The notes under the pieces: generated by a model
Told to the model about the DNA's origin: nothing
Database searches by the model: none
The model's input: only the letters and a program-made list of their open reading frames with translations
Made by a program: the position numbers and the translations under genes
Part shown: in pieces, positions 1-64,000 of the stretch
How the letters are laid out: each line of letters starts with the position of its first letter
How positions within the stretch are numbered: position 1 is the stretch's first letter
NCBI GenBank assembly: GCA_030613785.1
Contig: JAUWLF010000003.1
Coordinates: forward strand, 1-64,000
DNA length: 64,000 nt
Reading direction: 5' to 3'
From: Chloroflexota bacterium
Lineage (GTDB): Bacteria; Chloroflexota; Anaerolineae; UBA7937; B3-Chlor

Positions 1-392
1 CCCTACTGAAGCTGCCAGCGTCAGCCACGGCCAGGAACACCTCTATCTTCTTCTCGAGAATCACTAGTTACCCCCTGACTATCTCGGTGCCAACGATACC
101 ACAGGCGAGCCCTCTGCGCAAACCATGGTCGCCACACCGAGGGCTCTGTCACTACAGAGTCTAACTCCGGTCCTAGTCTGGTCTTGACCAGGTCTGAATC
201 GGACTGAACCACCGCTGTTTGGCACTAGGAATTGCGGAAGTGCTTGCCGGCAGAAGCCAGGATCCAGTTATTCCAGTTGACACTGCTCACGCCCTTATCA
301 TGGCGTGCACGCTTCTCCCGCCTCCTGCGGACGCCGCTGTTGCCTGAATTCCAGAAACCGGCCTGCCATCTCCCAACTAGTTCTCGCCTTAC
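1..392. other. Left-edge region without a convincing gene
   Basis: No reading frame here resembles a known protein; the short open frames on both strands have no ribosome binding site and no recognisable motif. The only notable structure is a 21-base stretch at 163-183 that recurs with two mismatches at 22643-22663 (reported under findings). The ccm promoter begins at 393. Confidence 0.5.
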
Positions 393-421
393 TTGACAAG
401 GAACTTTCTTGCCACTATGCT
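393..421 (+). promoter_or_regulatory. Promoter of the ccm operon
   Basis: TTGACA at 393-398, a 17-base spacer and TATGCT at 416-421 match a sigma-70-type promoter. It lies 30 bases upstream of the ccmE start at 452, with no other gene between. Confidence 0.6.
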
Positions 422-451
422 TACTGAACACCGTCGCCAAATGGACGATAG

Positions 452-880
452 ATGAACCAATCAAGCTCTGTTTCCAATCTCCCAGCACGGGGCATAGTCG
501 CTGGTGGACGGCTGAAGTTTCTCGGTGGCGCAGCCATCATACTTGTCGTCCTAGCATGGCTCATCTTTGCCAATATCGAAGGCGCCACTGCCCACTACCT
601 GACAGTGGAAGAATTGTTGGCCCAGGGACCATCGGATCAGATGGTAAGAGTCTCCGGCCTCGTGGTCAGCAATACGATTGACTGGGATCCTCAGCGTTTG
701 ATTCTCCGATTCGAGATTGCCGGCGAAGAGGGGAGCCTCCCTGGCGTGTACGAGGGCGTCCGCCCCGACATGTTCCAGGACGGCGCTCAGACCGTGGTAG
801 AGGGAAGGTATGCCTCTAGCGATCTCTTCGAGGCCAGCACCCTCCTCCTCAAGTGCCCCTCCAAGTATGTCGAGGACTAG
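452..880 (+). CDS. ccmE: Cytochrome c maturation haem chaperone CcmE, CXXXY variant
   Basis: CcmE takes haem covalently at the outer face of the membrane and hands it to the CcmF ligation step. The 142-residue product has one N-terminal membrane anchor (about residues 28-46) followed by an OB-fold-like beta domain, the usual CcmE plan. The C-terminal haem-attachment motif reads C-P-S-K-Y (Cys135, Tyr139), so the usual HXXXY histidine is replaced by cysteine. Cysteine variants are known from archaea and some Desulfovibrio and define 'system I*'. It is the first gene of a seven-gene operon; the next gene, ccmF, starts 32 bases downstream. Confidence 0.88.
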   Translation: MNQSSSVSNLPARGIVAGGRLKFLGGAAIILVVLAWLIFANIEGATAHYLTVEELLAQGPSDQMVRVSGLVVSNTIDWDPQRLILRFEIAGEEGSLPGVYEGVRPDMFQDGAQTVVEGRYASSDLFEASTLLLKCPSKYVED

Positions 881-912
881 CTTCTTCACGGTCCCGCTCC
901 GAAAAGGCAAGA

Positions 913-2895
913 ATGATGTCTGATGTAGGCTTTTGGGTTCTTGTGCTCTGCTTGATCGTCTCTTCGTACGGGGCGGTGGCATCTTTCATGGGGGCTCGGC
1001 GCACGTCTCGACAGTTGGTCGAAAGCGGAAAGAATGCACTGTTGATGACAGCAGTTCTCGTGACCCTCGCCTCGGCCATCCTCCTCTATTTGCTGGTGAC
1101 CCGCGATTTCGGGGTGAGCTATGTCTACAGTTATACCAGCACCCACCTTCCGATCATCTACACTGTCTCCGCCTTCTGGGCTGGCGAGGCAGGCTCTTGG
1201 CTCCTGTGGCTCTGGTTTCTCACCATCCTGACGGCGATAGCAGTACTGCAGAGTGGCAGGCTGGGCAAGCTCGGACCGTACATCCTGGCCACTCTAGCCG
1301 CCAGTGAGGCCTTCTTCGCCCTGGTCTTGGTTCTGATCAGCAATCCGTTCGAGACCCTGGCCTTCAAGCCGACCGAAGGGGTGGGCATGTTGCCCCTGCT
1401 TGAGAATCCCGGCATGGTCTTCCACCCACCGGTCCTCTTCCTTGGCTACGCCGCCTACACAGTGCCCTTCGCCTTCGCGCTGGCTGCGCTGATGAGTGGC
1501 GAACTCAGTAAGACTTGGATAAGGGCCGTCAGGCCTTGGAACCTTTTTGCGTGGCTCTCTTTAGGCATAGGGATCATCATCGGGGCCTGGTGGTCCTATG
1601 TCGAACTAGGCTGGGGTGGGTATTGGGCCTGGGACCCGGTGGAGAACGCTTCCCTTATCCCCTGGCTCACAGGGACCGCCCTCCTCCATTCTGCCATGAT
1701 GGAGGAGCGACGACGCATGCAGAAAGCCTGGACCATGGTGCTAGCCACACTTTGCTTCGTTCTGTGCCTGTTCGCGACACTCGTGACAAGGGGTGGCATC
1801 ATCGTGTCCGACCTTCACGGCTTTTCGAGCCATTTGCAGCCCATCTCCTATTTCCTTGGGGCATTTATGGGCATCATCCTCGGGCTTGCCTTCTTCCTCA
1901 TCTACCTTCGTAGGCGCCAACTCCAAAGCGAAAGCGTAATGGACAGCCTTCTCTCCCGCGAGGGCAGTTTTCTCCTTGCGAACGTGCTTCTATGTGGCAT
2001 CGCGTTGATAGTATTGCTGGGCACGACATATCCGACCTTCGCTCAGGCCTTTCGAGGGCTTCAGGTTAGTCTCGATGCCTCCTTCTATGATCGGGCTACC
2101 GGCCCACTGGCGATGGTCCTCATCTGCCTCATGGGTATCTGTCCAGTCATCGGCTGGCGGCGACTCACCGGCGAGAACGTGCGCAGCCTCCTCCCTGGCG
2201 TCATCGGCGGCCTCGCGTTCTCGCTGGCGATCTACATCCTGGGCGTGAGGGACCTGTTCCCCCTCATCTCCGCCGCTATCTCTGCCTTCGTTGTCCTCTC
2301 ACTCTTGTCAGTCTTGGCAAGGGACTTGATGGCTCGGCACCGCTCCACGGGCGAAAAGTATCCCCGGGCTTTCCTGACACTCATTTCCAAGGCTCGCCGC
2401 CGCTATGGCGGCTACTTGGTCCACTTCGCTGTCGTGCTCATCGCGATTGGGGTCACGGGCACAATGGCCTACAAGAGCGAGCAACTCATCGCTCTCCATC
2501 CTGGCGAATCGACTACCATCGCGGGCTATGATCTTCACTACCAGGACTACGCTGTTGAGACCTTGAACCCACAGCCCGAGACGTATCAAAGCAGAGTTCG
2601 CTTCTCCACCACCTTGGAGGTGTATCTAGGCGACTCCAAGGTAGCTACTCTGGTGCCGGAGAAGAACTACCACTACATGCTGGAAAGTCCGTGGGTTACG
2701 GAGGTGGCCATACGCAGCAACTTGAAGGAAGACCTCTACGTCATCTTGGCCAGCCTGGATGAGGATGGCCTAGCCGCCTTTCAAATAGTCATCAACCCCC
2801 TGGTCAACTGGATCTGGATCGGCAGCGGAGTAATGCTGATGGGCACAGTCATCACCGCTTGGCCAAGAAGAAGAACGACGACTGCGGCGAGTTGA
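913..2895 (+). CDS. ccmF: Haem lyase CcmF
   Basis: CcmF is the polytopic haem-lyase core that moves haem from CcmE to apocytochrome c. The 660-residue protein has many membrane helices and the family's tryptophan-rich WWD segment (WGGYWAWDPVE, about residues 232-245). The C-terminus carries the expected extracytoplasmic domain followed by a last helix. The frame is open further upstream to 853, but that would overlap ccmE with a non-hydrophobic N-terminus; the double ATG at 913/916 follows AAAAGG and starts directly before a membrane helix, so 913 is preferred. It is followed after one base by the secreted protein gene at 2897. Confidence 0.92.
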   Translation: MMSDVGFWVLVLCLIVSSYGAVASFMGARRTSRQLVESGKNALLMTAVLVTLASAILLYLLVTRDFGVSYVYSYTSTHLPIIYTVSAFWAGEAGSWLLWLWFLTILTAIAVLQSGRLGKLGPYILATLAASEAFFALVLVLISNPFETLAFKPTEGVGMLPLLENPGMVFHPPVLFLGYAAYTVPFAFALAALMSGELSKTWIRAVRPWNLFAWLSLGIGIIIGAWWSYVELGWGGYWAWDPVENASLIPWLTGTALLHSAMMEERRRMQKAWTMVLATLCFVLCLFATLVTRGGIIVSDLHGFSSHLQPISYFLGAFMGIILGLAFFLIYLRRRQLQSESVMDSLLSREGSFLLANVLLCGIALIVLLGTTYPTFAQAFRGLQVSLDASFYDRATGPLAMVLICLMGICPVIGWRRLTGENVRSLLPGVIGGLAFSLAIYILGVRDLFPLISAAISAFVVLSLLSVLARDLMARHRSTGEKYPRAFLTLISKARRRYGGYLVHFAVVLIAIGVTGTMAYKSEQLIALHPGESTTIAGYDLHYQDYAVETLNPQPETYQSRVRFSTTLEVYLGDSKVATLVPEKNYHYMLESPWVTEVAIRSNLKEDLYVILASLDEDGLAAFQIVINPLVNWIWIGSGVMLMGTVITAWPRRRTTTAAS

Positions 2896-2896
2896 A

Positions 2897-3901
2897 ATGC
2901 GCATTCGGTTGGCTACCTTCATTGCGATTCTGCTCCTGCTACTCGGTGTGCTGACGTCAGCCTGGGCCCAAGGGTCGGGCGTGATCGAGGGTCAGGTGTT
3001 TGACGGTTCGTCAGACGGAGCACCACTTGAGGGACTGCCTGTGACCCTCTGGGCCTTCGCCGACCAAGAGCAGGAGAGTTCCTTCGAGACGACAACCGAC
3101 GAGGACGGGAGGTTCCGCTTCGAAGGTCTCGACACGGAAGGCTATGCCTATCAGTTCGAAGTCGAGTATGTGGGGGTGCAGTACGGGAGCGAGGTAGTGG
3201 CCTTTTCCGAGGGAGAGAATCTCATCTCCATACCGTTCACCGTCTACGAATCGACCACTAGTGACGAAGATCTATCGGTGCAACGAGCCCACCTGATCTT
3301 CGATTTCGACCCGGGGACCATCCTGGTGCAGGAGGTGCAGATCTTCTTCAACGCTGGAAACAAGACGTACGTTGGCCCGACGGGGGAGGAAGGAGGAGAA
3401 ACTCTCCAATTCCTCCTGCCCCAAGGTGCTTCCGCCGTCCAACTCGCGGAAGGGCTGATGGAATGTTGCGTGGTGGAGACGGACAGAGGCTTTACTTCCA
3501 CTCGGCCCATCTTTCCCGGCCTCAAGCAATTCGTGTTCACGTACGAACTACAGCATCAATCCGCCACCTATGATCTTTCGCGAGAGATAGCCTATCCCAC
3601 CGGCTCCTTGGACGTTCTCGTCGCCGATGTGGGGGTGGAGGTCGTGGCTCCCGGGTTGGCTCGCAGCGAGTCTCTCTCGCTCCAAGGCGGGGACTATCTG
3701 CACCTGACTGCACAAGACTTGACCCGGGGAGATGATGTCGTCCTACATTTCGCTAGCCTCCCGCTGGGAGCTGCGCCAACGGACACCACCGCGACCGTTA
3801 CCCCTGTGCTCACGTGGGCGATCATGGGGATCGCCATCTTGGCCACATTCGGGGCTGTGGCCTATCCTTTCCTCAAAAGTCGCGGAGAGGAGAAAGGGTA
3901 G
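2897..3901 (+). CDS. Secreted, membrane-anchored protein with carboxypeptidase-regulatory-like domain
   Basis: Function not recognised. The 334-residue product has an N-terminal signal peptide (cleavage likely after the AWA near residue 24) and a beta-sandwich of the CarboxypepD_reg/CnaB type at about 28-110. A second beta-rich region of unknown family covers about 125-290, and a C-terminal helix near 308-326 ends in a basic tail. It is therefore held on the outer surface. It sits between ccmF and ccmA with 1-base and 0-base spacing, so it is co-translated with haem-delivery genes. A role in presenting haem or apocytochrome is an inference from position only. Confidence 0.75.
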   Translation: MRIRLATFIAILLLLLGVLTSAWAQGSGVIEGQVFDGSSDGAPLEGLPVTLWAFADQEQESSFETTTDEDGRFRFEGLDTEGYAYQFEVEYVGVQYGSEVVAFSEGENLISIPFTVYESTTSDEDLSVQRAHLIFDFDPGTILVQEVQIFFNAGNKTYVGPTGEEGGETLQFLLPQGASAVQLAEGLMECCVVETDRGFTSTRPIFPGLKQFVFTYELQHQSATYDLSREIAYPTGSLDVLVADVGVEVVAPGLARSESLSLQGGDYLHLTAQDLTRGDDVVLHFASLPLGAAPTDTTATVTPVLTWAIMGIAILATFGAVAYPFLKSRGEEKG

Positions 3902-4627
3902 ATGATCCAGATCCAGGACTTGGTCAAGTCGTTTGGTCACTCCTATGCCCTGCAAGGTGTCGATCTGGAGGTGAGTCGCGGTCAGTTCCTCACTGTCGTG
4001 GGCCCCAACGGCGCTGGCAAGACAACTCTGCTGCGCATCTTGGCGACGCTGCTCAGGCCCACCACCGGCCTGGTCCGCATCGATGGGCTTGATCTGCCTT
4101 CACGCAGCGCCGAGATCCGGCGGCGGATAGGCTTTGTTTCCCATCAGTCCCTCACCTACGGTAAACTGACGGTCGAAGAGAACCTCACTTTCTATGGCCG
4201 GATCTACGATGTACCCACTGTTGAAGAGCGGGTGGACACACTCTTGAATCTGGTGGGGCTGCAGGCCCGCCGCCATGATCCTGCCCGTACCCTCTCTCGC
4301 GGCATGCAGCAGCGTCTCTCCATCGCTCGGGCCATAATTCATCAGCCTTCACTCATGCTCTTGGATGAACCCTATACCGGCCTCGATCAACAGGCAGCGG
4401 ACATGCTGCGACAGTTGCTCCAAACCATTGCCGCAGAGTCTCGTACCGTGGTCATGACTACCCATAACCTTCAACGGGCTTTGGAGTTCTGTGATACCGT
4501 AGCTATCCTGGCAAAGGGACGAGTCGTCTACCAAGCCGAGGTAGCCTCCCTAACCTTGGACGACCTCCGGCAAGCCTACTGGCACTATGTGGGAAACGGA
4601 TCGACAGGGAAGCGAGCTGAGACATGA
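3902..4627 (+). CDS. ccmA: Haem exporter ATP-binding subunit CcmA
   Basis: ATPase of the CcmABCD complex, which releases holo-CcmE. The 241-residue ABC protein has Walker A (GPNGAGKTT, about 36-44), the signature LSRGMQQR, Walker B LMLLDEP and a switch His in the MTTHNL segment. The start ATG follows the stop of the upstream gene directly, and the end overlaps ccmB by four bases (ATGA), which indicates translational coupling. Confidence 0.92.
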   Translation: MIQIQDLVKSFGHSYALQGVDLEVSRGQFLTVVGPNGAGKTTLLRILATLLRPTTGLVRIDGLDLPSRSAEIRRRIGFVSHQSLTYGKLTVEENLTFYGRIYDVPTVEERVDTLLNLVGLQARRHDPARTLSRGMQQRLSIARAIIHQPSLMLLDEPYTGLDQQAADMLRQLLQTIAAESRTVVMTTHNLQRALEFCDTVAILAKGRVVYQAEVASLTLDDLRQAYWHYVGNGSTGKRAET

Positions 4628-5295
4628 GTTACTTGAGCAAGGTGCTGGCTATCGTTTGGAAGGATGTGGTGGCCGAGCTGCGCACCAAAGAGATGTTCAG
4701 CTCCATGCTAGTCTTCGCTTTGCTCGTCATCGTGATCTTCAACTTCAGCTTTGACTTGCGTGTGGAGAACATCGCCCAAGTGGCGCCGGGGGTCCTGTGG
4801 GTGACCTTTGCCTTCGCCAGCACCTTAGAGTTGAATCGCTCGCTCGCCTTGGAGATGGAGAACGATTGCCTTGACGGCTTGCTCCTGGCCCCAATGGACC
4901 GCAGTGTCATCTACTTTGGCAAGATGCTCGGCAACCTGATCTTCATCTGCACCATCGAAGCCTTGATCCTACCCATCTTCTCCGTCCTCTTTGACCTGAA
5001 CCTGATCCGGCCATCCCTTCTGCTTACCATTTTCTTGGGAACCGTTGGATTCGCCGGTGTGGGCACTCTGCTTTCGGCGATTGCCGTCAATACCAGGGCT
5101 CGCGAGGTGATGTTGCCCGTTCTGCTCTTTCCGATCATCCTGCCGGTTGTGATCGCTGCGACCAAAGCCACTGGAGGCATCCTCGATGGCCTACCCTTGG
5201 GCGATATCGCCCACTGGTTACGATTCCTGGTGGCCTTTGACATCATCTTCCTCGTAGTCTCCTATCTGACCTTCGACTTCGTGGTCCAAGGGTAG
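4624..5295 (+). CDS. ccmB: Haem exporter membrane subunit CcmB
   Basis: Membrane partner of CcmA in the ABC complex. The 223-residue protein has about six helices and a cytoplasmic segment rich in acidic residues near 75-95 (LEMENDCLDGLLLAP), typical of CcmB. It overlaps ccmA by four bases. The next gene follows after a 28-base gap with a GGAG-type ribosome binding site. Confidence 0.88.
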   Translation: MSYLSKVLAIVWKDVVAELRTKEMFSSMLVFALLVIVIFNFSFDLRVENIAQVAPGVLWVTFAFASTLELNRSLALEMENDCLDGLLLAPMDRSVIYFGKMLGNLIFICTIEALILPIFSVLFDLNLIRPSLLLTIFLGTVGFAGVGTLLSAIAVNTRAREVMLPVLLFPIILPVVIAATKATGGILDGLPLGDIAHWLRFLVAFDIIFLVVSYLTFDFVVQG

Positions 5296-5323
5296 CTTCT
5301 GCCGCACGAAAGGAGTTCCCAGC

Positions 5324-6022
5324 ATGAGCAAGAGCTTTCGGATCGAAGATTTGCTCAACTGGCTGAGTGGGTTGAGCATCATAGTGGCGCTCTATCTGGT
5401 GTTCGTTTACGCACCGACCGAGGCGACCATGGGTCACGTGCAAAGGATCTTCTACTTCCATGTCTCCTCGGCCTGGGTTGGCTTCCTGGCCTTCTTCGTC
5501 ACCCTGATTGCCGGTGTAGCCTACCTTCGCGGCGGAAATCGCAACTGGGATATCCTGGCCCTCTCTTCAGTGGAGATCGGTATCACTTTCACGGCCATGG
5601 CGGTCATCACCGGTTCTATCTGGGCCAAGGCGACCTGGAACGCTTGGTGGCCCTGGCAGCAAGAACCCCGCCTAGTTCTGGTTACAATGCTGCTGCTCCT
5701 GTACCTCTCTTACCTCGTGTTGAGAGCGTTCGTGGAGGGGGAAGAGCGAAAGGCCCGCTTCGCTGCGGTGTACGGCATCGTGGCCTTTGTCAGCGTGCCC
5801 TTCACCTTCATGTCTATTCGGTGGTGGCAGAGACTTCACCCGGTGATCTTCGAGAGCGAAGGCATGCACTTGGCCCCGGCAATGTTAGCCACTTTTCTGT
5901 TCAGTCTTCTGGCTTTCACTATCCTCTACTTCACACTGCTGCTGCATCGAAGACGCTTGGGGAAACTCGCCGACCAGGTTGACGGGCTGAAGGAGAGACT
6001 CCGAACTGGAGAAGGAGGTTGA
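5324..6022 (+). CDS. ccmC: Haem-handling protein CcmC with altered WWD motif
   Basis: CcmC presents haem to CcmE. The 232-residue protein has six membrane helices. The tryptophan-rich loop reads WNAWWPWQQEPRLV at about residues 105-118, where CcmC proteins usually have a form of WGxWWxWDxRLT. The tryptophans and the Arg-Leu remain, but Asp is replaced by Gln-Gln-Glu and the spacing grows by two. Operon position and overall topology still identify it as CcmC. The change may be linked to the CXXXY CcmE encoded upstream. Confidence 0.86.
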   Translation: MSKSFRIEDLLNWLSGLSIIVALYLVFVYAPTEATMGHVQRIFYFHVSSAWVGFLAFFVTLIAGVAYLRGGNRNWDILALSSVEIGITFTAMAVITGSIWAKATWNAWWPWQQEPRLVLVTMLLLLYLSYLVLRAFVEGEERKARFAAVYGIVAFVSVPFTFMSIRWWQRLHPVIFESEGMHLAPAMLATFLFSLLAFTILYFTLLLHRRRLGKLADQVDGLKERLRTGEGG

Positions 6023-6024
6023 GC

Positions 6025-6162
6025 ATGGCTTATCTCTTTGCTGCCTATGCCGTATTCTGGGCTCTGACCTTCGCTTACGTTTTCAGTATCGCGTCCAGAC
6101 AAAAGAGACTGGAAAGGGAGATCGAAGTCCTGACAAGCGCGCTGAAAAGCGAAGAACCATGA
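6025..6162 (+). CDS. ccmD: Small membrane protein CcmD
   Basis: This 45-residue protein is encoded two bases after ccmC. It has one N-terminal helix (residues 2-23) followed by a basic/acidic amphipathic tail (RQKRLEREIEVL), the layout of CcmD, which stabilises CcmC-CcmE-CcmAB. GGAGG ends eight bases before its ATG, inside the end of ccmC. It closes the recognisable ccm operon; no ccmG or ccmH follows in this window. Confidence 0.8.
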   Translation: MAYLFAAYAVFWALTFAYVFSIASRQKRLEREIEVLTSALKSEEP

Positions 6163-6508
6163 CGGTCACCGACTCGGGGCTGGCCTGATCATCGACGTGT
6201 CTTGCAGCCGCGCACGAGACAGAGCCCCCTTCTCGCCTCGTTTACGTGCAGCGTCTTGGATGCCCCTCACTTGATGCATGGCGTTCGCCAGGAGGTCGCG
6301 AGGGACTGTGTGGGGAACCGCTCTACGCCATCATCGCCGCACTCTTGGGCCATGATCCGAGCCTACGGTTAGGGGAGAGAAGCTCCCAAGTAGGGATAGA
6401 GTGCTTCTGGAAAGCCACCGAAGAGGCTGGTGCGTCGATCCTTATCTCCTTGACCCCAATCCCGAGATTCGTGATACTGTGATTGCCCCCGCGATACTAG
6501 ATACGACA
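6163..6508. other. Non-coding gap between convergent units
   Basis: No frame resembles a protein and no RNA gene was recognised. The stretch separates the ccm operon from the convergent DUF2284 gene and ends at the hairpin described next. Confidence 0.5.
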
Positions 6509-6542
6509 AAGCCTCCTTTGCCATATTGGGCGAAGGGGGCTT
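6509..6542. terminator. Bidirectional hairpin terminator candidate
   Basis: A 14-base-pair stem (6509-6522 with 6529-6542, two G-U pairs) closes a six-base loop. It lies between the ends of the ccm operon and the convergent DUF2284 gene. No clear U-run follows on either side, so the mechanism is uncertain. Confidence 0.55.
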
Positions 6543-6593
6543 GCCTTGCTGTGCAGGCCTTGGTTCGCGGTGTCTGCCAAATGCCCGATCCCG

Positions 6594-7139
6594 CTATTCG
6601 ATCATCAGAAAAGCGTACCGGTTCATTTCTTCGGAATAGTCGGTTAGGACCTCTATCGGATAGCCGTATTCCCTGACTGTGGCGTAGACGTCTACGGCCA
6701 TTGCTTCAGCCGTGGGGCGCGCCAACCGGGGGCTCTTGCACTCCTCCCTCGCCCCTGTGCAGTCGGCACATATGGAGCAGGAATCCACGATCATCATAAA
6801 GGCCTTGCGATAGCCGGACAGGAAAACCTCTCGCTCTAGTTCCAGGAGCCCCAGATCAACCTTCTTCGACCACGAGTGGCGATCCTCGGGAAGCTGCACC
6901 GTCTTCTCGAAGTGAAACACGACCGCTGTGCTGTACTCGCTGAAGAACCGCTGGCACTCTGAGACCGATGGCACGTTCGGCGGGCACGACGCGTTTTGGC
7001 CGTACTCGTCGCAACCAAAGGCACACTTCAAGCGCACCCATTGGCAAACGACGATATCCTTCGGCTCAATCCATTTGAAATCTGTGTGCCCGTGCTTCTG
7101 AAATAACGATTCCAGTTCTTTGCGGCTATCTGCGCTCAT
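6594..7139 (-). CDS. DUF2284 predicted metal-binding protein
   Basis: A 181-residue cytoplasmic protein of the DUF2284 family, which has no established biochemical role. Two cysteine groups are visible: Cys32, Cys39, Cys43 and Cys52 (C-x6-C-x3-C-x8-CPP), and Cys121, Cys124, Cys127 and Cys134 (CSICADC then C). This suggests two metal or Fe-S sites. It is the last minus-strand gene downstream of the formate dehydrogenase, 237 bases away across two hairpins, so it may be transcribed separately. Members of this family often occur near anaerobic redox genes, but no function is assigned here. Confidence 0.75.
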   Translation of the reverse strand: MSADSRKELESLFQKHGHTDFKWIEPKDIVVCQWVRLKCAFGCDEYGQNASCPPNVPSVSECQRFFSEYSTAVVFHFEKTVQLPEDRHSWSKKVDLGLLELEREVFLSGYRKAFMMIVDSCSICADCTGAREECKSPRLARPTAEAMAVDVYATVREYGYPIEVLTDYSEEMNRYAFLMIE

Positions 7140-7286
7140 GTTGATTTCCTCCTCGTCCGTCGCTGCACAGAACTCCTTCGCACAGTTCGCAGTGGATTGT
7201 ACGCCTGAAGCTCGAAGTCCGCCAGAGTCCGGTCATCTTCACGTTCGTGCGCCCTGGAACCGGCCGGGCACGAGGACCCAAATCGA

Positions 7287-7314
7287 AAGGGCCACCCTGA
7301 AGAGGATGGCCCTT
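7287..7314 (-). terminator. Hairpin downstream of formate dehydrogenase
   Basis: AAGGGCCA at 7287-7294 pairs perfectly with TGGCCCTT at 7307-7314 around a 12-base loop. It lies in the 237-base gap after fdhA and may end or weaken the long minus-strand transcript. Confidence 0.45.
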
Positions 7315-7334
7315 CAGCTTCTACTGGAACTCCA

Positions 7335-7367
7335 ACCCCCCCGGAGGTCTGGAACCTCCGAGAGGGT
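7335..7367. repeat. REP-like palindrome
   Basis: Two 14-base arms (7335-7348 and 7354-7367; 12 of 14 Watson-Crick, the rest G-T) flank a five-base loop. Its core, AGGTCTGGAACCT, resembles the core AGGTTTGAAACCT of the perfect palindrome at 52080-52112. It sits 10 bases past the fdhA stop, so it may also act as a transcript end. Confidence 0.5.
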
Positions 7368-7376
7368 CAATAGTCG

Positions 7377-10187
7377 CTAAGCGGCTTCCACCCGCACGGC
7401 GCAGACCTTGTACTCTGGAATCTTGGCCTGCGGGTCCAAGGCTGGGTTGGTGAGGAAGTTGGCCGACGACTCGGGAAAATGGAAGGTGGAGAACACCAGC
7501 CCCGGCTCCACCCGGTCGGTCACCTCGGCTTTGGCAACGATCTCGCCCCGTCGCGAAGCCACCTTCATCAACTCCCCATCGCCGATTCCTGCCTTTTGAG
7601 CGTCATGAGGGTGGATTTCGACCAGCGCCTCGGGGTACATCGCTACCAGGTTGCGAGCGCGGCGAGTCATCTCGCCACCGTGAAAGTGGTAGATGACGCG
7701 CCCGGTGGTCAACACCAGCGGGTACTCGTCGTCGGGCAGCTCGTCCGGCGGCACGTGATCCACCGCAGCGAAGCGCCCCAGCCCCCGGCTGAACTTTCCC
7801 ACGTGCAGAATTGGCGTACCCAGGTGGTCTTCGCTGGGGACGGGCCATTGGAGTTGGTCTCCCTCTTCCAGCCGCCGATAGGTGATGCCCGCGTAGATGG
7901 GCGTGAGGACGTTGACCTCGGCCATCACGTCAGCCGCCGATCCATAGTCCCAGCCAGCGTGCGTGGCATCATTGCTGGGTGTGGCGGCGCCCCGGGCGAT
8001 CATTCGCTTCGCCAGCTCGGCAATAATCCAAGCATCGTCTTTGGCTTCGCCGGGTGGATCAACCGCCTTGCACACGCGCTGCACCCGTCGCTCGGTGTTG
8101 GTGAAGGTGCCATCTCTCTCCGCAAAACTGGCCGCCGGGAAAATGACTTCGGCAAACTGGCACGTCTCGGTGAAGAATATATCCTGCACCACGAGGAACT
8201 CGGTCTGCTGAAGCGCGTGACGCACATGATTCAGATCCGGGTCGCTGACCATCGGGTTCTCGCCGATAACATACAGGCAGCGCACCTTTCCTTCCTCGGC
8301 AGCCTCCACCATCTCCGTGACAGTCAGCCCCACTTGGTTCGACAGCGACACGCCCCAGGCGCTCTCAAACTTCTCCTGGATGGCCGGGTCGGTCACCTGC
8401 TGGTAACCAGAGTAAACGTTGGGCAAGCTGCCCAGATCGCACGCTCCCTGTACGTTGTTTTGACCGCGCAGCGGGTTGACGCCACCTCCCGGCACGCCCA
8501 GGTTGCCCAGCAGCATCTGCAGGTTGGCGCAGCTCATCACGTTGGCTACGCCGACGGTGTGCTGGGTGATGCCCATAGCGTACAACAAGGAACCAGGCCG
8601 GTTTTCGGCCATCATCCGTGCGGCCTTTTCGATGTCCTCGGCCGGCACCGCAGTGATCTCGCTGACCACCTCGGGGGGATACTCACCGACGACCGCCTTC
8701 AGCTCCTCAAAGCCCTCGGTCCGCTCGGCGACAAACTCCTCATCTTGCCAGCCTTCGCGGAGAATGACGTGCATCAAGCCGTTGAGCAAGGCGATGTCCG
8801 TGCCCGGCTTGTGCTGTAGGTGTAGGTCAGCATAGTCGACGATGTCGATGCGGCGCGGGTCGGCCACGACGAGCTTGGCTCCACGGTGCCGCTTGGCTCG
8901 TCGAATCTTGGCGCCGATGACGGGATGCTGCTCGGTGGTGTTGCTGCCGATGATGAAAATGCACTCGCTCTCCTCTGCGATGTCCCGGATGGAGTTTGTC
9001 ATCGCGCCGCTGCCAAAGCTTGTCACCAGACCGGTGACAGTAGAGCTGTGTCAAAGCCGGGCACAGTGGTCGATCGTATTGGTCCCCAGTATCTGCCGTG
9101 TGAACTTGTTGAAGAGATAGTTCTCCTCATTCGTACACTTGGCAGAGGCCAGCACCGCAAGCGCATCGCCACCATCCGCCTTCTTCACCTCCGTGAACTT
9201 GTTGGCGACCACGTCTAGCGCCGTGTCCCAGTCGGTTTCGACAAGGGCTCCGCGATCGGAGCTCGCAGAGTGAGGATCAGCGACTCTCCAGTCTCCAATC
9301 TCTACTCTCCTCTCCACATCCGTCAACCACTGGGCGCGCACCAGCGGGCGGGTCAGACGGTCAGGGTGATGCACGTAGTCGTAGCCGTAGCGCCCCTTGA
9401 CGCAGAGCGACATCCCGTTGACTGGGGAGTCCTCGGCGCTGGTGACACGCACGATCTTGCCGTCGCGCACGTTCAGATCAAAGGTGCAGCCCACTCCGCA
9501 GTAGGCGCAGGTGGTCCGCACCTTGGTGACTTGATTGACACGCCCCAGGCCCAGGCTCATCTTGTCGTACAGCGCACCGACGGGGCAGTAGGCCACGCAC
9601 TGCCCGCAGCTTTCACAGTTGGCATCTAGCATCAACTGGTCGGCACCAGCGACGAGTTTGGTCTTGAAGCCGCGCTGGGCAAAGTTCCAGACATCCCGGT
9701 TCTGAATCTCGTTGCATGCGCGGATGCAGCGGCCGCAGAGGATACACTTGTTGCGGTCAACGAACACAAAGGGATTCGAGTCCGTGTCAATTTCATAGGA
9801 ATGGCGACTGCCGCCGTGCTCGGGCCAGCTCACGTCATACTCATAGGCTAGGTCCTGCAGCTCGCAGTCACCGTTCACCTCGCACGTCATGCAGTCGTTA
9901 GGGTGATCGGTCAGCAGCATCTCCAGGACGAACTTGCGGGTTTCGCGCGCCTTCTCGCTCTCGGTGTTGACCACCATCCCCTCAGCGATGGGCGTCGTGC
10001 ATGCGGTTTGCAAAGTCCCCGCTTTCTCCACCGAGACCACGCACAGGCGGCACGCGCCCACATTGGTCAGGTCTGGATGATGGCAAAGGGTAGGGATGTT
10101 GATGCCCGCCACACGCGCCGCTTCCAGTATAGTGCTGCCCCCGGGCGCAGTGACTGTTTTGCCATTGATAGTTAGCGTGACACTCAT
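7377..10187 (-). CDS. fdhA: NAD-linked formate dehydrogenase catalytic subunit, selenocysteine-containing
   Basis: Oxidises formate or reduces CO2 at a Mo/W-bis(pyranopterin) centre. The 936-codon frame runs through one in-frame UGA at 9051-9053 (residue 379). The order is an N-terminal [2Fe-2S] domain, the NuoG-type His/Cys cluster segment (HPNDCMTCEVNGDC), two [4Fe-4S] ferredoxin motifs, the CAYCGVGC cluster motif, then the catalytic and C-terminal molydopterin domains. The UGA replaces the catalytic Cys in HCARL-U-HSST and is followed by a SECIS-like hairpin. ATG 10187 is preferred over GTG 10196 because GGGGTGG precedes it. Genes for the NuoF- and NuoE-like electron partners lie directly upstream, so an NAD(P)-dependent, possibly bifurcating complex is expected. 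Confidence 0.93.
9017..9047 (-). promoter_or_regulatory. Bacterial SECIS element in fdhA
   Basis: Starting 11 bases after the UGA (9053-9051), TGTCACC (9039-9033) pairs perfectly with GGTGACA (9027-9021) around the loop GGTCT (9032-9028). This loop is the same as the SelB-binding loop known from E. coli fdhF. AGCT at 9047-9044 and 9020-9017 can add a lower stem with a CTAC bulge. Position and loop meet the known requirements for UGA decoding. Confidence 0.85.
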
Positions 10188-10205
10188 AGTTTCCACCCCG
10201 TGTGG

Positions 10206-12050
10206 TTAACTGACAACGATGGCGTCGAATTTGCAGACTTCCATACACAAGCCGCATCGCTCGCATAGCTCTTGATCGATGACGTGCGGTTCGCGTTTTT
10301 CGCCGCTGATGGCTTTGCTGGGACACTTCCGCGCGCATACCATGCAGCCGGTGCAGAGATCTTCAATGATTTCGTAGGTGATCAAGGCCCGACACTTCCC
10401 TGCCGGACAGCGTTCTTCTTCGATGTGCGCCCGGTACTCGTCTTCAAAGTGCAACAAGGTGGACATCACAGGCGCAGGCGCCAACTGGCCCAGCGCGCAC
10501 AGCGAGCCGTGCTCGATCCCCTGCGCCAGCCGCCGAATCTCATCCAGATCCTCCAGCTTCCCCTCGCCGGCCATGATGCGCTCCAAGACCTCCAGCATCC
10601 GGGTGCTGCCGATGCGGCACGGCGGGCACTTGCCGCAGCTTTCGTCGCACACGAACTGCATGAAGTACTTGGCAAACTCGACCATGCATGTGGTCTCGTC
10701 GGCGACGATCATCCCGCCGGAACCCATTACCGAACCAGCCTCAACCAGCGAATCGAAATCTACTGGAGTATCCAGGTGCTCTTCAGGCAGACATCCACCC
10801 AACGGACCGCCGGTCTGCACGGCCTTGAACTTGCGACCCAAGGGGATGCCCCCGCCCACGTCATAGATGATCTCGCGCAGCGTGATCCCCATCGGCACCT
10901 CGATCAATCCCGTGCGGTTGACCATGCCTGTCAATGCAAAGACAGCAGTGCCGGGGCTGCCTTCAGTCCCCAGGTTCTTGAACCAAGCTGCGCCCATCCG
11001 GATGATGCGCGGCGTGTAGGCGTAGCTCTTGACGTTGTTCACGTTGCTGGGTTGTCCCCACAGACCTGAGACAGCCGGGTATGGGGGTCGCGGCCAAGGC
11101 TGACCACGCTCCCCCTGGATCGAGGCCATCAGCGCCGTCTCTTCACCACAAACGAATGCCCCGGCCCCCTCCTTGATGATAATGTCGAAGCTGAAGTCTG
11201 ACCCCAGAATCTTCTCACCCAGCAGGCCCTGTTCTCTGGCCTCTTCCAGAGCGATTTCCACCCGCTTGATGGCCAGAGGATACTCCGCTCGACAGTAGAT
11301 GTACCCAGCTTCGGCCCCGATGGCGTAGCCAGCGATGATCATGCCCTCGATCACGGAGTGGGGATCCCCCTCTAGCACAGAGCGATCCATGAACGCGCCT
11401 GGATCCCCTTCGTCGGCGTTGCAGATCACGTACTTGGGCCAGTTCTGCGTCTTACGGGCGAATCCCCACTTGACGCCGGCGGGAAACCCGGCCCCTCCAC
11501 GACCGCGCAGTCCTGACTCGGTTACCTCTTCGATCACCTCGTCCGGTGTCATCCCGGTCAGCACCTTTTCGAGCGCGACATAACCCTCGAAGGCCAGATA
11601 ATGGCCAATGTTCTCTGGATCAATGATCCCACAATTGCTGAGCAGGATGCGCTGCTGCTTGCCATAGAAGCCGATCTCGTACCATCGCTCAACAGTGGTC
11701 TCGCTGGCCGGATCATGGTATAGGAGCCGCTCTACAGGGTGTCCACCCACGATATGCTCTTCAACGATGACTTCTGCGTCGCTGGGCGTGACCCGGGTGT
11801 AGAAGGTCTCCTCTGGGTGCACGACCACGATGGGACCCTCTTCGCAGAATCCGAAGCAGCCCGTGCGCCGTACCTCCACCTGTTCGCTCAGATTGCGCCT
11901 ATCCAACTCCTCGCAAAGGGCCTGGCGTACTTCCGCGCTGGCTGACGAGGCGCACCCGGTGCCCCTGCAGACAGCTATCCACCTGTGCTTCGGGTCCTTG
12001 ACTATGTCTATCACTTCCGCCGGTATTGCCAATTTCTCTCGCACACTCAT
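10206..12050 (-). CDS. NuoF/HydB-like NADH-binding flavoprotein subunit
   Basis: Diaphorase-type subunit that exchanges electrons between NAD(H) and the formate dehydrogenase or Hdr partners. The 614-residue product has an N-terminal thioredoxin-like [2Fe-2S] domain (about 20-110, Cys in CRGTGC and CFGFC). The NuoF FMN/NADH domain follows (GRGGAGFPAG near 185 and CGEETALMASIQG), then the NuoF [4Fe-4S] site (ESCGKCPPCRIG). Two C-terminal ferredoxin clusters (CTGCMVCARKCP and CERCGLCMEVC) complete it. This architecture is that of HydB, HndC and HylB proteins in bifurcating hydrogenases and formate dehydrogenases. It lies 18 bases upstream of fdhA and 24 bases downstream of the NuoE-like gene. 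Confidence 0.9.
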   Translation of the reverse strand: MSVREKLAIPAEVIDIVKDPKHRWIAVCRGTGCASSASAEVRQALCEELDRRNLSEQVEVRRTGCFGFCEEGPIVVVHPEETFYTRVTPSDAEVIVEEHIVGGHPVERLLYHDPASETTVERWYEIGFYGKQQRILLSNCGIIDPENIGHYLAFEGYVALEKVLTGMTPDEVIEEVTESGLRGRGGAGFPAGVKWGFARKTQNWPKYVICNADEGDPGAFMDRSVLEGDPHSVIEGMIIAGYAIGAEAGYIYCRAEYPLAIKRVEIALEEAREQGLLGEKILGSDFSFDIIIKEGAGAFVCGEETALMASIQGERGQPWPRPPYPAVSGLWGQPSNVNNVKSYAYTPRIIRMGAAWFKNLGTEGSPGTAVFALTGMVNRTGLIEVPMGITLREIIYDVGGGIPLGRKFKAVQTGGPLGGCLPEEHLDTPVDFDSLVEAGSVMGSGGMIVADETTCMVEFAKYFMQFVCDESCGKCPPCRIGSTRMLEVLERIMAGEGKLEDLDEIRRLAQGIEHGSLCALGQLAPAPVMSTLLHFEDEYRAHIEEERCPAGKCRALITYEIIEDLCTGCMVCARKCPSKAISGEKREPHVIDQELCERCGLCMEVCKFDAIVVS

Positions 12051-12074
12051 GGTTACAGATCCGTCCTCTCCATC

Positions 12075-12578
12075 TCAAGCATCGGTTGCCCTTTGCGCGC
12101 TCGCGATCTGCTTTCTCACCTGCCGCACTAACGTTTCTGGCCTCATTCGTCCCATTACCTGTCCATCCAGAGTAGCAACAGGCGCCAGGGCACAAGAGCC
12201 CAAGCAATAGACGATCTCTACCGTCAACTCGCCGTCCTCTGTCGTCTCACCGGGGCCGACACCATATTCCTCTTGGACGACGGTCATCAAGATGGCCGTG
12301 CCCTTGACGTGGCAAGCCGTCCCATCACACAATCTGAGCACATGCTTGCCTCTGCGCTCCAGGTAGAACTGAGAGTAGAAGGTCGCCACGCCATAGACCT
12401 TGCCCAACGGAACGCCAAGCCGTCCGGCGATGATCTGCAAGACGTCTGGCGGCAAATAGCCATAGATCCCCTGTGCTCTCTGCAGAATGGGGATCAGGGG
12501 GCCCTTTTGCTCTCGATACTTCTCAAAGACCGGGTCCATCAAGCAGAGATCGACTGCAGCGTTGTCGGTCGTTCCCAT
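12075..12578 (-). CDS. NuoE/HydC-like [2Fe-2S] subunit
   Basis: Small electron-transfer subunit, 167 residues, with a helical N-terminus and a thioredoxin-like [2Fe-2S] domain. The four ligand cysteines appear in the CDGTAC and CLGSC segments. The ATG at 12578 is chosen over the in-frame ATG at 12596 because AGGAG stands eight bases before it. Together with the NuoF-like protein and FdhA it forms the usual three-part NAD-linked formate dehydrogenase. The upstream gap of 240 bases to mvhD holds only a broken small frame and shows no clear promoter. Confidence 0.88.
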   Translation of the reverse strand: MGTTDNAAVDLCLMDPVFEKYREQKGPLIPILQRAQGIYGYLPPDVLQIIAGRLGVPLGKVYGVATFYSQFYLERRGKHVLRLCDGTACHVKGTAILMTVVQEEYGVGPGETTEDGELTVEIVYCLGSCALAPVATLDGQVMGRMRPETLVRQVRKQIASAQRATDA

Positions 12579-12688
12579 TTCTTGTTCTCCTGTCATCGTA
12601 ATGGCGGGGAATTGCGGATCTTGCCCTTGCGCGCCTCACAGCCTTTGTTGAGGGTCATTGTGCACAGAGGGTACTTGGGAGAGACAGC

Positions 12689-12822
12689 CTATTCACCCAG
12701 CTCCTCCCGCTCGCGGAACAGATAGAAGCCCACATGTCCTGACGTGCTTTCAGGCCTATCAATCACTACAGACCCTCCAAGTCCTCTCCCATCACGCCTC
12801 TCAGAGGTTCCAGTACCTTCAT
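12689..12822 (-). pseudogene. Possible small gene broken by a one-base frameshift
   Basis: An ATG overlapping the mvhD stop (ATGA, 12822) opens a frame of 18 residues (MKVLEPLRGVMGEDLEGL) that ends at TAG 12766-12768. A shift of one base continues into VVIDRPESTSGHV and FYLFREREELGE, ending at 12689. The joined 44-residue sequence reads like one coherent small protein with translational coupling to mvhD. Alternatively a separate 25-codon frame starts at a GTG six bases after GGAGGG. No family is recognised. A sequencing or assembly error is equally possible. Confidence 0.3.
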
Positions 12823-13226
12823 GCTGGCACTTGCCTCATCGGTGCTAACTCTCGAATGGTCTCTGTGAACTCGTCCACTATCTGGGCGAAACGCTCACCC
12901 TCCGACGCCGAGACCCACTCCAACCGCAGCCGCTCTGGCTCTATCCCCGAGAACTCCAGGATGCGCTGTAGGATGGGGATACGCTTCGCTGTGCGATGAT
13001 TGCCATTGATGAAATGGCAATCTCCGTAGTGGCAACCCAGCACCAACACCCCATCGGCTCCCTCCCGGAAGGTGCGCAAGATCAACTCCGGCGAGATCCG
13101 GCCCGAGCACAACACCCGAATGATATTCACATTGGGCGAGTACTTGATCCGTGAGATGCCCGCCAGATCCGCGCCGGGATAACTACAATACGTACACGCA
13201 TAGGCCACGATCTTGGGTTCGCCCAT
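12819..13226 (-). CDS. mvhD: MvhD-type [2Fe-2S] electron-transfer subunit
   Basis: MvhD-like proteins carry electrons between a hydrogenase or formate dehydrogenase and HdrA. The 135-residue product has the family's cysteine set: CTYC near the start, a Cys in LCSGR, and the CHYGDC segment around residue 65. The ATG overlaps the hdrA stop by one base (TGATG), so the two are co-translated. In methanogens a homologue in this position can contain selenocysteine, but here all sites are Cys codons. It links the HdrABC module to the formate dehydrogenase module encoded downstream. Confidence 0.92.
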   Translation of the reverse strand: MGEPKIVAYACTYCSYPGADLAGISRIKYSPNVNIIRVLCSGRISPELILRTFREGADGVLVLGCHYGDCHFINGNHRTAKRIPILQRILEFSGIEPERLRLEWVSASEGERFAQIVDEFTETIRELAPMRQVPA

Positions 13227-15187
13227 CAGGCCACCTCCAGAGATCGCAGAGCTCCCTGCATCTCCGCGAGCAACTGCTCATCCGTGAAATGCAGCACCGT
13301 GATGGCTTTGGAGCGGCAATGGCCTGCACAAACCCCGCAACCCTTGCACGCCGTCTCGTCTACCTCCACGTGTCCTTCGACCAACTCCAAGGCGCTGTAC
13401 GGGCAGGCCACCACGCACTCGCCACAACCGGAGCAAAGTCCGATGTTCACCTGAGCAACGGAAGGCTCCAGAGTCACCTTTCCCTGGTCCATCATGGCCA
13501 TGGCCGCCGCAGCCGCTGCCCCCGCCTGCGCTACAGTGTCGGGAATGTCTTTGGGCCCTTGACAAGCGCCGGCGATGAACACTCCGTTGGAGGCGGTTTC
13601 AACCGGGGCCAGCTTCGGATGCTTCTCCAGGAAGAAGCCATCTCCGCTGCGGCTGAAGCCAAATAGGTGAGACACGTCCGCCGCGTCACGCCGTGGTTCC
13701 AGACCTGCGCTCAGGATGACCATATCCACCGGAATCTGCATCAAGCGGCCCAGATTGGCATCCTCCGCCTTGACCAGCAACCTCCCGTCGTGAGGGACTA
13801 TCTCGGCCGGCCTGCCCCTGATGAAGATGACACCCTCCTCCTGGAGCCGCTCGTAGAACTCCTCGTACCCTTTGCCACCGGTGCGCATGTCTATGTAGAA
13901 CTCGTAGACCTGAGCACCAGTGGCCTCCTTGACCAGATGAGCGAGCTTCAGCGAGTACATGCAGCAGATCCGCGAGCAGTGCCTGTTGTACTTCTTGTCG
14001 CGGCTGCCAACACAGTGCACGATGGCCAGGCTCTCCGGCTCTCGCCCATCCTTCAACACAATCCGGCCTCTGGTCGGTCCGCTCGCATCCACGAGCCGCT
14101 CCAACTGCAAGCTGCTCAGGACGTTGTCGTATCTACCGTAGCCATACTCGCTAATCCGAGAGCAGTCGAAGAGGTCGAAGCCGGTGGCCACGATGATCGT
14201 ACCCACCTCCAATTCCACGACCTGGTCTTGCTGCTCGAAATCAACCGCTCCGGTGGGGCACAGCTTCTCGCACACCCGGCATTTGCCACTCTGGAAGTAG
14301 CGACAGTTCTCCTCGTCGATTACCGGGACCCGCGGTATAGCCTGGGCGAACGGGATGTAGATCGCCGTCCTCGTCCCCAAGCCGCCATCGAACTCGCTGG
14401 GGATCTTCTTGGCGGGGCATTTCTCCTGGCACAGGCCACAGCCCGTACATACATCTTCGTCCACATAGCGGGCCTTCTTACGTACCCTGACCTTGAAGTT
14501 GCCTACGTAGCCCGCAACTTCCTCTACCTCGCTATAGCTCAGAATCTCGATGTTTTCGTGCTGTCCCACGGACACCATCTTCGGTGTCAGTATTCAAGCG
14601 GAACAGTCCAGGGTGGGGAAGGTCTTGTACAACTGAGCCATGTAGCCCCCGATGCTGGGCTCCCTCTCCACAAGGTACACCTTCTTCCCCGAGTCGGCGA
14701 TGCGGAGAGCGGCCTCGATGCCAGCGATGCCCCCACCCACGATCAAACAGGCTGGCTGAACCGGAACCTCCTTGACGTGTAGTGGTTCATGGTGGGCCAC
14801 TCGGTACACGGCAGCGGCCACCGCTCGTTTGGCTCTTTCCGTGGCCTCGTCGGGATCCTCGGTCACCCAAGCGACCTGCTCTCGGATGTTCGCCATCTGG
14901 AAGTTGAAGGGGTTGAGCCCTGCGTCCTCACAGGCTCGCCGGAAGGTGAGCTCGTGCATGAGGGGAGAGCAGGAGGCCACCACGACCCTGTTCAGACCCG
15001 ACTCTTCGATCTCTTCCTTCAACAGGTCTTGACCAGGATCGGAACACATGTACTGATACGTCCGAGCAGTCACGACCCCGGGCAGTTCCGCCGCGTACTC
15101 CGCCACCGCATCCACGTCCACTTTGTCCGCGATATTAGTCCCGCACAGACAAACGAAGACCCCTATCCTTCTTGGTCTATCACTCAT
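13226..15187 (-). CDS. hdrA: Heterodisulfide reductase subunit A, selenocysteine-containing
   Basis: FAD protein where flavin-based electron bifurcation occurs in Hdr complexes. The 653-codon frame contains one in-frame UGA at 14594-14596 (codon 198). The N-terminal HdrA domain (about 8-110) is followed by the FAD motif VGGGIAGIEAA near 150. The conserved segment FPTLDCSA-U-ILTPKM follows, where HdrA proteins have Cys at the UGA position. Then come a ferredoxin insert (CTGCGLCQEKCP plus CEKLCP), a second nucleotide-binding region, and two C-terminal [4Fe-4S] motifs (CSGCGECVVACP and CKGCGVCAGHC). Sec in HdrA is established in some methanococci and reported in bacteria. The start follows GGAGATGA. 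Confidence 0.9.
14562..14588 (-). promoter_or_regulatory. Candidate SECIS hairpins after the hdrA UGA
   Basis: Two alternative stems follow the UGA at 14596-14594. GACACC/GGTGTC (14588-14583 with 14576-14571, loop GAAGAT) starts only five bases after the UGA. TGTCC/GGACA (14574-14570 with 14566-14562, loop GTG) has its loop 24 bases after the UGA, inside the usual distance for bacterial SECIS elements and starting with G. They share bases, so only one can form at a time. The second fits known rules better. Confidence 0.45.
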
Positions 15188-15206
15188 AGGTTCTCATCTC
15201 CGTATA

Positions 15207-16403
15207 TCAACTCTCAGCGTTGCGGATCGATTCCAGCACCAGTTCGCTCAAGTCGAAGGTTCTCATCCTGATCTTGGCCCGACGAGCGCCGGTGAGCAGG
15301 GTGCGCTTGCACTGCTGGCAGGCGGATACAACCGCCTCAGCCCCTGTTTCCTGCGCCTGCTCCATTCGCAGCATCCCTACCTGGCCCGTCACCTCCCGAT
15401 CAGAGATCTCAACGTCTCCCCCACCACCACAACACGTCGCGTCCTCCCCATAGCTCGCCATCTCCCTGAACTCGAGCCCCGGAATGCTATTCAGAATGGC
15501 GCGGGGAGCATCGTACACCCCACTCTTGCGACCCAGGTCACAGGGATCGTGGTAGGTCACCACCCTCTCCACTGGACCCAGCTCGATCCTGCCCTCCTCT
15601 ATCAACTGCCACAGATACTCGGTGGCGTGCAAGATCTCTAATTCGGGGGGCAACTCCACGAACTGGGGGTAGATGTGCATCCACGCATAGTAGCAGGAGG
15701 GGCACGTAGCCACCAGTTTCGTCGAACCCAGCTCTTTCACCCGCTCTACATTATGGATCGCCAACTCCAGAACCAGGTCCTTCATCCCACCGCCATACAG
15801 AGGATACCCACAGCACCACTCCTCACCTCCCATGGTGGTGAAACCAACGTCGGCAGCCTCGAAGATCTGGACCAGCGCTTGCGGTATGCTGTAGGCCTGG
15901 GGATAGAAGGCCGAGACACAGCCCACGAAGTACAGAACCTCGCTCCCCTTTTGGGCCTCGATGCCCTCCGGCATGTGCTCCAGGTTCTCCGCCCAGATCA
16001 GCCTGGTCTCATTGTCGTCCCCAGAGATATTGTACTTCGTGGTTACCGTGTCCCGCAAGATGCCGATGCCTTCCGGTACTTCCAACCCCTCCTGGACCGC
16101 ATATCGCTTTAGCATCAACATCGTCTCGGTCAGCTCGATGCCTCGCGGACAGCGCACCGTGCAGGCCTGGCAGGTGGTGCATAGCCAGAACGTACGGCTG
16201 TTCACCACTTCCTCCTTCAGCCCCAACTGGACCAGCTTCCACAGTTGCCGTGGCGTGTAGTCCATAGCATAGGCTGTGGGACAGGAAGCAGAACAGGTGC
16301 CGCACTGGATGCACGTGCGCAGTACATCAAGATCGGGAGTGACCTCTGCGGCAAACTCAAAATCCAGTTCACGAGTTGTGAGATCCAGAACCTCTGCAAC
16401 CAT
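15207..16403 (-). CDS. HdrD-like fused Fe-S/CCG protein, copy 1
   Basis: A fusion of an HdrC-type ferredoxin domain and an HdrB-type catalytic domain, 398 residues. Two [4Fe-4S] motifs (CIQCGTCSASCP, CTTCQACTVRCP) occupy about 30-90. Two CCG modules follow: EWCCGYPL with CPSC, and TCCGGGGD with CQQC. These bind the noncubane clusters that cleave disulfides in HdrB and HdrD. The ATG at 16403 is taken after GGAGCG. It stands between hdrC and hdrA. Its closest relative in the window is the product at 19746, which shares the NISGDDNE and RLIW motifs. GlpC/LutA-type oxidases are related, but the hdr context favours disulfide chemistry. Confidence 0.85.
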   Translation of the reverse strand: MVAEVLDLTTRELDFEFAAEVTPDLDVLRTCIQCGTCSASCPTAYAMDYTPRQLWKLVQLGLKEEVVNSRTFWLCTTCQACTVRCPRGIELTETMLMLKRYAVQEGLEVPEGIGILRDTVTTKYNISGDDNETRLIWAENLEHMPEGIEAQKGSEVLYFVGCVSAFYPQAYSIPQALVQIFEAADVGFTTMGGEEWCCGYPLYGGGMKDLVLELAIHNVERVKELGSTKLVATCPSCYYAWMHIYPQFVELPPELEILHATEYLWQLIEEGRIELGPVERVVTYHDPCDLGRKSGVYDAPRAILNSIPGLEFREMASYGEDATCCGGGGDVEISDREVTGQVGMLRMEQAQETGAEAVVSACQQCKRTLLTGARRAKIRMRTFDLSELVLESIRNAES

Positions 16404-16409
16404 CAACCC

Positions 16410-16814
16410 CTACGCTCCCTTCTCCCGTCCCTCCTGACCACGGACCAGTGCGTGCACCCATTCGACGGGAACGAGTTCCACCGCCTCCAGCCCGTGGATT
16501 CGTCGTATTTCGTTTATCTCCTCACTCATCGCCAGCGCGTATCCGGATCGCAGCACGCTCACCAGATTGGCTTCATGCCCTGCCGGAGCCTCTTCGTCCC
16601 TCCTCATCTCCATCATGATGGCATGGATATCCACGCCTTGGGGACATGCCTCCTGACAGCGCCAACATGAGGAACACAGCCAACTGGAGTAATCCTCTTC
16701 TCCACACAGGAAAGAGGTGATGGAGTGGGCGCCTAGCCTTTCCACGATGCATACCTCACGGCACAGGCCGCACTGCGTACATCCCTCCAACAGTGCATTC
16801 AACCCTCCGCCCAT
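16410..16814 (-). CDS. hdrC: HdrC-type ferredoxin subunit
   Basis: A 134-residue protein with two [4Fe-4S] motifs, CTQCGLCREVC near residue 12 and CSSCWRCQEACP near 48, followed by a helical tail. It should carry electrons between HdrA and HdrB. Its ATG overlaps the hdrB stop by one base (TGATG), so the pair is translationally coupled. The stop lies six bases from the next start. Confidence 0.85.
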   Translation of the reverse strand: MGGGLNALLEGCTQCGLCREVCIVERLGAHSITSFLCGEEDYSSWLCSSCWRCQEACPQGVDIHAIMMEMRRDEEAPAGHEANLVSVLRSGYALAMSEEINEIRRIHGLEAVELVPVEWVHALVRGQEGREKGA

Positions 16815-17647
16815 CACGCCAGACTTCCCTGGAGTTTCCTGGCCATCACAGATCCAATGCCCAGTTCTGCCGGAGCCATACCCATGGCTAGACCCAGCAA
16901 CTGCGGCAGCGTCAGCACCGGAAGTCTTTCTTCCGGAGCACGTCCTTTCATCAACCCCTGAAACCGCTCCAGCAGTAGCTGGCAGTTACCACATGCATCC
17001 ACCAATACGTCTGCCTCGGCGGCCGATCCTAGCTTCCGCTCACCGGCCTCCAGACCCAGTTCCTCATCGGCCAGATACAGGGTCGAGCCGCAACAGTCGT
17101 ACTCCGCCTCGTAATCGATCACCTCCGCCCCGGTCAACTCCACAATGCGGCGCATGGCCTGGGGCTGAAGAGGGTCGTCGAAACCAAGGATTTCGTGAGG
17201 GCGAAACGCCTGGCAAGGGTGCGTCAGCGCAATCTTCAGCGACAACTCTACGCCGACCCTCTCCTTCAGAACCTCCAGCCGCTCGCTGAGCACATGGATC
17301 AGGTGTCGCACGGTCGTCGCTCCGTCGAAATGCAAGTCGATCTCATGCAGCCTCTCGTTCACCGCAAGGCAGAGAGAGGGATCCATCAAAGCCGCCTTGG
17401 CCCGCAGCAGGGTGTTGGTGCAGTTGCCACATAGTGTCAGAACATCCAACTCCATGCCCTCCGCAAGAGCGAGGTTGTAGGCTGCAAGGTAGAGCCACTC
17501 GTCTGTGAAGGACTCCAGAGGAGCACCGCAACAAGCGGCCCGAGGTATGCTCTCCAAGACGATGTCCAGTTCCTTCAGCACCCTCCTGGCGGCTTTCTCG
17601 TACTGAGGCATGCGCTGGAGGACCAGACAGCCTGGGAAGAACGCCAT
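16814..17647 (-). CDS. hdrB: HdrB-type CCG catalytic subunit
   Basis: A 277-residue protein with the two CCG repeats of heterodisulfide reductase B: PGC, then ACCGAP and CGNC near residues 6-85, and HPC, then DCCGST and CGNC near 155-235. These ligate two noncubane [4Fe-4S] clusters that cleave a disulfide or persulfide. The start could be GTG 17656 or ATG 17647; neither has a strong ribosome binding site and ATG is used here. It follows the lipoate ligase gene by about a dozen bases, which ties lipoate chemistry to the Hdr complex. Confidence 0.87.
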   Translation of the reverse strand: MAFFPGCLVLQRMPQYEKAARRVLKELDIVLESIPRAACCGAPLESFTDEWLYLAAYNLALAEGMELDVLTLCGNCTNTLLRAKAALMDPSLCLAVNERLHEIDLHFDGATTVRHLIHVLSERLEVLKERVGVELSLKIALTHPCQAFRPHEILGFDDPLQPQAMRRIVELTGAEVIDYEAEYDCCGSTLYLADEELGLEAGERKLGSAAEADVLVDACGNCQLLLERFQGLMKGRAPEERLPVLTLPQLLGLAMGMAPAELGIGSVMARKLQGSLA

Positions 17648-17659
17648 CCTGGTCACAGA

Positions 17660-18697
17660 TCAACCGACCACTGCCTTGGCAAAATCGGCCGGCTCGACCC
17701 CTGGAGATTCTATGCCCTGATCCTCATAGAACCGAACGATGGTTTCCGAAACCTCAGCCTCTCTCTTACCGACTACGGCCTCCGAAAGCTGGGCCAACTT
17801 GTCAGCCGGATAGAAGAAGAAGTCACCGGAAAGAACGAGCGAGGTGATAGCGCCATCTGTGACCTCGACGTCTCCCCGAATCAGGCCCCCTGGTGCCTTA
17901 TGAACAAGGTGCTTGACATCGACGCCCGCTGCGATCTTGACGGTACGCCCTTCCGTGTGTCTGCCCATCTTGTGGAGCCATTCATCCGTGGAGAACTCCG
18001 CGGCTAACTTGGACACCTCATTCCTCAACTCGGAGTCCACCTCTGCGCGTGGCAGTGGGCCCAGGAGCTTCTCGAAGTTGCGAGCCAGGCTGGCCGTGAG
18101 GGACTCCCGAGATGGCACTTCCCCCAACTCTCGTTCGATGGTACTGAGGTTCTCCCGCATGCTCTTGTATACCTTGTCCCGGAACTTCTCATCCGGCACC
18201 CTCAGCACTCGGCTCATCATCTCATAGTTGAAATCGAGGATCAGGTTGCCCACCAAGACCAGGTATTCGCCGATCTCCGCTGCTCCGTTGCCCGATATCT
18301 TGCGGTTGTTGGCAACAATGTCGTTCACCGGCTTGTACTCCGCAGGAATCCCTATCTCCCGATACGTTTCGATGGGAGGTTGCAAGAACTTGCGGTAGAA
18401 GGAAGCCTTGTTGGACGGGGCCAGAGGGTTGTCCTTGTGTATGACCACCTGATAGAAAAGCTGGCCATTGTCCAGGTAGACCCCTCCCCCTCCCACCTCC
18501 CGACGGAACATGGGTATGTCGCTAGTGCGACAGAACTCCACATCCACTTCCTTCTCCAGGTCTTGATGATAGCCGATGCAGACATAGGGAGAGGCGGGAG
18601 AGAGCAGCACCAGCGCCTCCCGTTTCAGGCGAGGCAGAGCGTGGTAGATCAGTTGCGAATCGGCCCAGGGAACGCTCCCTAGGTCATAAATGTGCAC
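17660..18697 (-). CDS. Lipoate-protein ligase A family enzyme
   Basis: Activates lipoate with ATP and attaches it to a lysine of an acceptor protein. The 345-residue product has the catalytic domain motifs RREVGGGGVYLDNGQLFYQ (about 72-90) and the lysine loop NRKISGNGAAE (about 137-147), then a C-terminal accessory domain. The start is GTG, with AGGAGG seven bases upstream and the promoter at 18733-18761. It is the first gene of the Hdr-formate dehydrogenase unit, and a lipoyl-acceptor gene lies 4 kb upstream. That pairing resembles the dedicated ligase plus LbpA of sHdr clusters rather than a housekeeping LplA. Confidence 0.88.
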   Translation of the reverse strand: MHIYDLGSVPWADSQLIYHALPRLKREALVLLSPASPYVCIGYHQDLEKEVDVEFCRTSDIPMFRREVGGGGVYLDNGQLFYQVVIHKDNPLAPSNKASFYRKFLQPPIETYREIGIPAEYKPVNDIVANNRKISGNGAAEIGEYLVLVGNLILDFNYEMMSRVLRVPDEKFRDKVYKSMRENLSTIERELGEVPSRESLTASLARNFEKLLGPLPRAEVDSELRNEVSKLAAEFSTDEWLHKMGRHTEGRTVKIAAGVDVKHLVHKAPGGLIRGDVEVTDGAITSLVLSGDFFFYPADKLAQLSEAVVGKREAEVSETIVRFYEDQGIESPGVEPADFAKAVVG

Positions 18698-18732
18698 CGG
18701 TACCTCCTGAGAATTTCTACTAAGTTCATCTA

Positions 18733-18761
18733 ATTATACCACGATCATCCGCCTATCTCAA
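18733..18761 (-). promoter_or_regulatory. Promoter of the lipoate ligase-Hdr-formate dehydrogenase unit
   Basis: On the minus strand TTGAGA (18761-18756), a 17-base spacer and TATAAT (18738-18733) form a strong sigma-70-type promoter. It lies 36 bases before the GTG of the lipoate ligase gene, in the short gap after ctaB. No clear internal promoter was seen down to fdhA. Confidence 0.75.
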
Positions 18762-18770
18762 CAGCATCCG

Positions 18771-19709
18771 TCACCTGACTAGCACATCCAACGCCATGGC
18801 CAGAAAAAGCACGAAGAGATAGGGACTGGAAACCTTGAACATGACCCAGGCCTTTTCCCGAGATGGATTCAGCGCCAGAATCACGTTGCTCACCGTGATC
18901 ACCAACCCAAAGACCAAAGCTACGCCCAGATAGATGACACCGAAGCCGCCCACGAAGTAGAGGGCCAGGGAACAGAGGTACATCAACACCACCGTAGCCA
19001 TGGTACAGCGCGTCGTCTTCTCCAGGGAGAGCACAGCGGGCAACATCGGGACGCTGACTTTCTTGTAGTCCTCCGTGTGGAAGATCGCCAGGTTCCAGAT
19101 GTGATTGGGAATCCACAGCACCACTATGGCCGCCATGAGCAACGCGGTGAGGTTGACACTACCGGTAACCGCCGCCCACCCGAATAGCACAGGTAGCCCG
19201 CCGCTCAATCCACCAAGTATGATATTCAACGGGCTTCTCTTCTTCATCAGGAGACTGTAGACCACGACGTTATCGACGAAGCCCAGTAACCCCCACAGAA
19301 AGGCCAGCGCGTTGATGCTCCACGCCAGGGCCAGGGAGACCACCGCCAGCAACAGTCCCCAATACAGTGCTCTCTGAGGCGGGCGGATTCTGCCGCTGGG
19401 TATAGGACGCCGCTTCGTCCTCTCCATCACACCATCCATGTCACGGTCAATGTAGCAAGTGATGGTGTTCGCTCCAGCGCAGCCCAAAGTGACGGCAGCA
19501 ATAGCTGTGATAAAAAGATCAGAGGGGAGATTCCATCCGCCAGCGGCAATGACCATCGTGGCCAGCGCTGTGAACACGAGGAGCAGAACGGAAGCAGGCT
19601 TCGTTACCTCAACATAGGCCCACAGATCCCTCAACACAGATGGGGACCGCAAGCCCTCGTGATGATGAGCATGTCTCTCTCCTTCGCACTGCACATCATG
19701 ACTGCCCAT
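18771..19709 (-). CDS. ctaB: Protohaem IX farnesyltransferase (haem O synthase)
   Basis: UbiA-family membrane enzyme that adds a farnesyl group to haem B. The 312-residue protein has about eight helices. The first prenyl-diphosphate motif is N-x7-DRDMD with the RTKRRPIPSGR segment (about 85-110), followed by the SPLNIILGG segment and DYKKVSVPMLP near 210, typical of CtaB rather than MenA or UbiA. The N-terminus is His-rich (HAHHH). It is placed 36 bases after an HdrD-like gene, an unusual neighbourhood, since no cytochrome oxidase genes are in view. Confidence 0.85.
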   Translation of the reverse strand: MGSHDVQCEGERHAHHHEGLRSPSVLRDLWAYVEVTKPASVLLLVFTALATMVIAAGGWNLPSDLFITAIAAVTLGCAGANTITCYIDRDMDGVMERTKRRPIPSGRIRPPQRALYWGLLLAVVSLALAWSINALAFLWGLLGFVDNVVVYSLLMKKRSPLNIILGGLSGGLPVLFGWAAVTGSVNLTALLMAAIVVLWIPNHIWNLAIFHTEDYKKVSVPMLPAVLSLEKTTRCTMATVVLMYLCSLALYFVGGFGVIYLGVALVFGLVITVSNVILALNPSREKAWVMFKVSSPYLFVLFLAMALDVLVR

Positions 19710-19745
19710 CACCCAACCACTGTCTCAGACCATATCACAAGGGGA

Positions 19746-20960
19746 TCACTCTTCCATGACCATGGCCACCAGCTCCACGATGTCCAACACCCGCATTCTC
19801 ACCTTCTCCTGCCGCGCCGCGGTCATCAACGTCCGCTTGCATTGCTGACAAGCCGAAAGCAGAACCTGGGCACCTGTGGCCTGTGCCTGTCCGAGGCGTC
19901 GGCTCGCCACCGCCTCGACCAACTCCTGGTCGCACATCGCCACATCACCTCCGCCGCCACAACAGAGGGCATCTCGCCTGTTCTCCTCCATCTCCGTGAA
20001 AGAGATGCCAGGGATACTCTGTATCACATTTCGAGGAGCGTCGTAGATGCCGCTATTCCTCCCCAGGTCGCAAGGATCGTGATACGTCACTGGCCGCTCG
20101 AACTCGCCCAGCGTGATGCTCCCCTCACCGATCAGTTCCTCTAGGAGCTCACTCAGATGCTGAACTTCGAAACCCAAGGGTTCTCCGATGATTCTGGGAT
20201 ACTCGTGGAGCCACGTATGATAGCAGGAGGGACAGCCCGCCACCAGTTTCCCTGCCCCCGTTCTCCGCACCGCTGCCACATTGTGCTCCACCAACTCCTC
20301 GACAGCGTCCCCCATCCCAGCGATAATCAAGGGATATCCGCAACACCATTCTTCGCTCCCTAGCGTGGTGAAGTCCAGGCCAGCTCTCTCCATCACCCCG
20401 ACAGTGGCCTGGGGGATGCCGTAGGTCTGCGGATAGAAAGCGGGAGTACAGCCCACGAAGTAGACTATCTCCGCCTGTTCCTTGCCTGTCACGCCCTCGG
20501 GTACCCGTTCCAGATTCTCGCTCCAGATGAGGCGGTCCTCGTTGTCGTCTCCGGAGATGTTGTGCCTGGTAGTGACCATCTCACGCAGAGTGTCGAAAGC
20601 TCCGGGGTAATGGCCCAAGTCCACCAAGTGCTCGCGCATGGCAATCCACAAGGGGCGAGTATCTATCTTAACCGGACACACCACCTTACAGCGTCCGCAG
20701 AGGGTGCAATCGTAGACTCCACCCGAGTACTCCTCCACTGCTACCTCAGTGGGGAACCTGGGCCCAAAGAGCCTGGCGCGGAGGCCATACTGAGCACCTA
20801 TGAAAGACCTCATGCGGCGTATCTTGTCCGCCGGTTGCAGAGGCTCCTCGCCTTTCTCTGCGTACGTGGGGCACCACTTAACGCACTCGCCACACCGAGT
20901 GCAGGCGTCAAGCTCCACCAACTGCTTGACTGAGTAGTGAGAAAGGTCAAACTTGTCCAC
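19746..20960 (-). CDS. HdrD/DsrK-like fused Fe-S/CCG protein, copy 2
   Basis: A 404-residue paralogue of the product at 15207. Two ferredoxin motifs (CTRCGECVKWCP, CTLCGRCKVVCP) precede two CCG modules (EWCCGYPL with CPSC, and LCCGGGGD with CQQC). It starts with GTG, 10 bases downstream of AGAGGTGAA, and overlaps the upstream NarI-like membrane protein gene by 14 bases. Pairing of a membrane cytochrome b with a CCG protein is the plan of DsrMK and HdrED, so this copy is inferred to be the membrane-bound disulfide reductase of the cluster. Confidence 0.85.
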   Translation of the reverse strand: MDKFDLSHYSVKQLVELDACTRCGECVKWCPTYAEKGEEPLQPADKIRRMRSFIGAQYGLRARLFGPRFPTEVAVEEYSGGVYDCTLCGRCKVVCPVKIDTRPLWIAMREHLVDLGHYPGAFDTLREMVTTRHNISGDDNEDRLIWSENLERVPEGVTGKEQAEIVYFVGCTPAFYPQTYGIPQATVGVMERAGLDFTTLGSEEWCCGYPLIIAGMGDAVEELVEHNVAAVRRTGAGKLVAGCPSCYHTWLHEYPRIIGEPLGFEVQHLSELLEELIGEGSITLGEFERPVTYHDPCDLGRNSGIYDAPRNVIQSIPGISFTEMEENRRDALCCGGGGDVAMCDQELVEAVASRRLGQAQATGAQVLLSACQQCKRTLMTAARQEKVRMRVLDIVELVAMVMEE

Positions 20961-21801
20961 AGTTCACCTCTGCCGACACAGCGGGCGCTTCCTCAGATGG
21001 CAGCGAGTTGACGGTGGCGATGATGGCACCAGCCATAGCGTGGAAGAACTTGCTGAAGGGGATATAGGCTATCACCACTGAGGAAAACAAGGCGTGGAAT
21101 AGGAAAAGCCAGTCGTGCATCTCCCCCCAAGGCAGAGGTGCAGTCCTCACCAGTGAGGCGATGGGGTAGCCAATGAAGGCATAGACAGCGGTGGGAGGAA
21201 GCTCCCCAAACTCGAAGGCCAAGCGGCAGATCTCCGCCAGATAGCCCGATACCATGATCACGACCAGAAGGAGTATGATCTCCGTATCCACCATCCTCGT
21301 ACGCATGTCCAGTTCCCTGATCACGTAACGGCGGACGATGACGATCATCAACCCCACCATCACCACCAGCCCCCCAAACTCGTTCAGGAAGGCGGTGATC
21401 GGATGATCCTTGTTGGCGAAAATCGACGTGAAAAGATTGTCCATCTTGAGAATCGGTATCATGATGTCAACGCTTACGGCGGACAAACCGCTCAAGATAG
21501 CTAGCAAGACGATACCACCGAACACGCAGAAATGGGCTGCCCAGCGCAGCTTGTGTTCGCTGAACAGGGTGGGGTGGATAGCTCCGTCCCACACCAACGC
21601 CTTCAGCAACGCTCCCAACCTGGCGCTGAAGATGGTGGCTAGACTCGCTCTAATCAGAAACGACAGCTTCCTGCCAGCGCTGACATCGCTCCTTCCATTC
21701 ACTGTCCCCTGGAGCCAAATGGACAGGTTGAGCGCCATCCCTGCCACGAAAACGATCATAGCTGGTATGTGGAAGATCCAGAATACGAGCATTATGTCCA
21801 T
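20947..21801 (-). CDS. NarI/DsrM/HdrE-like membrane cytochrome b
   Basis: A 284-residue integral membrane protein with about six helices. Candidate haem-ligand histidines lie in the FWIFHIP segment near residue 11, in LFHALFS near 241, and in SKFFHAM near 256. This is the expected pattern of NarI-type dihaem quinone-linked subunits. It should move electrons between the quinone pool and the overlapping HdrD-like protein. It follows the lipoyl-carrier gene after a 289-base gap in the same direction. Confidence 0.8.
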   Translation of the reverse strand: MDIMLVFWIFHIPAMIVFVAGMALNLSIWLQGTVNGRSDVSAGRKLSFLIRASLATIFSARLGALLKALVWDGAIHPTLFSEHKLRWAAHFCVFGGIVLLAILSGLSAVSVDIMIPILKMDNLFTSIFANKDHPITAFLNEFGGLVVMVGLMIVIVRRYVIRELDMRTRMVDTEIILLLVVIMVSGYLAEICRLAFEFGELPPTAVYAFIGYPIASLVRTAPLPWGEMHDWLFLFHALFSSVVIAYIPFSKFFHAMAGAIIATVNSLPSEEAPAVSAEVNCGQV

Positions 21802-22090
21802 TGGTCAGACCCCACCTCTTCAGGACCCAGCAGATCTCACGCAGAACTCGGTCCCCTTGACCGGGGACACGTTGTCGTCATCTTTCCAGGCCATGCGCAG
21901 CCAGAACAGATCGCAGGCGGCAAGTCTTCAGGCATCCGGAGAAGCTCAACAGTCAGTGCTCGGCGTCATCTGCCGCCATCTCTGGCGACCGCCACGCCCC
22001 TTACAGCAAGCGCTGGACGAGTCCCCTCCACGTATTGGGCGATGTGCGTCTCTGTCTTGCACCGGTTGTTGGGCAACTTTGGCCGAGGCT
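21802..22090. other. Gap between lipoyl-carrier and cytochrome b genes
   Basis: No protein frame with a start signal and no terminator was seen in these 289 bases. The genes on both sides run on the minus strand, so the stretch is probably an untranslated part of the same transcript or holds an unseen signal. Confidence 0.4.
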
Positions 22091-22528
22091 CTATGTCTCT
22101 TCGAGGAGATCCTTGTACTTCTCTATCTCCGACTCTATGAAGGATTGGAACTCGGCGTCGGAGGCCTTGAACAGGTTATCCAGCTCACCTAGCTCTGAGG
22201 CCTCGATCTTGGCTAGCCAACCTTCACCGAAGGGGTCCTCGTTGATGGGATCTACGTCCCATTCCAACTCCTCGTTCGGTTCGGCGATAGTGCCACTGAC
22301 CATCGCCCCAATCCGGCCAACCCACTTGCCCGACTCCATGGACATGAAGGTCTTACCCTGCTCAACTGTGCGCCCAGAGCGTGGTACCTCCACGTACACA
22401 ATCTCCTTCGATATCTTCTGCGCGAATTCGGTCACGCCCTGTGTGACCACCTTCCCTTCCACGGAAGCCCAGCCGTGACTCTGATCATAGTACAGCTCGT
22501 CTGGGAAGCTATATCCACCAATATCCAT
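22091..22528 (-). CDS. GcvH/LbpA-like lipoyl-carrier protein
   Basis: A 145-residue biotinyl/lipoyl-domain protein of the glycine cleavage H family. The modified lysine is Lys68 in the hairpin MESGKWVG, followed by VSGTI. Glycine-cleavage H proteins usually have ESVKA at that turn, so this belongs to the wider LbpA-like group. No gcvT or gcvP is nearby. A lipoate ligase, three CCG disulfide-reductase proteins and HdrA are encoded within 9 kb in the same direction. It probably carries a dithiol, or sulfur, for those enzymes. The start follows AGGAGG by nine bases. Confidence 0.86.
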   Translation of the reverse strand: MDIGGYSFPDELYYDQSHGWASVEGKVVTQGVTEFAQKISKEIVYVEVPRSGRTVEQGKTFMSMESGKWVGRIGAMVSGTIAEPNEELEWDVDPINEDPFGEGWLAKIEASELGELDNLFKASDAEFQSFIESEIEKYKDLLEET

Positions 22529-22561
22529 TCCTTCGCACCTCCTCTTCGAATCTACTCGCCA

Positions 22562-22590
22562 ATTCTAGCACAGATGCGTAGCATCATCAA
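22562..22590 (-). promoter_or_regulatory. Promoter of the lipoyl-carrier unit
   Basis: TTGATG (22590-22585), a 17-base spacer and TAGAAT (22567-22562) on the minus strand, 33 bases before the carrier ATG. It would drive the lipoyl carrier, cytochrome b, HdrD-like protein and ctaB. Confidence 0.6.
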
Positions 22591-22693
22591 AGAATAGCCC
22601 TTGCAGACCCCATCATACCACCGCAGGGTCAAAGTCGGGTCCAAATCCGGTCTTAGTCTGGTCACAGCAGACAAGCGGTAATCGGGTACAGAG

Positions 22694-23614
22694 CTACTCA
22701 GTCCTTCTGATCTCAAACCGATCGAAGTCTCTAACCACAACGGTGTTGGGGAAGATCGTCTGAGCCTCTTCAAGCACCTCCCTCCCCGAATAGCGACGCG
22801 ATATGTGATTCAGATAGAGGGTCCGCACGCCTGCCTCTCGAGCCAGGCTCGCCGCCTGCACCGCCGTCAGGTGACCAAACTGCTCCGCCAGTTCGGTCTC
22901 CGCCGACAGATAGGTAGCTTCGATCACTAACCCATCCGCCTCCTGAGCGTAGGTGAAGAGATCATCAATCCTGCCGGCATCCCCCACATAGACGAGTTTG
23001 GCCCCGGGGAGCGGTTGCCCCAGCACCTGATCGGGTTGCACTACGGTCCCGTCAGCCAAGGCGACCGACTCACCCCGCACCAAGAGTTTTCGCTCCTGTC
23101 CCGCCGGCACCCCCAGCTTTTCCGCCTCATCAACCAGAAAGCGTCGCCTGCTCCGCTCCTCGAAAGAGAAGCCGAAGCAGCCTGGACCACGATGAGTAAC
23201 TGGAAAGGCTCGGAGGACAAAATCGTCATTCTCCAGCACCACCCCCGGCGATAACTCGATGAACTTCAGCTCCAAGGGCGACTTCGCACCTCGCAGAACG
23301 ACCCCGAAGATGAGATCTTCCACCCTGTCCAGGGCCCATTTGCCGCCGTAGATCTCCAAGGTCTCCACGGTCTCCCAACGGCTGAAGGTGGAAATCAGGC
23401 CTCCCAGCCCCAGAATGTGATCCAGATGTCCATGGGTGAGAAGTATGCGCTTCAGCCGTTTGAAGCCCAACCTGCTCTTCAGGAGCTGCCGTTGCGTCCC
23501 CTCGCCACAATCAATGAGAAAGCGGTATTGCTGGTGGAGGACCATGCTGGCGGTGAGGTTCCGAGCCACTGAAGGGGCTGAGGCCGAGGTGCCCAGGAAC
23601 ACGATCTCAAACAT
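22694..23614 (-). CDS. rnz: Ribonuclease Z
   Basis: Processes tRNA 3' ends. The 306-residue metallo-beta-lactamase-fold protein has the THGHLDH metal motif near residue 60, further histidines at THRG near 135, and the distal aspartate and His positions of RNase Z (VYVGDAGR, FGHLT, LNHISRRY). The basic/Gly-rich substrate arm typical of bacterial enzymes is present. Its start overlaps the rtcA stop by eight bases, so it ends the five-gene operon that begins with mevalonate kinase. Confidence 0.9.
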   Translation of the reverse strand: MFEIVFLGTSASAPSVARNLTASMVLHQQYRFLIDCGEGTQRQLLKSRLGFKRLKRILLTHGHLDHILGLGGLISTFSRWETVETLEIYGGKWALDRVEDLIFGVVLRGAKSPLELKFIELSPGVVLENDDFVLRAFPVTHRGPGCFGFSFEERSRRRFLVDEAEKLGVPAGQERKLLVRGESVALADGTVVQPDQVLGQPLPGAKLVYVGDAGRIDDLFTYAQEADGLVIEATYLSAETELAEQFGHLTAVQAASLAREAGVRTLYLNHISRRYSGREVLEEAQTIFPNTVVVRDFDRFEIRRTE

Positions 23615-24677
23615 CGCGCCGCCCCGTCACCGTCACCTCTCCTACCTTGCCCTCCTGCCCTTCGATGACGAATGTCTTGTTCAGGAACTGCTCCGCAACC
23701 CAGACGTTGGTCAGGAGGTGCTGGGTGATGCGGCAGGTCGTAAAGGACGAGGAGCCTTGCGCCAGCGCCATAGGCAGGATCAGTTGATCCGCCAGAAACT
23801 GGTCCAAAGCCGCTCCGCTCCTATAGTAGTGGAGGAATTCCGCACAAGCATCCTCGGCCACCTTCTCCGCCGGCTTGCCCTTCCTCCCCAAAGAAGCGAA
23901 CCCCGCCCTCGCGTTTTCGAACTCGGCCACTAAGAAGAGGACGCTGCCCCTTCCCTTCGAGGGAGCGTCAACGATCTCCAGTTGCGGCTCGAAACCTTCT
24001 CCCCTCAGTACCTCCTCCGCTTGCCGCCTCTGCCTCTCCGCGATATGTCGAGGCAGATTAGAAACGGCTGATACGCCATGGAGCCTCGTCAGCGCGCCAC
24101 GCTCCGTCAGTTTGAGGTCCGCTATCCCAGTCGCTTCACGGCCCATGCCGGTGATCTGGGCCGTCATGACACCTCCACCGATAGGGTACCAGCCCCACTT
24201 CTCGATGTCTACCTGTGCCTCTATCCCCATCCGACTCAAGGGGGGCAGATAGACTGTCTTCAGATAGTGGAAAGGCGGGCTCCAGGCAACGTGGGTGCCC
24301 CCTCGCAAGAATAGCCTGGAGTTCCCCTCCGCCAGGACCAACGGCAAGAGCAGGGCCTGGAAGACCAGACTGATGGCGCCGGCACTGCCACCTTTCCGAG
24401 CCTGGGCCACGTCGTAGGAGTACTCGCCGCTCCCAGGCGGAGACTGCGGCCTGAAAGTAAGACTGGTGGACCCAAGCTTCGCACCTTGCAGTTCAGCGCC
24501 ACAAACCCTCGCCAAGGCCCGAACGCCGGTCAGGTGCTGAGCCTGCAAACCGGGATTGGGGCGCTTGATCCGGATGCTCTCAATGCGCAACGGTTCACCA
24601 AGTAGAGCCGAGAGAGATAGCGAACTGCGCAACACCGCGCCGCCTCCCTCCCCATGGGAACCATCTATCACGATCAT
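23607..24677 (-). CDS. rtcA: RNA 3'-terminal phosphate cyclase
   Basis: Converts RNA 3'-phosphates to 2',3'-cyclic ends with ATP. The 356-residue product begins with IDGSHGEGGGAVLR, the family's N-terminal motif, and carries the catalytic-His region (LLTNVWVAEQFL) near the C-terminus. ATG 24677 is chosen because the motif starts right after it and GGAGG precedes it by about 13 bases; the open frame up to 24767 would add 30 residues without family similarity. Its pairing with RNase Z suggests shared RNA-end metabolism. No rtcB or rtcR is in view. Confidence 0.9.
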   Translation of the reverse strand: MIVIDGSHGEGGGAVLRSSLSLSALLGEPLRIESIRIKRPNPGLQAQHLTGVRALARVCGAELQGAKLGSTSLTFRPQSPPGSGEYSYDVAQARKGGSAGAISLVFQALLLPLVLAEGNSRLFLRGGTHVAWSPPFHYLKTVYLPPLSRMGIEAQVDIEKWGWYPIGGGVMTAQITGMGREATGIADLKLTERGALTRLHGVSAVSNLPRHIAERQRRQAEEVLRGEGFEPQLEIVDAPSKGRGSVLFLVAEFENARAGFASLGRKGKPAEKVAEDACAEFLHYYRSGAALDQFLADQLILPMALAQGSSSFTTCRITQHLLTNVWVAEQFLNKTFVIEGQEGKVGEVTVTGRRDV

Positions 24678-24780
24678 GAATCGCGTTCGCCCTCCTCGGC
24701 CTGACGTGCGTCCGTCATCCGGCGCCCTTGAGCCTATTCCTGACCAAGGTCTCTCCCACGGCCTCACGCCCGTGGCATGT

Positions 24781-25593
24781 TCAGCAGTGCAGCAAGGTCC
24801 CTTCCTGGATGTCGCTGTCCAACAACGCCTTCTTTATGAGCCCCTGCCGGTCACCAGAGATGAAACGCACCGTAAGGGCCGGCTGGACCTCGATCAACTG
24901 GCACATCGTTCGCACTTTGGCCAGCATGCCTCCCGTCACGTCAATGCCGTGGGAGCCGGTCAGCATCTTCTCAAGCTGGTGATATTGGGATGCCGATATC
25001 TCTTGGAGAAGACGTGTTCCTTGGTCTTGAAGCGGGTCTCCTGTGAAGACCCCTTCCACCCGACCCGTCAGGATTATCCTCTGAGGGTTCAGATGTAAGC
25101 TGAGGTAGGCGAAAATCTGTTCCGTGGAGACGATGGCACTGCCCCGCACTCGGTCGAAAGAGACATCGCCATAGACGACGGGCACCAGATGCCTCTTGAG
25201 GGCCTCCTCGAGGGGAGCGGCCTCCAGATGGACGAGTTCTCCCTCGTCGCAAATCGCTGACGCCGAGGGTTGCAAGGGCACAACCGGAACGCCCTGCTCC
25301 AGAAGTATGTCCGTGACTATGCGATTCAGGCGCGCGGCCACCACCGCCGTTTCGGCATATCCCCACCAGCCATCGCTCTCGGACAGTCCGTCCTGAACTC
25401 CATACTTGCTGGCTGGATCATGACCGAATGATCCGCTACCGTGCCCCAAGACTAGACTCAAGTTGGGAACGTCGTCCAAGGCCTCCCGTATCTCTCGAGC
25501 TACACGGCGGATCACCAATTCCCTGGCCGTCTGAGGTGATCCCTTGTCGGTGATCAGCGATCCCCCCAGCTTGAGGAAAATCAACTCGCCCAA
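24781..25593 (-). CDS. ipk: Isopentenyl phosphate kinase
   Basis: Phosphorylates isopentenyl phosphate to IPP in the alternative mevalonate route. The 270-residue amino-acid-kinase-fold protein has LKLGGSLITDK at the N-terminus. The family's GSFGH follows (His58, the residue that separates IPK from other kinases of this fold), and then VYGDV and LTGRVEGVFTGDP. The start is TTG, supported by AGGA nine bases upstream. IPK is typical of archaea and of some Chloroflexota. Mevalonate kinase is encoded 1.7 kb upstream in the same operon; the phosphomevalonate decarboxylase needed to complete the route is not in view. Confidence 0.9.
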   Translation of the reverse strand: MGELIFLKLGGSLITDKGSPQTARELVIRRVAREIREALDDVPNLSLVLGHGSGSFGHDPASKYGVQDGLSESDGWWGYAETAVVAARLNRIVTDILLEQGVPVVPLQPSASAICDEGELVHLEAAPLEEALKRHLVPVVYGDVSFDRVRGSAIVSTEQIFAYLSLHLNPQRIILTGRVEGVFTGDPLQDQGTRLLQEISASQYHQLEKMLTGSHGIDVTGGMLAKVRTMCQLIEVQPALTVRFISGDRQGLIKKALLDSDIQEGTLLHC

Positions 25594-25610
25594 TCATCAC
25601 CATCCTGCGA

Positions 25611-26294
25611 TCAATCTCGATTTGCCGGAGGCCCCCGTTTTGCGACCAGCAGAGCTACCGCCTTCCCAGAAGTCTGTGGGCGATACCGCGCCCCCTTGGG
25701 CACGACTGTCATCTCACCCCTTCCCAGAGTGACACCACCCAACTCAGTGTCCAGAGTAAGTGTGTCTTCCTGCACCAACAGCAACTCGCTCGCCTCGCTA
25801 CACGGATGCTCCTCGCCCTTACCCTCGTATCGAACCACCGATAGGCACAGATCATCCACCCAGATCAGTTCGCGGGGCACCGAAGGCTTCTCCAGTTGCA
25901 GTGCCTCGGCGCCTATGTTGACAGAGTGAATCCTTCCCGCACCCTGAAGGACGAATAACCTGCGTTGGCCGTTCTGCCTGCTGGCAAAGAACTTCCTTTC
26001 GAAGACCAGTGCTACTGTTCGCGACACGGAACCACAGCGGTGAGTGACCGCCTTCGGTATCACCGCCATCTCACCACTTCGCAGCATAGTGTTGCCCCAC
26101 TCACTCTCCAGAGCCAGTTCTCCATCCACCACCAGGAAGAGTTGCTCCTGGTCTACGTGTTTGTGCCAGGCCACCATGCCCTGGCTGGTGAACAGACGAG
26201 CCACAAAATCATCAATGTCAGCCAGATCGACAACCAGAAAAGGCTGAGTCAGGCTCTTCGCCTCCTCCAACACATTGATCTTCGCGATGGGCAT
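25611..26294 (-). CDS. Two-cupin-domain protein
   Basis: A 227-residue protein with two cupin barrels. The first (about 25-100) keeps a metal-type motif with His-Lys-His (WHKHVDQEQ) and a later His in VTHRCG. The second (about 130-215) has a partial set (HPCSEASE) and may not bind metal. ATG 26294 is chosen because GGGAGG stands four bases before it. It lies between isopentenyl phosphate kinase and mevalonate kinase with short gaps. A role in isoprenoid or sugar metabolism cannot be assigned from sequence. Confidence 0.8.
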   Translation of the reverse strand: MPIAKINVLEEAKSLTQPFLVVDLADIDDFVARLFTSQGMVAWHKHVDQEQLFLVVDGELALESEWGNTMLRSGEMAVIPKAVTHRCGSVSRTVALVFERKFFASRQNGQRRLFVLQGAGRIHSVNIGAEALQLEKPSVPRELIWVDDLCLSVVRYEGKGEEHPCSEASELLLVQEDTLTLDTELGGVTLGRGEMTVVPKGARYRPQTSGKAVALLVAKRGPPANRD

Positions 26295-26332
26295 CAGACC
26301 TCCCGTGGTCAGCGCCACCCCAGGTCACCGCA

Positions 26333-27328
26333 TCATCGTTGGCTCGGTGATGCCATGGATGGGGCCAAGGGCCCAGTGACGTCCGTGGTGGCCTTGACTT
26401 CCGTCTGCAACACCCCTTGGGCTCCAGCGTCCTGCAGAGCCTTTTTCACCTCTTGACACGTCTCTGGAGTCGCCAAGGCGATCATGTTTCCGCCCCGGCC
26501 GGCGCCTGACAGTTTAGCTCCCAGCGCACCATGTCGCTTGGCTGCATTCACCAGGGCATCCAACTGCGAGGACGACACCTCCATGGCCCGAAGCAAGCGG
26601 TGGTTCTCGTCCATCAGCCGCCCCACTTCAGCAGCATCCCCCTTCTCCATGGCGTCACGGATCCCGACCACCGTGCCGCCCACCTCATCGAAAAGGGTTT
26701 CGTATCTGTCCTTGGATTCCTGCCATGCACTACGCACTGCGCCAACCACCGCCCTGGTGGGGCTTTCCACGCCCGTATCGGCGATGAGCAACAGCAACGG
26801 TGCTCCTACCCGAAGGATCTCCAACCTCTGTCCACGCACGAAGTACACCGCTCGTTGATGTGCCACGACCGTATTGTCTACTCCACTAGGCGTGCCATGG
26901 TATAGCTTCTCCACATCATACACCAATCGTGAGACCTGTTCAGCGGTCAGATCCTTGGAGAAATGCTGTGCCAAGGCCCTTGTAATGGCTGCGGACACTG
27001 CGGCACCGCTCCCCAGACCTCGGGCTACGGGGATAGTCGACTCCAGGACTATCACCAGATCATGGCCGAGTCCCAATCCGATATACTCCAGCGTGTTGAC
27101 CGCCGCAGCCAACAGAGGATCTCTTGTCTCGTCGCTCGCCTCGTCCCCCAACGTAACAACACGTCCCAGGTCCCTCGCTACGATGACAATACTTTGCCCC
27201 TCCACGCCGTCCTCAACCGTGGCCCGAGCCTGTACCTCAGCCACAGGCACCGCGATAGCTGGCCGGCCATAGACTACAGCGTGCTCACCACAGAGGATGA
27301 TCTTTCCCTGAGCGCAGGCAACCGTCAT
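26333..27328 (-). CDS. mvk: Mevalonate kinase
   Basis: Makes mevalonate 5-phosphate. The 331-residue GHMP kinase has the N-terminal GKIILCGEHAVVYGRPA motif and the ATP loop PVARGLGSGAAVSAA (about 95-110). The C-terminal GAKLSGAGRGGNMI motif follows near 285. ATG 27328 is taken because the family N-terminus begins there and a promoter sits 31 bases upstream; the frame is open to 27424 but reads as non-homologous sequence. It is the first gene of the operon mvk-cupin-ipk-rtcA-rnz. Confidence 0.9.
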   Translation of the reverse strand: MTVACAQGKIILCGEHAVVYGRPAIAVPVAEVQARATVEDGVEGQSIVIVARDLGRVVTLGDEASDETRDPLLAAAVNTLEYIGLGLGHDLVIVLESTIPVARGLGSGAAVSAAITRALAQHFSKDLTAEQVSRLVYDVEKLYHGTPSGVDNTVVAHQRAVYFVRGQRLEILRVGAPLLLLIADTGVESPTRAVVGAVRSAWQESKDRYETLFDEVGGTVVGIRDAMEKGDAAEVGRLMDENHRLLRAMEVSSSQLDALVNAAKRHGALGAKLSGAGRGGNMIALATPETCQEVKKALQDAGAQGVLQTEVKATTDVTGPLAPSMASPSQR

Positions 27329-27358
27329 AGAGAGTACGTCCTTGAGGCAATCAAGGCT

Positions 27359-27387
27359 AGTATACCACAGGAAGCACCGTATGTACA
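27359..27387 (-). promoter_or_regulatory. Promoter of the mevalonate kinase operon
   Basis: TGTACA (27387-27382), 17 bases and TATACT (27364-27359) on the minus strand, 30 bases before the mevalonate kinase ATG. The -35 box is only a partial match. Confidence 0.5.
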
Positions 27388-27427
27388 AGAAACAGCGGCG
27401 GAGAGTGCCGGAAGACAGGCTCACAGA

Positions 27428-27775
27428 TCATGGTAGCGTGACGGGATCATCGTGTAGCCAGAAACAGATCATTGCCTGCTCGGCCCACAGGATGAACCAC
27501 TGGGCGTACGCAGAACGGTGACCCTCGCGCAGCCGCTCTTCATGCTGTGCGGCTAGGCGATGCGCTTCGCCCTGGAGAATGAATGCTGCAGGTTGTTGAC
27601 TGGCAAGCACGCCAGATCGGGCGTCGAAAAGAGTCAACATCCTCGTGCTGCCCCGGGAGCTGAAGCTCTCTGACGGCCTGCCAAGATTGCGCCAACGTCG
27701 CGCGAGAGTGTATTCCCACGCTAAGACCAGCAATGGTCTAGAGGGAATGAGGCAGGACCTGGGCTTACACGCCAT
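27428..27775 (-). CDS. Possible hypothetical protein
   Basis: A 115-residue frame with no recognised family. The C-terminal half looks protein-like, with an alternating helix pattern (QPAAFILQGEAHRL followed by AAQHEERLREGHRSA), and ends four bases before the first bases of the mevalonate kinase reading frame. The ribosome binding site is weak (CCAGAG). It runs opposite to the CorC-like gene at 27858 and would share the intergenic space with that gene's promoter. It could equally be non-coding. Confidence 0.3.
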   Translation of the reverse strand: MACKPRSCLIPSRPLLVLAWEYTLARRWRNLGRPSESFSSRGSTRMLTLFDARSGVLASQQPAAFILQGEAHRLAAQHEERLREGHRSAYAQWFILWAEQAMICFWLHDDPVTLP

Positions 27776-27806
27776 CTCTGGAAGGCGTCTTTGCGCACCC
27801 TCAGCG

Positions 27807-27836
27807 GTGGCATCAGGCGTGGGCAGATGATATAAT
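27807..27836 (+). promoter_or_regulatory. Promoter of the CorC/HlyC-type gene
   Basis: GTGGCA (27807-27812), an 18-base spacer and a perfect TATAAT (27831-27836), 21 bases before the ATG. GGGAGG at 27844-27849 is the ribosome binding site. Confidence 0.6.
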
Positions 27837-27857
27837 CCGGCTCGGGAGGCTACTTGT

Positions 27858-29138
27858 ATGGGAGAGGCAACACTGCCTATCGGGGAGTCAAACGTACTGG
27901 TCAGTCTGGCCATCCTTGGTATCAGCATCATCATGGTTGCTTTTTTCGCCTGTTCTGAGGCGGCGTTGATATCGGTGAGCAAGATTCGCATTCGCAGCCT
28001 CGCCGAACAGGGGAACCGGGCAGCCCAATTGGCCAGGGACCTGTGGGAAAATCATGACAAGCTGTTTGCCACCATCCTGCTTACGGAGAACGCCTTCATC
28101 ATCTTTGCCTCCTCCGTGGGCACCACCTTGTCGTTGCTGATCTTCGGCGAGCGAGGTTTTTTTGTCGCCAGTCTGGTCATGACCGTGCTCATAGTCCTCT
28201 TTGGCGAGATAACTCCTAAGACCTTCGCCGCCCGCAACGCAGAGCGCGTGTCCCTCATTGTTGCCAGACCCATCAGCCTGATCGTGAAAGTGCTGACCCC
28301 CGTCATCTACCTCTTCACGCTCGTAGCCAACTTCCTCATCGGCCTGGTGAGCAGGGGCAAAGAGGACCAGTCCCCATTCGTTACTCCGGAGGAGATACGC
28401 CTGTTGGCCACGATCGGCGAGCAGGAAGGCACGGTGCTGGAGATGGAACGGGACATGGTCCACAGGGTCTTCGAATTCGGGCAGCGGCAGGTGCGTGAGG
28501 TCATGATACCACGGCCCGACATCGTGGGCCTGGACAGCGGCGCCACGCTCAACGGCCTGTTGGAGACTTTCACCAACTCCAATCATTCTCGATTCCCCGT
28601 CTACAGCGGCGACCTGGACCATATCATGGGTTTCGTATCGATCAAGGATGTCCTGCTGGCCCTCGCCCGAGATCCAGGTGTCCGCAAGGATGAGATAGGT
28701 CAATTGGTTCGGCCAGCGGTTTTCGTCCCTGAAACCAAGGAAGTCGGCGAGTTGTTCCGCGAGATGCGCACTCACCCCACGCAGATCGCCGTGGTCATAG
28801 ACGAATACGGTGGCACGGCAGGGATGGTCACTCTGGAGGAGTTGGTGGAGGAGATAGTGGGGCGTGTCACCGATGATTGGGTGACTGAACCGCCACTGGT
28901 AGAGATCGATGCACACACGGCTCAGGTCGATGGCTTGATGCGCATAGATGAGGTCAATGGAGAGCTGGGCATAGACCTGCCGGAGAACGACGACTATGAG
29001 ACGGTGGCCGGCTTCATCCTACATCAACTCCGACGCATGCCTGTGGAGGGAGAGCAACTGCACCACGGTGATGTCGAGATCACCGTTCAGGAGATGAAAG
29101 GCCCCAAGATAGAGAAGGTCCTCATCGCGAAGAAGTGA
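27858..29138 (+). CDS. CNNM/CorC-HlyC family membrane protein with CBS pair
   Basis: Likely a divalent-cation (Mg/Co) transporter or regulator of the 'haemolysin C/CorC' group. The 426-residue protein has a DUF21 (CNNM) membrane domain with about four helices (10-200), a pair of CBS domains (about 215-335), and a C-terminal CorC_HlyC domain with the SKxGTAGM-like EYGGTAGMVTLEELVEEIVG region followed by VDGLMRIDEVN. Length and order are normal for the family. It ends one base before the convergent Mut7-C gene. Confidence 0.88.
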   Translation: MGEATLPIGESNVLVSLAILGISIIMVAFFACSEAALISVSKIRIRSLAEQGNRAAQLARDLWENHDKLFATILLTENAFIIFASSVGTTLSLLIFGERGFFVASLVMTVLIVLFGEITPKTFAARNAERVSLIVARPISLIVKVLTPVIYLFTLVANFLIGLVSRGKEDQSPFVTPEEIRLLATIGEQEGTVLEMERDMVHRVFEFGQRQVREVMIPRPDIVGLDSGATLNGLLETFTNSNHSRFPVYSGDLDHIMGFVSIKDVLLALARDPGVRKDEIGQLVRPAVFVPETKEVGELFREMRTHPTQIAVVIDEYGGTAGMVTLEELVEEIVGRVTDDWVTEPPLVEIDAHTAQVDGLMRIDEVNGELGIDLPENDDYETVAGFILHQLRRMPVEGEQLHHGDVEITVQEMKGPKIEKVLIAKK

Positions 29139-29139
29139 A

Positions 29140-29589
29140 TCAGCCCCCTTGAATCCTCTCGATCCTCTGCCGCATCCTCTGCCAATGAGTGCCCTTCCAG
29201 TACACCTTGTCGCACCGTGGGCAGAGGCTGAACTGCTGGTGCTCACGCAAGACGTAGGGTGGAACCAGGCTCCGCACCTCCTCTTTGTCGATCGACCTCA
29301 GGAGCGTGTTGCACCCGGCACATCGAGACACAGACCAATCCACAGTCAGATCCAGGTCGCGCAGCAACTGTCCCACCTGCTCGTCGAGTCTGTCGCTCTC
29401 GACGAGCAGGGACCTCAAGCCTCTGCGCCTAGTCAACTCTCGATCCCGAGTCAAGAGCAGTCGCCCTTCAGACCGCGCCATGCGCACCAGATCGCGATCC
29501 TCCACCTGCGGGAAGTAGGCAGTGTCGTATCCCAGGATGCGCAGCCACTTGGCCAAGCGACCCAACATGGCATCGGCGACGAACTTCAT
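29140..29589 (-). CDS. Mut7-C RNase domain protein
   Basis: A 149-residue protein with a PIN-like Mut7-C domain (N-terminal MKFVADAMLGRLAKWLR motif, then LLTRDREL with an acidic site) and a C-terminal zinc ribbon with paired cysteines (CAGC near 96 and CPRC near 130). Such proteins are presumed endoribonucleases. ATG 29589 begins at the conserved motif; an in-frame TTG at 29601 is possible. It lies 15 bases after the UPF0316 gene on the same strand and is probably co-transcribed. Confidence 0.85.
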   Translation of the reverse strand: MKFVADAMLGRLAKWLRILGYDTAYFPQVEDRDLVRMARSEGRLLLTRDRELTRRRGLRSLLVESDRLDEQVGQLLRDLDLTVDWSVSRCAGCNTLLRSIDKEEVRSLVPPYVLREHQQFSLCPRCDKVYWKGTHWQRMRQRIERIQGG

Positions 29590-29604
29590 GTCGAATACCA
29601 AGGC

Positions 29605-30120
29605 CTATTTGCGCAGGCGCCACCGTCCACGATAAGCGCTCTTCATGTCGCTCACCGTGACGAAGGCTTCTTCGTCTACATCGCTGGTCAGAGCCATCAC
29701 CGAGGGCGCTTCCCTCCTTCTCACGACTGTGCGCACCATGTCAACAATGTTGGTTTGACCCGCGCCCAGGAACTCAGTGGCCCCGTAGCCCTGCTCGCGC
29801 AGCGCCTCGGCTATCTCCGTGCCCTTGCCCATGGAGATGACATTGATTTCAACCAATCCGATGGCGAGCTTGTTCTCGATGGTCACGCCCAGCACCGTGC
29901 CGAGGGCAAAACCCCCCGCGTAGGCCAGAACGTTCCACCAATTGCCGATGTTCGTCACCACCTGACTGATGGCTACCAAGAAGATAATCACTTCGACGAA
30001 CCCTATCAAGCTAGCCAAAAGCCTTCGACCGCGCACGGCCATCAAGATCCTGACCGTTCCCATAGACACATCTATGAGCCGCAGGCAGAAGATGAAAAGA
30101 GCGCCCAGAAAGATGTCCAT
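29605..30120 (-). CDS. UPF0316/DUF2179 membrane protein
   Basis: A 171-residue protein with three N-terminal helices (DUF5698 part, about 3-75) and a cytoplasmic DUF2179 domain (about 80-160). This plan matches the UPF0316 group, whose role is unknown. The ATG at 30120 has GGAGG eight bases upstream. A strong promoter lies at 30225-30253. Confidence 0.85.
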   Translation of the reverse strand: MDIFLGALFIFCLRLIDVSMGTVRILMAVRGRRLLASLIGFVEVIIFLVAISQVVTNIGNWWNVLAYAGGFALGTVLGVTIENKLAIGLVEINVISMGKGTEIAEALREQGYGATEFLGAGQTNIVDMVRTVVRRREAPSVMALTSDVDEEAFVTVSDMKSAYRGRWRLRK

Positions 30121-30150
30121 ATCTCGACCTCCAAACAATTGTCGGAACAC

Positions 30151-30764
30151 ACATACAAGAACAACTTCCCTCGCCGCGCGACAAGGGGAGCAGCAACAAG
30201 GTACTATACTTCGCGACAGGATTCATTCTACCGATATGCCCAGGCCTTGTCAAACATCATCCGTACGTGAGCCTAGACGTCGGGACGATGATTCAGACCT
30301 TGCGGCTGTACTGTGACTCGAACGTGTGCTACAGTTGCTCGCCAACTACAACCTAACCGATGCGCCTAGGTGGTTCCAGAAGTCCTGGTGAATCATGCTA
30401 TGGGCGCATTAGAGATTCCAAGCACACTGAGATCGTTCTCCAATCCATGGTCGACTTCTTCTTTGCCCAGGGGCAGAATGTCTGTTACGCGGCCAGGGCC
30501 TTCAGGAACTCTCGCCCTACAGTCATCAACCGGACGAACCGGAATACAGCACACGGCTGGCGGAGGAGAAGGGATATCGCGTATAGTCTGTCGGGCGGTG
30601 GACGCTTCACCAGAGGAATCGAGGTGCGCTTGTCCCACGCTAGACGTTCTCGACACCTATGCACGCTTGCCAGGCCCGGCGTTCCGGGCGGATGCTCAGC
30701 GTGACCAAGTTCGCGGGTGTTCCGCGCACCACGCAATCGCATACCGGCCTAGTAGAGAGGATGG
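30151..30764. other. 614-base region without a recognised gene
   Basis: Apart from the promoter at 30225-30253, no signal was found. Several open frames of 75-130 codons exist, but they overlap one another, are rich in Arg/Ser/Pro and lack ribosome binding sites, so they look like chance frames. A decayed gene cannot be excluded. Confidence 0.45.
30225..30253 (-). promoter_or_regulatory. Promoter of the UPF0316-RNase pair
   Basis: Perfect TTGACA (30253-30248), 17-base spacer and TAGAAT (30230-30225) on the minus strand, about 105 bases before the UPF0316 ATG. Confidence 0.7.
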
Positions 30765-31253
30765 ATGATGATCACCGAGGTTTCTGTAGGGGACTCAATG
30801 AAACGGCATGTTGTGACGGTGACCGCGTCGACTACGGTGCAGGAGGCAGTGCGGATCGTGGTCGAAGGACGTGTGGGCACACTGCCCGTGGTTGACGAAG
30901 AGGGCCTTCTGACCGGCGTAGTGCGTCTCGCGGATCTGCTGGGCGTCTTCACGCCCGATTTCCTCGCCCTACTGGACGACATAGACTTCGTACACGATTT
31001 CGGCGCAATGGAACAGGTGCACCCACAAACCATATTGCAGGCGAGGGAGCTCACCATGAGCGACCTGGCGGGAACACTGGTAGCCGTGGAGGAGCACTGT
31101 GGCCTTCTTCACGCCCTGGTCACGATGGTGAAGCATCAACTCCAAGACCTGCCCATCGTGGACGAGGAGGGACGATTGGTTGGCATCGCCTCGCGCGTGG
31201 ATATCGCACGCTCTTTCTTCGTGACGCGGGTCCTATGGGGTATTTCGTCGTGA
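30765..31253 (+). CDS. CBS-domain protein
   Basis: A 162-residue soluble protein made of a CBS pair (about 8-60 and 95-155). CBS pairs bind adenine nucleotides and regulate linked transporters or enzymes. AGAGAGG stands four bases before the ATG. It overlaps the next gene, an ion permease, by 19 bases, so it probably regulates that transporter. Confidence 0.85.
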   Translation: MMITEVSVGDSMKRHVVTVTASTTVQEAVRIVVEGRVGTLPVVDEEGLLTGVVRLADLLGVFTPDFLALLDDIDFVHDFGAMEQVHPQTILQARELTMSDLAGTLVAVEEHCGLLHALVTMVKHQLQDLPIVDEEGRLVGIASRVDIARSFFVTRVLWGISS

Positions 31254-32545
31254 CCACCGTCCAAGTTGTCTCCATCGCCATCTTCGTCATTACCTTTGCC
31301 ATCATTCTTCTGGATCGCATCCACCGCACGATTGTGGCTATGGCCGGCGGGGCGGTGATGGTGGCGGTCGGTATGCTGATGGGTTTCTATTCCCAGGAGC
31401 AGGCCCTGCATGCCATTGACTTCAACACACTGGGGCTGCTGCTGGGAATGATGATCTTGGTCAGAGTGTTGCAGCAGACTGGCTTCTTTCAGTACGTGGC
31501 GATCCTCACCGCGAAAGTCTCCCGCGGCAATGTGTGGTTCCTGCTGGTCCTCCTAGGCACGATTACTACCGTTCTTTCCCTGTTTCTGGACAACGTGACC
31601 ACCGTAGTCCTCATCGCACCGATGACGATCCTGATCGCCGAAATGCTGGGCATCAGCCCCGTCCCCTTGCTGATAGCAGAGGCTCTACTATCCAATACTG
31701 GAGGGGTGGCGACGCTGGTGGGCGATCCCCCCAACGTGATGATCGGCTCGGCGGCGGGCTTCACCTTCGTCGATTTCCTGACCCACACCGCCCCCATAGT
31801 ACTCGTGGCCTGGCTGGCGGCGCTGCTCGTCTTACGGGTAGTCTTTCGCTCCGAACTGGCCGCCGCGCCCCAGAACATCGCTGGTCTGATGGCCTTGGAT
31901 GAGAAAGAGGCCCTCCACGACCCCGCCAGCCTGAAGAGAACACTCATCATTCTGGGTGTGGTGGTCTTGCTGTTCCTTTTCCACGGCCAGCTACACCTGA
32001 CACCGGCCTACATTGCCCTGGGCGGCGCAGCGGCTGTGCTCCTCTGGGTGCGTCCCGATGTGGAGGAAACGGTTTCCCACGTAGAGTGGAGCGTTTTGCT
32101 GTTCTTTGCTGCGCTCTTTGTGACCGTCGGCGGGTTGGAAGCCTCTGGCGTGTTGGGCTTGGTCGCCGCCCCACTGGCAGCAGTGGCACACCACAACCTC
32201 CTGGTCGCCTGCCTCCTGCTGCTGTGGGTCTCTGCCCTTGCGTCGGCAGCCGTCGACAATATCCCCTACACAATTGCCCTGATTCCGGTGATTCAAGAAC
32301 TGGGCCGCCTGGGCATCTCCACCTCTCCCCTCTGGTGGGCGCTGGCGCTGGGCGCGGGCTTTGGCGGAAACGGCACCCCCATCGGTTCGACAGCCAATGT
32401 CATCGTCGTCACCGTCAGCGAGAAGACGCGCACGCCTATCACGCCGCGGATCTGGATGCGCTCCGGGCTGCCGGTGATGATCGTGACCTGCATCGTGGGC
32501 AGCGTCCTGTTTGCGCTGTTCTTCGATTGGATGCTCACGCCATAA
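31235..32545 (+). CDS. ArsB/NhaD-superfamily permease
   Basis: A 436-residue ion permease with 10-12 helices in two homologous halves. The half motifs DNVTTVVLIAPMT (about 114-126) and VDNIPYTIALIPV (about 334-346), and the re-entrant NTGGVATLVGDPPNVMIG and GNGTPIGSTANVI loops, mark the ArsB/NhaD/citrate-permease group. Substrate is not fixed by sequence; Na+/H+ exchange or arsenite or dicarboxylate export are the options. It is co-translated with the CBS protein. Confidence 0.85.
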   Translation: MGYFVVTTVQVVSIAIFVITFAIILLDRIHRTIVAMAGGAVMVAVGMLMGFYSQEQALHAIDFNTLGLLLGMMILVRVLQQTGFFQYVAILTAKVSRGNVWFLLVLLGTITTVLSLFLDNVTTVVLIAPMTILIAEMLGISPVPLLIAEALLSNTGGVATLVGDPPNVMIGSAAGFTFVDFLTHTAPIVLVAWLAALLVLRVVFRSELAAAPQNIAGLMALDEKEALHDPASLKRTLIILGVVVLLFLFHGQLHLTPAYIALGGAAAVLLWVRPDVEETVSHVEWSVLLFFAALFVTVGGLEASGVLGLVAAPLAAVAHHNLLVACLLLLWVSALASAAVDNIPYTIALIPVIQELGRLGISTSPLWWALALGAGFGGNGTPIGSTANVIVVTVSEKTRTPITPRIWMRSGLPVMIVTCIVGSVLFALFFDWMLTP

Positions 32546-32584
32546 CTAAGTAAGCGATAGACGTCCCGGACTGTGATCTCGCCA

Positions 32585-33019
32585 CTACCCCACAAGGCGC
32601 GTCTCTATGCCCGTCTCGGCCTCTATCTCCTCGGCGAACTTCAGCAAACTGTCTGCGGCGAAAGCGCGTTCAGCGTCCTCCTCGGCAGCTTGGCCCAGTA
32701 CGACCATGGTTGCCCCCTCCTCCACAGCCGCCGCCTTGATCTCGGCCCTCACGTCTCCCTCGCGAACGACATACCCAGCTTCGACTCCCTGTTTGTGTGC
32801 CCGTTCCTGTGCCATGATTAGCAAGAACTCACCCAGGTGCCTCATCTCCTGGGCCACCACGTCGGGCCGCACGGCACATTCAGTCTTGTTCAGAAAATCG
32901 AGATCGACCACAAACAGGAACACCAACTCGTCGCCCCGCTCCCTGGCCATGGCGATGGCCACATCCTGTGTCCGATAACTGCCCTCTCCACCCCGCGTGG
33001 GGCATAGAATCTTGCCCAT
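32585..33019 (-). CDS. Universal stress protein family
   Basis: A 144-residue UspA-fold protein. It opens with ILCPTRGGEGS and ends with a VVLGQAAEEDAERAF segment in place of the usual G-x2-G-x9-GS ATP motif. Nucleotide binding is therefore uncertain. It lies 15 bases after the permease gene at 33035 on the same strand, an arrangement often seen for UspA proteins that modulate transporters. Confidence 0.8.
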   Translation of the reverse strand: MGKILCPTRGGEGSYRTQDVAIAMARERGDELVFLFVVDLDFLNKTECAVRPDVVAQEMRHLGEFLLIMAQERAHKQGVEAGYVVREGDVRAEIKAAAVEEGATMVVLGQAAEEDAERAFAADSLLKFAEEIEAETGIETRLVG

Positions 33020-33034
33020 GTTATCCCTCGTCCA

Positions 33035-34762
33035 TTAGAACCGGATAAGAAGCCATATTGTGCCCATGGCTACGGTGATGATGGTCGCTGGTAATCCTAT
33101 CTTCAGGAACCTCATGTAGCTTATGGGATAGCCAGCGCGCTCGGTGATGCCTGCGGTGACCATATTCGCCGAAGCACCGATCAGAGTACTGTTGCCCCCC
33201 ATGGCTGCTCCTACAGACAGGCCGTAGAAGAGCACCTTGTTGGAAGCTCCTGGTATGGTCCTGGTCAGGAAGCCCACCACGGGCAACATCGCCGCCGTGA
33301 AAGGGATGTTGTCAATGAGTCCCGACATAGGAGCGCCCGCCCACACGATCACCAGCAAGGCCAAGTCGAGGTTGTCGCCCACCACTTGCTTCATGCCAGC
33401 GGCGATGAAGCTGATCAGGCCTACCTCTTGGATAGCCCCAATGACCATGAATAGGGCGATGAAGAACATCAGGGTGGTCCAGTCCACGACTTTCATCATC
33501 TCATTGATATCAGGTTCCACCACCAGCAGCATGAACACCGCGCCCAGCATGGCCGTCACGGCAGGCACCAGGTGAATCTGTTCCCCAAACACAAACAGCA
33601 ACAACATGAGGATGAAGATCGTGCCAGCCCTGGCCAGGGTCTTGGGCCGGGTGATGCGGCCGTCCTCCCTCAACCGTTCCATCAATGCTGGTGACACTGC
33701 GCCGGTGGTGGCCCGGTATTCCTTGCGGTAGACTACCAGCACATACACCGTCAGGGCAGCCAGAGCCATAAGCACACCAGGAGTGAGGTTAATCAGGAAA
33801 TCGGTGAACCCGATGCCGGCGTAGGAACCGATGAGGATGTTCGTAGGCGTGCCGATCAGAGTGCTGATGCCCCCGATGTTAGAGGCCAGGACCGCCGGCA
33901 GAATGAGGGACAGCGGGTTGATCCCCATCGCCAAAGCGATCTCCAGAGTGATGGGTACCATCAGCAACATGGTCGTCACGTTATCCAACATCGCCGAGGC
34001 CACGGCGGTCAGGAGCATCAGAATGATGACCAGCAGCCACGCGCGACCCCGGGACAGGCGGTAGGCTTGATACGCCATCCACTGAAAGATGCCAGTGGTC
34101 TCCAGGATCCCAACGACGATCATCATCCCCATCACCAGGAAGATGACATCGAAGTCCACGTATTGCAGCGCCTGCTCGAAGTCGAAGATGAACAGGTCGG
34201 GGTTGAGAGGCCGTCCCACCAAGCTCACGCCCAGCATGAAGAACGCACCCAACAACGCCGCCATGGTATTGTGTAATCTCTCCAGGGCAATGAGGATGAG
34301 CACAGATGCGAAGGTGAGAGTGGCGATCCAGAAACCCAGCGTGATTCGACGCTCCATTGTGATGTCGGGCAGCCGGACCGTCCCACCTTGTCGCAGCACG
34401 CTCAGTTCCTCGGGCCCAGCGGTCCAGCTTATCGTCTGGAAATGGGGGCGCTCTATCTCCACTTGCAGCATCTCGATGGGGTCATCAGGCAGGTCAATGA
34501 CGAAAGTACCACCAGCCTGGCTCTCCTCCACCGCCGTCGGTTCCTCTCCTCCATTGATATAGACCTTCAGTTGCGCACCGTGGACCAGCTCACCCTGAGG
34601 GTCCACCAGCCGCCCAACAACGTCTCGGGTAGGCGGATCATCGGCGGAGACCGGTCGCAGGTGATGGGATACGTTACAGCCCAAGAAGATCAGTAGTACT
34701 CCTGTCAAAGCCAGGCGAGTGATCGCTCTGCCTCTACCATGAGACTGCTTGTTCTCAAGCAC
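33035..34762 (-). CDS. ArsB/NhaD-type permease with extracytoplasmic lipoprotein-like head
   Basis: The 575-residue product starts at GTG 34762, seven bases after GGAGG; an in-frame ATG at 34816 lies upstream of the operator and is not used. Residues about 12-30 form a hydrophobic signal ending in the lipobox-like FLGC. Then comes a carboxypeptidase-regulatory-like beta domain (about 45-135), followed by a 10-12-helix permease with DNVTTMLLMVP, GTPTNILIG, DNIPFTAAMLP and GNSTLIGASANM. Substrate is unknown. Fusing a secreted beta domain, possibly lipid-anchored, to such a permease is unusual. Confidence 0.83.
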   Translation of the reverse strand: MLENKQSHGRGRAITRLALTGVLLIFLGCNVSHHLRPVSADDPPTRDVVGRLVDPQGELVHGAQLKVYINGGEEPTAVEESQAGGTFVIDLPDDPIEMLQVEIERPHFQTISWTAGPEELSVLRQGGTVRLPDITMERRITLGFWIATLTFASVLILIALERLHNTMAALLGAFFMLGVSLVGRPLNPDLFIFDFEQALQYVDFDVIFLVMGMMIVVGILETTGIFQWMAYQAYRLSRGRAWLLVIILMLLTAVASAMLDNVTTMLLMVPITLEIALAMGINPLSLILPAVLASNIGGISTLIGTPTNILIGSYAGIGFTDFLINLTPGVLMALAALTVYVLVVYRKEYRATTGAVSPALMERLREDGRITRPKTLARAGTIFILMLLLFVFGEQIHLVPAVTAMLGAVFMLLVVEPDINEMMKVVDWTTLMFFIALFMVIGAIQEVGLISFIAAGMKQVVGDNLDLALLVIVWAGAPMSGLIDNIPFTAAMLPVVGFLTRTIPGASNKVLFYGLSVGAAMGGNSTLIGASANMVTAGITERAGYPISYMRFLKIGLPATIITVAMGTIWLLIRF

Positions 34763-34777
34763 GAGTAACCTCCATGA

Positions 34778-34799
34778 GAATTGCGCAAGCGCAATTCTA
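34778..34799 (-). promoter_or_regulatory. Perfect inverted repeat over a -10 box (operator)
   Basis: GAATTGCGC and GCGCAATTC (34778-34797) flank AA, giving a perfect 9-base inverted repeat. TAGAAT, a good -10 box, is read on the minus strand at 34799-34794 and shares four bases with it. The site ends 16 bases before the permease GTG. A dimeric repressor binding here would block initiation. Confidence 0.6.
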
Positions 34800-34991
34800 C
34801 CACATGGTGTCGGCATGGACTAGGTAGGATACCACCGTGGGGAACCTGGCCTAGGCTCTGAGGTCACTCACAGGATTGAGGAGGCGAGGCGACCCTATGC
34901 CAACCTTGAGCCCAGCGGCGTGCCGAGACTTACCCCAGGAGGAGCGAGGAATCCCATGGTGAGCGTGCGAGAGAGCCCACCAAGGACGAGA

Positions 34992-36149
34992 TTACATCTC
35001 TCCCCATGAGATCACCCTCTCATTGAAGCCGTTGTACTGGATGTTCAAGCGATCCGTGATTCCTTCCAGAATCTTCCTCTGATCGCTGCCATCGGCGTTC
35101 ATCACGTAGAACTCCCACTTGCCACCCCGGTCCGATAGAAACACTATCTGCTCACCATCGGGACTCCACGCCGGAGATACGTTGTTCGGCCGCCTCTCCA
35201 GCAATGCCGAACTCCTAGTCAACGGCCAACGTCCGCTTCCATCGGCGTGCATCACGTAGATCTCCCAATGGTCGTGCTGCCAGTGCATGAAGGCGACTCG
35301 CGTCCCGTCGGGAGACCGCACCGGGAATGCGTCGTGGACGTTCTCCGTGAACACCCGGTTGTTCGGCCCCTCCACCGTGGTCATGCTCAACCCATGATCG
35401 CCATCATACAGTATCCACTCGCCGTCGGCAGACCAGGTAGGCGAGAAGGAGAAACGATCGCAGTATGGCTGGTGGAAATAGCCATCCGCCACGTCCACCA
35501 CGCCGAGGTGCCACTCCTGCTGAAGCATCGGCGGGATGATCGTGATGCAACCGTACCCCTCTATGCACTCCCTCCAGGGTGCCGTCCAACCCTCCGTCTC
35601 GAAGAAGAAGGCTATCTGGCTTCCATCGGGCGACCAGACAGGGCTACGGGCCACGTTGGAGCTGAACACCAACCTCTCATTGCTCCCGTCCCGATTGACA
35701 GTGTAGATGCCCCAAGGGGTTGTCCAGCGGGAGAAGGCTATCTGGCTACCATCGGAGGACCAACTGGGGTCCATCCCATAGGTCAAGCGAGTGAGATCGC
35801 TCCCATCAGCCTTCACCGTGTAGATGTCACCGCCGCTCGCTACCTGAAACACGAAGCGACCTTCCAGTTCAGGCATCTCTGTCGGCGCCGGAGGCAATGG
35901 CCTCGCGGTTGCCGTGGCCGTCGGTGTACCCGCCGGCGGCGGGGGCGTGGATGTCGGTGTATCTGTCGGCGGGATCGTGGTCGAAACAGGTGTGGGCGTT
36001 GACACACCCGTGGAAGCTGGCGAAGCAGTGGTTACCGTGGGCAGGCGCACGACGGTGGGCTGGACAGCGGGCTCTTGGCCGCACGCGGCCAGCAAAGCCA
36101 CCAGCACCAAGAACAACGACGCCAAAGTAAGCTTTCTTGTGACAGTCAT
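34992..36149 (-). CDS. TolB-like beta-propeller lipoprotein
   Basis: A 385-residue exported lipoprotein: signal helix, lipobox LLAAC (Cys near residue 23), a Thr/Pro-rich linker (about 30-90), then six or more WD40-like/PD40 repeats of the form W-S-P-D-G-x-x-I-A-F. ATG 36149 is used since the frame further upstream overlaps the permease gene. It ends the MacAB-like operon. It may act as an extracytoplasmic sensor or substrate-binding partner, which is inference. Confidence 0.8.
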   Translation of the reverse strand: MTVTRKLTLASLFLVLVALLAACGQEPAVQPTVVRLPTVTTASPASTGVSTPTPVSTTIPPTDTPTSTPPPPAGTPTATATARPLPPAPTEMPELEGRFVFQVASGGDIYTVKADGSDLTRLTYGMDPSWSSDGSQIAFSRWTTPWGIYTVNRDGSNERLVFSSNVARSPVWSPDGSQIAFFFETEGWTAPWRECIEGYGCITIIPPMLQQEWHLGVVDVADGYFHQPYCDRFSFSPTWSADGEWILYDGDHGLSMTTVEGPNNRVFTENVHDAFPVRSPDGTRVAFMHWQHDHWEIYVMHADGSGRWPLTRSSALLERRPNNVSPAWSPDGEQIVFLSDRGGKWEFYVMNADGSDQRKILEGITDRLNIQYNGFNERVISWGEM

Positions 36150-36159
36150 TGGCCGATCC

Positions 36160-37398
36160 CTATTCGTAGCGAAGAGCATCAATGGGATTGAGACGCGCCG
36201 CTCTCACAGCGGGATAGAGCCCAAAAACGACCCCCACCACCATGGAGAACGTCGTTGCCAGCACGATAGACTGGGGCGAGACTACGGTTACCATATCTTC
36301 GGAAAGAAGAGACACCCCCTGGGAAAGACCATAACCCAGGAGGATGCCCACCGCCCCTCCCATCAGGCTCAGCACCATAGCTTCCACCAGGAACTGCAGG
36401 AGGATATCTCGACGCTTGGCTCCCACAGCCTTGCGAATACCTATCTCGCGCGTGCGTTCCGTAACGGAAACGAGCATGATGTTCATGATGCCTATGCCTC
36501 CCACGAGAAGGGAGATGCCTGCAATGGCGCCCAAGAAGAGCGTGAGTATGCCCGTCACCTCCTCCATGATGGCCACCAGGTCGGCCTGATTGATCACCGC
36601 AAAATCGTCATCTTCCTGAAAGGAGATGTCGTGCCTGCGCCTCAGGAGTTCATTGACATCTTCAGTGGCTGCCTCCATGCGATCATCGGCAATGACCTGG
36701 ATGTAGACGACCGAGACTTCAAATTCACCGGCTAGATTGCGCTGCTGAGGAAACAGTCTAGTCTGCGCCGTGCTGATGGGGACATAGATGTAGTTATCCT
36801 CACTGCCCATCATCCCTGCGCCCTTCTCCTCCAGCACGCCGACGACTCGGAAAGGGATACGGTTGATCTTGATGGTCTGCTCCACGGGGTAGACACTCTC
36901 ATTGAAGAGGCTCTCCGCCGCCTCCGAGCCCAAGACCGCTACCCGGGACCTCCTGTCCAGATCCTGGGAACTGAGAAAACGCCCGTAGGCCACATCGAGG
37001 TTACGCACGACGTCATAATCACTCGACACCCCAGAAACCGTGGATCCCATCTCCTCTCCGCGATACGTGACCTGCACACCACCCGACATCACGGGAGCAA
37101 CGATGGCCGCGTCAGGCACATTTCGCGGGTCGGCGATGGCCTTGGCATCACCGTAGGTCAACGATGCCCTGTACTCAAAACCCCCTGAGTCCGTCATCCC
37201 ACCGGGCACGATAAACAGCAGATTCGAACCTGCGCTTTGTATCTGCTCGGTTACCATCGTTTGTACTCCCTGGCCGAGAGACAGGAGGGCAACAACCGCC
37301 GCTACGCCGATAATGATCCCCAGCATGGTCAGGGACGAGCGCATCTTGTTGGCGATCAGGGCTCCTGTGGCCACCCGAGCGCTGTCAAGTAGATCCAC
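36160..37398 (-). CDS. MacB-type ABC transporter permease
   Basis: A 412-residue permease with one N-terminal helix (about 18-40, SSLTMLGIIIGVAAVVALL), a large periplasmic-type MacB_PCD domain, and three C-terminal helices with the FtsX-family signature TREIGIRKAVGAKRRDIL (about 305-322). It starts at GTG 37398, six bases after AGGAGG. It follows its ATPase gene with one base between. Together with the adaptor protein it forms a tripartite-like exporter of peptides, lipids or antibiotics. Confidence 0.88.
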   Translation of the reverse strand: MDLLDSARVATGALIANKMRSSLTMLGIIIGVAAVVALLSLGQGVQTMVTEQIQSAGSNLLFIVPGGMTDSGGFEYRASLTYGDAKAIADPRNVPDAAIVAPVMSGGVQVTYRGEEMGSTVSGVSSDYDVVRNLDVAYGRFLSSQDLDRRSRVAVLGSEAAESLFNESVYPVEQTIKINRIPFRVVGVLEEKGAGMMGSEDNYIYVPISTAQTRLFPQQRNLAGEFEVSVVYIQVIADDRMEAATEDVNELLRRRHDISFQEDDDFAVINQADLVAIMEEVTGILTLFLGAIAGISLLVGGIGIMNIMLVSVTERTREIGIRKAVGAKRRDILLQFLVEAMVLSLMGGAVGILLGYGLSQGVSLLSEDMVTVVSPQSIVLATTFSMVVGVVFGLYPAVRAARLNPIDALRYE

Positions 37399-37399
37399 C

Positions 37400-38098
37400 C
37401 TATGCCTCCTTAGACCGCGACGCCGGCGACACCAGCTCCTCTCGCACGATCTTACCATCGTGCAAGTGAAGTATTCGCTCCGTCTGAGAGGCTATGTTCC
37501 AGTCGTGAGTTACGAAGATCATCGTGATCCCCTTCTCCTGGTTGAGGCGCTGGAAGATCTCCACGATTTCACCGCCCACTTTGGAATCCAGGTTGCCGGT
37601 AGGCTCATCCGCCAGGATGATGGAGGGGTCGTTGACCAGAGAGCGAGCGATGGCTACCCGCTGCTGCTCCCCTCCCGAGAGCTCGTTGGGGTTGTGACTT
37701 GCGCGATCCCCCAGGCCCACCGCCTCCAGCGCGGCCACGGCCCGCTCCCGACGGTTTCCACCGCCACGATACAGGAGCGGGAGTTCTACGTTGCGCAGCG
37801 CTGAAGTGCGAGACAGGAGATTGAACGTCTGGAACACGAAGCCGATCTTGCGGTTTCGTATCTCGGCCAGTTCGTCGTCGTCCAACCTCCCTACGTCTAT
37901 ACCATCGAGGTGGTAGGCGCCAGAGGTCGGCTGATCCAGGCAGCCGATGACGTTCATCAGAGTGGACTTCCCCGACCCCGAGGGACCCATGATGGATACC
38001 CATTCTCCCTCCCGGACCTCCAGGGATACCCCGCGCAGGGCGTGGACCTCCACCTCGCCCATCTTGTAGACCTTGGTCACATCCTCGATCCTGATCAT
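37400..38098 (-). CDS. MacB/LolD-type ABC transporter ATPase
   Basis: A 232-residue ATPase with Walker [10 protein letters not shown] (about 38-46), signature [13 protein letters not shown], Walker [13 protein letters not shown] and the MMIFVTHD-like switch. The LSGGEQQR and EPTGNLD segments are typical of the MacB/LolD/FtsE branch. It lies between the adaptor and permease genes. Confidence 0.92.
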
Positions 38099-38127
38099 GG
38101 CTCACGCACCTCAATAGGTCTGGTCCT

Positions 38128-39516
38128 CTAATGGGGCGGACCACCCCTCATGCCCCCTAGTAGCCGTTCCATCATGTCAGACCCGCCTATGACAACCAGA
38201 TCCCCTTCGTCCAAACCCCTCAGCACTTCGCTGAAGGACTCATCCTGCAAACCGATTTCTACCTCCACCCGCTCAATCTGCTCATCCACCAACTTTTCGA
38301 CGTAGAGAAGGCCCTCCTCTCGGTCGAAGGAGACAGCTCTGTTGAGCACAAGCAGAACACTCTCTTTCTGCTCCGTCGCGATGGTGACATTGGCTGTCAT
38401 GCCCGAGCGCAGAGGGACCGCGGTCGGATCGAGGGAGACCCGGACCACATAGTTAGCCGTCCCCAACTCCACGCTGGCCACAGGAGCTATGGAATCGACC
38501 TCTCCCATCAACTCCTGGTCCGGGAAAGCATCCAGAGTGATTCTCGCCTCCTGTTCCACCTCCACCTGGCCGATGTCCACCTCATCAATACGGACGTCTA
38601 CGTGGAAGCTAGAGAGGTCTATCAAGCCGATCACCGGCGTCCCCGGTGCCACTTGCTCGTTCACCTTGGCACCGACGAAGCCCACCGTCCCTCCGAAGGG
38701 TGCCACAATGGTCGCGCCTTCCAGTTGCAGTTGCGCCAACTCCAAGGACACTTCAGCCTGGCCCACACCCACCTCGGCCATGATGAGGTCCTCCTCGCTT
38801 GCGCCCTCTAGCGCGCTGTTCAGTTGGCTCCGTGCTTGAGCCACCGCCGCCTCAGCAGCTCTCAGCTCGCTCTCGGTGGGGCTCTCCATTCTGATATTGT
38901 AGGCCGCAACAGCCTGTTCGTAGTTGATGGTGGCTTGCTGCAAGGCCACCGAGTGAGGAAGAGCTCCAATCCCTCCCACCCAGGCGTATTGGTCGTACCG
39001 CTCTTGAGCTTCTTGCAAGGCTATCTCGGCCCTTCTCAAATCCGCCCTGGCTACGGTGATCTCGTCTGTGGTGGGTCCTTCCCTCAACCGGGTGAGGGCT
39101 GCCTCCGCGCTCTCCATATTGGCGCGAGCCGCCTCCATTTCCTCGGCATCCGCGCCAGATTGGATGCGTGACAGGTTGGCCTCAGCGCTGGTCACACCCA
39201 ACTCGGCCTGGGTGACCGCTAACTCCAGTTCAGTCGTCTCCAGTTGAGCTAGGAGATCTCCCTCCTCAGCCGCATCGCCCTCCTCCACCATGACCGTCTC
39301 CAGTGTGCCTCCCGTGCGGAAGGACAATGTGACCTCGGCGGACGGTTCGATAGTGCCTGTGGCATCAACGGTGGCCTCGATTTCACCTCGCATGACGGTC
39401 ACCGTCTCCACATCTTCAGGCACACCACCTGCGCTTATGGAACCTCGTTGAAAGAACCAATAGCCAACCGCTACGACCGCCACTAGGATGACGGTGATGA
39501 TTATCGCTCTACGCAT
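38128..39516 (-). CDS. HlyD/MacA-type membrane-fusion adaptor
   Basis: A 462-residue protein with one N-terminal helix (about 3-20), a split biotinyl-lipoyl-like domain (about 45-80 and 215-260), a long coiled coil of repeated AEAxLxxL blocks (about 80-215), and beta-barrel and C-terminal domains. ATG 39516 is used because GAGG stands six bases upstream; the frame is open up to 39588. It supplies the extracytoplasmic adaptor for the MacB-like pump encoded downstream. Confidence 0.87.
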   Translation of the reverse strand: MRRAIIITVILVAVVAVGYWFFQRGSISAGGVPEDVETVTVMRGEIEATVDATGTIEPSAEVTLSFRTGGTLETVMVEEGDAAEEGDLLAQLETTELELAVTQAELGVTSAEANLSRIQSGADAEEMEAARANMESAEAALTRLREGPTTDEITVARADLRRAEIALQEAQERYDQYAWVGGIGALPHSVALQQATINYEQAVAAYNIRMESPTESELRAAEAAVAQARSQLNSALEGASEEDLIMAEVGVGQAEVSLELAQLQLEGATIVAPFGGTVGFVGAKVNEQVAPGTPVIGLIDLSSFHVDVRIDEVDIGQVEVEQEARITLDAFPDQELMGEVDSIAPVASVELGTANYVVRVSLDPTAVPLRSGMTANVTIATEQKESVLLVLNRAVSFDREEGLLYVEKLVDEQIERVEVEIGLQDESFSEVLRGLDEGDLVVIGGSDMMERLLGGMRGGPPH

Positions 39517-39656
39517 CACTTTCCTCTGTACCTCCCCTAGCCTTCGCGACCCAACACCAGAAACTGACTCCGCTGACATGAGGTCCACTCAGCCTCTCAC
39601 CTGGACCACGGTCACACAAAAGTTGACCGAGACTGGTCCGACGGGCGCCTGCAAAC

Positions 39657-39929
39657 CTATTCGGTCTCATCCCGGCTCAGAGGAGTCACTCCAATCACTT
39701 GTTCGAACTCCGCCAGGCGCTCCATCGCACTGCGGATGAACTTCGACACCGTGTCGGCGGTCACCAATGTGAGCACTTGTCCCCCTCCGGGTCCAAAAAT
39801 CAGTAGTCGCGTACCCGGTTCCAACCCCATCGCTCGTCGCGCCTCGGCCGGGATCACGATCTGGCCTCGTTCGCTGATGATCGTAGAACCATAGCATTTC
39901 CCAGGGAATCCGGGTGGCTCTTGCCCCAT
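39657..39929 (-). CDS. AbrB/SpoVT-type DNA-binding protein
   Basis: A 90-residue protein with a swapped-hairpin AbrB domain at about 10-55 (STIISERGQIVIPAEARRAMG). AGGAGG precedes ATG 39929 by seven bases. It is the first gene before the MacAB-like genes and has its own strong promoter. It probably regulates this operon; an antitoxin role is less likely since no toxin gene follows. Confidence 0.85.
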   Translation of the reverse strand: MGQEPPGFPGKCYGSTIISERGQIVIPAEARRAMGLEPGTRLLIFGPGGGQVLTLVTADTVSKFIRSAMERLAEFEQVIGVTPLSRDETE

Positions 39930-40034
39930 GTGCCCCTCCTGTATAGACAGTGGACCATTCCGCACCTACACCCTCTCGCGCCACGCGTTCCGCCCGCAAC
40001 TGGTACGAATTGTTGCATTTCTCCAACATACACA

Positions 40035-40063
40035 ATTCTAACCCAGAAATCGTACGATGTCAA
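40035..40063 (-). promoter_or_regulatory. Promoter of the AbrB-MacAB operon
   Basis: Perfect TTGACA (40063-40058), 17-base spacer and TAGAAT (40040-40035) on the minus strand. The predicted leader to the AbrB start is about 100 bases and could hold an autoregulatory site. Confidence 0.75.
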
Positions 40064-40145
40064 GTACGCGTGCGGTCACACAGACATCCAACCGCGTTCG
40101 GACCGGGACCCCGGCTGGGGCATCCGATTCTGGAACAGCCAGCCT

Positions 40146-40901
40146 CTATCCCACCAAGGAACGCCCAACCAGTGTTGCCAAGAGAGTGGGTGCAAGACCT
40201 ACCACTGCCGTGACCGCCCAGTAGCTGACGGTTCCCAGGGCAATCTTCGCTCTCGTGGAACGGGTGCTCACCATCAGAGCTATGGCCACCAACGCCAAGT
40301 GCCACACGAGGAACACGTCTACCTGGCTCAGAAGCCCGTACATCAAATTACCGGCGTCTTGGACCTGATCGCCGCTGGCCACCAAGAAGGAGAATCCCCG
40401 GTTAACCACCAGTTGCCCGTTGACAACCACGTAGACGGCTTGCACCACATCCCGGAGAGCGAACGGTAGCCACGTCCACACCACCACAGTCACCATCTGC
40501 GTGTACCTGTTGTCCGTCCCGAAAAGGTAGCTGATGAAGAACAGCAGCGCCCCTCGGAAGAACCAGGCGAAGACCAAGCCCAGGGTGCCAAGAGCGATGG
40601 CCGTCACTCCCAGAAACAGCGGCGAGGTGAAAGTATCCAGGCTTCTTCTTGCCTGGTCAGCCTGTTCTCCTGACAAGGAGCCCATCTGCGCCTCGATCTG
40701 CCCTTCGGCCTGCTGGCGGCTTACCTCCGACAGCAAAGGCGCTGACACGACCGTAACGATGATCAGGCTCACCAGCACCACCAGGACCGGAGCCAGACGC
40801 ACTGACCACGAGGGATTCTCGATAACGTAGCGCAGAGTCTTCCTGGGCTGGTCTATCCAGCCCAACAGAGCGCGCCAGACCCCCATTTTGTTCTCACTCA
40901 C
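40146..40901 (-). CDS. Yip1-family membrane protein
   Basis: A 251-residue membrane protein with a short cytoplasmic start, then about five or six helices spread between 30 and 245, and a helical acidic/Gln-rich loop near 65-95. This is the layout of bacterial Yip1-domain proteins, whose role is unknown. The start GTG 40901 is chosen because AGGAGGAG precedes it by nine bases; the frame is open to 40979. It is separated from mreB by the terminator at 41085-41119. Confidence 0.75.
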   Translation of the reverse strand: MSENKMGVWRALLGWIDQPRKTLRYVIENPSWSVRLAPVLVVLVSLIIVTVVSAPLLSEVSRQQAEGQIEAQMGSLSGEQADQARRSLDTFTSPLFLGVTAIALGTLGLVFAWFFRGALLFFISYLFGTDNRYTQMVTVVVWTWLPFALRDVVQAVYVVVNGQLVVNRGFSFLVASGDQVQDAGNLMYGLLSQVDVFLVWHLALVAIALMVSTRSTRAKIALGTVSYWAVTAVVGLAPTLLATLVGRSLVG

Positions 40902-41084
40902 AGTAGGTCTCCTCCTGTTCGCAGGCGGGCCGGGCTGGTGAGCGCTGGGCAGCCTACGCCATGCGCCAATCCACGCCACGCCTGCCCCCGTTGCTCGGCG
41001 GCGACTTGACCGCTGACTCTCTCCTTCTCCTCATCACCTCGCTGGCAAGTATGCAACCTCTTAACTGCACTTAGTATACAGCAA

Positions 41085-41119
41085 AAACCCCCCGCATGTA
41101 TCGGCCATCTGGGGGGTTT
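41085..41119 (-). terminator. Intrinsic terminator after the atp-mreB operon
   Basis: AAACCCCCC at 41085-41093 pairs with GGGGGGTTT at 41111-41119. Read on the minus strand the stem is followed by TTTTT then GC, a textbook rho-independent terminator. Confidence 0.8.
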
Positions 41120-41481
41120 CCCTATTGGCCATCTGGCCTATTCCCAAGACTCCGAGACGACAGTGGCCTTCAACCTCACCTGGATTCCGAGCCTACATAG
41201 CGCAGGACTCCCCGTGACTGAACTGTCCGGAAGCTGCAAGCGCTCCCGTTTCGTCTCGATTCTCCTTCAGTGTGGGCTTCTTCCCCACTTCCTGCTGGTT
41301 CCTTCCTCCACTGTACTAGACTCACTCTGTGAAGCAAAGGTTCATTCAGCCCTCTGTGCACACGCCTCAGATTCGGCTACGGCTGGCCTCACTCCGCCAC
41401 GGGTCCTCCACGAGAAAAGGCGCCTTGCTGCTGACAGCAGTAGCGCCCTTGTTCACTACCGGCTCGCGACTTGCCGAATCG
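41120..41481. other. mreB downstream region
   Basis: No gene was recognised in these 362 bases. They appear to be the 3' untranslated part between the mreB stop and the terminator. The open frames present have no start signals. Confidence 0.5.
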
Positions 41482-42486
41482 CTACAGCTCAGGCAGAGTC
41501 CTCTTCAAGACCTCATACTCCTCGAAGGCCCGACCGCAACCCAGAGCTACGCTGGTGATCGCTTCATCGGCAACATAGCACGGAACTCCAATCTCCTGGG
41601 TGAGAAGACGGTCCATGTTGCGCAGGAGCGAACCGCCGCCAGTCATTACCACGCCCCGGTCTATGATGTCGGCAGCCAATTCGGGAGGCGTCTTCTCCAG
41701 CACGCCCTTGATCGCCGAGACGATGCTGGCTAGCGGTTCGGCGATGGCCTCCGTAACCTCCCCCGATCCCAGGGTGACGATTCTGGGCAGACCGGCCACC
41801 ACATCGCGGCCCCGCACCTCCATGGTCAGCTCCTCTTCCATGGGGGTGGCGCTGCCGATCTGGATCTTCACCTCCTCCGCCGTTTGATCCCCGATCATGA
41901 GGTTGTATTTTCGCCTCACGTAAGTAGCGATAGCATCACTGATCTTGATGCCACCCACTCGGACCGTCCCACTCACCACGATGTCATTCATGGCGATCAC
42001 CGCCGCCTCACTCTTGCCGCCACCGATGTTGATCATGAAATTGCCGGAGGGCGTATCAACGGGCATCCCTGCGCCGAGGGCCGCGGCCAAAGGCTCAGGG
42101 ATGAGGTGCGCCACCTTGGCTCCGGCCTGTACTGCGGCGTCGTGAACGGCGCGCTTCTCCACGGTGGTCACACCTATGGGAACACTGATCATTATTTCAG
42201 GCTTGAAGAGGCGAACCCTTCCCACTATGCCGGAGATGAAGTAGTGAAGCATAAGCTCGGTGACTACGTAGTCGGCGATGACCCCGTCGCGCAGAGGCCG
42301 CAGAACCTCAATGCTCTCAGGCGTTCTTCCGACCATGGCCTGAGCCTCCCGGCCCAAGGCTACGATCCTGTTGTCGTGGGTAGACAAGGCTACAACGGAC
42401 GGCTCGAAGAGCACAATCCCTTTACCCTTGGTCCAGACGAGCACGTTGACCGTGCCCAGGTCCACACCTATCTGCTTAGAGAACAT
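41482..42486 (-). CDS. mreB: MreB/Mbl actin-like cell-shape protein
   Basis: A 334-residue bacterial actin that organises wall synthesis or acts as a cytoskeletal filament. The phosphate loops are visible: [12 protein letters not shown] (8-19), [12 protein letters not shown] near 150, and the adenosine-site VMTGGGSLL near 285. It lies 21 bases after atpC and ends the ATP synthase transcript. mreC and mreD are not adjacent, so rod-complex function is not certain. Confidence 0.9.
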
Positions 42487-42507
42487 GATTATCCCTCACA
42501 AGACGTG

Positions 42508-42972
42508 TCAGACATCGGGATGTCTGACTGAAGGCTTCCCCGCGGGCATTTCCATCCTGGGACGGCGGCGCCTCCGGCGCGCCACCTTCAGCCTTAGGCT
42601 CGACCGACGCACCGCGGCCTGCAAGCGCGCTATGTCCAATCCCTCCGGCATCTCTCGATACCGCCTTTCTGCCCTCTCCCCGGCCGCCTCGGCCCGCGCG
42701 ACATCTATCTCGTCCGCGCGCTCCGCCACATCTGCCATGACGATGACCCTGTTCGCCAATACCTCCAAGAAGCCACCACCAACAGCAAATGACTCCTCTT
42801 CCGCCCCCTTCCTGATCCTCAACTCCCCTATCCCCAGGGTCGTCAATAGCGGTGCATGGTTCGGAAGTATCCCCAATTCCCCATCGGCCCCCGGAGCGAT
42901 CACCATCTCTACGCCATCGTCGCTGTATACAATTCTTTCAGGGCTCACCAGCTCGAACTGCAGCTTCGCCAT
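42508..42972 (-). CDS. atpC: ATP synthase epsilon subunit
   Basis: A 154-residue F1 epsilon subunit: N-terminal beta-sandwich (about 1-85, with GELGILPNHAPLLT) and C-terminal helical hairpin (about 88-135). It couples F1 to the c-ring and can inhibit hydrolysis. The very basic C-terminal tail (ARRRRRRPR) extends past the normal end. Confidence 0.92.
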   Translation of the reverse strand: MAKLQFELVSPERIVYSDDGVEMVIAPGADGELGILPNHAPLLTTLGIGELRIRKGAEEESFAVGGGFLEVLANRVIVMADVAERADEIDVARAEAAGERAERRYREMPEGLDIARLQAAVRRSSLRLKVARRRRRRPRMEMPAGKPSVRHPDV

Positions 42973-42983
42973 CCCCTCTCCCC

Positions 42984-45360
<2,377 letters not shown>

Positions 45361-45443
45361 CTCGACTCCTCGCTGACTCGTCAGCTACCAGTTGTCATGC
45401 CGATACTCGAATCGCTCGGCGTCCAAGACCTAGTGCTGCCACG

Positions 45444-46955
45444 CTACCACGACGCAGACTCCTGGTACTCCAGAAGGACCTCACGTACCCTGTTCTCGGT
45501 CTCCTGGTCCAACTCCTCCGTCTCCATGATCCGACGCCCGATGTCCGGATGGACCGAATCCATGAAGCGGAGCAGCCCATCCGCCCAGTCCCTCATCTTG
45601 TCAATGGGAACTTGGTCTGCATAGTCGTTGGTGACGGCGTAGATGAGCATCACCTGGTGATCCAGAGGCACCGGCACGTATTGAGGCTGCTTCAGTATCT
45701 CCGTCAGTCGTTGCCCTCGCTCCAACTGATCCCTGGTAGCCTTGTCCAGGTCTGACCCGAATTGTGCGAAAGCGGCCAATTCGCGAAACTGGGCAAGTTC
45801 CAGGCGCAACCTGCCCGCCACATTCTTCATCACCTTGGTCTGCGCCTTGCCGCCTACGCGAGAGACGGACAGACCCACATTGATCGCCGGCCGAATGCCC
45901 GCATAAAAGAGGTCACTTTCAAGGTACAGTTGTCCGTCAGTGATGGAGATGATGTTGGTAGGAATGTAGGTCGTGATATCGCCTAACTGGGTCTCGATGA
46001 TGGGTAGAGCCGTCAGGCTACCACCGCCGAAGTCTGGATGCATCTTGGCCGATCTCTCAAGCAGACGAGAGTGAAGGTAGAACACATCACCAGGATACGC
46101 CTCCCGACCCGGAGGACGCCGCAAGAGCAATGATACCTGGCGATACGCCCAGGCGTGTTTTGTCAGATCATCGTAGATGATCAAGGCGTCCTTGCCCTGC
46201 TCCATGAACTCCTCTCCCATGGAGCAGCCCGCATAGGGTGCAATGTACTGCAAGGAGGCTGGTTCCGAGGCCGAGGCGACGACCACAACGGTATGATCCA
46301 TAGCCTCATGCTGCTCCAATGTCGCCACCACCTGAGCCACATTGGACCGCTTCTGACCTATGGCCACATAGATACAGGTCAGATCCTTGTCCTTCTGGTT
46401 GATAATAGTGTCGAGAGCGAGCGCGCTCTTGCCTGTTTGACGATCACCGATAATGAGTTCCCGCTGTCCGCGACCGATAGGGAACATAGAATCAATGGCT
46501 TTGATGCCCGTCTGAACCGGTCTGTTGACCGACTCGCGCACGGTCACGTTAGGAGCGATTCTCTCTATGGGGCGAAATACATCGGAGTCGATGGGTCCCT
46601 TGCCGTCGATGGGCATGCCCAGGGCGTCTACCACTCGGCCGATGAGGGCGTCACCGACGGGCACAGAGACGATGCGACCCGTTACGCGCACCTCGTCGCC
46701 CTCCTCTATGTCGGTGTAATCCCCCATAATGATGATCCCGACCTGGTCCCGCTCCAGGTTGAAGGCCATGCCCAGAACACCGCTCTTGGTGAACTCGACC
46801 AACTCGCTCGCCATCACGGTCGCCAGACCCGTGCACCTGGCGATACCATCACCTACCTCGACCACTGTGCCTACATCTATGGCCTTGAGGGGAGCCTCGA
46901 AAACCTCGATTTGCCGCCTGAGAGCAGCGGCAACATCATCCACTTGTGAGGCCAT
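45444..46955 (-). CDS. atpA: ATP synthase alpha subunit
   Basis: Non-catalytic nucleotide-binding F1 subunit, 503 residues. P-loop GDRQTGKSA lies near 170, and the C-terminal helical domain is complete. Of the start options GTG-GTG-ATG, ATG 46955 is chosen with AGGAGG five bases before. The N-terminal helix that normally binds the delta subunit is still present, of interest because AtpH here lacks its matching domain. Confidence 0.96.
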
Positions 46956-47095
46956 CACCACCTCCTCGCTTCCCTGTCATGGTTCTTGATACCAAAGGAT
47001 GTTCACCCGACCGTCCTTGACAGTCAGTAGGGAGACCCAGCTACGTTAGAGCCGTCCCCTGAATGCTGTAGTGCAAACCCGCCGAGCGGTCACAC

Positions 47096-47350
47096 CTATC
47101 GGCCCTGGGCCAGAGTCTCCGCAAGGGCATCCAGCTTGCCCTTCACGCTGCCATCTATCATCTGGTCGCCGACGCGGACAACGACCCCGCCCAGAACAGC
47201 GGGCTCGACCTCGAAGGTTAGACCCAACCCCTGGCCGAATCGGGCTTCCAGTTTCCCGCGCAGGGCCGCTTGTTCCTCCTTGGTCAAAGGAACAGCACTG
47301 CTCACTTTCACCGTCAGAGTTGGAGCTGTAGGTCGTGTGTCTTGGCTCAC
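47096..47350 (-). CDS. atpH: ATP synthase delta subunit, C-terminal domain only
   Basis: An 84-residue product that matches only the C-terminal part of the F1 delta/OSCP family (VPLTKEEQAAL, then GGVVVRVGDQMIDGS). Normal delta is about 175-180 residues, with a six-helix N-terminal domain that binds alpha on top of F1. That domain is missing. The gene starts with GTG overlapping the atpF stop (GTGA), so it looks like an intact coupled gene and not a broken one. The 140-base gap to atpA contains no extra domain. The b subunit is normal, so this is not a b-delta fusion. Confidence 0.85.
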   Translation of the reverse strand: MSQDTRPTAPTLTVKVSSAVPLTKEEQAALRGKLEARFGQGLGLTFEVEPAVLGGVVVRVGDQMIDGSVKGKLDALAETLAQGR

Positions 47351-47841
47351 CCCAGATCACCTACCTCAGCAATGAACTCCTGAATCAAGCGTCGATGGGC
47401 TTGCTCATCAAGAGACTCGCCAACCACCTTGCCAGCGGCCGCCATAGCCAGATCCACTATCTGATCCTGGGCTCCGACCAAGGTTTGTCGCCGCAGAGCC
47501 TCCATGTCCTCCTCGGTCTTGGCGACTACTTCCTGCGCTTCCGCACGTGCCTTGGCCAGAATGTCCTCCCTCATCTTCTCGGCCTGCTCTGTCGCCTGAG
47601 CCACGATGGAGCGGCGCTCCTCTCTGGCCTCCTCTAGCTGCTTCTCGTATTCCTGCCTGGCCGCCTCCGCCTCGCTTCTCGCTCCCTCGGCTTCTTCCAA
47701 GTCGGTCTTGATCTTCTCACGACGCCTATCCAGCATCGTCACTATTGGCTTGTACAGAAACACCCGAAGGATGATCAGCAGCAGAACGAAGTTGACAATC
47801 TGCGACACCAGGTATCCCAGGTTGATTCCTAGTCCTTCCAA
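47347..47841 (-). CDS. atpF: ATP synthase b subunit
   Basis: Peripheral-stalk subunit, 164 residues: one N-terminal helix (about 5-27) and a long charged coiled coil (30-150) with EEAEGARSEAEAARQEYEK-type heptads. Normal length. It ends in a four-base overlap with the short atpH. Confidence 0.93.
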   Translation of the reverse strand: MEGLGINLGYLVSQIVNFVLLLIILRVFLYKPIVTMLDRRREKIKTDLEEAEGARSEAEAARQEYEKQLEEAREERRSIVAQATEQAEKMREDILAKARAEAQEVVAKTEEDMEALRRQTLVGAQDQIVDLAMAAAGKVVGESLDEQAHRRLIQEFIAEVGDLG

Positions 47842-47914
47842 TATTCAGCCTCCTTTCACCCACGGTGGCCCGAACCGTACCTGTCAGCGGAGATAGGTGA
47901 CCACAGAGGATCTC

Positions 47915-49157
<1,243 letters not shown>

Positions 49158-49168
49158 AACGTACCTCC

Positions 49169-49411
49169 TCAGTCTTTCCCGATCGAGGATTCCCCTGAGG
49201 TTCCCTCAAGGGCCCACATCACAAGACGAGCAACGCTCCAGCCTCCACCAGATATTCCGAACAGCATGAAAACCAAAGTGAAAGTGGGTGAGGTGTCGAA
49301 TCTGGCATCTATCCACCGTCCGACAACAAGGCCAATCAGGATGAAAACGACTATGGTTATGCCCACTTGACCGACCAAGCTCAAGAGGCGTATGTTCACT
49401 CCCCGATCCAC
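49169..49411 (-). CDS. atpZ: AtpZ/AtpI-like small membrane protein
   Basis: An 80-residue protein with two helices (about 12-32 and 42-62) and the GRWIDARFDTSPTFTL loop of the F1Fo-associated gene-1 family, which helps ring assembly or magnesium supply. It opens the atp operon. GTG 49411 has GGAG six bases before it; TTG 49426 is the alternative start. Confidence 0.78.
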   Translation of the reverse strand: MDRGVNIRLLSLVGQVGITIVVFILIGLVVGRWIDARFDTSPTFTLVFMLFGISGGGWSVARLVMWALEGTSGESSIGKD

Positions 49412-49483
49412 ACTCGTCTCCGCCAAACGCGCGCCCCAAGAATCTTGATTGCAGACCTCACCTACAATGGGAAAAACCGCACT

Positions 49484-49512
49484 ATTCTAGTATACCTGCA
49501 AACACTTGTCAA
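49484..49512 (-). promoter_or_regulatory. Promoter of the ATP synthase operon
   Basis: Perfect TTGACA (49512-49507), 17-base spacer and TAGAAT (49489-49484) on the minus strand, about 70 bases before atpZ. Confidence 0.8.
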
Positions 49513-49564
49513 GCAACGGACGCCCCGATTTGAATCCGACATACTTCGTGCGAAGACAAACAGC

Positions 49565-49942
49565 CTAGCCCTCGCTTCGTCGAATGGTGACCTGAGTGCC
49601 ATCCTTGACCGCCTTGAATGCTGTGGCATCGCCAAGGATCCGGCCAAAGATGGTCACCGCACTAGCCGGGCGTATCTCGTCACCTTTGCTGGCGGGGGTG
49701 GGGCCAAAGAAGATACAGAAAGCTCGCCCCGGCGGCCAGTAACCCAGCTCACCTAGCTGCACCACTTCCTGGCCGTCCTCCAACTCCAACGTAAGGGGGA
49801 TCGAGAAGTATATCTCGTCCCCCCAGGTATTCGCCGTCCCCTCGATGGGTAGGGCATCCCAGATGGCCTCTGCCGTCTCGCTCTGGTCCAACTCCGCCTC
49901 GGCAGTGATCTCGCCGGCCACTATCTCAATTCGTCGGACCAT
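49565..49942 (-). CDS. Cyclophilin-like fold protein
   Basis: A 125-residue protein of the cyclophilin-like (TM1367/DUF3830) group. The family pattern is visible: ETAEAIWDALP near 22-32, WGDEIYFSIP near 40-50, and GELGYWPPGRAFCIFFGPTP near 64-83. Members share the cyclophilin barrel but lack the known isomerase residues; function is unknown. It stands alone, between the atp promoter and a plus-strand operon. Confidence 0.8.
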   Translation of the reverse strand: MVRRIEIVAGEITAEAELDQSETAEAIWDALPIEGTANTWGDEIYFSIPLTLELEDGQEVVQLGELGYWPPGRAFCIFFGPTPASKGDEIRPASAVTIFGRILGDATAFKAVKDGTQVTIRRSEG

Positions 49943-49970
49943 TTTCAGAACCTACCAGTTGTGCTATAAT
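49942..49970 (+). promoter_or_regulatory. Promoter candidate for the radical SAM gene
   Basis: Perfect TATAAT at 49965-49970 with TTTTCA 17 bases upstream (49942-49947). It is 159 bases from the radical SAM ATG, leaving a long leader without recognised structure. Confidence 0.5.
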
Positions 49971-50128
49971 CGTCGCAGATGGCGAGATTGAGTGAAGGGC
50001 CGCACGAGGCAATTCAGCCTACCCTCTGTCACATCGCCGCATATTATATCGCATCCAACTTCAATTGACCAGCGGGTCGTGAAACCTGTCAGTGGCCAGC
50101 CGCCAAGACGCAGTCGCGGGAGGATACA

Positions 50129-50887
50129 ATGCCAGTCCTGGACTTACAGAGTGACGTCATCTACGGCCCGATCAATTCCCGACGGCTAGGTCGTTCTCTA
50201 GGCATCAATCTCCTACCCATAACCCACAAGCTGTGCACCTTTGACTGCATCTACTGCCAGTATGGAAGCTCACAGACCGCATCCTTGACCGAGAGTGAGA
50301 CGGGCTTCCCCTCGGTCGACGAGGTGTTGCGAAAGGTAGAGACAGCCCTGGGCCAGCAGCCGGCTCCAGACTACTTGACTTTCTCAGGCAACGGTGAGCC
50401 GACACTGCACCCCTACTTCCCGGAAATCGTGGCGGAAGTGCGTCGACTGAGGGATCGCCTCTGTCCTGACACCAGACTGGCCATCCTCTCCAATTCCTCC
50501 AGAGTCTCCGAGCCCGAGATCAAGAAGGCCGTGGAGCAGCTGGACGATCCGATCATGAAGTTGGATGCTGGTGACCCTGAGACCCTCGCGAGCATAAATC
50601 GTCCCCTGGCCGGCGTCGCCTTCGAGGAGATAATTGCTGGCCTGCGGGCCATGCCACGATTGATCATCCAGAGCATGATCGTCACCGGGCCGGTTCAGAA
50701 CGTCGAGGGTGAGGCCCATGAGACCTGGCTCAAAGCACTTGTCTATTTGGCCCCACAAAGGGTGCAGATATACAGCGCCGAGCGTCCTGCGGCGGAGACA
50801 GGGGTGGAAAGAGTGCCAAGACAAGTCCTGAAACGGTTGGCCCGCAACGCGGAGCAGAGAACCGGTGTCTCAGTGACGGCGTACTAG
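50129..50887 (+). CDS. Radical SAM protein (COG0731-like)
   Basis: A 252-residue radical SAM enzyme with the cluster motif C-T-F-D-C-I-Y-C at about residues 36-43 and a GNGEPT motif near 92 that holds the SAM amino group. The N-terminal YGPINSRRLGRSLGINLLP is typical of the COG0731 branch related to tRNA-modifying Tyw1. The substrate is not known. GGAGG stands five bases before the ATG. It is followed by polysaccharide genes after 37 bases. Confidence 0.85.
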   Translation: MPVLDLQSDVIYGPINSRRLGRSLGINLLPITHKLCTFDCIYCQYGSSQTASLTESETGFPSVDEVLRKVETALGQQPAPDYLTFSGNGEPTLHPYFPEIVAEVRRLRDRLCPDTRLAILSNSSRVSEPEIKKAVEQLDDPIMKLDAGDPETLASINRPLAGVAFEEIIAGLRAMPRLIIQSMIVTGPVQNVEGEAHETWLKALVYLAPQRVQIYSAERPAAETGVERVPRQVLKRLARNAEQRTGVSVTAY

Positions 50888-50924
50888 GATGTCCTGACGT
50901 CCCTCTCGCTCGAAGGAAGAACCT

Positions 50925-52037
50925 GTGAGAGTCCTGCACCTGTACAAAGACTACTATCCTGTTGTGGGGGGCATCGAGAACCACATCAGGATGCTGGCGG
51001 AAGGGACGGTGAGACGAGGGGTGGAGGTCACCGTCCTCGTCACCAACCCCACCGCTCAGACCCAGGTGCGAGAGATAGATGGGCTGAAGCTGATCAAAGC
51101 TGGACGGCTGGCGACTTTCTCTTCCACCCCTCTGAGCTTCAGCCTTTTCTCGTGGGTGAGGCGTTTGAAACCTGATATCACCCACCTGCACTTCCCATAT
51201 CCCTGGGGCGAGATCGCCCACCTGATTCTCGGGCGCGCCCCAAAGACCGTCATCACCTACCACAGCGACATCGTCCGCCAGAAGAACCTCCTGAAGCTGT
51301 ACAGGCCGGTCCTGGGGCGGCTCCTGGCAAGGGCCGACCGCATCATCGCCACCAGTCCCAACTACATCCATAGTTCACCTCACCTGAGCAAGGTAGCCGA
51401 CAAGTGCTTCGTCATACCATTGGGAGTGGACGTTGAACCGTTCTTGAAGGCGAGAACGGAGGCGGTGAGGGGTCTGAGGGGCGAGCACCAGCCTCCCCTA
51501 CTGCTCTTTGTGGGGTTGCTCCGTTACTACAAAGGGCTGGAGTATCTCATCAGAGCAATGACGCATGTCAACGCCCGCCTTTTGGTTGTGGGTTCTGGTC
51601 CCATGGCCGAGCAATGGCGATCGCTGACGGCCAGCCTGCATCTCCAGGACAAGATCTTCTTCTTCGGTCGGGTAGAGAACGACGACCTGCCCACCTACTA
51701 TCAGGCCTGCGACCTCTTTGTCCTTCCCGCCTCCCATCGGAGCGAAGCCTTCGGCGCGGTCCAGGTGGAAGCGATGGCCTGCGGTAAGGCAGTCATCAGC
51801 ACCGAGCTGGGCACTGGAACCTCGTACGTGAACGTTCACGGAGAGACAGGCCTGGTCGTCCCAGCCCGTGACACGGGAGCTCTGACCGCGGCAATCAACC
51901 GCTTGCTAAGCGACGAGGAACTGCGAACCGAGATGGGCAGAAAGGGCAGGGAACGGGCAAGGCGCGAGTTCTCTCACGAGATAATGGTAGACCGAGTCCT
52001 GGCGCTATATGAGAGCCTGTACGAGAGTGGGGAATAA
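50925..52037 (+). CDS. GT4-family glycosyltransferase
   Basis: A 370-residue GT-B enzyme. N-terminal domain starts DYYPVVGGIENHI; the nucleotide-sugar site is in the C-terminal half with RSEAFGAVQVEAMACG (E-x7-E-like, about 268-283) and GLLRYYKGLEYLI near 190. It starts at GTG with AAGGA upstream. It likely adds a sugar to a lipid-linked polysaccharide precursor together with the epimerase, WecA-like and dehydrogenase genes downstream. Confidence 0.88.
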   Translation: MRVLHLYKDYYPVVGGIENHIRMLAEGTVRRGVEVTVLVTNPTAQTQVREIDGLKLIKAGRLATFSSTPLSFSLFSWVRRLKPDITHLHFPYPWGEIAHLILGRAPKTVITYHSDIVRQKNLLKLYRPVLGRLLARADRIIATSPNYIHSSPHLSKVADKCFVIPLGVDVEPFLKARTEAVRGLRGEHQPPLLLFVGLLRYYKGLEYLIRAMTHVNARLLVVGSGPMAEQWRSLTASLHLQDKIFFFGRVENDDLPTYYQACDLFVLPASHRSEAFGAVQVEAMACGKAVISTELGTGTSYVNVHGETGLVVPARDTGALTAAINRLLSDEELRTEMGRKGRERARREFSHEIMVDRVLALYESLYESGE

Positions 52038-52079
52038 GGACGCGCGCGGAAACAGGGGGTTTTGGGGCAGAGCCAACAA

Positions 52080-52112
52080 ATCCTTGCGAAGGTTTGAAAC
52101 CTTCGCAAGGAT
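52080..52112. repeat. Perfect 33-base REP palindrome
   Basis: Two 16-base arms (52080-52095 and 52097-52112) are exact reverse complements around a single G. The core AGGTTTGAAACCT is typical of dispersed REP elements mobilised by RAYT transposases. It lies 26 bases before the truncated RAYT gene and is related to the element at 7335-7367. Confidence 0.75.
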
Positions 52113-52137
52113 CACGTCTAGGGTCTGAGAACGACAA

Positions 52138-52428
52138 GTGCATCTGGCAGGTCACTACCATAACGTCTACAACCGGGGATTCAATCGCGAACGCATCTTT
52201 GCCAATGACGGCAACTACGTGTTCCTGTTGCGGCGTGCCAAGTCGTTCCTGGCAGACTACCCGCTGAGCGTGATCGCCTACTGCCTGATGCCTAATCACT
52301 ACCATTTCCTGCTACGGCCGGACGCGGATGGGACCCTCTCACGCTCTATCCAAGGCCTGTTCAACGGCCACGCCCAGCCGTTCAACAAGCAGCAGGGACG
52401 GAGTGTTGGATTGAGAACCAAACCATGA
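52138..52428 (+). pseudogene. Truncated REP-associated tyrosine transposase (RAYT)
   Basis: Ninety-six residues match the N-terminal part of IS200/IS605-like RAYT proteins: GHYHNVYNRGFNRERIF, then AYCLMPNHYHFLL, which carries the metal-binding His-x-His. After FNKQQGRS the sequence leaves the family and stops. The C-terminal part with the catalytic tyrosine is missing. The start is GTG. Probably inactive. The following bases to about 52600 show no matching continuation in another frame. Confidence 0.8.
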
Positions 52429-52651
52429 CTCTCCTCAAGCATCTCCAAAGTGGCGAAGGTGACAGGCACAGCGCCCCCCTTTTCACTCTGAAACGGGCGG
52501 ATCGCAGGGTAGATGCCACATCCTGTTGGCCAGTGAACACGCCACATGGGATCTCGACGAAGACCATTACCCTGTTCTGGCAAGGTTGATTTTGGACGTC
52601 AGGTGGGCTATGATTATCAAGCGATGGCAGCAGTGACTGGCGAGGGGCGAC
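52429..52651. other. Remnant region after the RAYT fragment
   Basis: No gene recognised. The sequence is probably debris from the insertion or deletion that cut the transposase, and ends at the MNT gene ribosome binding site. Confidence 0.4.
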
Positions 52652-52981
52652 ATGCGACGTTTGACCGCAGAAGAGCTTCAAGACAAACTCACCAAGATCG
52701 TCGAGCAGATAAAGGAATACCATCCTCAGAAGGTAGTGCTCTTCGGCTCCTTCGCCAGAGGCGACTATCATGCTATGAGCGATGCCGATCTACTGATCAT
52801 CAAGGAGACCGACAAGCCGTTCCTCGCCCGCATCGGCGACGTCCTCGCCTTGTGCGACTATGATATCCCCCTGGAACCTCTGGTTTACACCCCACAAGAG
52901 CTAGAGCGGATGAGAAAGGAAGGCAACTCCTTCATAGAGGCTGCACTGAGAGAAGGGCTTGTTCTTTATGAACAACAATGA
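52652..52981 (+). CDS. MNT-type nucleotidyltransferase (antitoxin candidate)
   Basis: A 109-residue minimal nucleotidyltransferase. The motif GS (32-33) followed by SDADL (Asp44, Asp46) is intact, so it can probably transfer nucleotides. In type VII systems the MntA-type partner AMPylates and silences a HEPN toxin. GGGG lies shortly before the ATG. Its end overlaps the HEPN gene by 14 bases. Confidence 0.88.
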   Translation: MRRLTAEELQDKLTKIVEQIKEYHPQKVVLFGSFARGDYHAMSDADLLIIKETDKPFLARIGDVLALCDYDIPLEPLVYTPQELERMRKEGNSFIEAALREGLVLYEQQ

Positions 52982-53381
52982 CCTGGAGGCGACGCGCTGG
53001 CTCGAGCAGAGTAAGCATGACGCCAGAGCTGCTGACGTAAACAGGCGAGAGGGGTACCCTGAAATAGCTTGCTTTCTCACCCAGCAAGCGGCAGAGAAGG
53101 CCCTCAAGGCTTTCCTCTACCAGCAGGGCGAACGGCCGGTAATCGGTCACTCTGTGTATCTCCTATGTACGAAATGCCAGACGTACAAGGAGCAGTTCTC
53201 CTCGATCTTGGACACCTGCAAGGAGTTGGATCGGTACTACATCCCTACGCGATACCCAAACGGTCTTCCTGGTGGCATCCCCCACGACGTCTTTACAGAC
53301 GCGCACGCCCGCGAGGCTTTGAAGATGCTAGAGCGAGTAATGGGGTTGGTCTCCAAGTCCATCGGCAAGCTTGAGGCCTGA
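52968..53381 (+). CDS. HEPN-domain protein (toxin candidate)
   Basis: A 137-residue helical HEPN protein. The RNase motif R-x4-H is present as Arg56-PVIG-His61, and the helix FLTQQAAEKALKAFLYQ precedes it. HEPN-MNT pairs act as toxin-antitoxin systems. The gene ends seven bases before an epimerase gene. The pair, together with the RAYT remnant upstream, appears to be an insertion into a polysaccharide operon. Confidence 0.87.
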   Translation: MNNNDLEATRWLEQSKHDARAADVNRREGYPEIACFLTQQAAEKALKAFLYQQGERPVIGHSVYLLCTKCQTYKEQFSSILDTCKELDRYYIPTRYPNGLPGGIPHDVFTDAHAREALKMLERVMGLVSKSIGKLEA

Positions 53382-53387
53382 CGGAGG

Positions 53388-54356
53388 ATGCGAGTTCTCA
53401 TCACCGGCGGAGCGGGCTACATAGGTTCGCACTTGGCCGACAGATTGCTGGCCGAGGGGCACCACGTTGTCGCCTTGGACAACCTCTCTCTGGGCAAGAT
53501 AGCCAATATCCAGCACAACCTGGAGCACCCGGGTTTCCGTTTCGTGGAAGGAGATATCCTCGATAAGCGCCTGATGGAGCAACTCATAGAGGAATGTGAG
53601 ATCATCTATCACTTGGCGGCCGTGGTAGGGGTCAAACACGTGGTGTCGGATCCTTTGCAGGCGATGATGACCAACGTCTGGGGCACAGGAGTGGTTCTCC
53701 AGTCGGCGTGCGACCATCAACGGAAAGTGGTCTTGGCCTCATCCTCGGAGGTGTACGGCAAGACCATGAAGTCCGCCTTGGCCGAGGACGACGACCGGGT
53801 TCAAGGATCGACGCAGGTATCTCGCTGGTGCTACTCCACGGCAAAAGCGCTGGATGAGCACCTGGCTCTGGCCTACCATCGTCAGCGGCAGCTCCCCGTG
53901 GTGATCATCCGTTACTTCAATTCCTACGGACCCCGGCTGGATCCCCAGGGCTACGGCAGCGTGGTGGCAAAGTTCGCCAACCAGGCTCTCGACGATCAAT
54001 CAATCACTGTTCATGGCGATGGACAGCAGACCCGCTCCTTCACCTACGTTGACGACACTGTGCAAGGATCGGTGCTGGCCGGCACGGTTGAGGCTGCCAA
54101 CGGGGAAGTACTGAACATCGCCAGGGCGGAAGAGACCTCCATCCTTCGACTCGCCGAGATGATCAAAGACATGACGGGCTCCTCGTCGGACATCGTCCAT
54201 CTGCCGCACGAGCGCGAGTATGGCGAGAATTTCGAGGATACCAGTCGCCGTGTGCCTTCCGTGGAGAAGGCTGAGCGGATTCTCGGTTTCAAGGCGGAAG
54301 TGCCCTTGGCGAAGGGCTTGGAGCAGACGATAGGTTGGTTCAGGAACCAGAGATGA
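53388..54356 (+). CDS. NAD-dependent sugar epimerase/dehydratase 1
   Basis: A 322-residue extended short-chain dehydrogenase. NAD motif GGAGYIGS at residues 7-14, catalytic Tyr and Lys in YSTAK near 150. It resembles UDP-glucuronate/UDP-glucose 4-epimerase-type enzymes; exact substrate is not fixed. GGAGG abuts its ATG. It overlaps the second epimerase by four bases (ATGA). Confidence 0.87.
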   Translation: MRVLITGGAGYIGSHLADRLLAEGHHVVALDNLSLGKIANIQHNLEHPGFRFVEGDILDKRLMEQLIEECEIIYHLAAVVGVKHVVSDPLQAMMTNVWGTGVVLQSACDHQRKVVLASSSEVYGKTMKSALAEDDDRVQGSTQVSRWCYSTAKALDEHLALAYHRQRQLPVVIIRYFNSYGPRLDPQGYGSVVAKFANQALDDQSITVHGDGQQTRSFTYVDDTVQGSVLAGTVEAANGEVLNIARAEETSILRLAEMIKDMTGSSSDIVHLPHEREYGENFEDTSRRVPSVEKAERILGFKAEVPLAKGLEQTIGWFRNQR

Positions 54357-55300
54357 AGATACTGGTCACCGGAGGGGCGGGTTTCATAGGCTCAGCCCTG
54401 GCCAATCACCTGGTCCGCCTGGGTCACCGCGTTCGCGTGCTAGATGATCTGAGCGCGGGAGATCCCCGCGTGTTGGACGCCTCAGTTTCCTTCACCCGAG
54501 GAGATGTACGGGACATCCCAAAGCTGTGGACCCTCTTGCGAGATGTGGAGTGTGTGTTCCATCTGGCAGCCCGGGTCTCGGTCTCGGAATCGATACTATA
54601 CCCGGTGGAATACAACGAGGTGAATGTGGGCGGGACCGTCAGCCTGATGACTGCGGCCAGGGACGCCGGTGTGCGAAGGGTTGTCCTGGCCTCCTCGGGG
54701 ACCGTCTACGGCGAGCAAGAAGAGCAACCGGTGAAGGAAACGGCAGTGGTCCGCCCTCCGAATCCGTATGCGGTGACCAAGATAGCCTCCGAGTACTATC
54801 TATCCGCCCTTGGCGCCCTCTACGATATAGAGGCACTGATGCTCCGCATATTCAACGCCTACGGACCAGGCCAGGCGGTGCCGCCATCACATCCTCCAGT
54901 CATCCCTCATTTCGTAAGCCAGGCCCTCTCGGGAACCACTCCGATTATCTTCGGGAGCAGCAAGCAGACCCGAGATTTCATCTACATCACCGATGTAGTC
55001 GACGCCCTGACCACTGCAGGACTGACCAAGAATGCCGACAGTCTGATCATCAACATCGGCACGGGCCAAGAGATGAGCATTCGCGACTTGCTGAAGAGGA
55101 TCGAAACCCTGTTGGGTAGAAAAGTCCTTTCTCTGCACAACCCGACTCAAAGCGGTGGCGTCTCTCGCCTGGTCGCGGATACCAATCTGGCCAGGAAGGT
55201 GTTAGGCTTTGAGCCAAAGGTCACCATTGATGAGGGGTTGCGTCTTATGCTGTCCCACTACGAGACGGCTCTCCCATCCAACGCCACGGTCACATCCTGA
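54353..55300 (+). CDS. NAD-dependent sugar epimerase/dehydratase 2
   Basis: A 315-residue relative of the preceding enzyme with GGAGFIGS at 7-14 and catalytic YAVTK near 145. ATG 54353 lies in the ATGA overlap with the previous stop. Two adjacent, different epimerases suggest more than one modified sugar in the polymer. Confidence 0.87.
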   Translation: MKILVTGGAGFIGSALANHLVRLGHRVRVLDDLSAGDPRVLDASVSFTRGDVRDIPKLWTLLRDVECVFHLAARVSVSESILYPVEYNEVNVGGTVSLMTAARDAGVRRVVLASSGTVYGEQEEQPVKETAVVRPPNPYAVTKIASEYYLSALGALYDIEALMLRIFNAYGPGQAVPPSHPPVIPHFVSQALSGTTPIIFGSSKQTRDFIYITDVVDALTTAGLTKNADSLIINIGTGQEMSIRDLLKRIETLLGRKVLSLHNPTQSGGVSRLVADTNLARKVLGFEPKVTIDEGLRLMLSHYETALPSNATVTS

Positions 55301-55358
55301 GGAGGCGAGAGCAAGGCTCTCGTCGTAGGACCAAGTAGACTGTAGTTCAAGGCTTGCT

Positions 55359-58300
55359 ATGCAGACCAAACTGGGCCTTTTCTGCGACCGAATCATCGAG
55401 GCTGGCTGGCTGGTGGCGATCGTAGTCGTGCCTCTGTTCTTCAACGTCTACAGTAGCCGTGTGTTCGAGCCTGACAAGCTCAGCCTTCTGCGCTCCATGG
55501 CCCTGGTGATGATCGCGGCCTGGTTGGTGAGGACGCTGGAGGCGCGCCTGGGTGGAGAGGAAGAAGGGCCATCACCAGAACGGGAGGGAGGGGTTGTGGC
55601 CTTCCTGCGCCTTCCTCTGGTGATTCCCACCCTGATCATGGTGGGGGTCTATATCCTCACTACCATCACCTCCGTGGTTCCCAGAATCAGCTTTTGGGGC
55701 TCCTATCAACGTTTGCAGGGCACCTACACCTTCCTGTCCTATGTAGTGATCTTCATGCTGATGCTGAACACTCTCCGCTCGCGTCGGCAACTGGAACGCT
55801 TGCTTACCGTCGTCATTGTCACCAGCTTCCCCATAGCGCTCTACGGCATCATACAGCATTTCCAGCTCGACCCTCTGCCCTGGGGTGGCGACGTGACGGC
55901 CCGAGTCGCCTCGAACATGGGCAACGCCATCTTCGTGGCGGCTTACTTGATTATGATCGTCCCCGTCACCGTGGGGCGTTTCATCATCAATCTGCAATCC
56001 TTCGAGGGATCGGACACGCTGCCACAAGAGGGCAAGATCCAGCGGCCACTGCTCCCGAAGACCATCGTCTACGTGGCGCTCTTCGCGGTCCAGGTCCTTT
56101 GTCTGGCATACATCTTCGGCTACCAGCTCTTCTTTCTTTCCGACGTCACACATGTGGCCGGGGGCATTACCTACTACGCTCTTCTGGCCTGTTGCCTGTT
56201 GGCATCAGGGTCGATGATCGTGTTCTCCCTGTTGATGGCCAAGGAGAGCGCCCTGCCTTCGGCCGCACGGATGACCGCGTATGTGATGCTCTTTGCAGGT
56301 CAATCCCTATCTCTATCGTACTTCCTGCTTTTGATCTTCCGGCTGAACTATGTGGTTCTGACTGGAAGTGTCTTCGCAGAGTTCGTAGCGTTGGCCGCGA
56401 TGATGCTCCTCTTCGTGGTGTCTTTCTGGTTCAGTTTCCGAGAGGAAGCCATCTCATCCCATCTCCTGGGGGTTCTGTACGGGTTTGTTCTGACCATCCA
56501 AGTGATGTGTATCTTCTTCACCAAGAGCAGGGGTCCATGGATGGGGCTGATGGTCGGGCTATTCGTCTTCGTCTTCATCTTTGGCGTGAGACGCAGGATG
56601 ACGTGGCTCTGGGTGGGAGCAGCAACTGCGGCTATCGCCGGTATTCTGTTCCTGGCCGTCCTCAATGTGCCTCACAGCCCCCTGGCTCCTTTGCGAAGTA
56701 TCCCCTACATAGGGCGCTTGGGAGAGGTGTTTGAGACAGAGACTGGCACTGGCAAAGTGCGAGTTCTCATCTGGGAAGGGGTCATTGACCTGATCGGCCC
56801 CCATGATCCCATAGGGTTGCCCCCGGACCATTTGGACAGATTCAACGCCATTCGCCCTCTAGTCGGTTACGGACCAGAGTCCATGTTTGTGGCCTACAAC
56901 AGATTCTACCCCCCGGACCTGGCCCACTACGAGGCTCGCAACGCCTCCCCAGATCGCTCTCACAACGAGACCTTCGATGCCCTGGCCATGACGGGATGGA
57001 TAGGCTTCTTCTCCTACATGTTCCTCTTTGGCAGCCTCTTCTACTACGGTCTCAAGTGGCTAGGGTTCGCCAAAGACCGCTTGCAACGCATTATCTACAT
57101 CATCCTGTGGATTCTGGGTGGCATGTCATTCGCCGTCGGGGCGCGGTTGTTGGAAGGCAGTTGGCGGTTCTCGGGTGTGGCTCTGGCAGTGGGCATCACC
57201 TTTGGATTCCTCGCCTATCTGGTGATTCATACCCTGTTCCTATCGTCAGCGGATGAGGAAGGTCCTGAAGTCTCGCCCAAGGATCAGATACTGCTCATCG
57301 CCCTGCTCTCGGCCATCGTCGGTCATTTCATCGAAATTCACTTTGGAATCGCCATCGCCGCCACCCGCACCTACTTCTGGATATATGCAGCCCTGTTGGT
57401 GGTCATAGGCCTCTCCCTGTGGCGTCGAAGCGCGGAGGAGCCGGTCCCTGAAGCAGATGCGCCGCAGCCCGCTGACTCCCGGAGGGCGCGCAGGAGTCGC
57501 CGGCGCACAAAACCCAGGGCGAGGGGAAAGTCACCCGTCCACGGTCCTTCGCTGTGGGAAGGGAGTGCGGATCTCATCGCTCTTTCCATCATCATGGGAT
57601 TACTGATGGCCACTTTGGGTTTCGACCACATCACCGGAGCGTTCGACCCCGTGGCCGGGGGGTTCAGTGTCCTCTGGCTGCTAGTCCTGACCTGGTTGTC
57701 GGGTGGGGCCATCATCATGTTCGAGAGCCACACAGAGGGATCACAGCGGGTTGAAGCTGGGATAGCCAAGTCGCTGCTGGTATACGTCCTGATCAGCCTT
57801 GGCATCTTCTTGTTTTTCACCATCGTCCACTACACGAGAGTAAGCTATCAGCCCCAGATAGAGAACATACATGACCTACTTGACTACTCACGCCAACTCT
57901 CCAATACCATTCTCGTCTATTATGTGGCTGTGTTCACCGTCGTCCTCCTGATTGCTTGGGCTCTGATGAGTGAGAGCAGGCTTCCTAGAAAGCTTGGCCA
58001 CTGGCCGAGCGTGGCGCTCTCTGCCGCCTTGACGGTTGGCGCCGCTCTCCTCATCCTCGTCACCAACGCCAATATCGTGCGGGCTGATATCCACTACAAG
58101 CAAGCCCTCAACTGGGACAACGCCCAACAGTGGGATGCGAGCATGGCCCTCTACGAGGAGAGCATGCGCCTGGCTCCTGACCAGGACTGGTACTACCTGT
58201 TCATGGCGCGAGCTATCCTGGAGAGATCCAAGGTCGCAGAAGGGCAAGAGGGCGGAACCTCTTTCGAGCCTGAGTCCATCAGTGACTTCCTGCGCCTGAC

Positions 58301-58988
58301 CCCTGAGGAGGTAGCTGCACTCAGCGCTGATGGCCTGTTCAAGAGCGGCTTTGCGGTACTCGCTCAAGCCAGGGATATCAACCTCCTGAACACAGATCAC
58401 TCCGCCAACCTGGGTCGCGCCTATCGCATGTGGGCCGAAACCAGTGCGGACCCCCAGGAGGTGCAGCAGAGGTGGGAGCAAGCGGTGAGATACTACGAGG
58501 ATGCCACCACCTTGAGCCCCCATAACGCTCAGCTCTTCAATGAGTGGGGCTTGGTCTACTTCAGCGTCGGCAGGTATGACAAGGCCATCGACAAGTATGA
58601 GCAATCCCTGGCGCTCGATCCGGAGTACGTGCAGACTTACATCCTGCTGGGGGATGCGCATACCGTGCTGGGCAACACAGAGGAGGCGGCCGTGGCCTAC
58701 GAACAGGCCTTGAGGATCGCGCCCAACCAGATCAAGCCTCACATCCAGCTCTGCGCCTTTCTGGCCCAGCAAGGGAAGTTGGAAAAGGCTGTGGAGCATT
58801 GTCTGACGGCCATAGACCTGGCGCCGAACAACTACGAGGCCCATCGCAATCTGGCCATCATCTATCGGGACATGGGTGACATCGAAGCGGCCCTGGCTGA
58901 AGCGCTGATCTCCCGAGAACTGACAAGCGAGGAAGAGAGACCCGCCTGGGACAGCTTCATCGCCGGGCTGGAGGGGTCAAGCCAGTGA
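55359..58988 (+). CDS. O-antigen ligase/polymerase-like protein with C-terminal TPRs
   Basis: A 1209-residue membrane protein. The first part (about 10-660) has many helices and an extracytoplasmic loop near 450-530 (Wzy_C/WaaL type, with [19 protein letters not shown] near 505). A strongly basic linker ([17 protein letters not shown], about 707-725), more helices to about 905, and at least four TPR repeats (about 910-1195, e.g. [21 protein letters not shown]) follow. It should polymerise or ligate a glycan on the outer face. The 3' end overlaps the next gene by four bases. Confidence 0.85.
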
Positions 58989-60007
58989 TCAACCTGTTGC
59001 TCATCTTCGTGAGCGCCCTTCTTCTGGCGTTGGGCGCCACGCCCGTCGTCCGACGCCTGGCGGACCGCCTCGGAATCGTAGACCAACCCGATCCTCGCAA
59101 GCTACACCGCGCGCCGGTACCCTTGCTTGGCGGGATAGCTATTTATGTGGGCTTCATCCTGGCCCTGCTGGTTTTCGGCGAGGGGTGGGTGCTCTCCCAG
59201 ATGATCGGCATCCTGGTGAGCGCGACCATGGTCTCCTTCCTGGGCATCTGGGATGACCGTTCGGGAGTGCGTCCTCTGCTGAAGCTGCTAGGACAGTTGG
59301 TTGCAGCCAGCATCTTGATCATCTCTGGGGTCAAGGTGAGTTTCCTGCCCTACCCCGCTCTCAATGTGGCTATCACCCTTGTGTGGGTAGTGGGGATCAC
59401 CAACGCCTTGAACCTCTTGGATAACATGGACGGGCTCTCTGGAGGCGTGGGTGCTGTGGCGGCCGGCTTCTTCCTCCTGCTAGCAGCCATGAACGGCCAG
59501 TATCTGGTGGCGAGCCTTGCTGCGGCCCTCATGGGGGCCTGTATCGGCTTCCTCTACTACAACCTCAACCCGGCCACCATCTTCATGGGCGACGCGGGCA
59601 GCATGTTCCTGGGCTTCATCCTGTCAGTGGTGGCGATCAAGCTCCGCTTTCCTGGTCGCCCCAGCATGATCACGTGGATGATCCCCGTGGTCGTACTGGG
59701 TCTGCCTATCTTCGATACGACACTTGTGGTCATCTCTCGTCTGCGAGGGGGCATGAACCCTCTAACCAGTCCCGGCAAGGACCACGTCTCCCACCGCCTG
59801 GTGCAGATGGGTTTATCTCAGAGAAACGCGGTGATCGTCCTCTACCTCATCTGCTGCGCCTTGGGGCTTGCTGCCCTTTTCATCATGCAGGCCGACTTTC
59901 TGCAAGCCTATCTCATGGGGGCAGCGGTGTTCGTCGCGGGGCTGATAGGCCTCATCGCTTTGGAAAGGGTGCGGCCGACCGGGGGGCAAGATGGATCTAG
60001 AGCGTAA
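58985..60007 (+). CDS. WecA/MraY-family undecaprenyl-phosphate sugar-1-phosphate transferase
   Basis: Starts a lipid-linked glycan by moving GlcNAc-1-phosphate or a related group to undecaprenyl phosphate. The 340-residue protein has about ten helices, the catalytic DNMDGLSGG near 145-153 and the [12 protein letters not shown] segment near 195-206, then a HRLV-type loop near 270. It starts with GTG overlapping the previous stop (GTGA). Confidence 0.9.
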
Positions 60008-61334
60008 GATCGAAGAAAAGGAAGCTCGCGTCTGCGTCATGGGCCTGGGCTATGTCGGATTGCCCCTGGCCGTGGAGTTCGCGCGGATCGGCTTCACGGT
60101 AACCGGCCTGGACGTGAACGAGGAGCGCGTGGCGGCCATCAATGCGGGTCAAAGCTACATCCAAGACGTGGACCACACCGATGTGGCAAAGGCGGTGGAA
60201 GAGGGACATCTCACCGCCACCACCGATCATGAGGTACTGAAGGAGATGGACGTCATCTTCATCTGTGTCCCGACGCCCTTCACCAGGACCAAGACCCCCG
60301 ATCTGTCCTACGTGGTGGCTGCGACCAAGGGGATAGTGCCCCGCTTGCAGCCAGGGCAGTTGATAGTCCTGCAAAGCACCACCTACCCGGGAACGACGGA
60401 GGAGGATGTTCTGCCCATCTTGGAAAGCTCGGGACTGGTCGCTGGACGTGATTTCCACCTCGCCTTCTCGCCAGAGCGAACCAATCCTGGCGACAGACAG
60501 CACACGGTCAGGAATACGCCCAAGGTGGTCGGCGGAGTCTCGACTCGCTGTGGAGAACTGTCCCAGCAACTGCTGCGACACTTGATGCCAGACGTGTATC
60601 TCGTATCCTCTCCGCGGGCCGCCGAGATGGCCAAACTACTGGAGAACATCTACCGCAGCGTCAACATCGCGCTGATCAACGAGCTGGCCAAACTCAGCGA
60701 GCGCATGGGCATAGACATCTGGGAGGTCATCGAGGCCGCCTCGACCAAGCCCTTTGGCTTCATGCCCTTCTATCCGGGACCGGGAGTGGGCGGACACTGC
60801 GTGCCTGTCGATCCTTACTATCTGTTCTGGAAGGCCCGCGAATACGATTTCTATCCCAGATTCATCGAGCTGGCGGCCGAACTAAACCAGAGCATGCCCT
60901 ACCATGTCCTGACCAAGATAGGCGACGCCCTCAACGGACAGGGGAAGACGCTTCAGCAGGCCAAGGTACTCGTCCTGGGCGTATCCTTCAAACCCGATGT
61001 GGACGACGCTCGCAACTCCCCTGCCCAACGGGTGGTCGAGCTGCTCCTGACCAAAGGCTCCCACGTAGCCTACAACGACCCTCACATCCCCCGGTTCACG
61101 GTGGGCAGCGACGTCTTCTACCGTGAGGAGACGACCCTCAGTTCCGTCCCCCTGACTGAGGATCTCCTGGAGGACCAGGATTGCGTGGTCATCGTGGCCG
61201 GCCACAGTCGCTATGACTATGAGTGGATCGTGGCCCACGCCCCATTGGTCATTGACACTATGAACGCCACCAGGGAGGTGAAGACCAACCGCGAGAAAAT
61301 CTTCCGCGTTGGCGCCCCCTCGCCTGGACGGTAG
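59991..61334 (+). CDS. UDP-sugar 6-dehydrogenase (WecC/TviB-like)
   Basis: A 447-residue NAD-dependent dehydrogenase, likely for UDP-N-acetylmannosamine or -glucosamine. NAD motif GLGYVGLP near 18-25, catalytic cysteine in [14 protein letters not shown] near 270, and C-terminal UDP-binding domain with [13 protein letters not shown]. It overlaps the WecA-like gene by 17 bases, so the lipid carrier step and a uronic acid building block are made together. Confidence 0.9.
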
Positions 61335-61338
61335 AAGG

Positions 61339-62250
61339 ATGAGTTCTCCGACGGTTACAGACCTGATACGAGAGGTGGGGGAGGACAACACCTCGGGCGC
61401 TGCGGAGTTGGCCAGGAAGGGAGCCGAGGTCTTGGTTCTTCTGGCCAATCAGACGGCGGCTCCAGACGCACCCCAGTTTCTGTCGGAGTTGCTGACCACA
61501 GGAAAGGCGCTCATCCAGGCCCAGCCTTCCATGGCTCCCCTCTTCAACCTGGTCAACGCTGTCCTGTCGAGCCTGGAGACGATGCAAGATGCGGACCAGG
61601 CTCGGCGAGCGGTCAAGGCCGCCGCCCAGGCCTTCGTCGCCGAACTGAACGGCAGGGTAGAGAGGATCGCCCTGGAAGCCCTGTCTCTGCTGTCCGACGG
61701 TTCAACAGTGTTGACCCACTCCCGTAGTTCCACCGTATTGAGAGCTCTTCTGCTGGCCAAAGAGAGAGGTCGACCGTTCAGCGTCGTGTGCACCGAGTCC
61801 AGGCCGATGTACGAGGGACGAGAGGTGGCACGGGAACTGGCCCAGGCAGGGATCGAGACCACGCTGGTTGTGGACTCCGCTGTGGGCCACTTCGTGGGCC
61901 AGGCGAACACAGTCATGGTGGGCGCGGACAGCGTCTCCACTCGGGGACTGGTGAACAAGATGGGCACGTACGGGTTGGCGCTGGCGGCGAAGGCCCGTCG
62001 TGTGCCTTTCTACGCCCTTTGCGGGACCGAGAAGTTCCTGCCTCCGGACTATCCCTATCTGGAGATAGAGAGAAAGGACCCCCGAGAGGTGTGGGAGCAC
62101 GCGCCCGAGGGGATAACGGTGCTGAACTACTACTTCGACGTCACTCCCCTTGCATACGTCAGTGGACTGGTCACGGAGAGGGGGATACTCCTCCGCCCCC
62201 AGGTGGAGGAGATGCTGAGACAACCTAGGGTGCACGAGCTGCTCCTTTGA
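61339..62250 (+). CDS. eIF-2B alpha/beta/delta-family protein
   Basis: A 303-residue protein of the translation-factor-2B-like superfamily, which also contains ribose-1,5-bisphosphate isomerase and methylthioribose-1-phosphate isomerase. Helical N-terminal half, then a Rossmann-like domain with THSRSSTV near 135, ESRPMYEGR near 155 and VMVGADSV near 195. Bacterial members have unclear roles, probably sugar-phosphate isomerisation. ATG 61339 follows AGAAGG. Confidence 0.8.
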   Translation: MSSPTVTDLIREVGEDNTSGAAELARKGAEVLVLLANQTAAPDAPQFLSELLTTGKALIQAQPSMAPLFNLVNAVLSSLETMQDADQARRAVKAAAQAFVAELNGRVERIALEALSLLSDGSTVLTHSRSSTVLRALLLAKERGRPFSVVCTESRPMYEGREVARELAQAGIETTLVVDSAVGHFVGQANTVMVGADSVSTRGLVNKMGTYGLALAAKARRVPFYALCGTEKFLPPDYPYLEIERKDPREVWEHAPEGITVLNYYFDVTPLAYVSGLVTERGILLRPQVEEMLRQPRVHELLL

Positions 62251-62279
62251 GCGACATCGCGGGGAAGGAAAGCCCAAGC

Positions 62280-63104
62280 ATGACAGATCAGACGAGGGTT
62301 GAGATCATCGCCGTAGGCAACGAGTTGCTGCTGGGTGATGTATTGGATACGAACACCAACTGGCTGTGCAAGAGGATCACCGGTGTCGGCGGCCAGGTGA
62401 CGAGGGCCGTGCTGGTGAGGGACGACCACCAGGCCATTATCGCCGAGATTCTAGCGGCGCTGGAACGGACTCCGAGGCTGATCATCACCACCGGGGGGTT
62501 AGGCCCGACCGGTGATGACATCACCCTCCAGGCGGTAGCCAGGGCCACTGGTCGTCCTCTGAAGCTGGATCCCGAAGCGCGGGATCTGGTGAAAGCCAGG
62601 TACCAGGAGTTGGCCGAGCGGGGACACGTCGACGATCCTGCCCTTACGAAGGCCAGGGAGAAGATGGCCTATCTGCCCGAGGGGGCCACGCCCGTGGCCA
62701 ACCCGGTGGGCAGCGCTCCGGCGGCCATGCTGGAGATCGGCAATTCGGTTCTCATCTCTTTGCCCGGCGTCCCAGAGGAGTTGAAGGGCATCTACGACGG
62801 GACCCTTCAGCCCACTCTCAAGAAGATCTTCGGCGACGGCTTCTACGAAGAGAGGGCTGTGATCGCCCATTGCGGCGACGAATCCACGCTGGCGCCAATC
62901 CTATCAGAAGTGGTGGCGGCCCACCCCGAGGTCTACATCAAGTCCCGTGCCAGGCGGTACGGACCAGAGGTGGAGATCCTCATCACCCTCTCGTCGGCTG
63001 GCGACGGCAGGGAGAGAGTTGAGGGCAACTTAGACCACGCGCTGGAGGAGCTCACCACGGCTCTGTCCGGAGCAGGATTTGATATCAACCGAACCGACAG
63101 ATAA
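62280..63104 (+). CDS. CinA-like molybdopterin-binding domain protein
   Basis: A 274-residue protein with the CinA N-terminal domain: VGNELLLGDVLDTNT near 10-24, TTGGLGPTGDD near 70-80, and the NPVGSAPA segment near 140. The C-terminal nicotinamide-nucleotide amidase domain of full CinA is absent. Such proteins hydrolyse ADP-ribose or bind pterins. ATG 62280 begins at the family N-terminus; a TTG at 62247 overlapping the previous stop has no ribosome binding site. Confidence 0.85.
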   Translation: MTDQTRVEIIAVGNELLLGDVLDTNTNWLCKRITGVGGQVTRAVLVRDDHQAIIAEILAALERTPRLIITTGGLGPTGDDITLQAVARATGRPLKLDPEARDLVKARYQELAERGHVDDPALTKAREKMAYLPEGATPVANPVGSAPAAMLEIGNSVLISLPGVPEELKGIYDGTLQPTLKKIFGDGFYEERAVIAHCGDESTLAPILSEVVAAHPEVYIKSRARRYGPEVEILITLSSAGDGRERVEGNLDHALEELTTALSGAGFDINRTDR

Positions 63105-63249
63105 TCCTGCTTCCCTCTGGCGAGGGTGGCATCAGGACTGAGTTCTCCGCCACCGCTTGAGTCGCGTGTGCTTCATCGCCCTGACGGCAGTCCCACTCCC
63201 TGGGCTATCGGTGTTCGGAAGCTGATCGCACGGCCGCTGAAGCATCACC

Positions 63250-63708
63250 TCAAGGAGGAGGGCTAGCTGCTTGTGTCCAGTCCGGTGAGCTTGGCAAATC
63301 TTGTGCCGGGGTCACGACCAGTACGTCGGGTGGCGCGTGGTCGAGCGGATGTTCGTCCCAGGTGATGAATCGAGCACCTTCCCTACGGGCCAGCGCCACA
63401 TAGATTGCATCCATGCCTCGCAGGCCTTGCGCCGCACCAACGGCGGCTGCGAGACTGGCCAGTTCCTCGTCCACGACAACAAACCGATGACTCGGAAGCC
63501 GACGCAACTTCAGCGCCGCAGTCTGAGCCAACTCGCTGTCACCCGTGCCGCGACCGAGAGCACTGGCAACCTCTGGGATCACAATCTCTGGGCACGAGAC
63601 CGCTGGCTCTCGCACACGAACTTCGTTGAGGAACTGTCGGCTGGCCTGGTGCTCCGATTCTTGCCTTCGAATGTCGCTCACATAAATGCACGCATCGATC
63701 ACGTACAT
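63250..63708 (-). CDS. VapC-type PIN-domain ribonuclease toxin
   Basis: A 152-residue PIN protein. Acidic site residues are Asp5 (MYVIDACIYV), a Glu in VIPEVASAL near 46, Asp in RGMDAIYVA near 99 and the TWDEHPL segment near 117. It should cleave RNA. It follows the putative partner by three bases on the same strand. Confidence 0.87.
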   Translation of the reverse strand: MYVIDACIYVSDIRRQESEHQASRQFLNEVRVREPAVSCPEIVIPEVASALGRGTGDSELAQTAALKLRRLPSHRFVVVDEELASLAAAVGAAQGLRGMDAIYVALARREGARFITWDEHPLDHAPPDVLVVTPAQDLPSSPDWTQAASPPP

Positions 63709-63711
63709 GAC

Positions 63712-64000
63712 CTACTGGCGTCCTTCAATCACCAGTTCGACAGCTGATTTCTCAGATTTCCAGGCTGCGCTGACTAGATCTCTCAGCCGGTCCCACTCCT
63801 CCCACGGGTCGGGGGCCTCCGGAACCTCCCTGCCAGCTACTACATACTGGGTGTCCGACGAGGCCCAAGCGGGAGTGGAAACCGACAACCGGCGGTGACC
63901 TGTCCAGTGTTCCTCGTATCTCCCTGAAGTAGGAACAGACAGAAGAGATGGCGCTGGAGTAACGTCTTCCGACCTGTACGCCAAGTAGGCCCGGAGCCCG
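63712..64000 (-). CDS. Putative VapC partner (antitoxin), possibly incomplete at the window edge
   Basis: At least 90 residues, reading frame open to the end of the window; a TTG start at 63984 is possible. No DNA-binding fold is recognised. The C-terminal SAWKSEKSAVELVIEGRQ is an amphipathic tail of the sort that binds PIN toxins. Three bases separate its stop from vapC, which supports an antitoxin role. Confidence 0.55.
   Translation of the reverse strand, partial: GLRAYLAYRSEDVTPAPSLLSVPTSGRYEEHWTGHRRLSVSTPAWASSDTQYVVAGREVPEAPDPWEEWDRLRDLVSAAWKSEKSAVELVIEGRQ

Follow-up and report, generated by a model that had tools for sequence, protein, structure and literature searches.

Which disulfide do the Hdr-like proteins of bacteria act on? 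To our knowledge, it is mostly not known outside the sulfate reducers that use DsrC and the sulfur oxidisers that carry sHdr, and neither CoM nor CoB synthesis is known from many bacteria that encode HdrABC and HdrD-like proteins. The question is raised by a stretch of 64,000 nucleotides (the window) from a deep-branching Chloroflexota bacterium, whose own MAG is 95% complete with 6.6% contamination. Here, a single cluster holds a candidate carrier, its likely loading enzyme, a likely reductase and a likely oxidase, and the membrane enzyme looks catalytically intact by its residues. We consider it fairly probable that HdrD and CytB of this cluster form a membrane-bound, disulfide-active Hdr of the HdrED type and that the lipoyl group of the carrier LbpA is its disulfide/dithiol, linking a soluble HdrA-type bifurcating complex to menaquinone.

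All genes of the cluster lie on the minus strand. The first encodes LbpA, a GcvH-like carrier of 145 aa with a single lipoyl domain (22091-22528; PF01597, GCV_H, 109.3 bits), and is followed by those for CytB, a NarI-like cytochrome b membrane anchor of 284 aa (20947-21801; identified by alignments and by PF02665 at 38.5 bits, cut-off 22.9), and HdrD, a protein of 404 aa with a GTG start, two CCG domains (107.9 bits) and a 4Fe-4S dicluster, 2x[4Fe-4S] (19746-20960). The positions of these three genes, as well as the 14-bp overlap of cytB and hdrD (20947-20960), were already given in a preliminary description of this DNA and agree exactly with the gene coordinates. The overlap is not kept in relatives (it is missing in locus L037), while the adjacency of cytB and hdrD is.

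The downstream genes of the same strand were left out of that description. They encode CtaB, a haem O synthase and the sole copy in the genome (18771-19712; NCBIfam 275 bits, cut-off 246), the lipoate-protein ligase LplA with an LplB-like domain at its C-terminus (17660-18697; PF21948, 130 bits, and TIGR00545; LplB, 56 bits at residues 266-343), an HdrB-like CCG subunit (16814-17656; TIGR03288, 182 bits), an HdrC-like small 4Fe-4S subunit with two CxxCxxC motifs (16410-16817; Fer4_10), and HdrD2, a soluble HdrD paralogue in which HdrC and HdrB are fused and which is 46-50% identical to HdrD (15207-16406). These are followed by HdrA (13226-15187; NF040770, halves of 261 and 533 bits), the electron-entry subunit MvhD/FlpD (12819-13226; PF02662, 175 bits), NuoE (12075-12596) and NuoF (10206-12050) as the NAD(H)-side module, and finally FdhA, a formate dehydrogenase alpha subunit with a NuoG-like N-terminus (7377-10196; TIGR01591, 670 bits), with which the series ends at 7377. 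The reading frames of hdrA and fdhA are each broken by a single in-frame TGA in a selenocysteine-like context (LDCSA-U-ILTPKM and DHCARL-U-H, respectively), so that HdrA probably contains selenocysteine and FdhA is read as containing it; SelB is encoded in the genome (342 bits).

Based on the common strand, the spacing and the gene order kept in relatives, we infer that the genes from lbpA to that of FdhA form one transcript. A promoter shared by lbpA and the two following genes had also been reported. However, the sole promoter-like site upstream of lbpA is a 9/12 match, of which 0.5 would be expected by chance, and with no signal above chance the shared promoter is unproven. The spacing between lbpA and cytB is 289 bp, and neither a conserved ORF nor a terminator-like site was found within this gap.

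Concerning the carrier, Lys68 of LbpA sits in an ESGKWVG motif and is invariant across the clade. The AlphaFold model of the protein (pLDDT 88) has the GcvH fold, with the H protein of T. thermophilus (1onl) as its best PDB match (TM 0.81-0.92; 0.92 by target length). LbpA scored 91.9 with the equivalog model TIGR00527, under the cut-off of 115.85, and passed only the broader subfamily model PRK01202 (120.8 vs 117). In a tree of 139 proteins, many forks of which did not resolve, the GcvH proteins with ESVK[AT] formed a single clade (100%) and those with ESGKWVG, including the window LbpA, were placed outside it. Four GCV_H proteins are encoded in the genome, namely the window LbpA, a true GcvH adjoining GcvPA/GcvPB (contig C12), a second ESGKWVG protein adjoining DsrE2-DsrE-DsrM-DsrK (contig C66) and a protein without the lysine (contig C14). 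When a profile of window-type LbpA was run on 120 relatives, at least 170 bits were obtained in 30 genomes, the next value being 122. LipA is absent from the genome. Most likely, Lys68 is lipoylated, with the lipoyl group attached by the neighbouring LplA.

The genomic surroundings of LbpA were then compared among named genomes. A scan from LbpA alone, using the ESGKWVGR pattern and flanks fetched up to 10 kb, yielded 80 loci, mostly of Anaerolineae and other Chloroflexota, but also of Desulfobacterota-type and Bacillota MAGs. Hdr-like or LplA genes were found near 76 of the 80 loci, as compared with 2 of 23 control GcvH loci, while GcvP was near none of the 80 and all of the 23 (Fisher p 7e-16, kinship ignored). 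In view of this linkage, the window LbpA was rejected as the H protein of glycine cleavage. A scan from HdrD recovered the orthologue in 26 genomes, in three of which it was cut by contig ends. LbpA and HdrD occurred together in 23 of 121 genomes, LbpA only in seven and HdrD only in three (Fisher p 1.3e-15, kinship ignored; all relatives are MAGs). The three genomes in which LbpA was not found are fragmented assemblies, as are five of the shared genomes, where it lies on another contig; in the other 18 it lies within 5 kb of HdrD. LbpA and/or the lipoate ligase thus stand beside CytB-HdrD orthologues across families and phyla, and LplA flanks CytB-HdrD even where LbpA is elsewhere (L048-L051). 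The gene order depends on the lineage (LbpA-CytB-HdrD, CytB-HdrD-LbpA-LplA, LbpA-LplA-CytB-HdrD or LbpA-HdrD-CytB), a variation more easily explained by selection for keeping these genes together than by descent of a single unchanged block.

LbpA may nevertheless belong only to the soluble HdrABC/HdrD2 part, in which case HdrD-CytB would act on another disulfide, such as a different low-molecular or protein thiol or free lipoate. Such a division of labour would fit the many loci in which HdrABC or GlcD-HdrD stands beside members of the LbpA clade without CytB, as well as the five HdrD genomes with LbpA on another contig. However, LbpA directly adjoins HdrD at a spacing of 12-154 bp in L088, L096, L097, L105, L124 and L125, and in the Desulfobacterota-type loci the unit is LbpA-HdrD-CytB. 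We therefore regard this alternative as unlikely, although it is the one that survives best.

A residue test for CCG sites, including the role of the bridging Cys, is provided by the cryo-EM study of mycobacterial EtfD (PMC13083937). In HdrD, C171, C206, C207, C243 and C246 make up CCG site 1 and C297, C333, C334, C371 and C374 site 2, and none of the ten, the bridging Cys included, varies among the 31 sequences of the HdrD clade. The position of EtfD-His583, which blocks catalysis in EtfD, is occupied by Ser in this clade (Ser245 in the window). In contrast, EMO-type proteins of the same class have His there (13 of 13) and have lost the CCG1 Cys; likewise, the three DsrK proteins, that of the genome itself included, all have His at the blocking position and lack C171, C206, C207 and C246. 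Given the ten invariant Cys and the Ser, HdrD is predicted to be a catalytically intact, disulfide-active protein and neither a DsrK nor an EMO. It does not reach the cut-off of any NCBIfam CCG family, the highest score being that for TfrB (173 vs 385). In the CCG tree, HdrD (99%, 31 rows), HdrD2 (98%), EMO (99%) and DsrK (100%) form separate clades, with HdrD close to HdrD2.

CytB was found beside 33 of 34 high-scoring HdrD loci, and its only invariant His in the alignments are H90, H236 and H254. H90 and H254 align with His78 and His241, the haem ligands of EtfD (PMC13083937), and are the probable haem ligands of CytB. The second haem His of TM2 in NarI (His66) and DsrM is absent, its position being Leu100 in CytB. 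The DsrM of the same genome keeps both TM2 His. The haem-ligand alignment proposed in the preliminary description thus separates CytB from DsrM, and since the two-haem ligand set of HdrE is missing as well, the pair is filed as HdrED-like and not as HdrED. Judged by its residues, it is an HdrED-type pair with an EtfD-like single-haem cytochrome, for which one haem is expected. Natural in-frame CytB-HdrD fusions occur in G015, G016, G095 and G050. On checking, the apparent 655-aa fusions of L045 and L047 were not in frame; in-frame ones are confined to L039, L043, L044 and L051.

The likeness to EtfD raises the alternative that CytB-HdrD is an ETF:menaquinone oxidoreductase (EMO/EtfD) fed by EtfAB, LbpA being incidental. 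The model of the CytB-HdrD fusion (20 rows; pLDDT 74, moderate) matches M. smegmatis EtfD (9ojn) over the whole chain with a TM of 0.73, HdrB-type chains being the next matches, and the haem pattern is the same, with one His in TM2 and one in the last TM and the second TM2 His absent. In addition, three ETF pairs are encoded in the genome, and EMO-EtfAB-EMO-LbpA-LbpA-LplA clusters exist in some Chloroflexota. However, the shared fold is not accompanied by a shared active site, as the Ser and ten Cys of the window clade set it apart from the His and Cys loss of the EMO clade. Furthermore, EtfAB is absent from the window cluster and was found near only 1 of the 80 LbpA loci, while the EMO-type loci L198 and L201 have it. 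EMO/EtfD was thus rejected as the function of the pair and is quite improbable.

It has also to be considered whether the load of LbpA is an intermediate of sulfur or C1 metabolism instead of plain electrons, as was proposed for the LbpA of sHdr sulfur oxidation, the cluster being a system of sulfur oxidation or C1 metabolism. Hyphomicrobium cannot oxidise thiosulfate without the LbpA of its sHdr system (PMC6067878), and DsrE2/DsrE adjoin the second LbpA of the present genome. However, two conserved Cys are present in sHdr LbpA, some archaeal LbpA being exempt (PMC6067878), while the window LbpA has no Cys at all, and neither DsrE nor TusA nor a rhodanese was noticed among the genes of the window cluster. 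We consider this role very improbable. Finally, the pair had been described as DsrMK/HdrED-like, of which the HdrED part stands, while a DsrMK using DsrC or a DsrC-like carrier can practically be dismissed, because the NarI-like cytochrome with a CCG protein and the weak DsrK match (97 bits, cut-off 400) on its side are outweighed by the intact CCG1 of HdrD, the haem His of DsrM missing in CytB, the absence of DsrC from the genome and a separate DsrMK-like pair on contig C66, whose DsrK-like protein scores 323 with the same model.

The search for DsrC, which had been suggested earlier, gave no match to PF04358 in the genome (95% complete), and the C-terminal motif of DsrC was not seen in 100 fetched loci (1.39 Mb). 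In the loci covered, no case was found of a dsrC or other carrier beside orthologues of the pair with LbpA absent. Together with LbpA and LplA beside the orthologues and the co-occurrence of LbpA with HdrD, this makes a lipoyl protein the probable partner of the CCG/cytochrome pair, a possibility raised earlier that is thus well supported by the comparison of genomes.

With LbpA as the partner of HdrD, the following mechanism can be proposed. LbpA would move through the cytoplasm as a thiol carrier of two electrons. Its lipoyl disulfide would be reduced by a soluble complex of formate dehydrogenase, NuoEF, MvhD, HdrA and HdrBC/HdrD2, probably through flavin-based bifurcation involving ferredoxin; in terms of genes, HdrA, HdrB, HdrC and MvhD of a bifurcating complex of the HdrABC type are all present, and HdrD2 is encoded with HdrA-MvhD. 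Dihydrolipoyl-LbpA would then dock on HdrD and be reoxidised at its two non-cubane clusters, from where the electrons would pass via two 4Fe-4S clusters and the one CytB haem to menaquinone. The soluble and the membrane part would together be a lipoyl version of the HdrABC/HdrED pair known from methanogens. In L078, L080, L092 and L094, LbpA follows HdrA-MvhD-[NiFe] hydrogenase (MvhA-type), a bifurcating set of the methanogen type. In the Thermodesulfobacteriota-like loci it is found beside HdrBC and GlcD-HdrD fusions, via which electrons of 2-hydroxyacids may be fed to it. As a single carrier and a single ligase are encoded alongside two CCG paralogues, HdrD and HdrD2, the most economical interpretation is that the lipoyl group of LbpA is reduced by one of them and oxidised by the other. 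The potential of menaquinone is about -75 mV. That of lipoate, about -325 mV (quoted in PMC8760232), lies between those of formate, NADH and ferredoxin and that of menaquinone, or close to the former, and electrons would thus be expected to flow from LbpA to the quinone.

In a broader and more tentative reading, the part that the CoM/CoB heterodisulfide plays in methanogens may be played in bacteria by protein-bound lipoic acid. A diffusible pool of LbpA might couple HdrA bifurcation (on the formate, H2 or NADH side, and elsewhere GlcD-HdrD 2-hydroxyacid dehydrogenases) to a quinone-linked membrane Hdr in Chloroflexota, Desulfobacterota and Bacillota, and the cytochrome of the window lineage may also carry haem O. 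A lipoyl protein serving Hdr is not a new idea in view of sHdr LbpA (PMC6067878) and of the GcvH proposal for Culexarchaeia (PMC9723716). In the open-licence literature, however, we found no description of a bacterial HdrD-CytB-LbpA cluster with a ligase and an FDH/NADH-linked HdrA set, or of its breadth. Our findings suggest that, where the coenzymes of methanogens are lacking, bacteria use lipoic acid bound to a protein as the disulfide between soluble electron-splitting enzymes and the membrane. The identity of the Hdr disulfide in bacteria thereby becomes a simply testable question and, if the proposal is true, a lipoyl-based electron-carrier circuit would be defined in major anaerobic sediment phyla.

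Several known systems share parts of this arrangement. DsrMK of sulfate reducers is also a membrane pair of a cytochrome and a CCG protein with a cytoplasmic thiol carrier, but it has a single CCG site, a two-haem cytochrome and DsrC as the carrier. EtfD/EMO (9ojn; PMC13083937) has the same fold, a one-haem b cytochrome and a natural fusion of cytochrome and CCG protein, whereas the window HdrD keeps the catalytic Cys, is free of the blocking His and has LbpA in place of ETF. In the Ehe cluster of Culexarchaeia, a GcvH-type lipoyl protein adjoining HdrB/HdrA2B2C2 was proposed as the Hdr disulfide (PMC9723716); that cluster is archaeal and has a membrane [NiFe] hydrogenase, while the present one is bacterial and encodes a lipoate ligase as well as an HdrD-CytB presumably linked to quinone. 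The sHdr-LbpA system of sulfur oxidation (Cao et al., 2018; PMC6067878) likewise combines Hdr-like CCG proteins with a GcvH-like lipoyl protein, whose lipoyl Lys is present in the window LbpA (Lys68), and a lipoate ligase. In the window, however, the partner is a membrane cytochrome Hdr with HdrA/MvhD/NuoEF/Fdh, and no sulfur-transfer genes were seen in the cluster. Finally, HdrED of Methanosarcina, a methanophenazine:CoM-S-S-CoB reductase, resembles the window pair in its NarI-like cytochrome and in an HdrD with two complete CCG domains and two 4Fe-4S clusters, and in both cases a soluble complex of the HdrABC type is also encoded in the genome. HdrE is held to bind two haems (PMC9478090), whereas the window pair is bacterial, with one haem expected and menaquinone presumed, and its disulfide is presumably a protein-bound lipoyl group served by a dedicated LbpA and LplA.

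Immediately 3' of hdrD, which encodes the CCG protein of the window pair, lies the gene for the haem O synthase CtaB (18771-19712, minus strand), the single ctaB copy of the host genome (G000). This placement is common to the relatives G001, G002 and G005, and no haem-copper oxidase (PF00115) was found in G000, G001, G002, G003 or G005. In this respect they differ from G025, which likewise carries ctaB and does encode a haem-copper oxidase. Haem O may possibly be the cofactor of CytB, the NarI-like cytochrome b of the pair. In a variant of the membrane module, a multihaem cytochrome c sits between the lipoyl carrier LbpA and CytB (loci L057, L068, L072, L077, L078, L080 and L087); L057 additionally encodes a b561-like cytochrome, and its CytB is fused to a cytochrome c3-like domain.

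Elsewhere in the window, the minus-strand genes for HdrA (13226-15187) and formate dehydrogenase alpha (7377-10196) each contain one in-frame TGA in a selenocysteine-like context, and SelB is encoded in the genome.

The canonical lipoyl synthase LipA is absent from this genome, despite at least three carriers with a lipoyl lysine. The lipoate-protein ligase LplA has an LplB-like C-terminal domain, and a LipS1/S2 route is therefore likely. A further GCV_H protein (L004, contig C14) lacks the lipoyl lysine.

At L119, L126, L128 and L133, and at L098, L104, L110, L117 and L120, LbpA adjoins FAD dehydrogenases of the GlcD type that either form a pair with HdrD or are joined to it in one 860-aa protein, which suggests oxidation of 2-hydroxyacids onto lipoyl-LbpA. 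In other Chloroflexota, two lipoyl carriers are encoded alongside ETF:quinone reductase-like proteins in HdrA-EMO-EtfB-EtfA-EMO-LbpA-LbpA clusters (L239, L240, L241, L242 and L245), EMO denoting the ETF:menaquinone oxidoreductase (EtfD) type; LplA is present in four of the five.

A DsrE2-DsrE-DsrM-DsrK-LbpA2 cluster on contig C66 of the host genome (L196, 13487-17160), retained in G001 and G002, places a DsrMK-type pair next to DsrE proteins and a second carrier with the ESGKWVG motif. DsrC was not found in the host genome. The preliminary description took the window pair for a DsrMK/HdrED-like system in which a lipoyl carrier could fill the role of DsrC; the C66 cluster fits the wording 'DsrMK with a lipoyl carrier' better than the window pair does.
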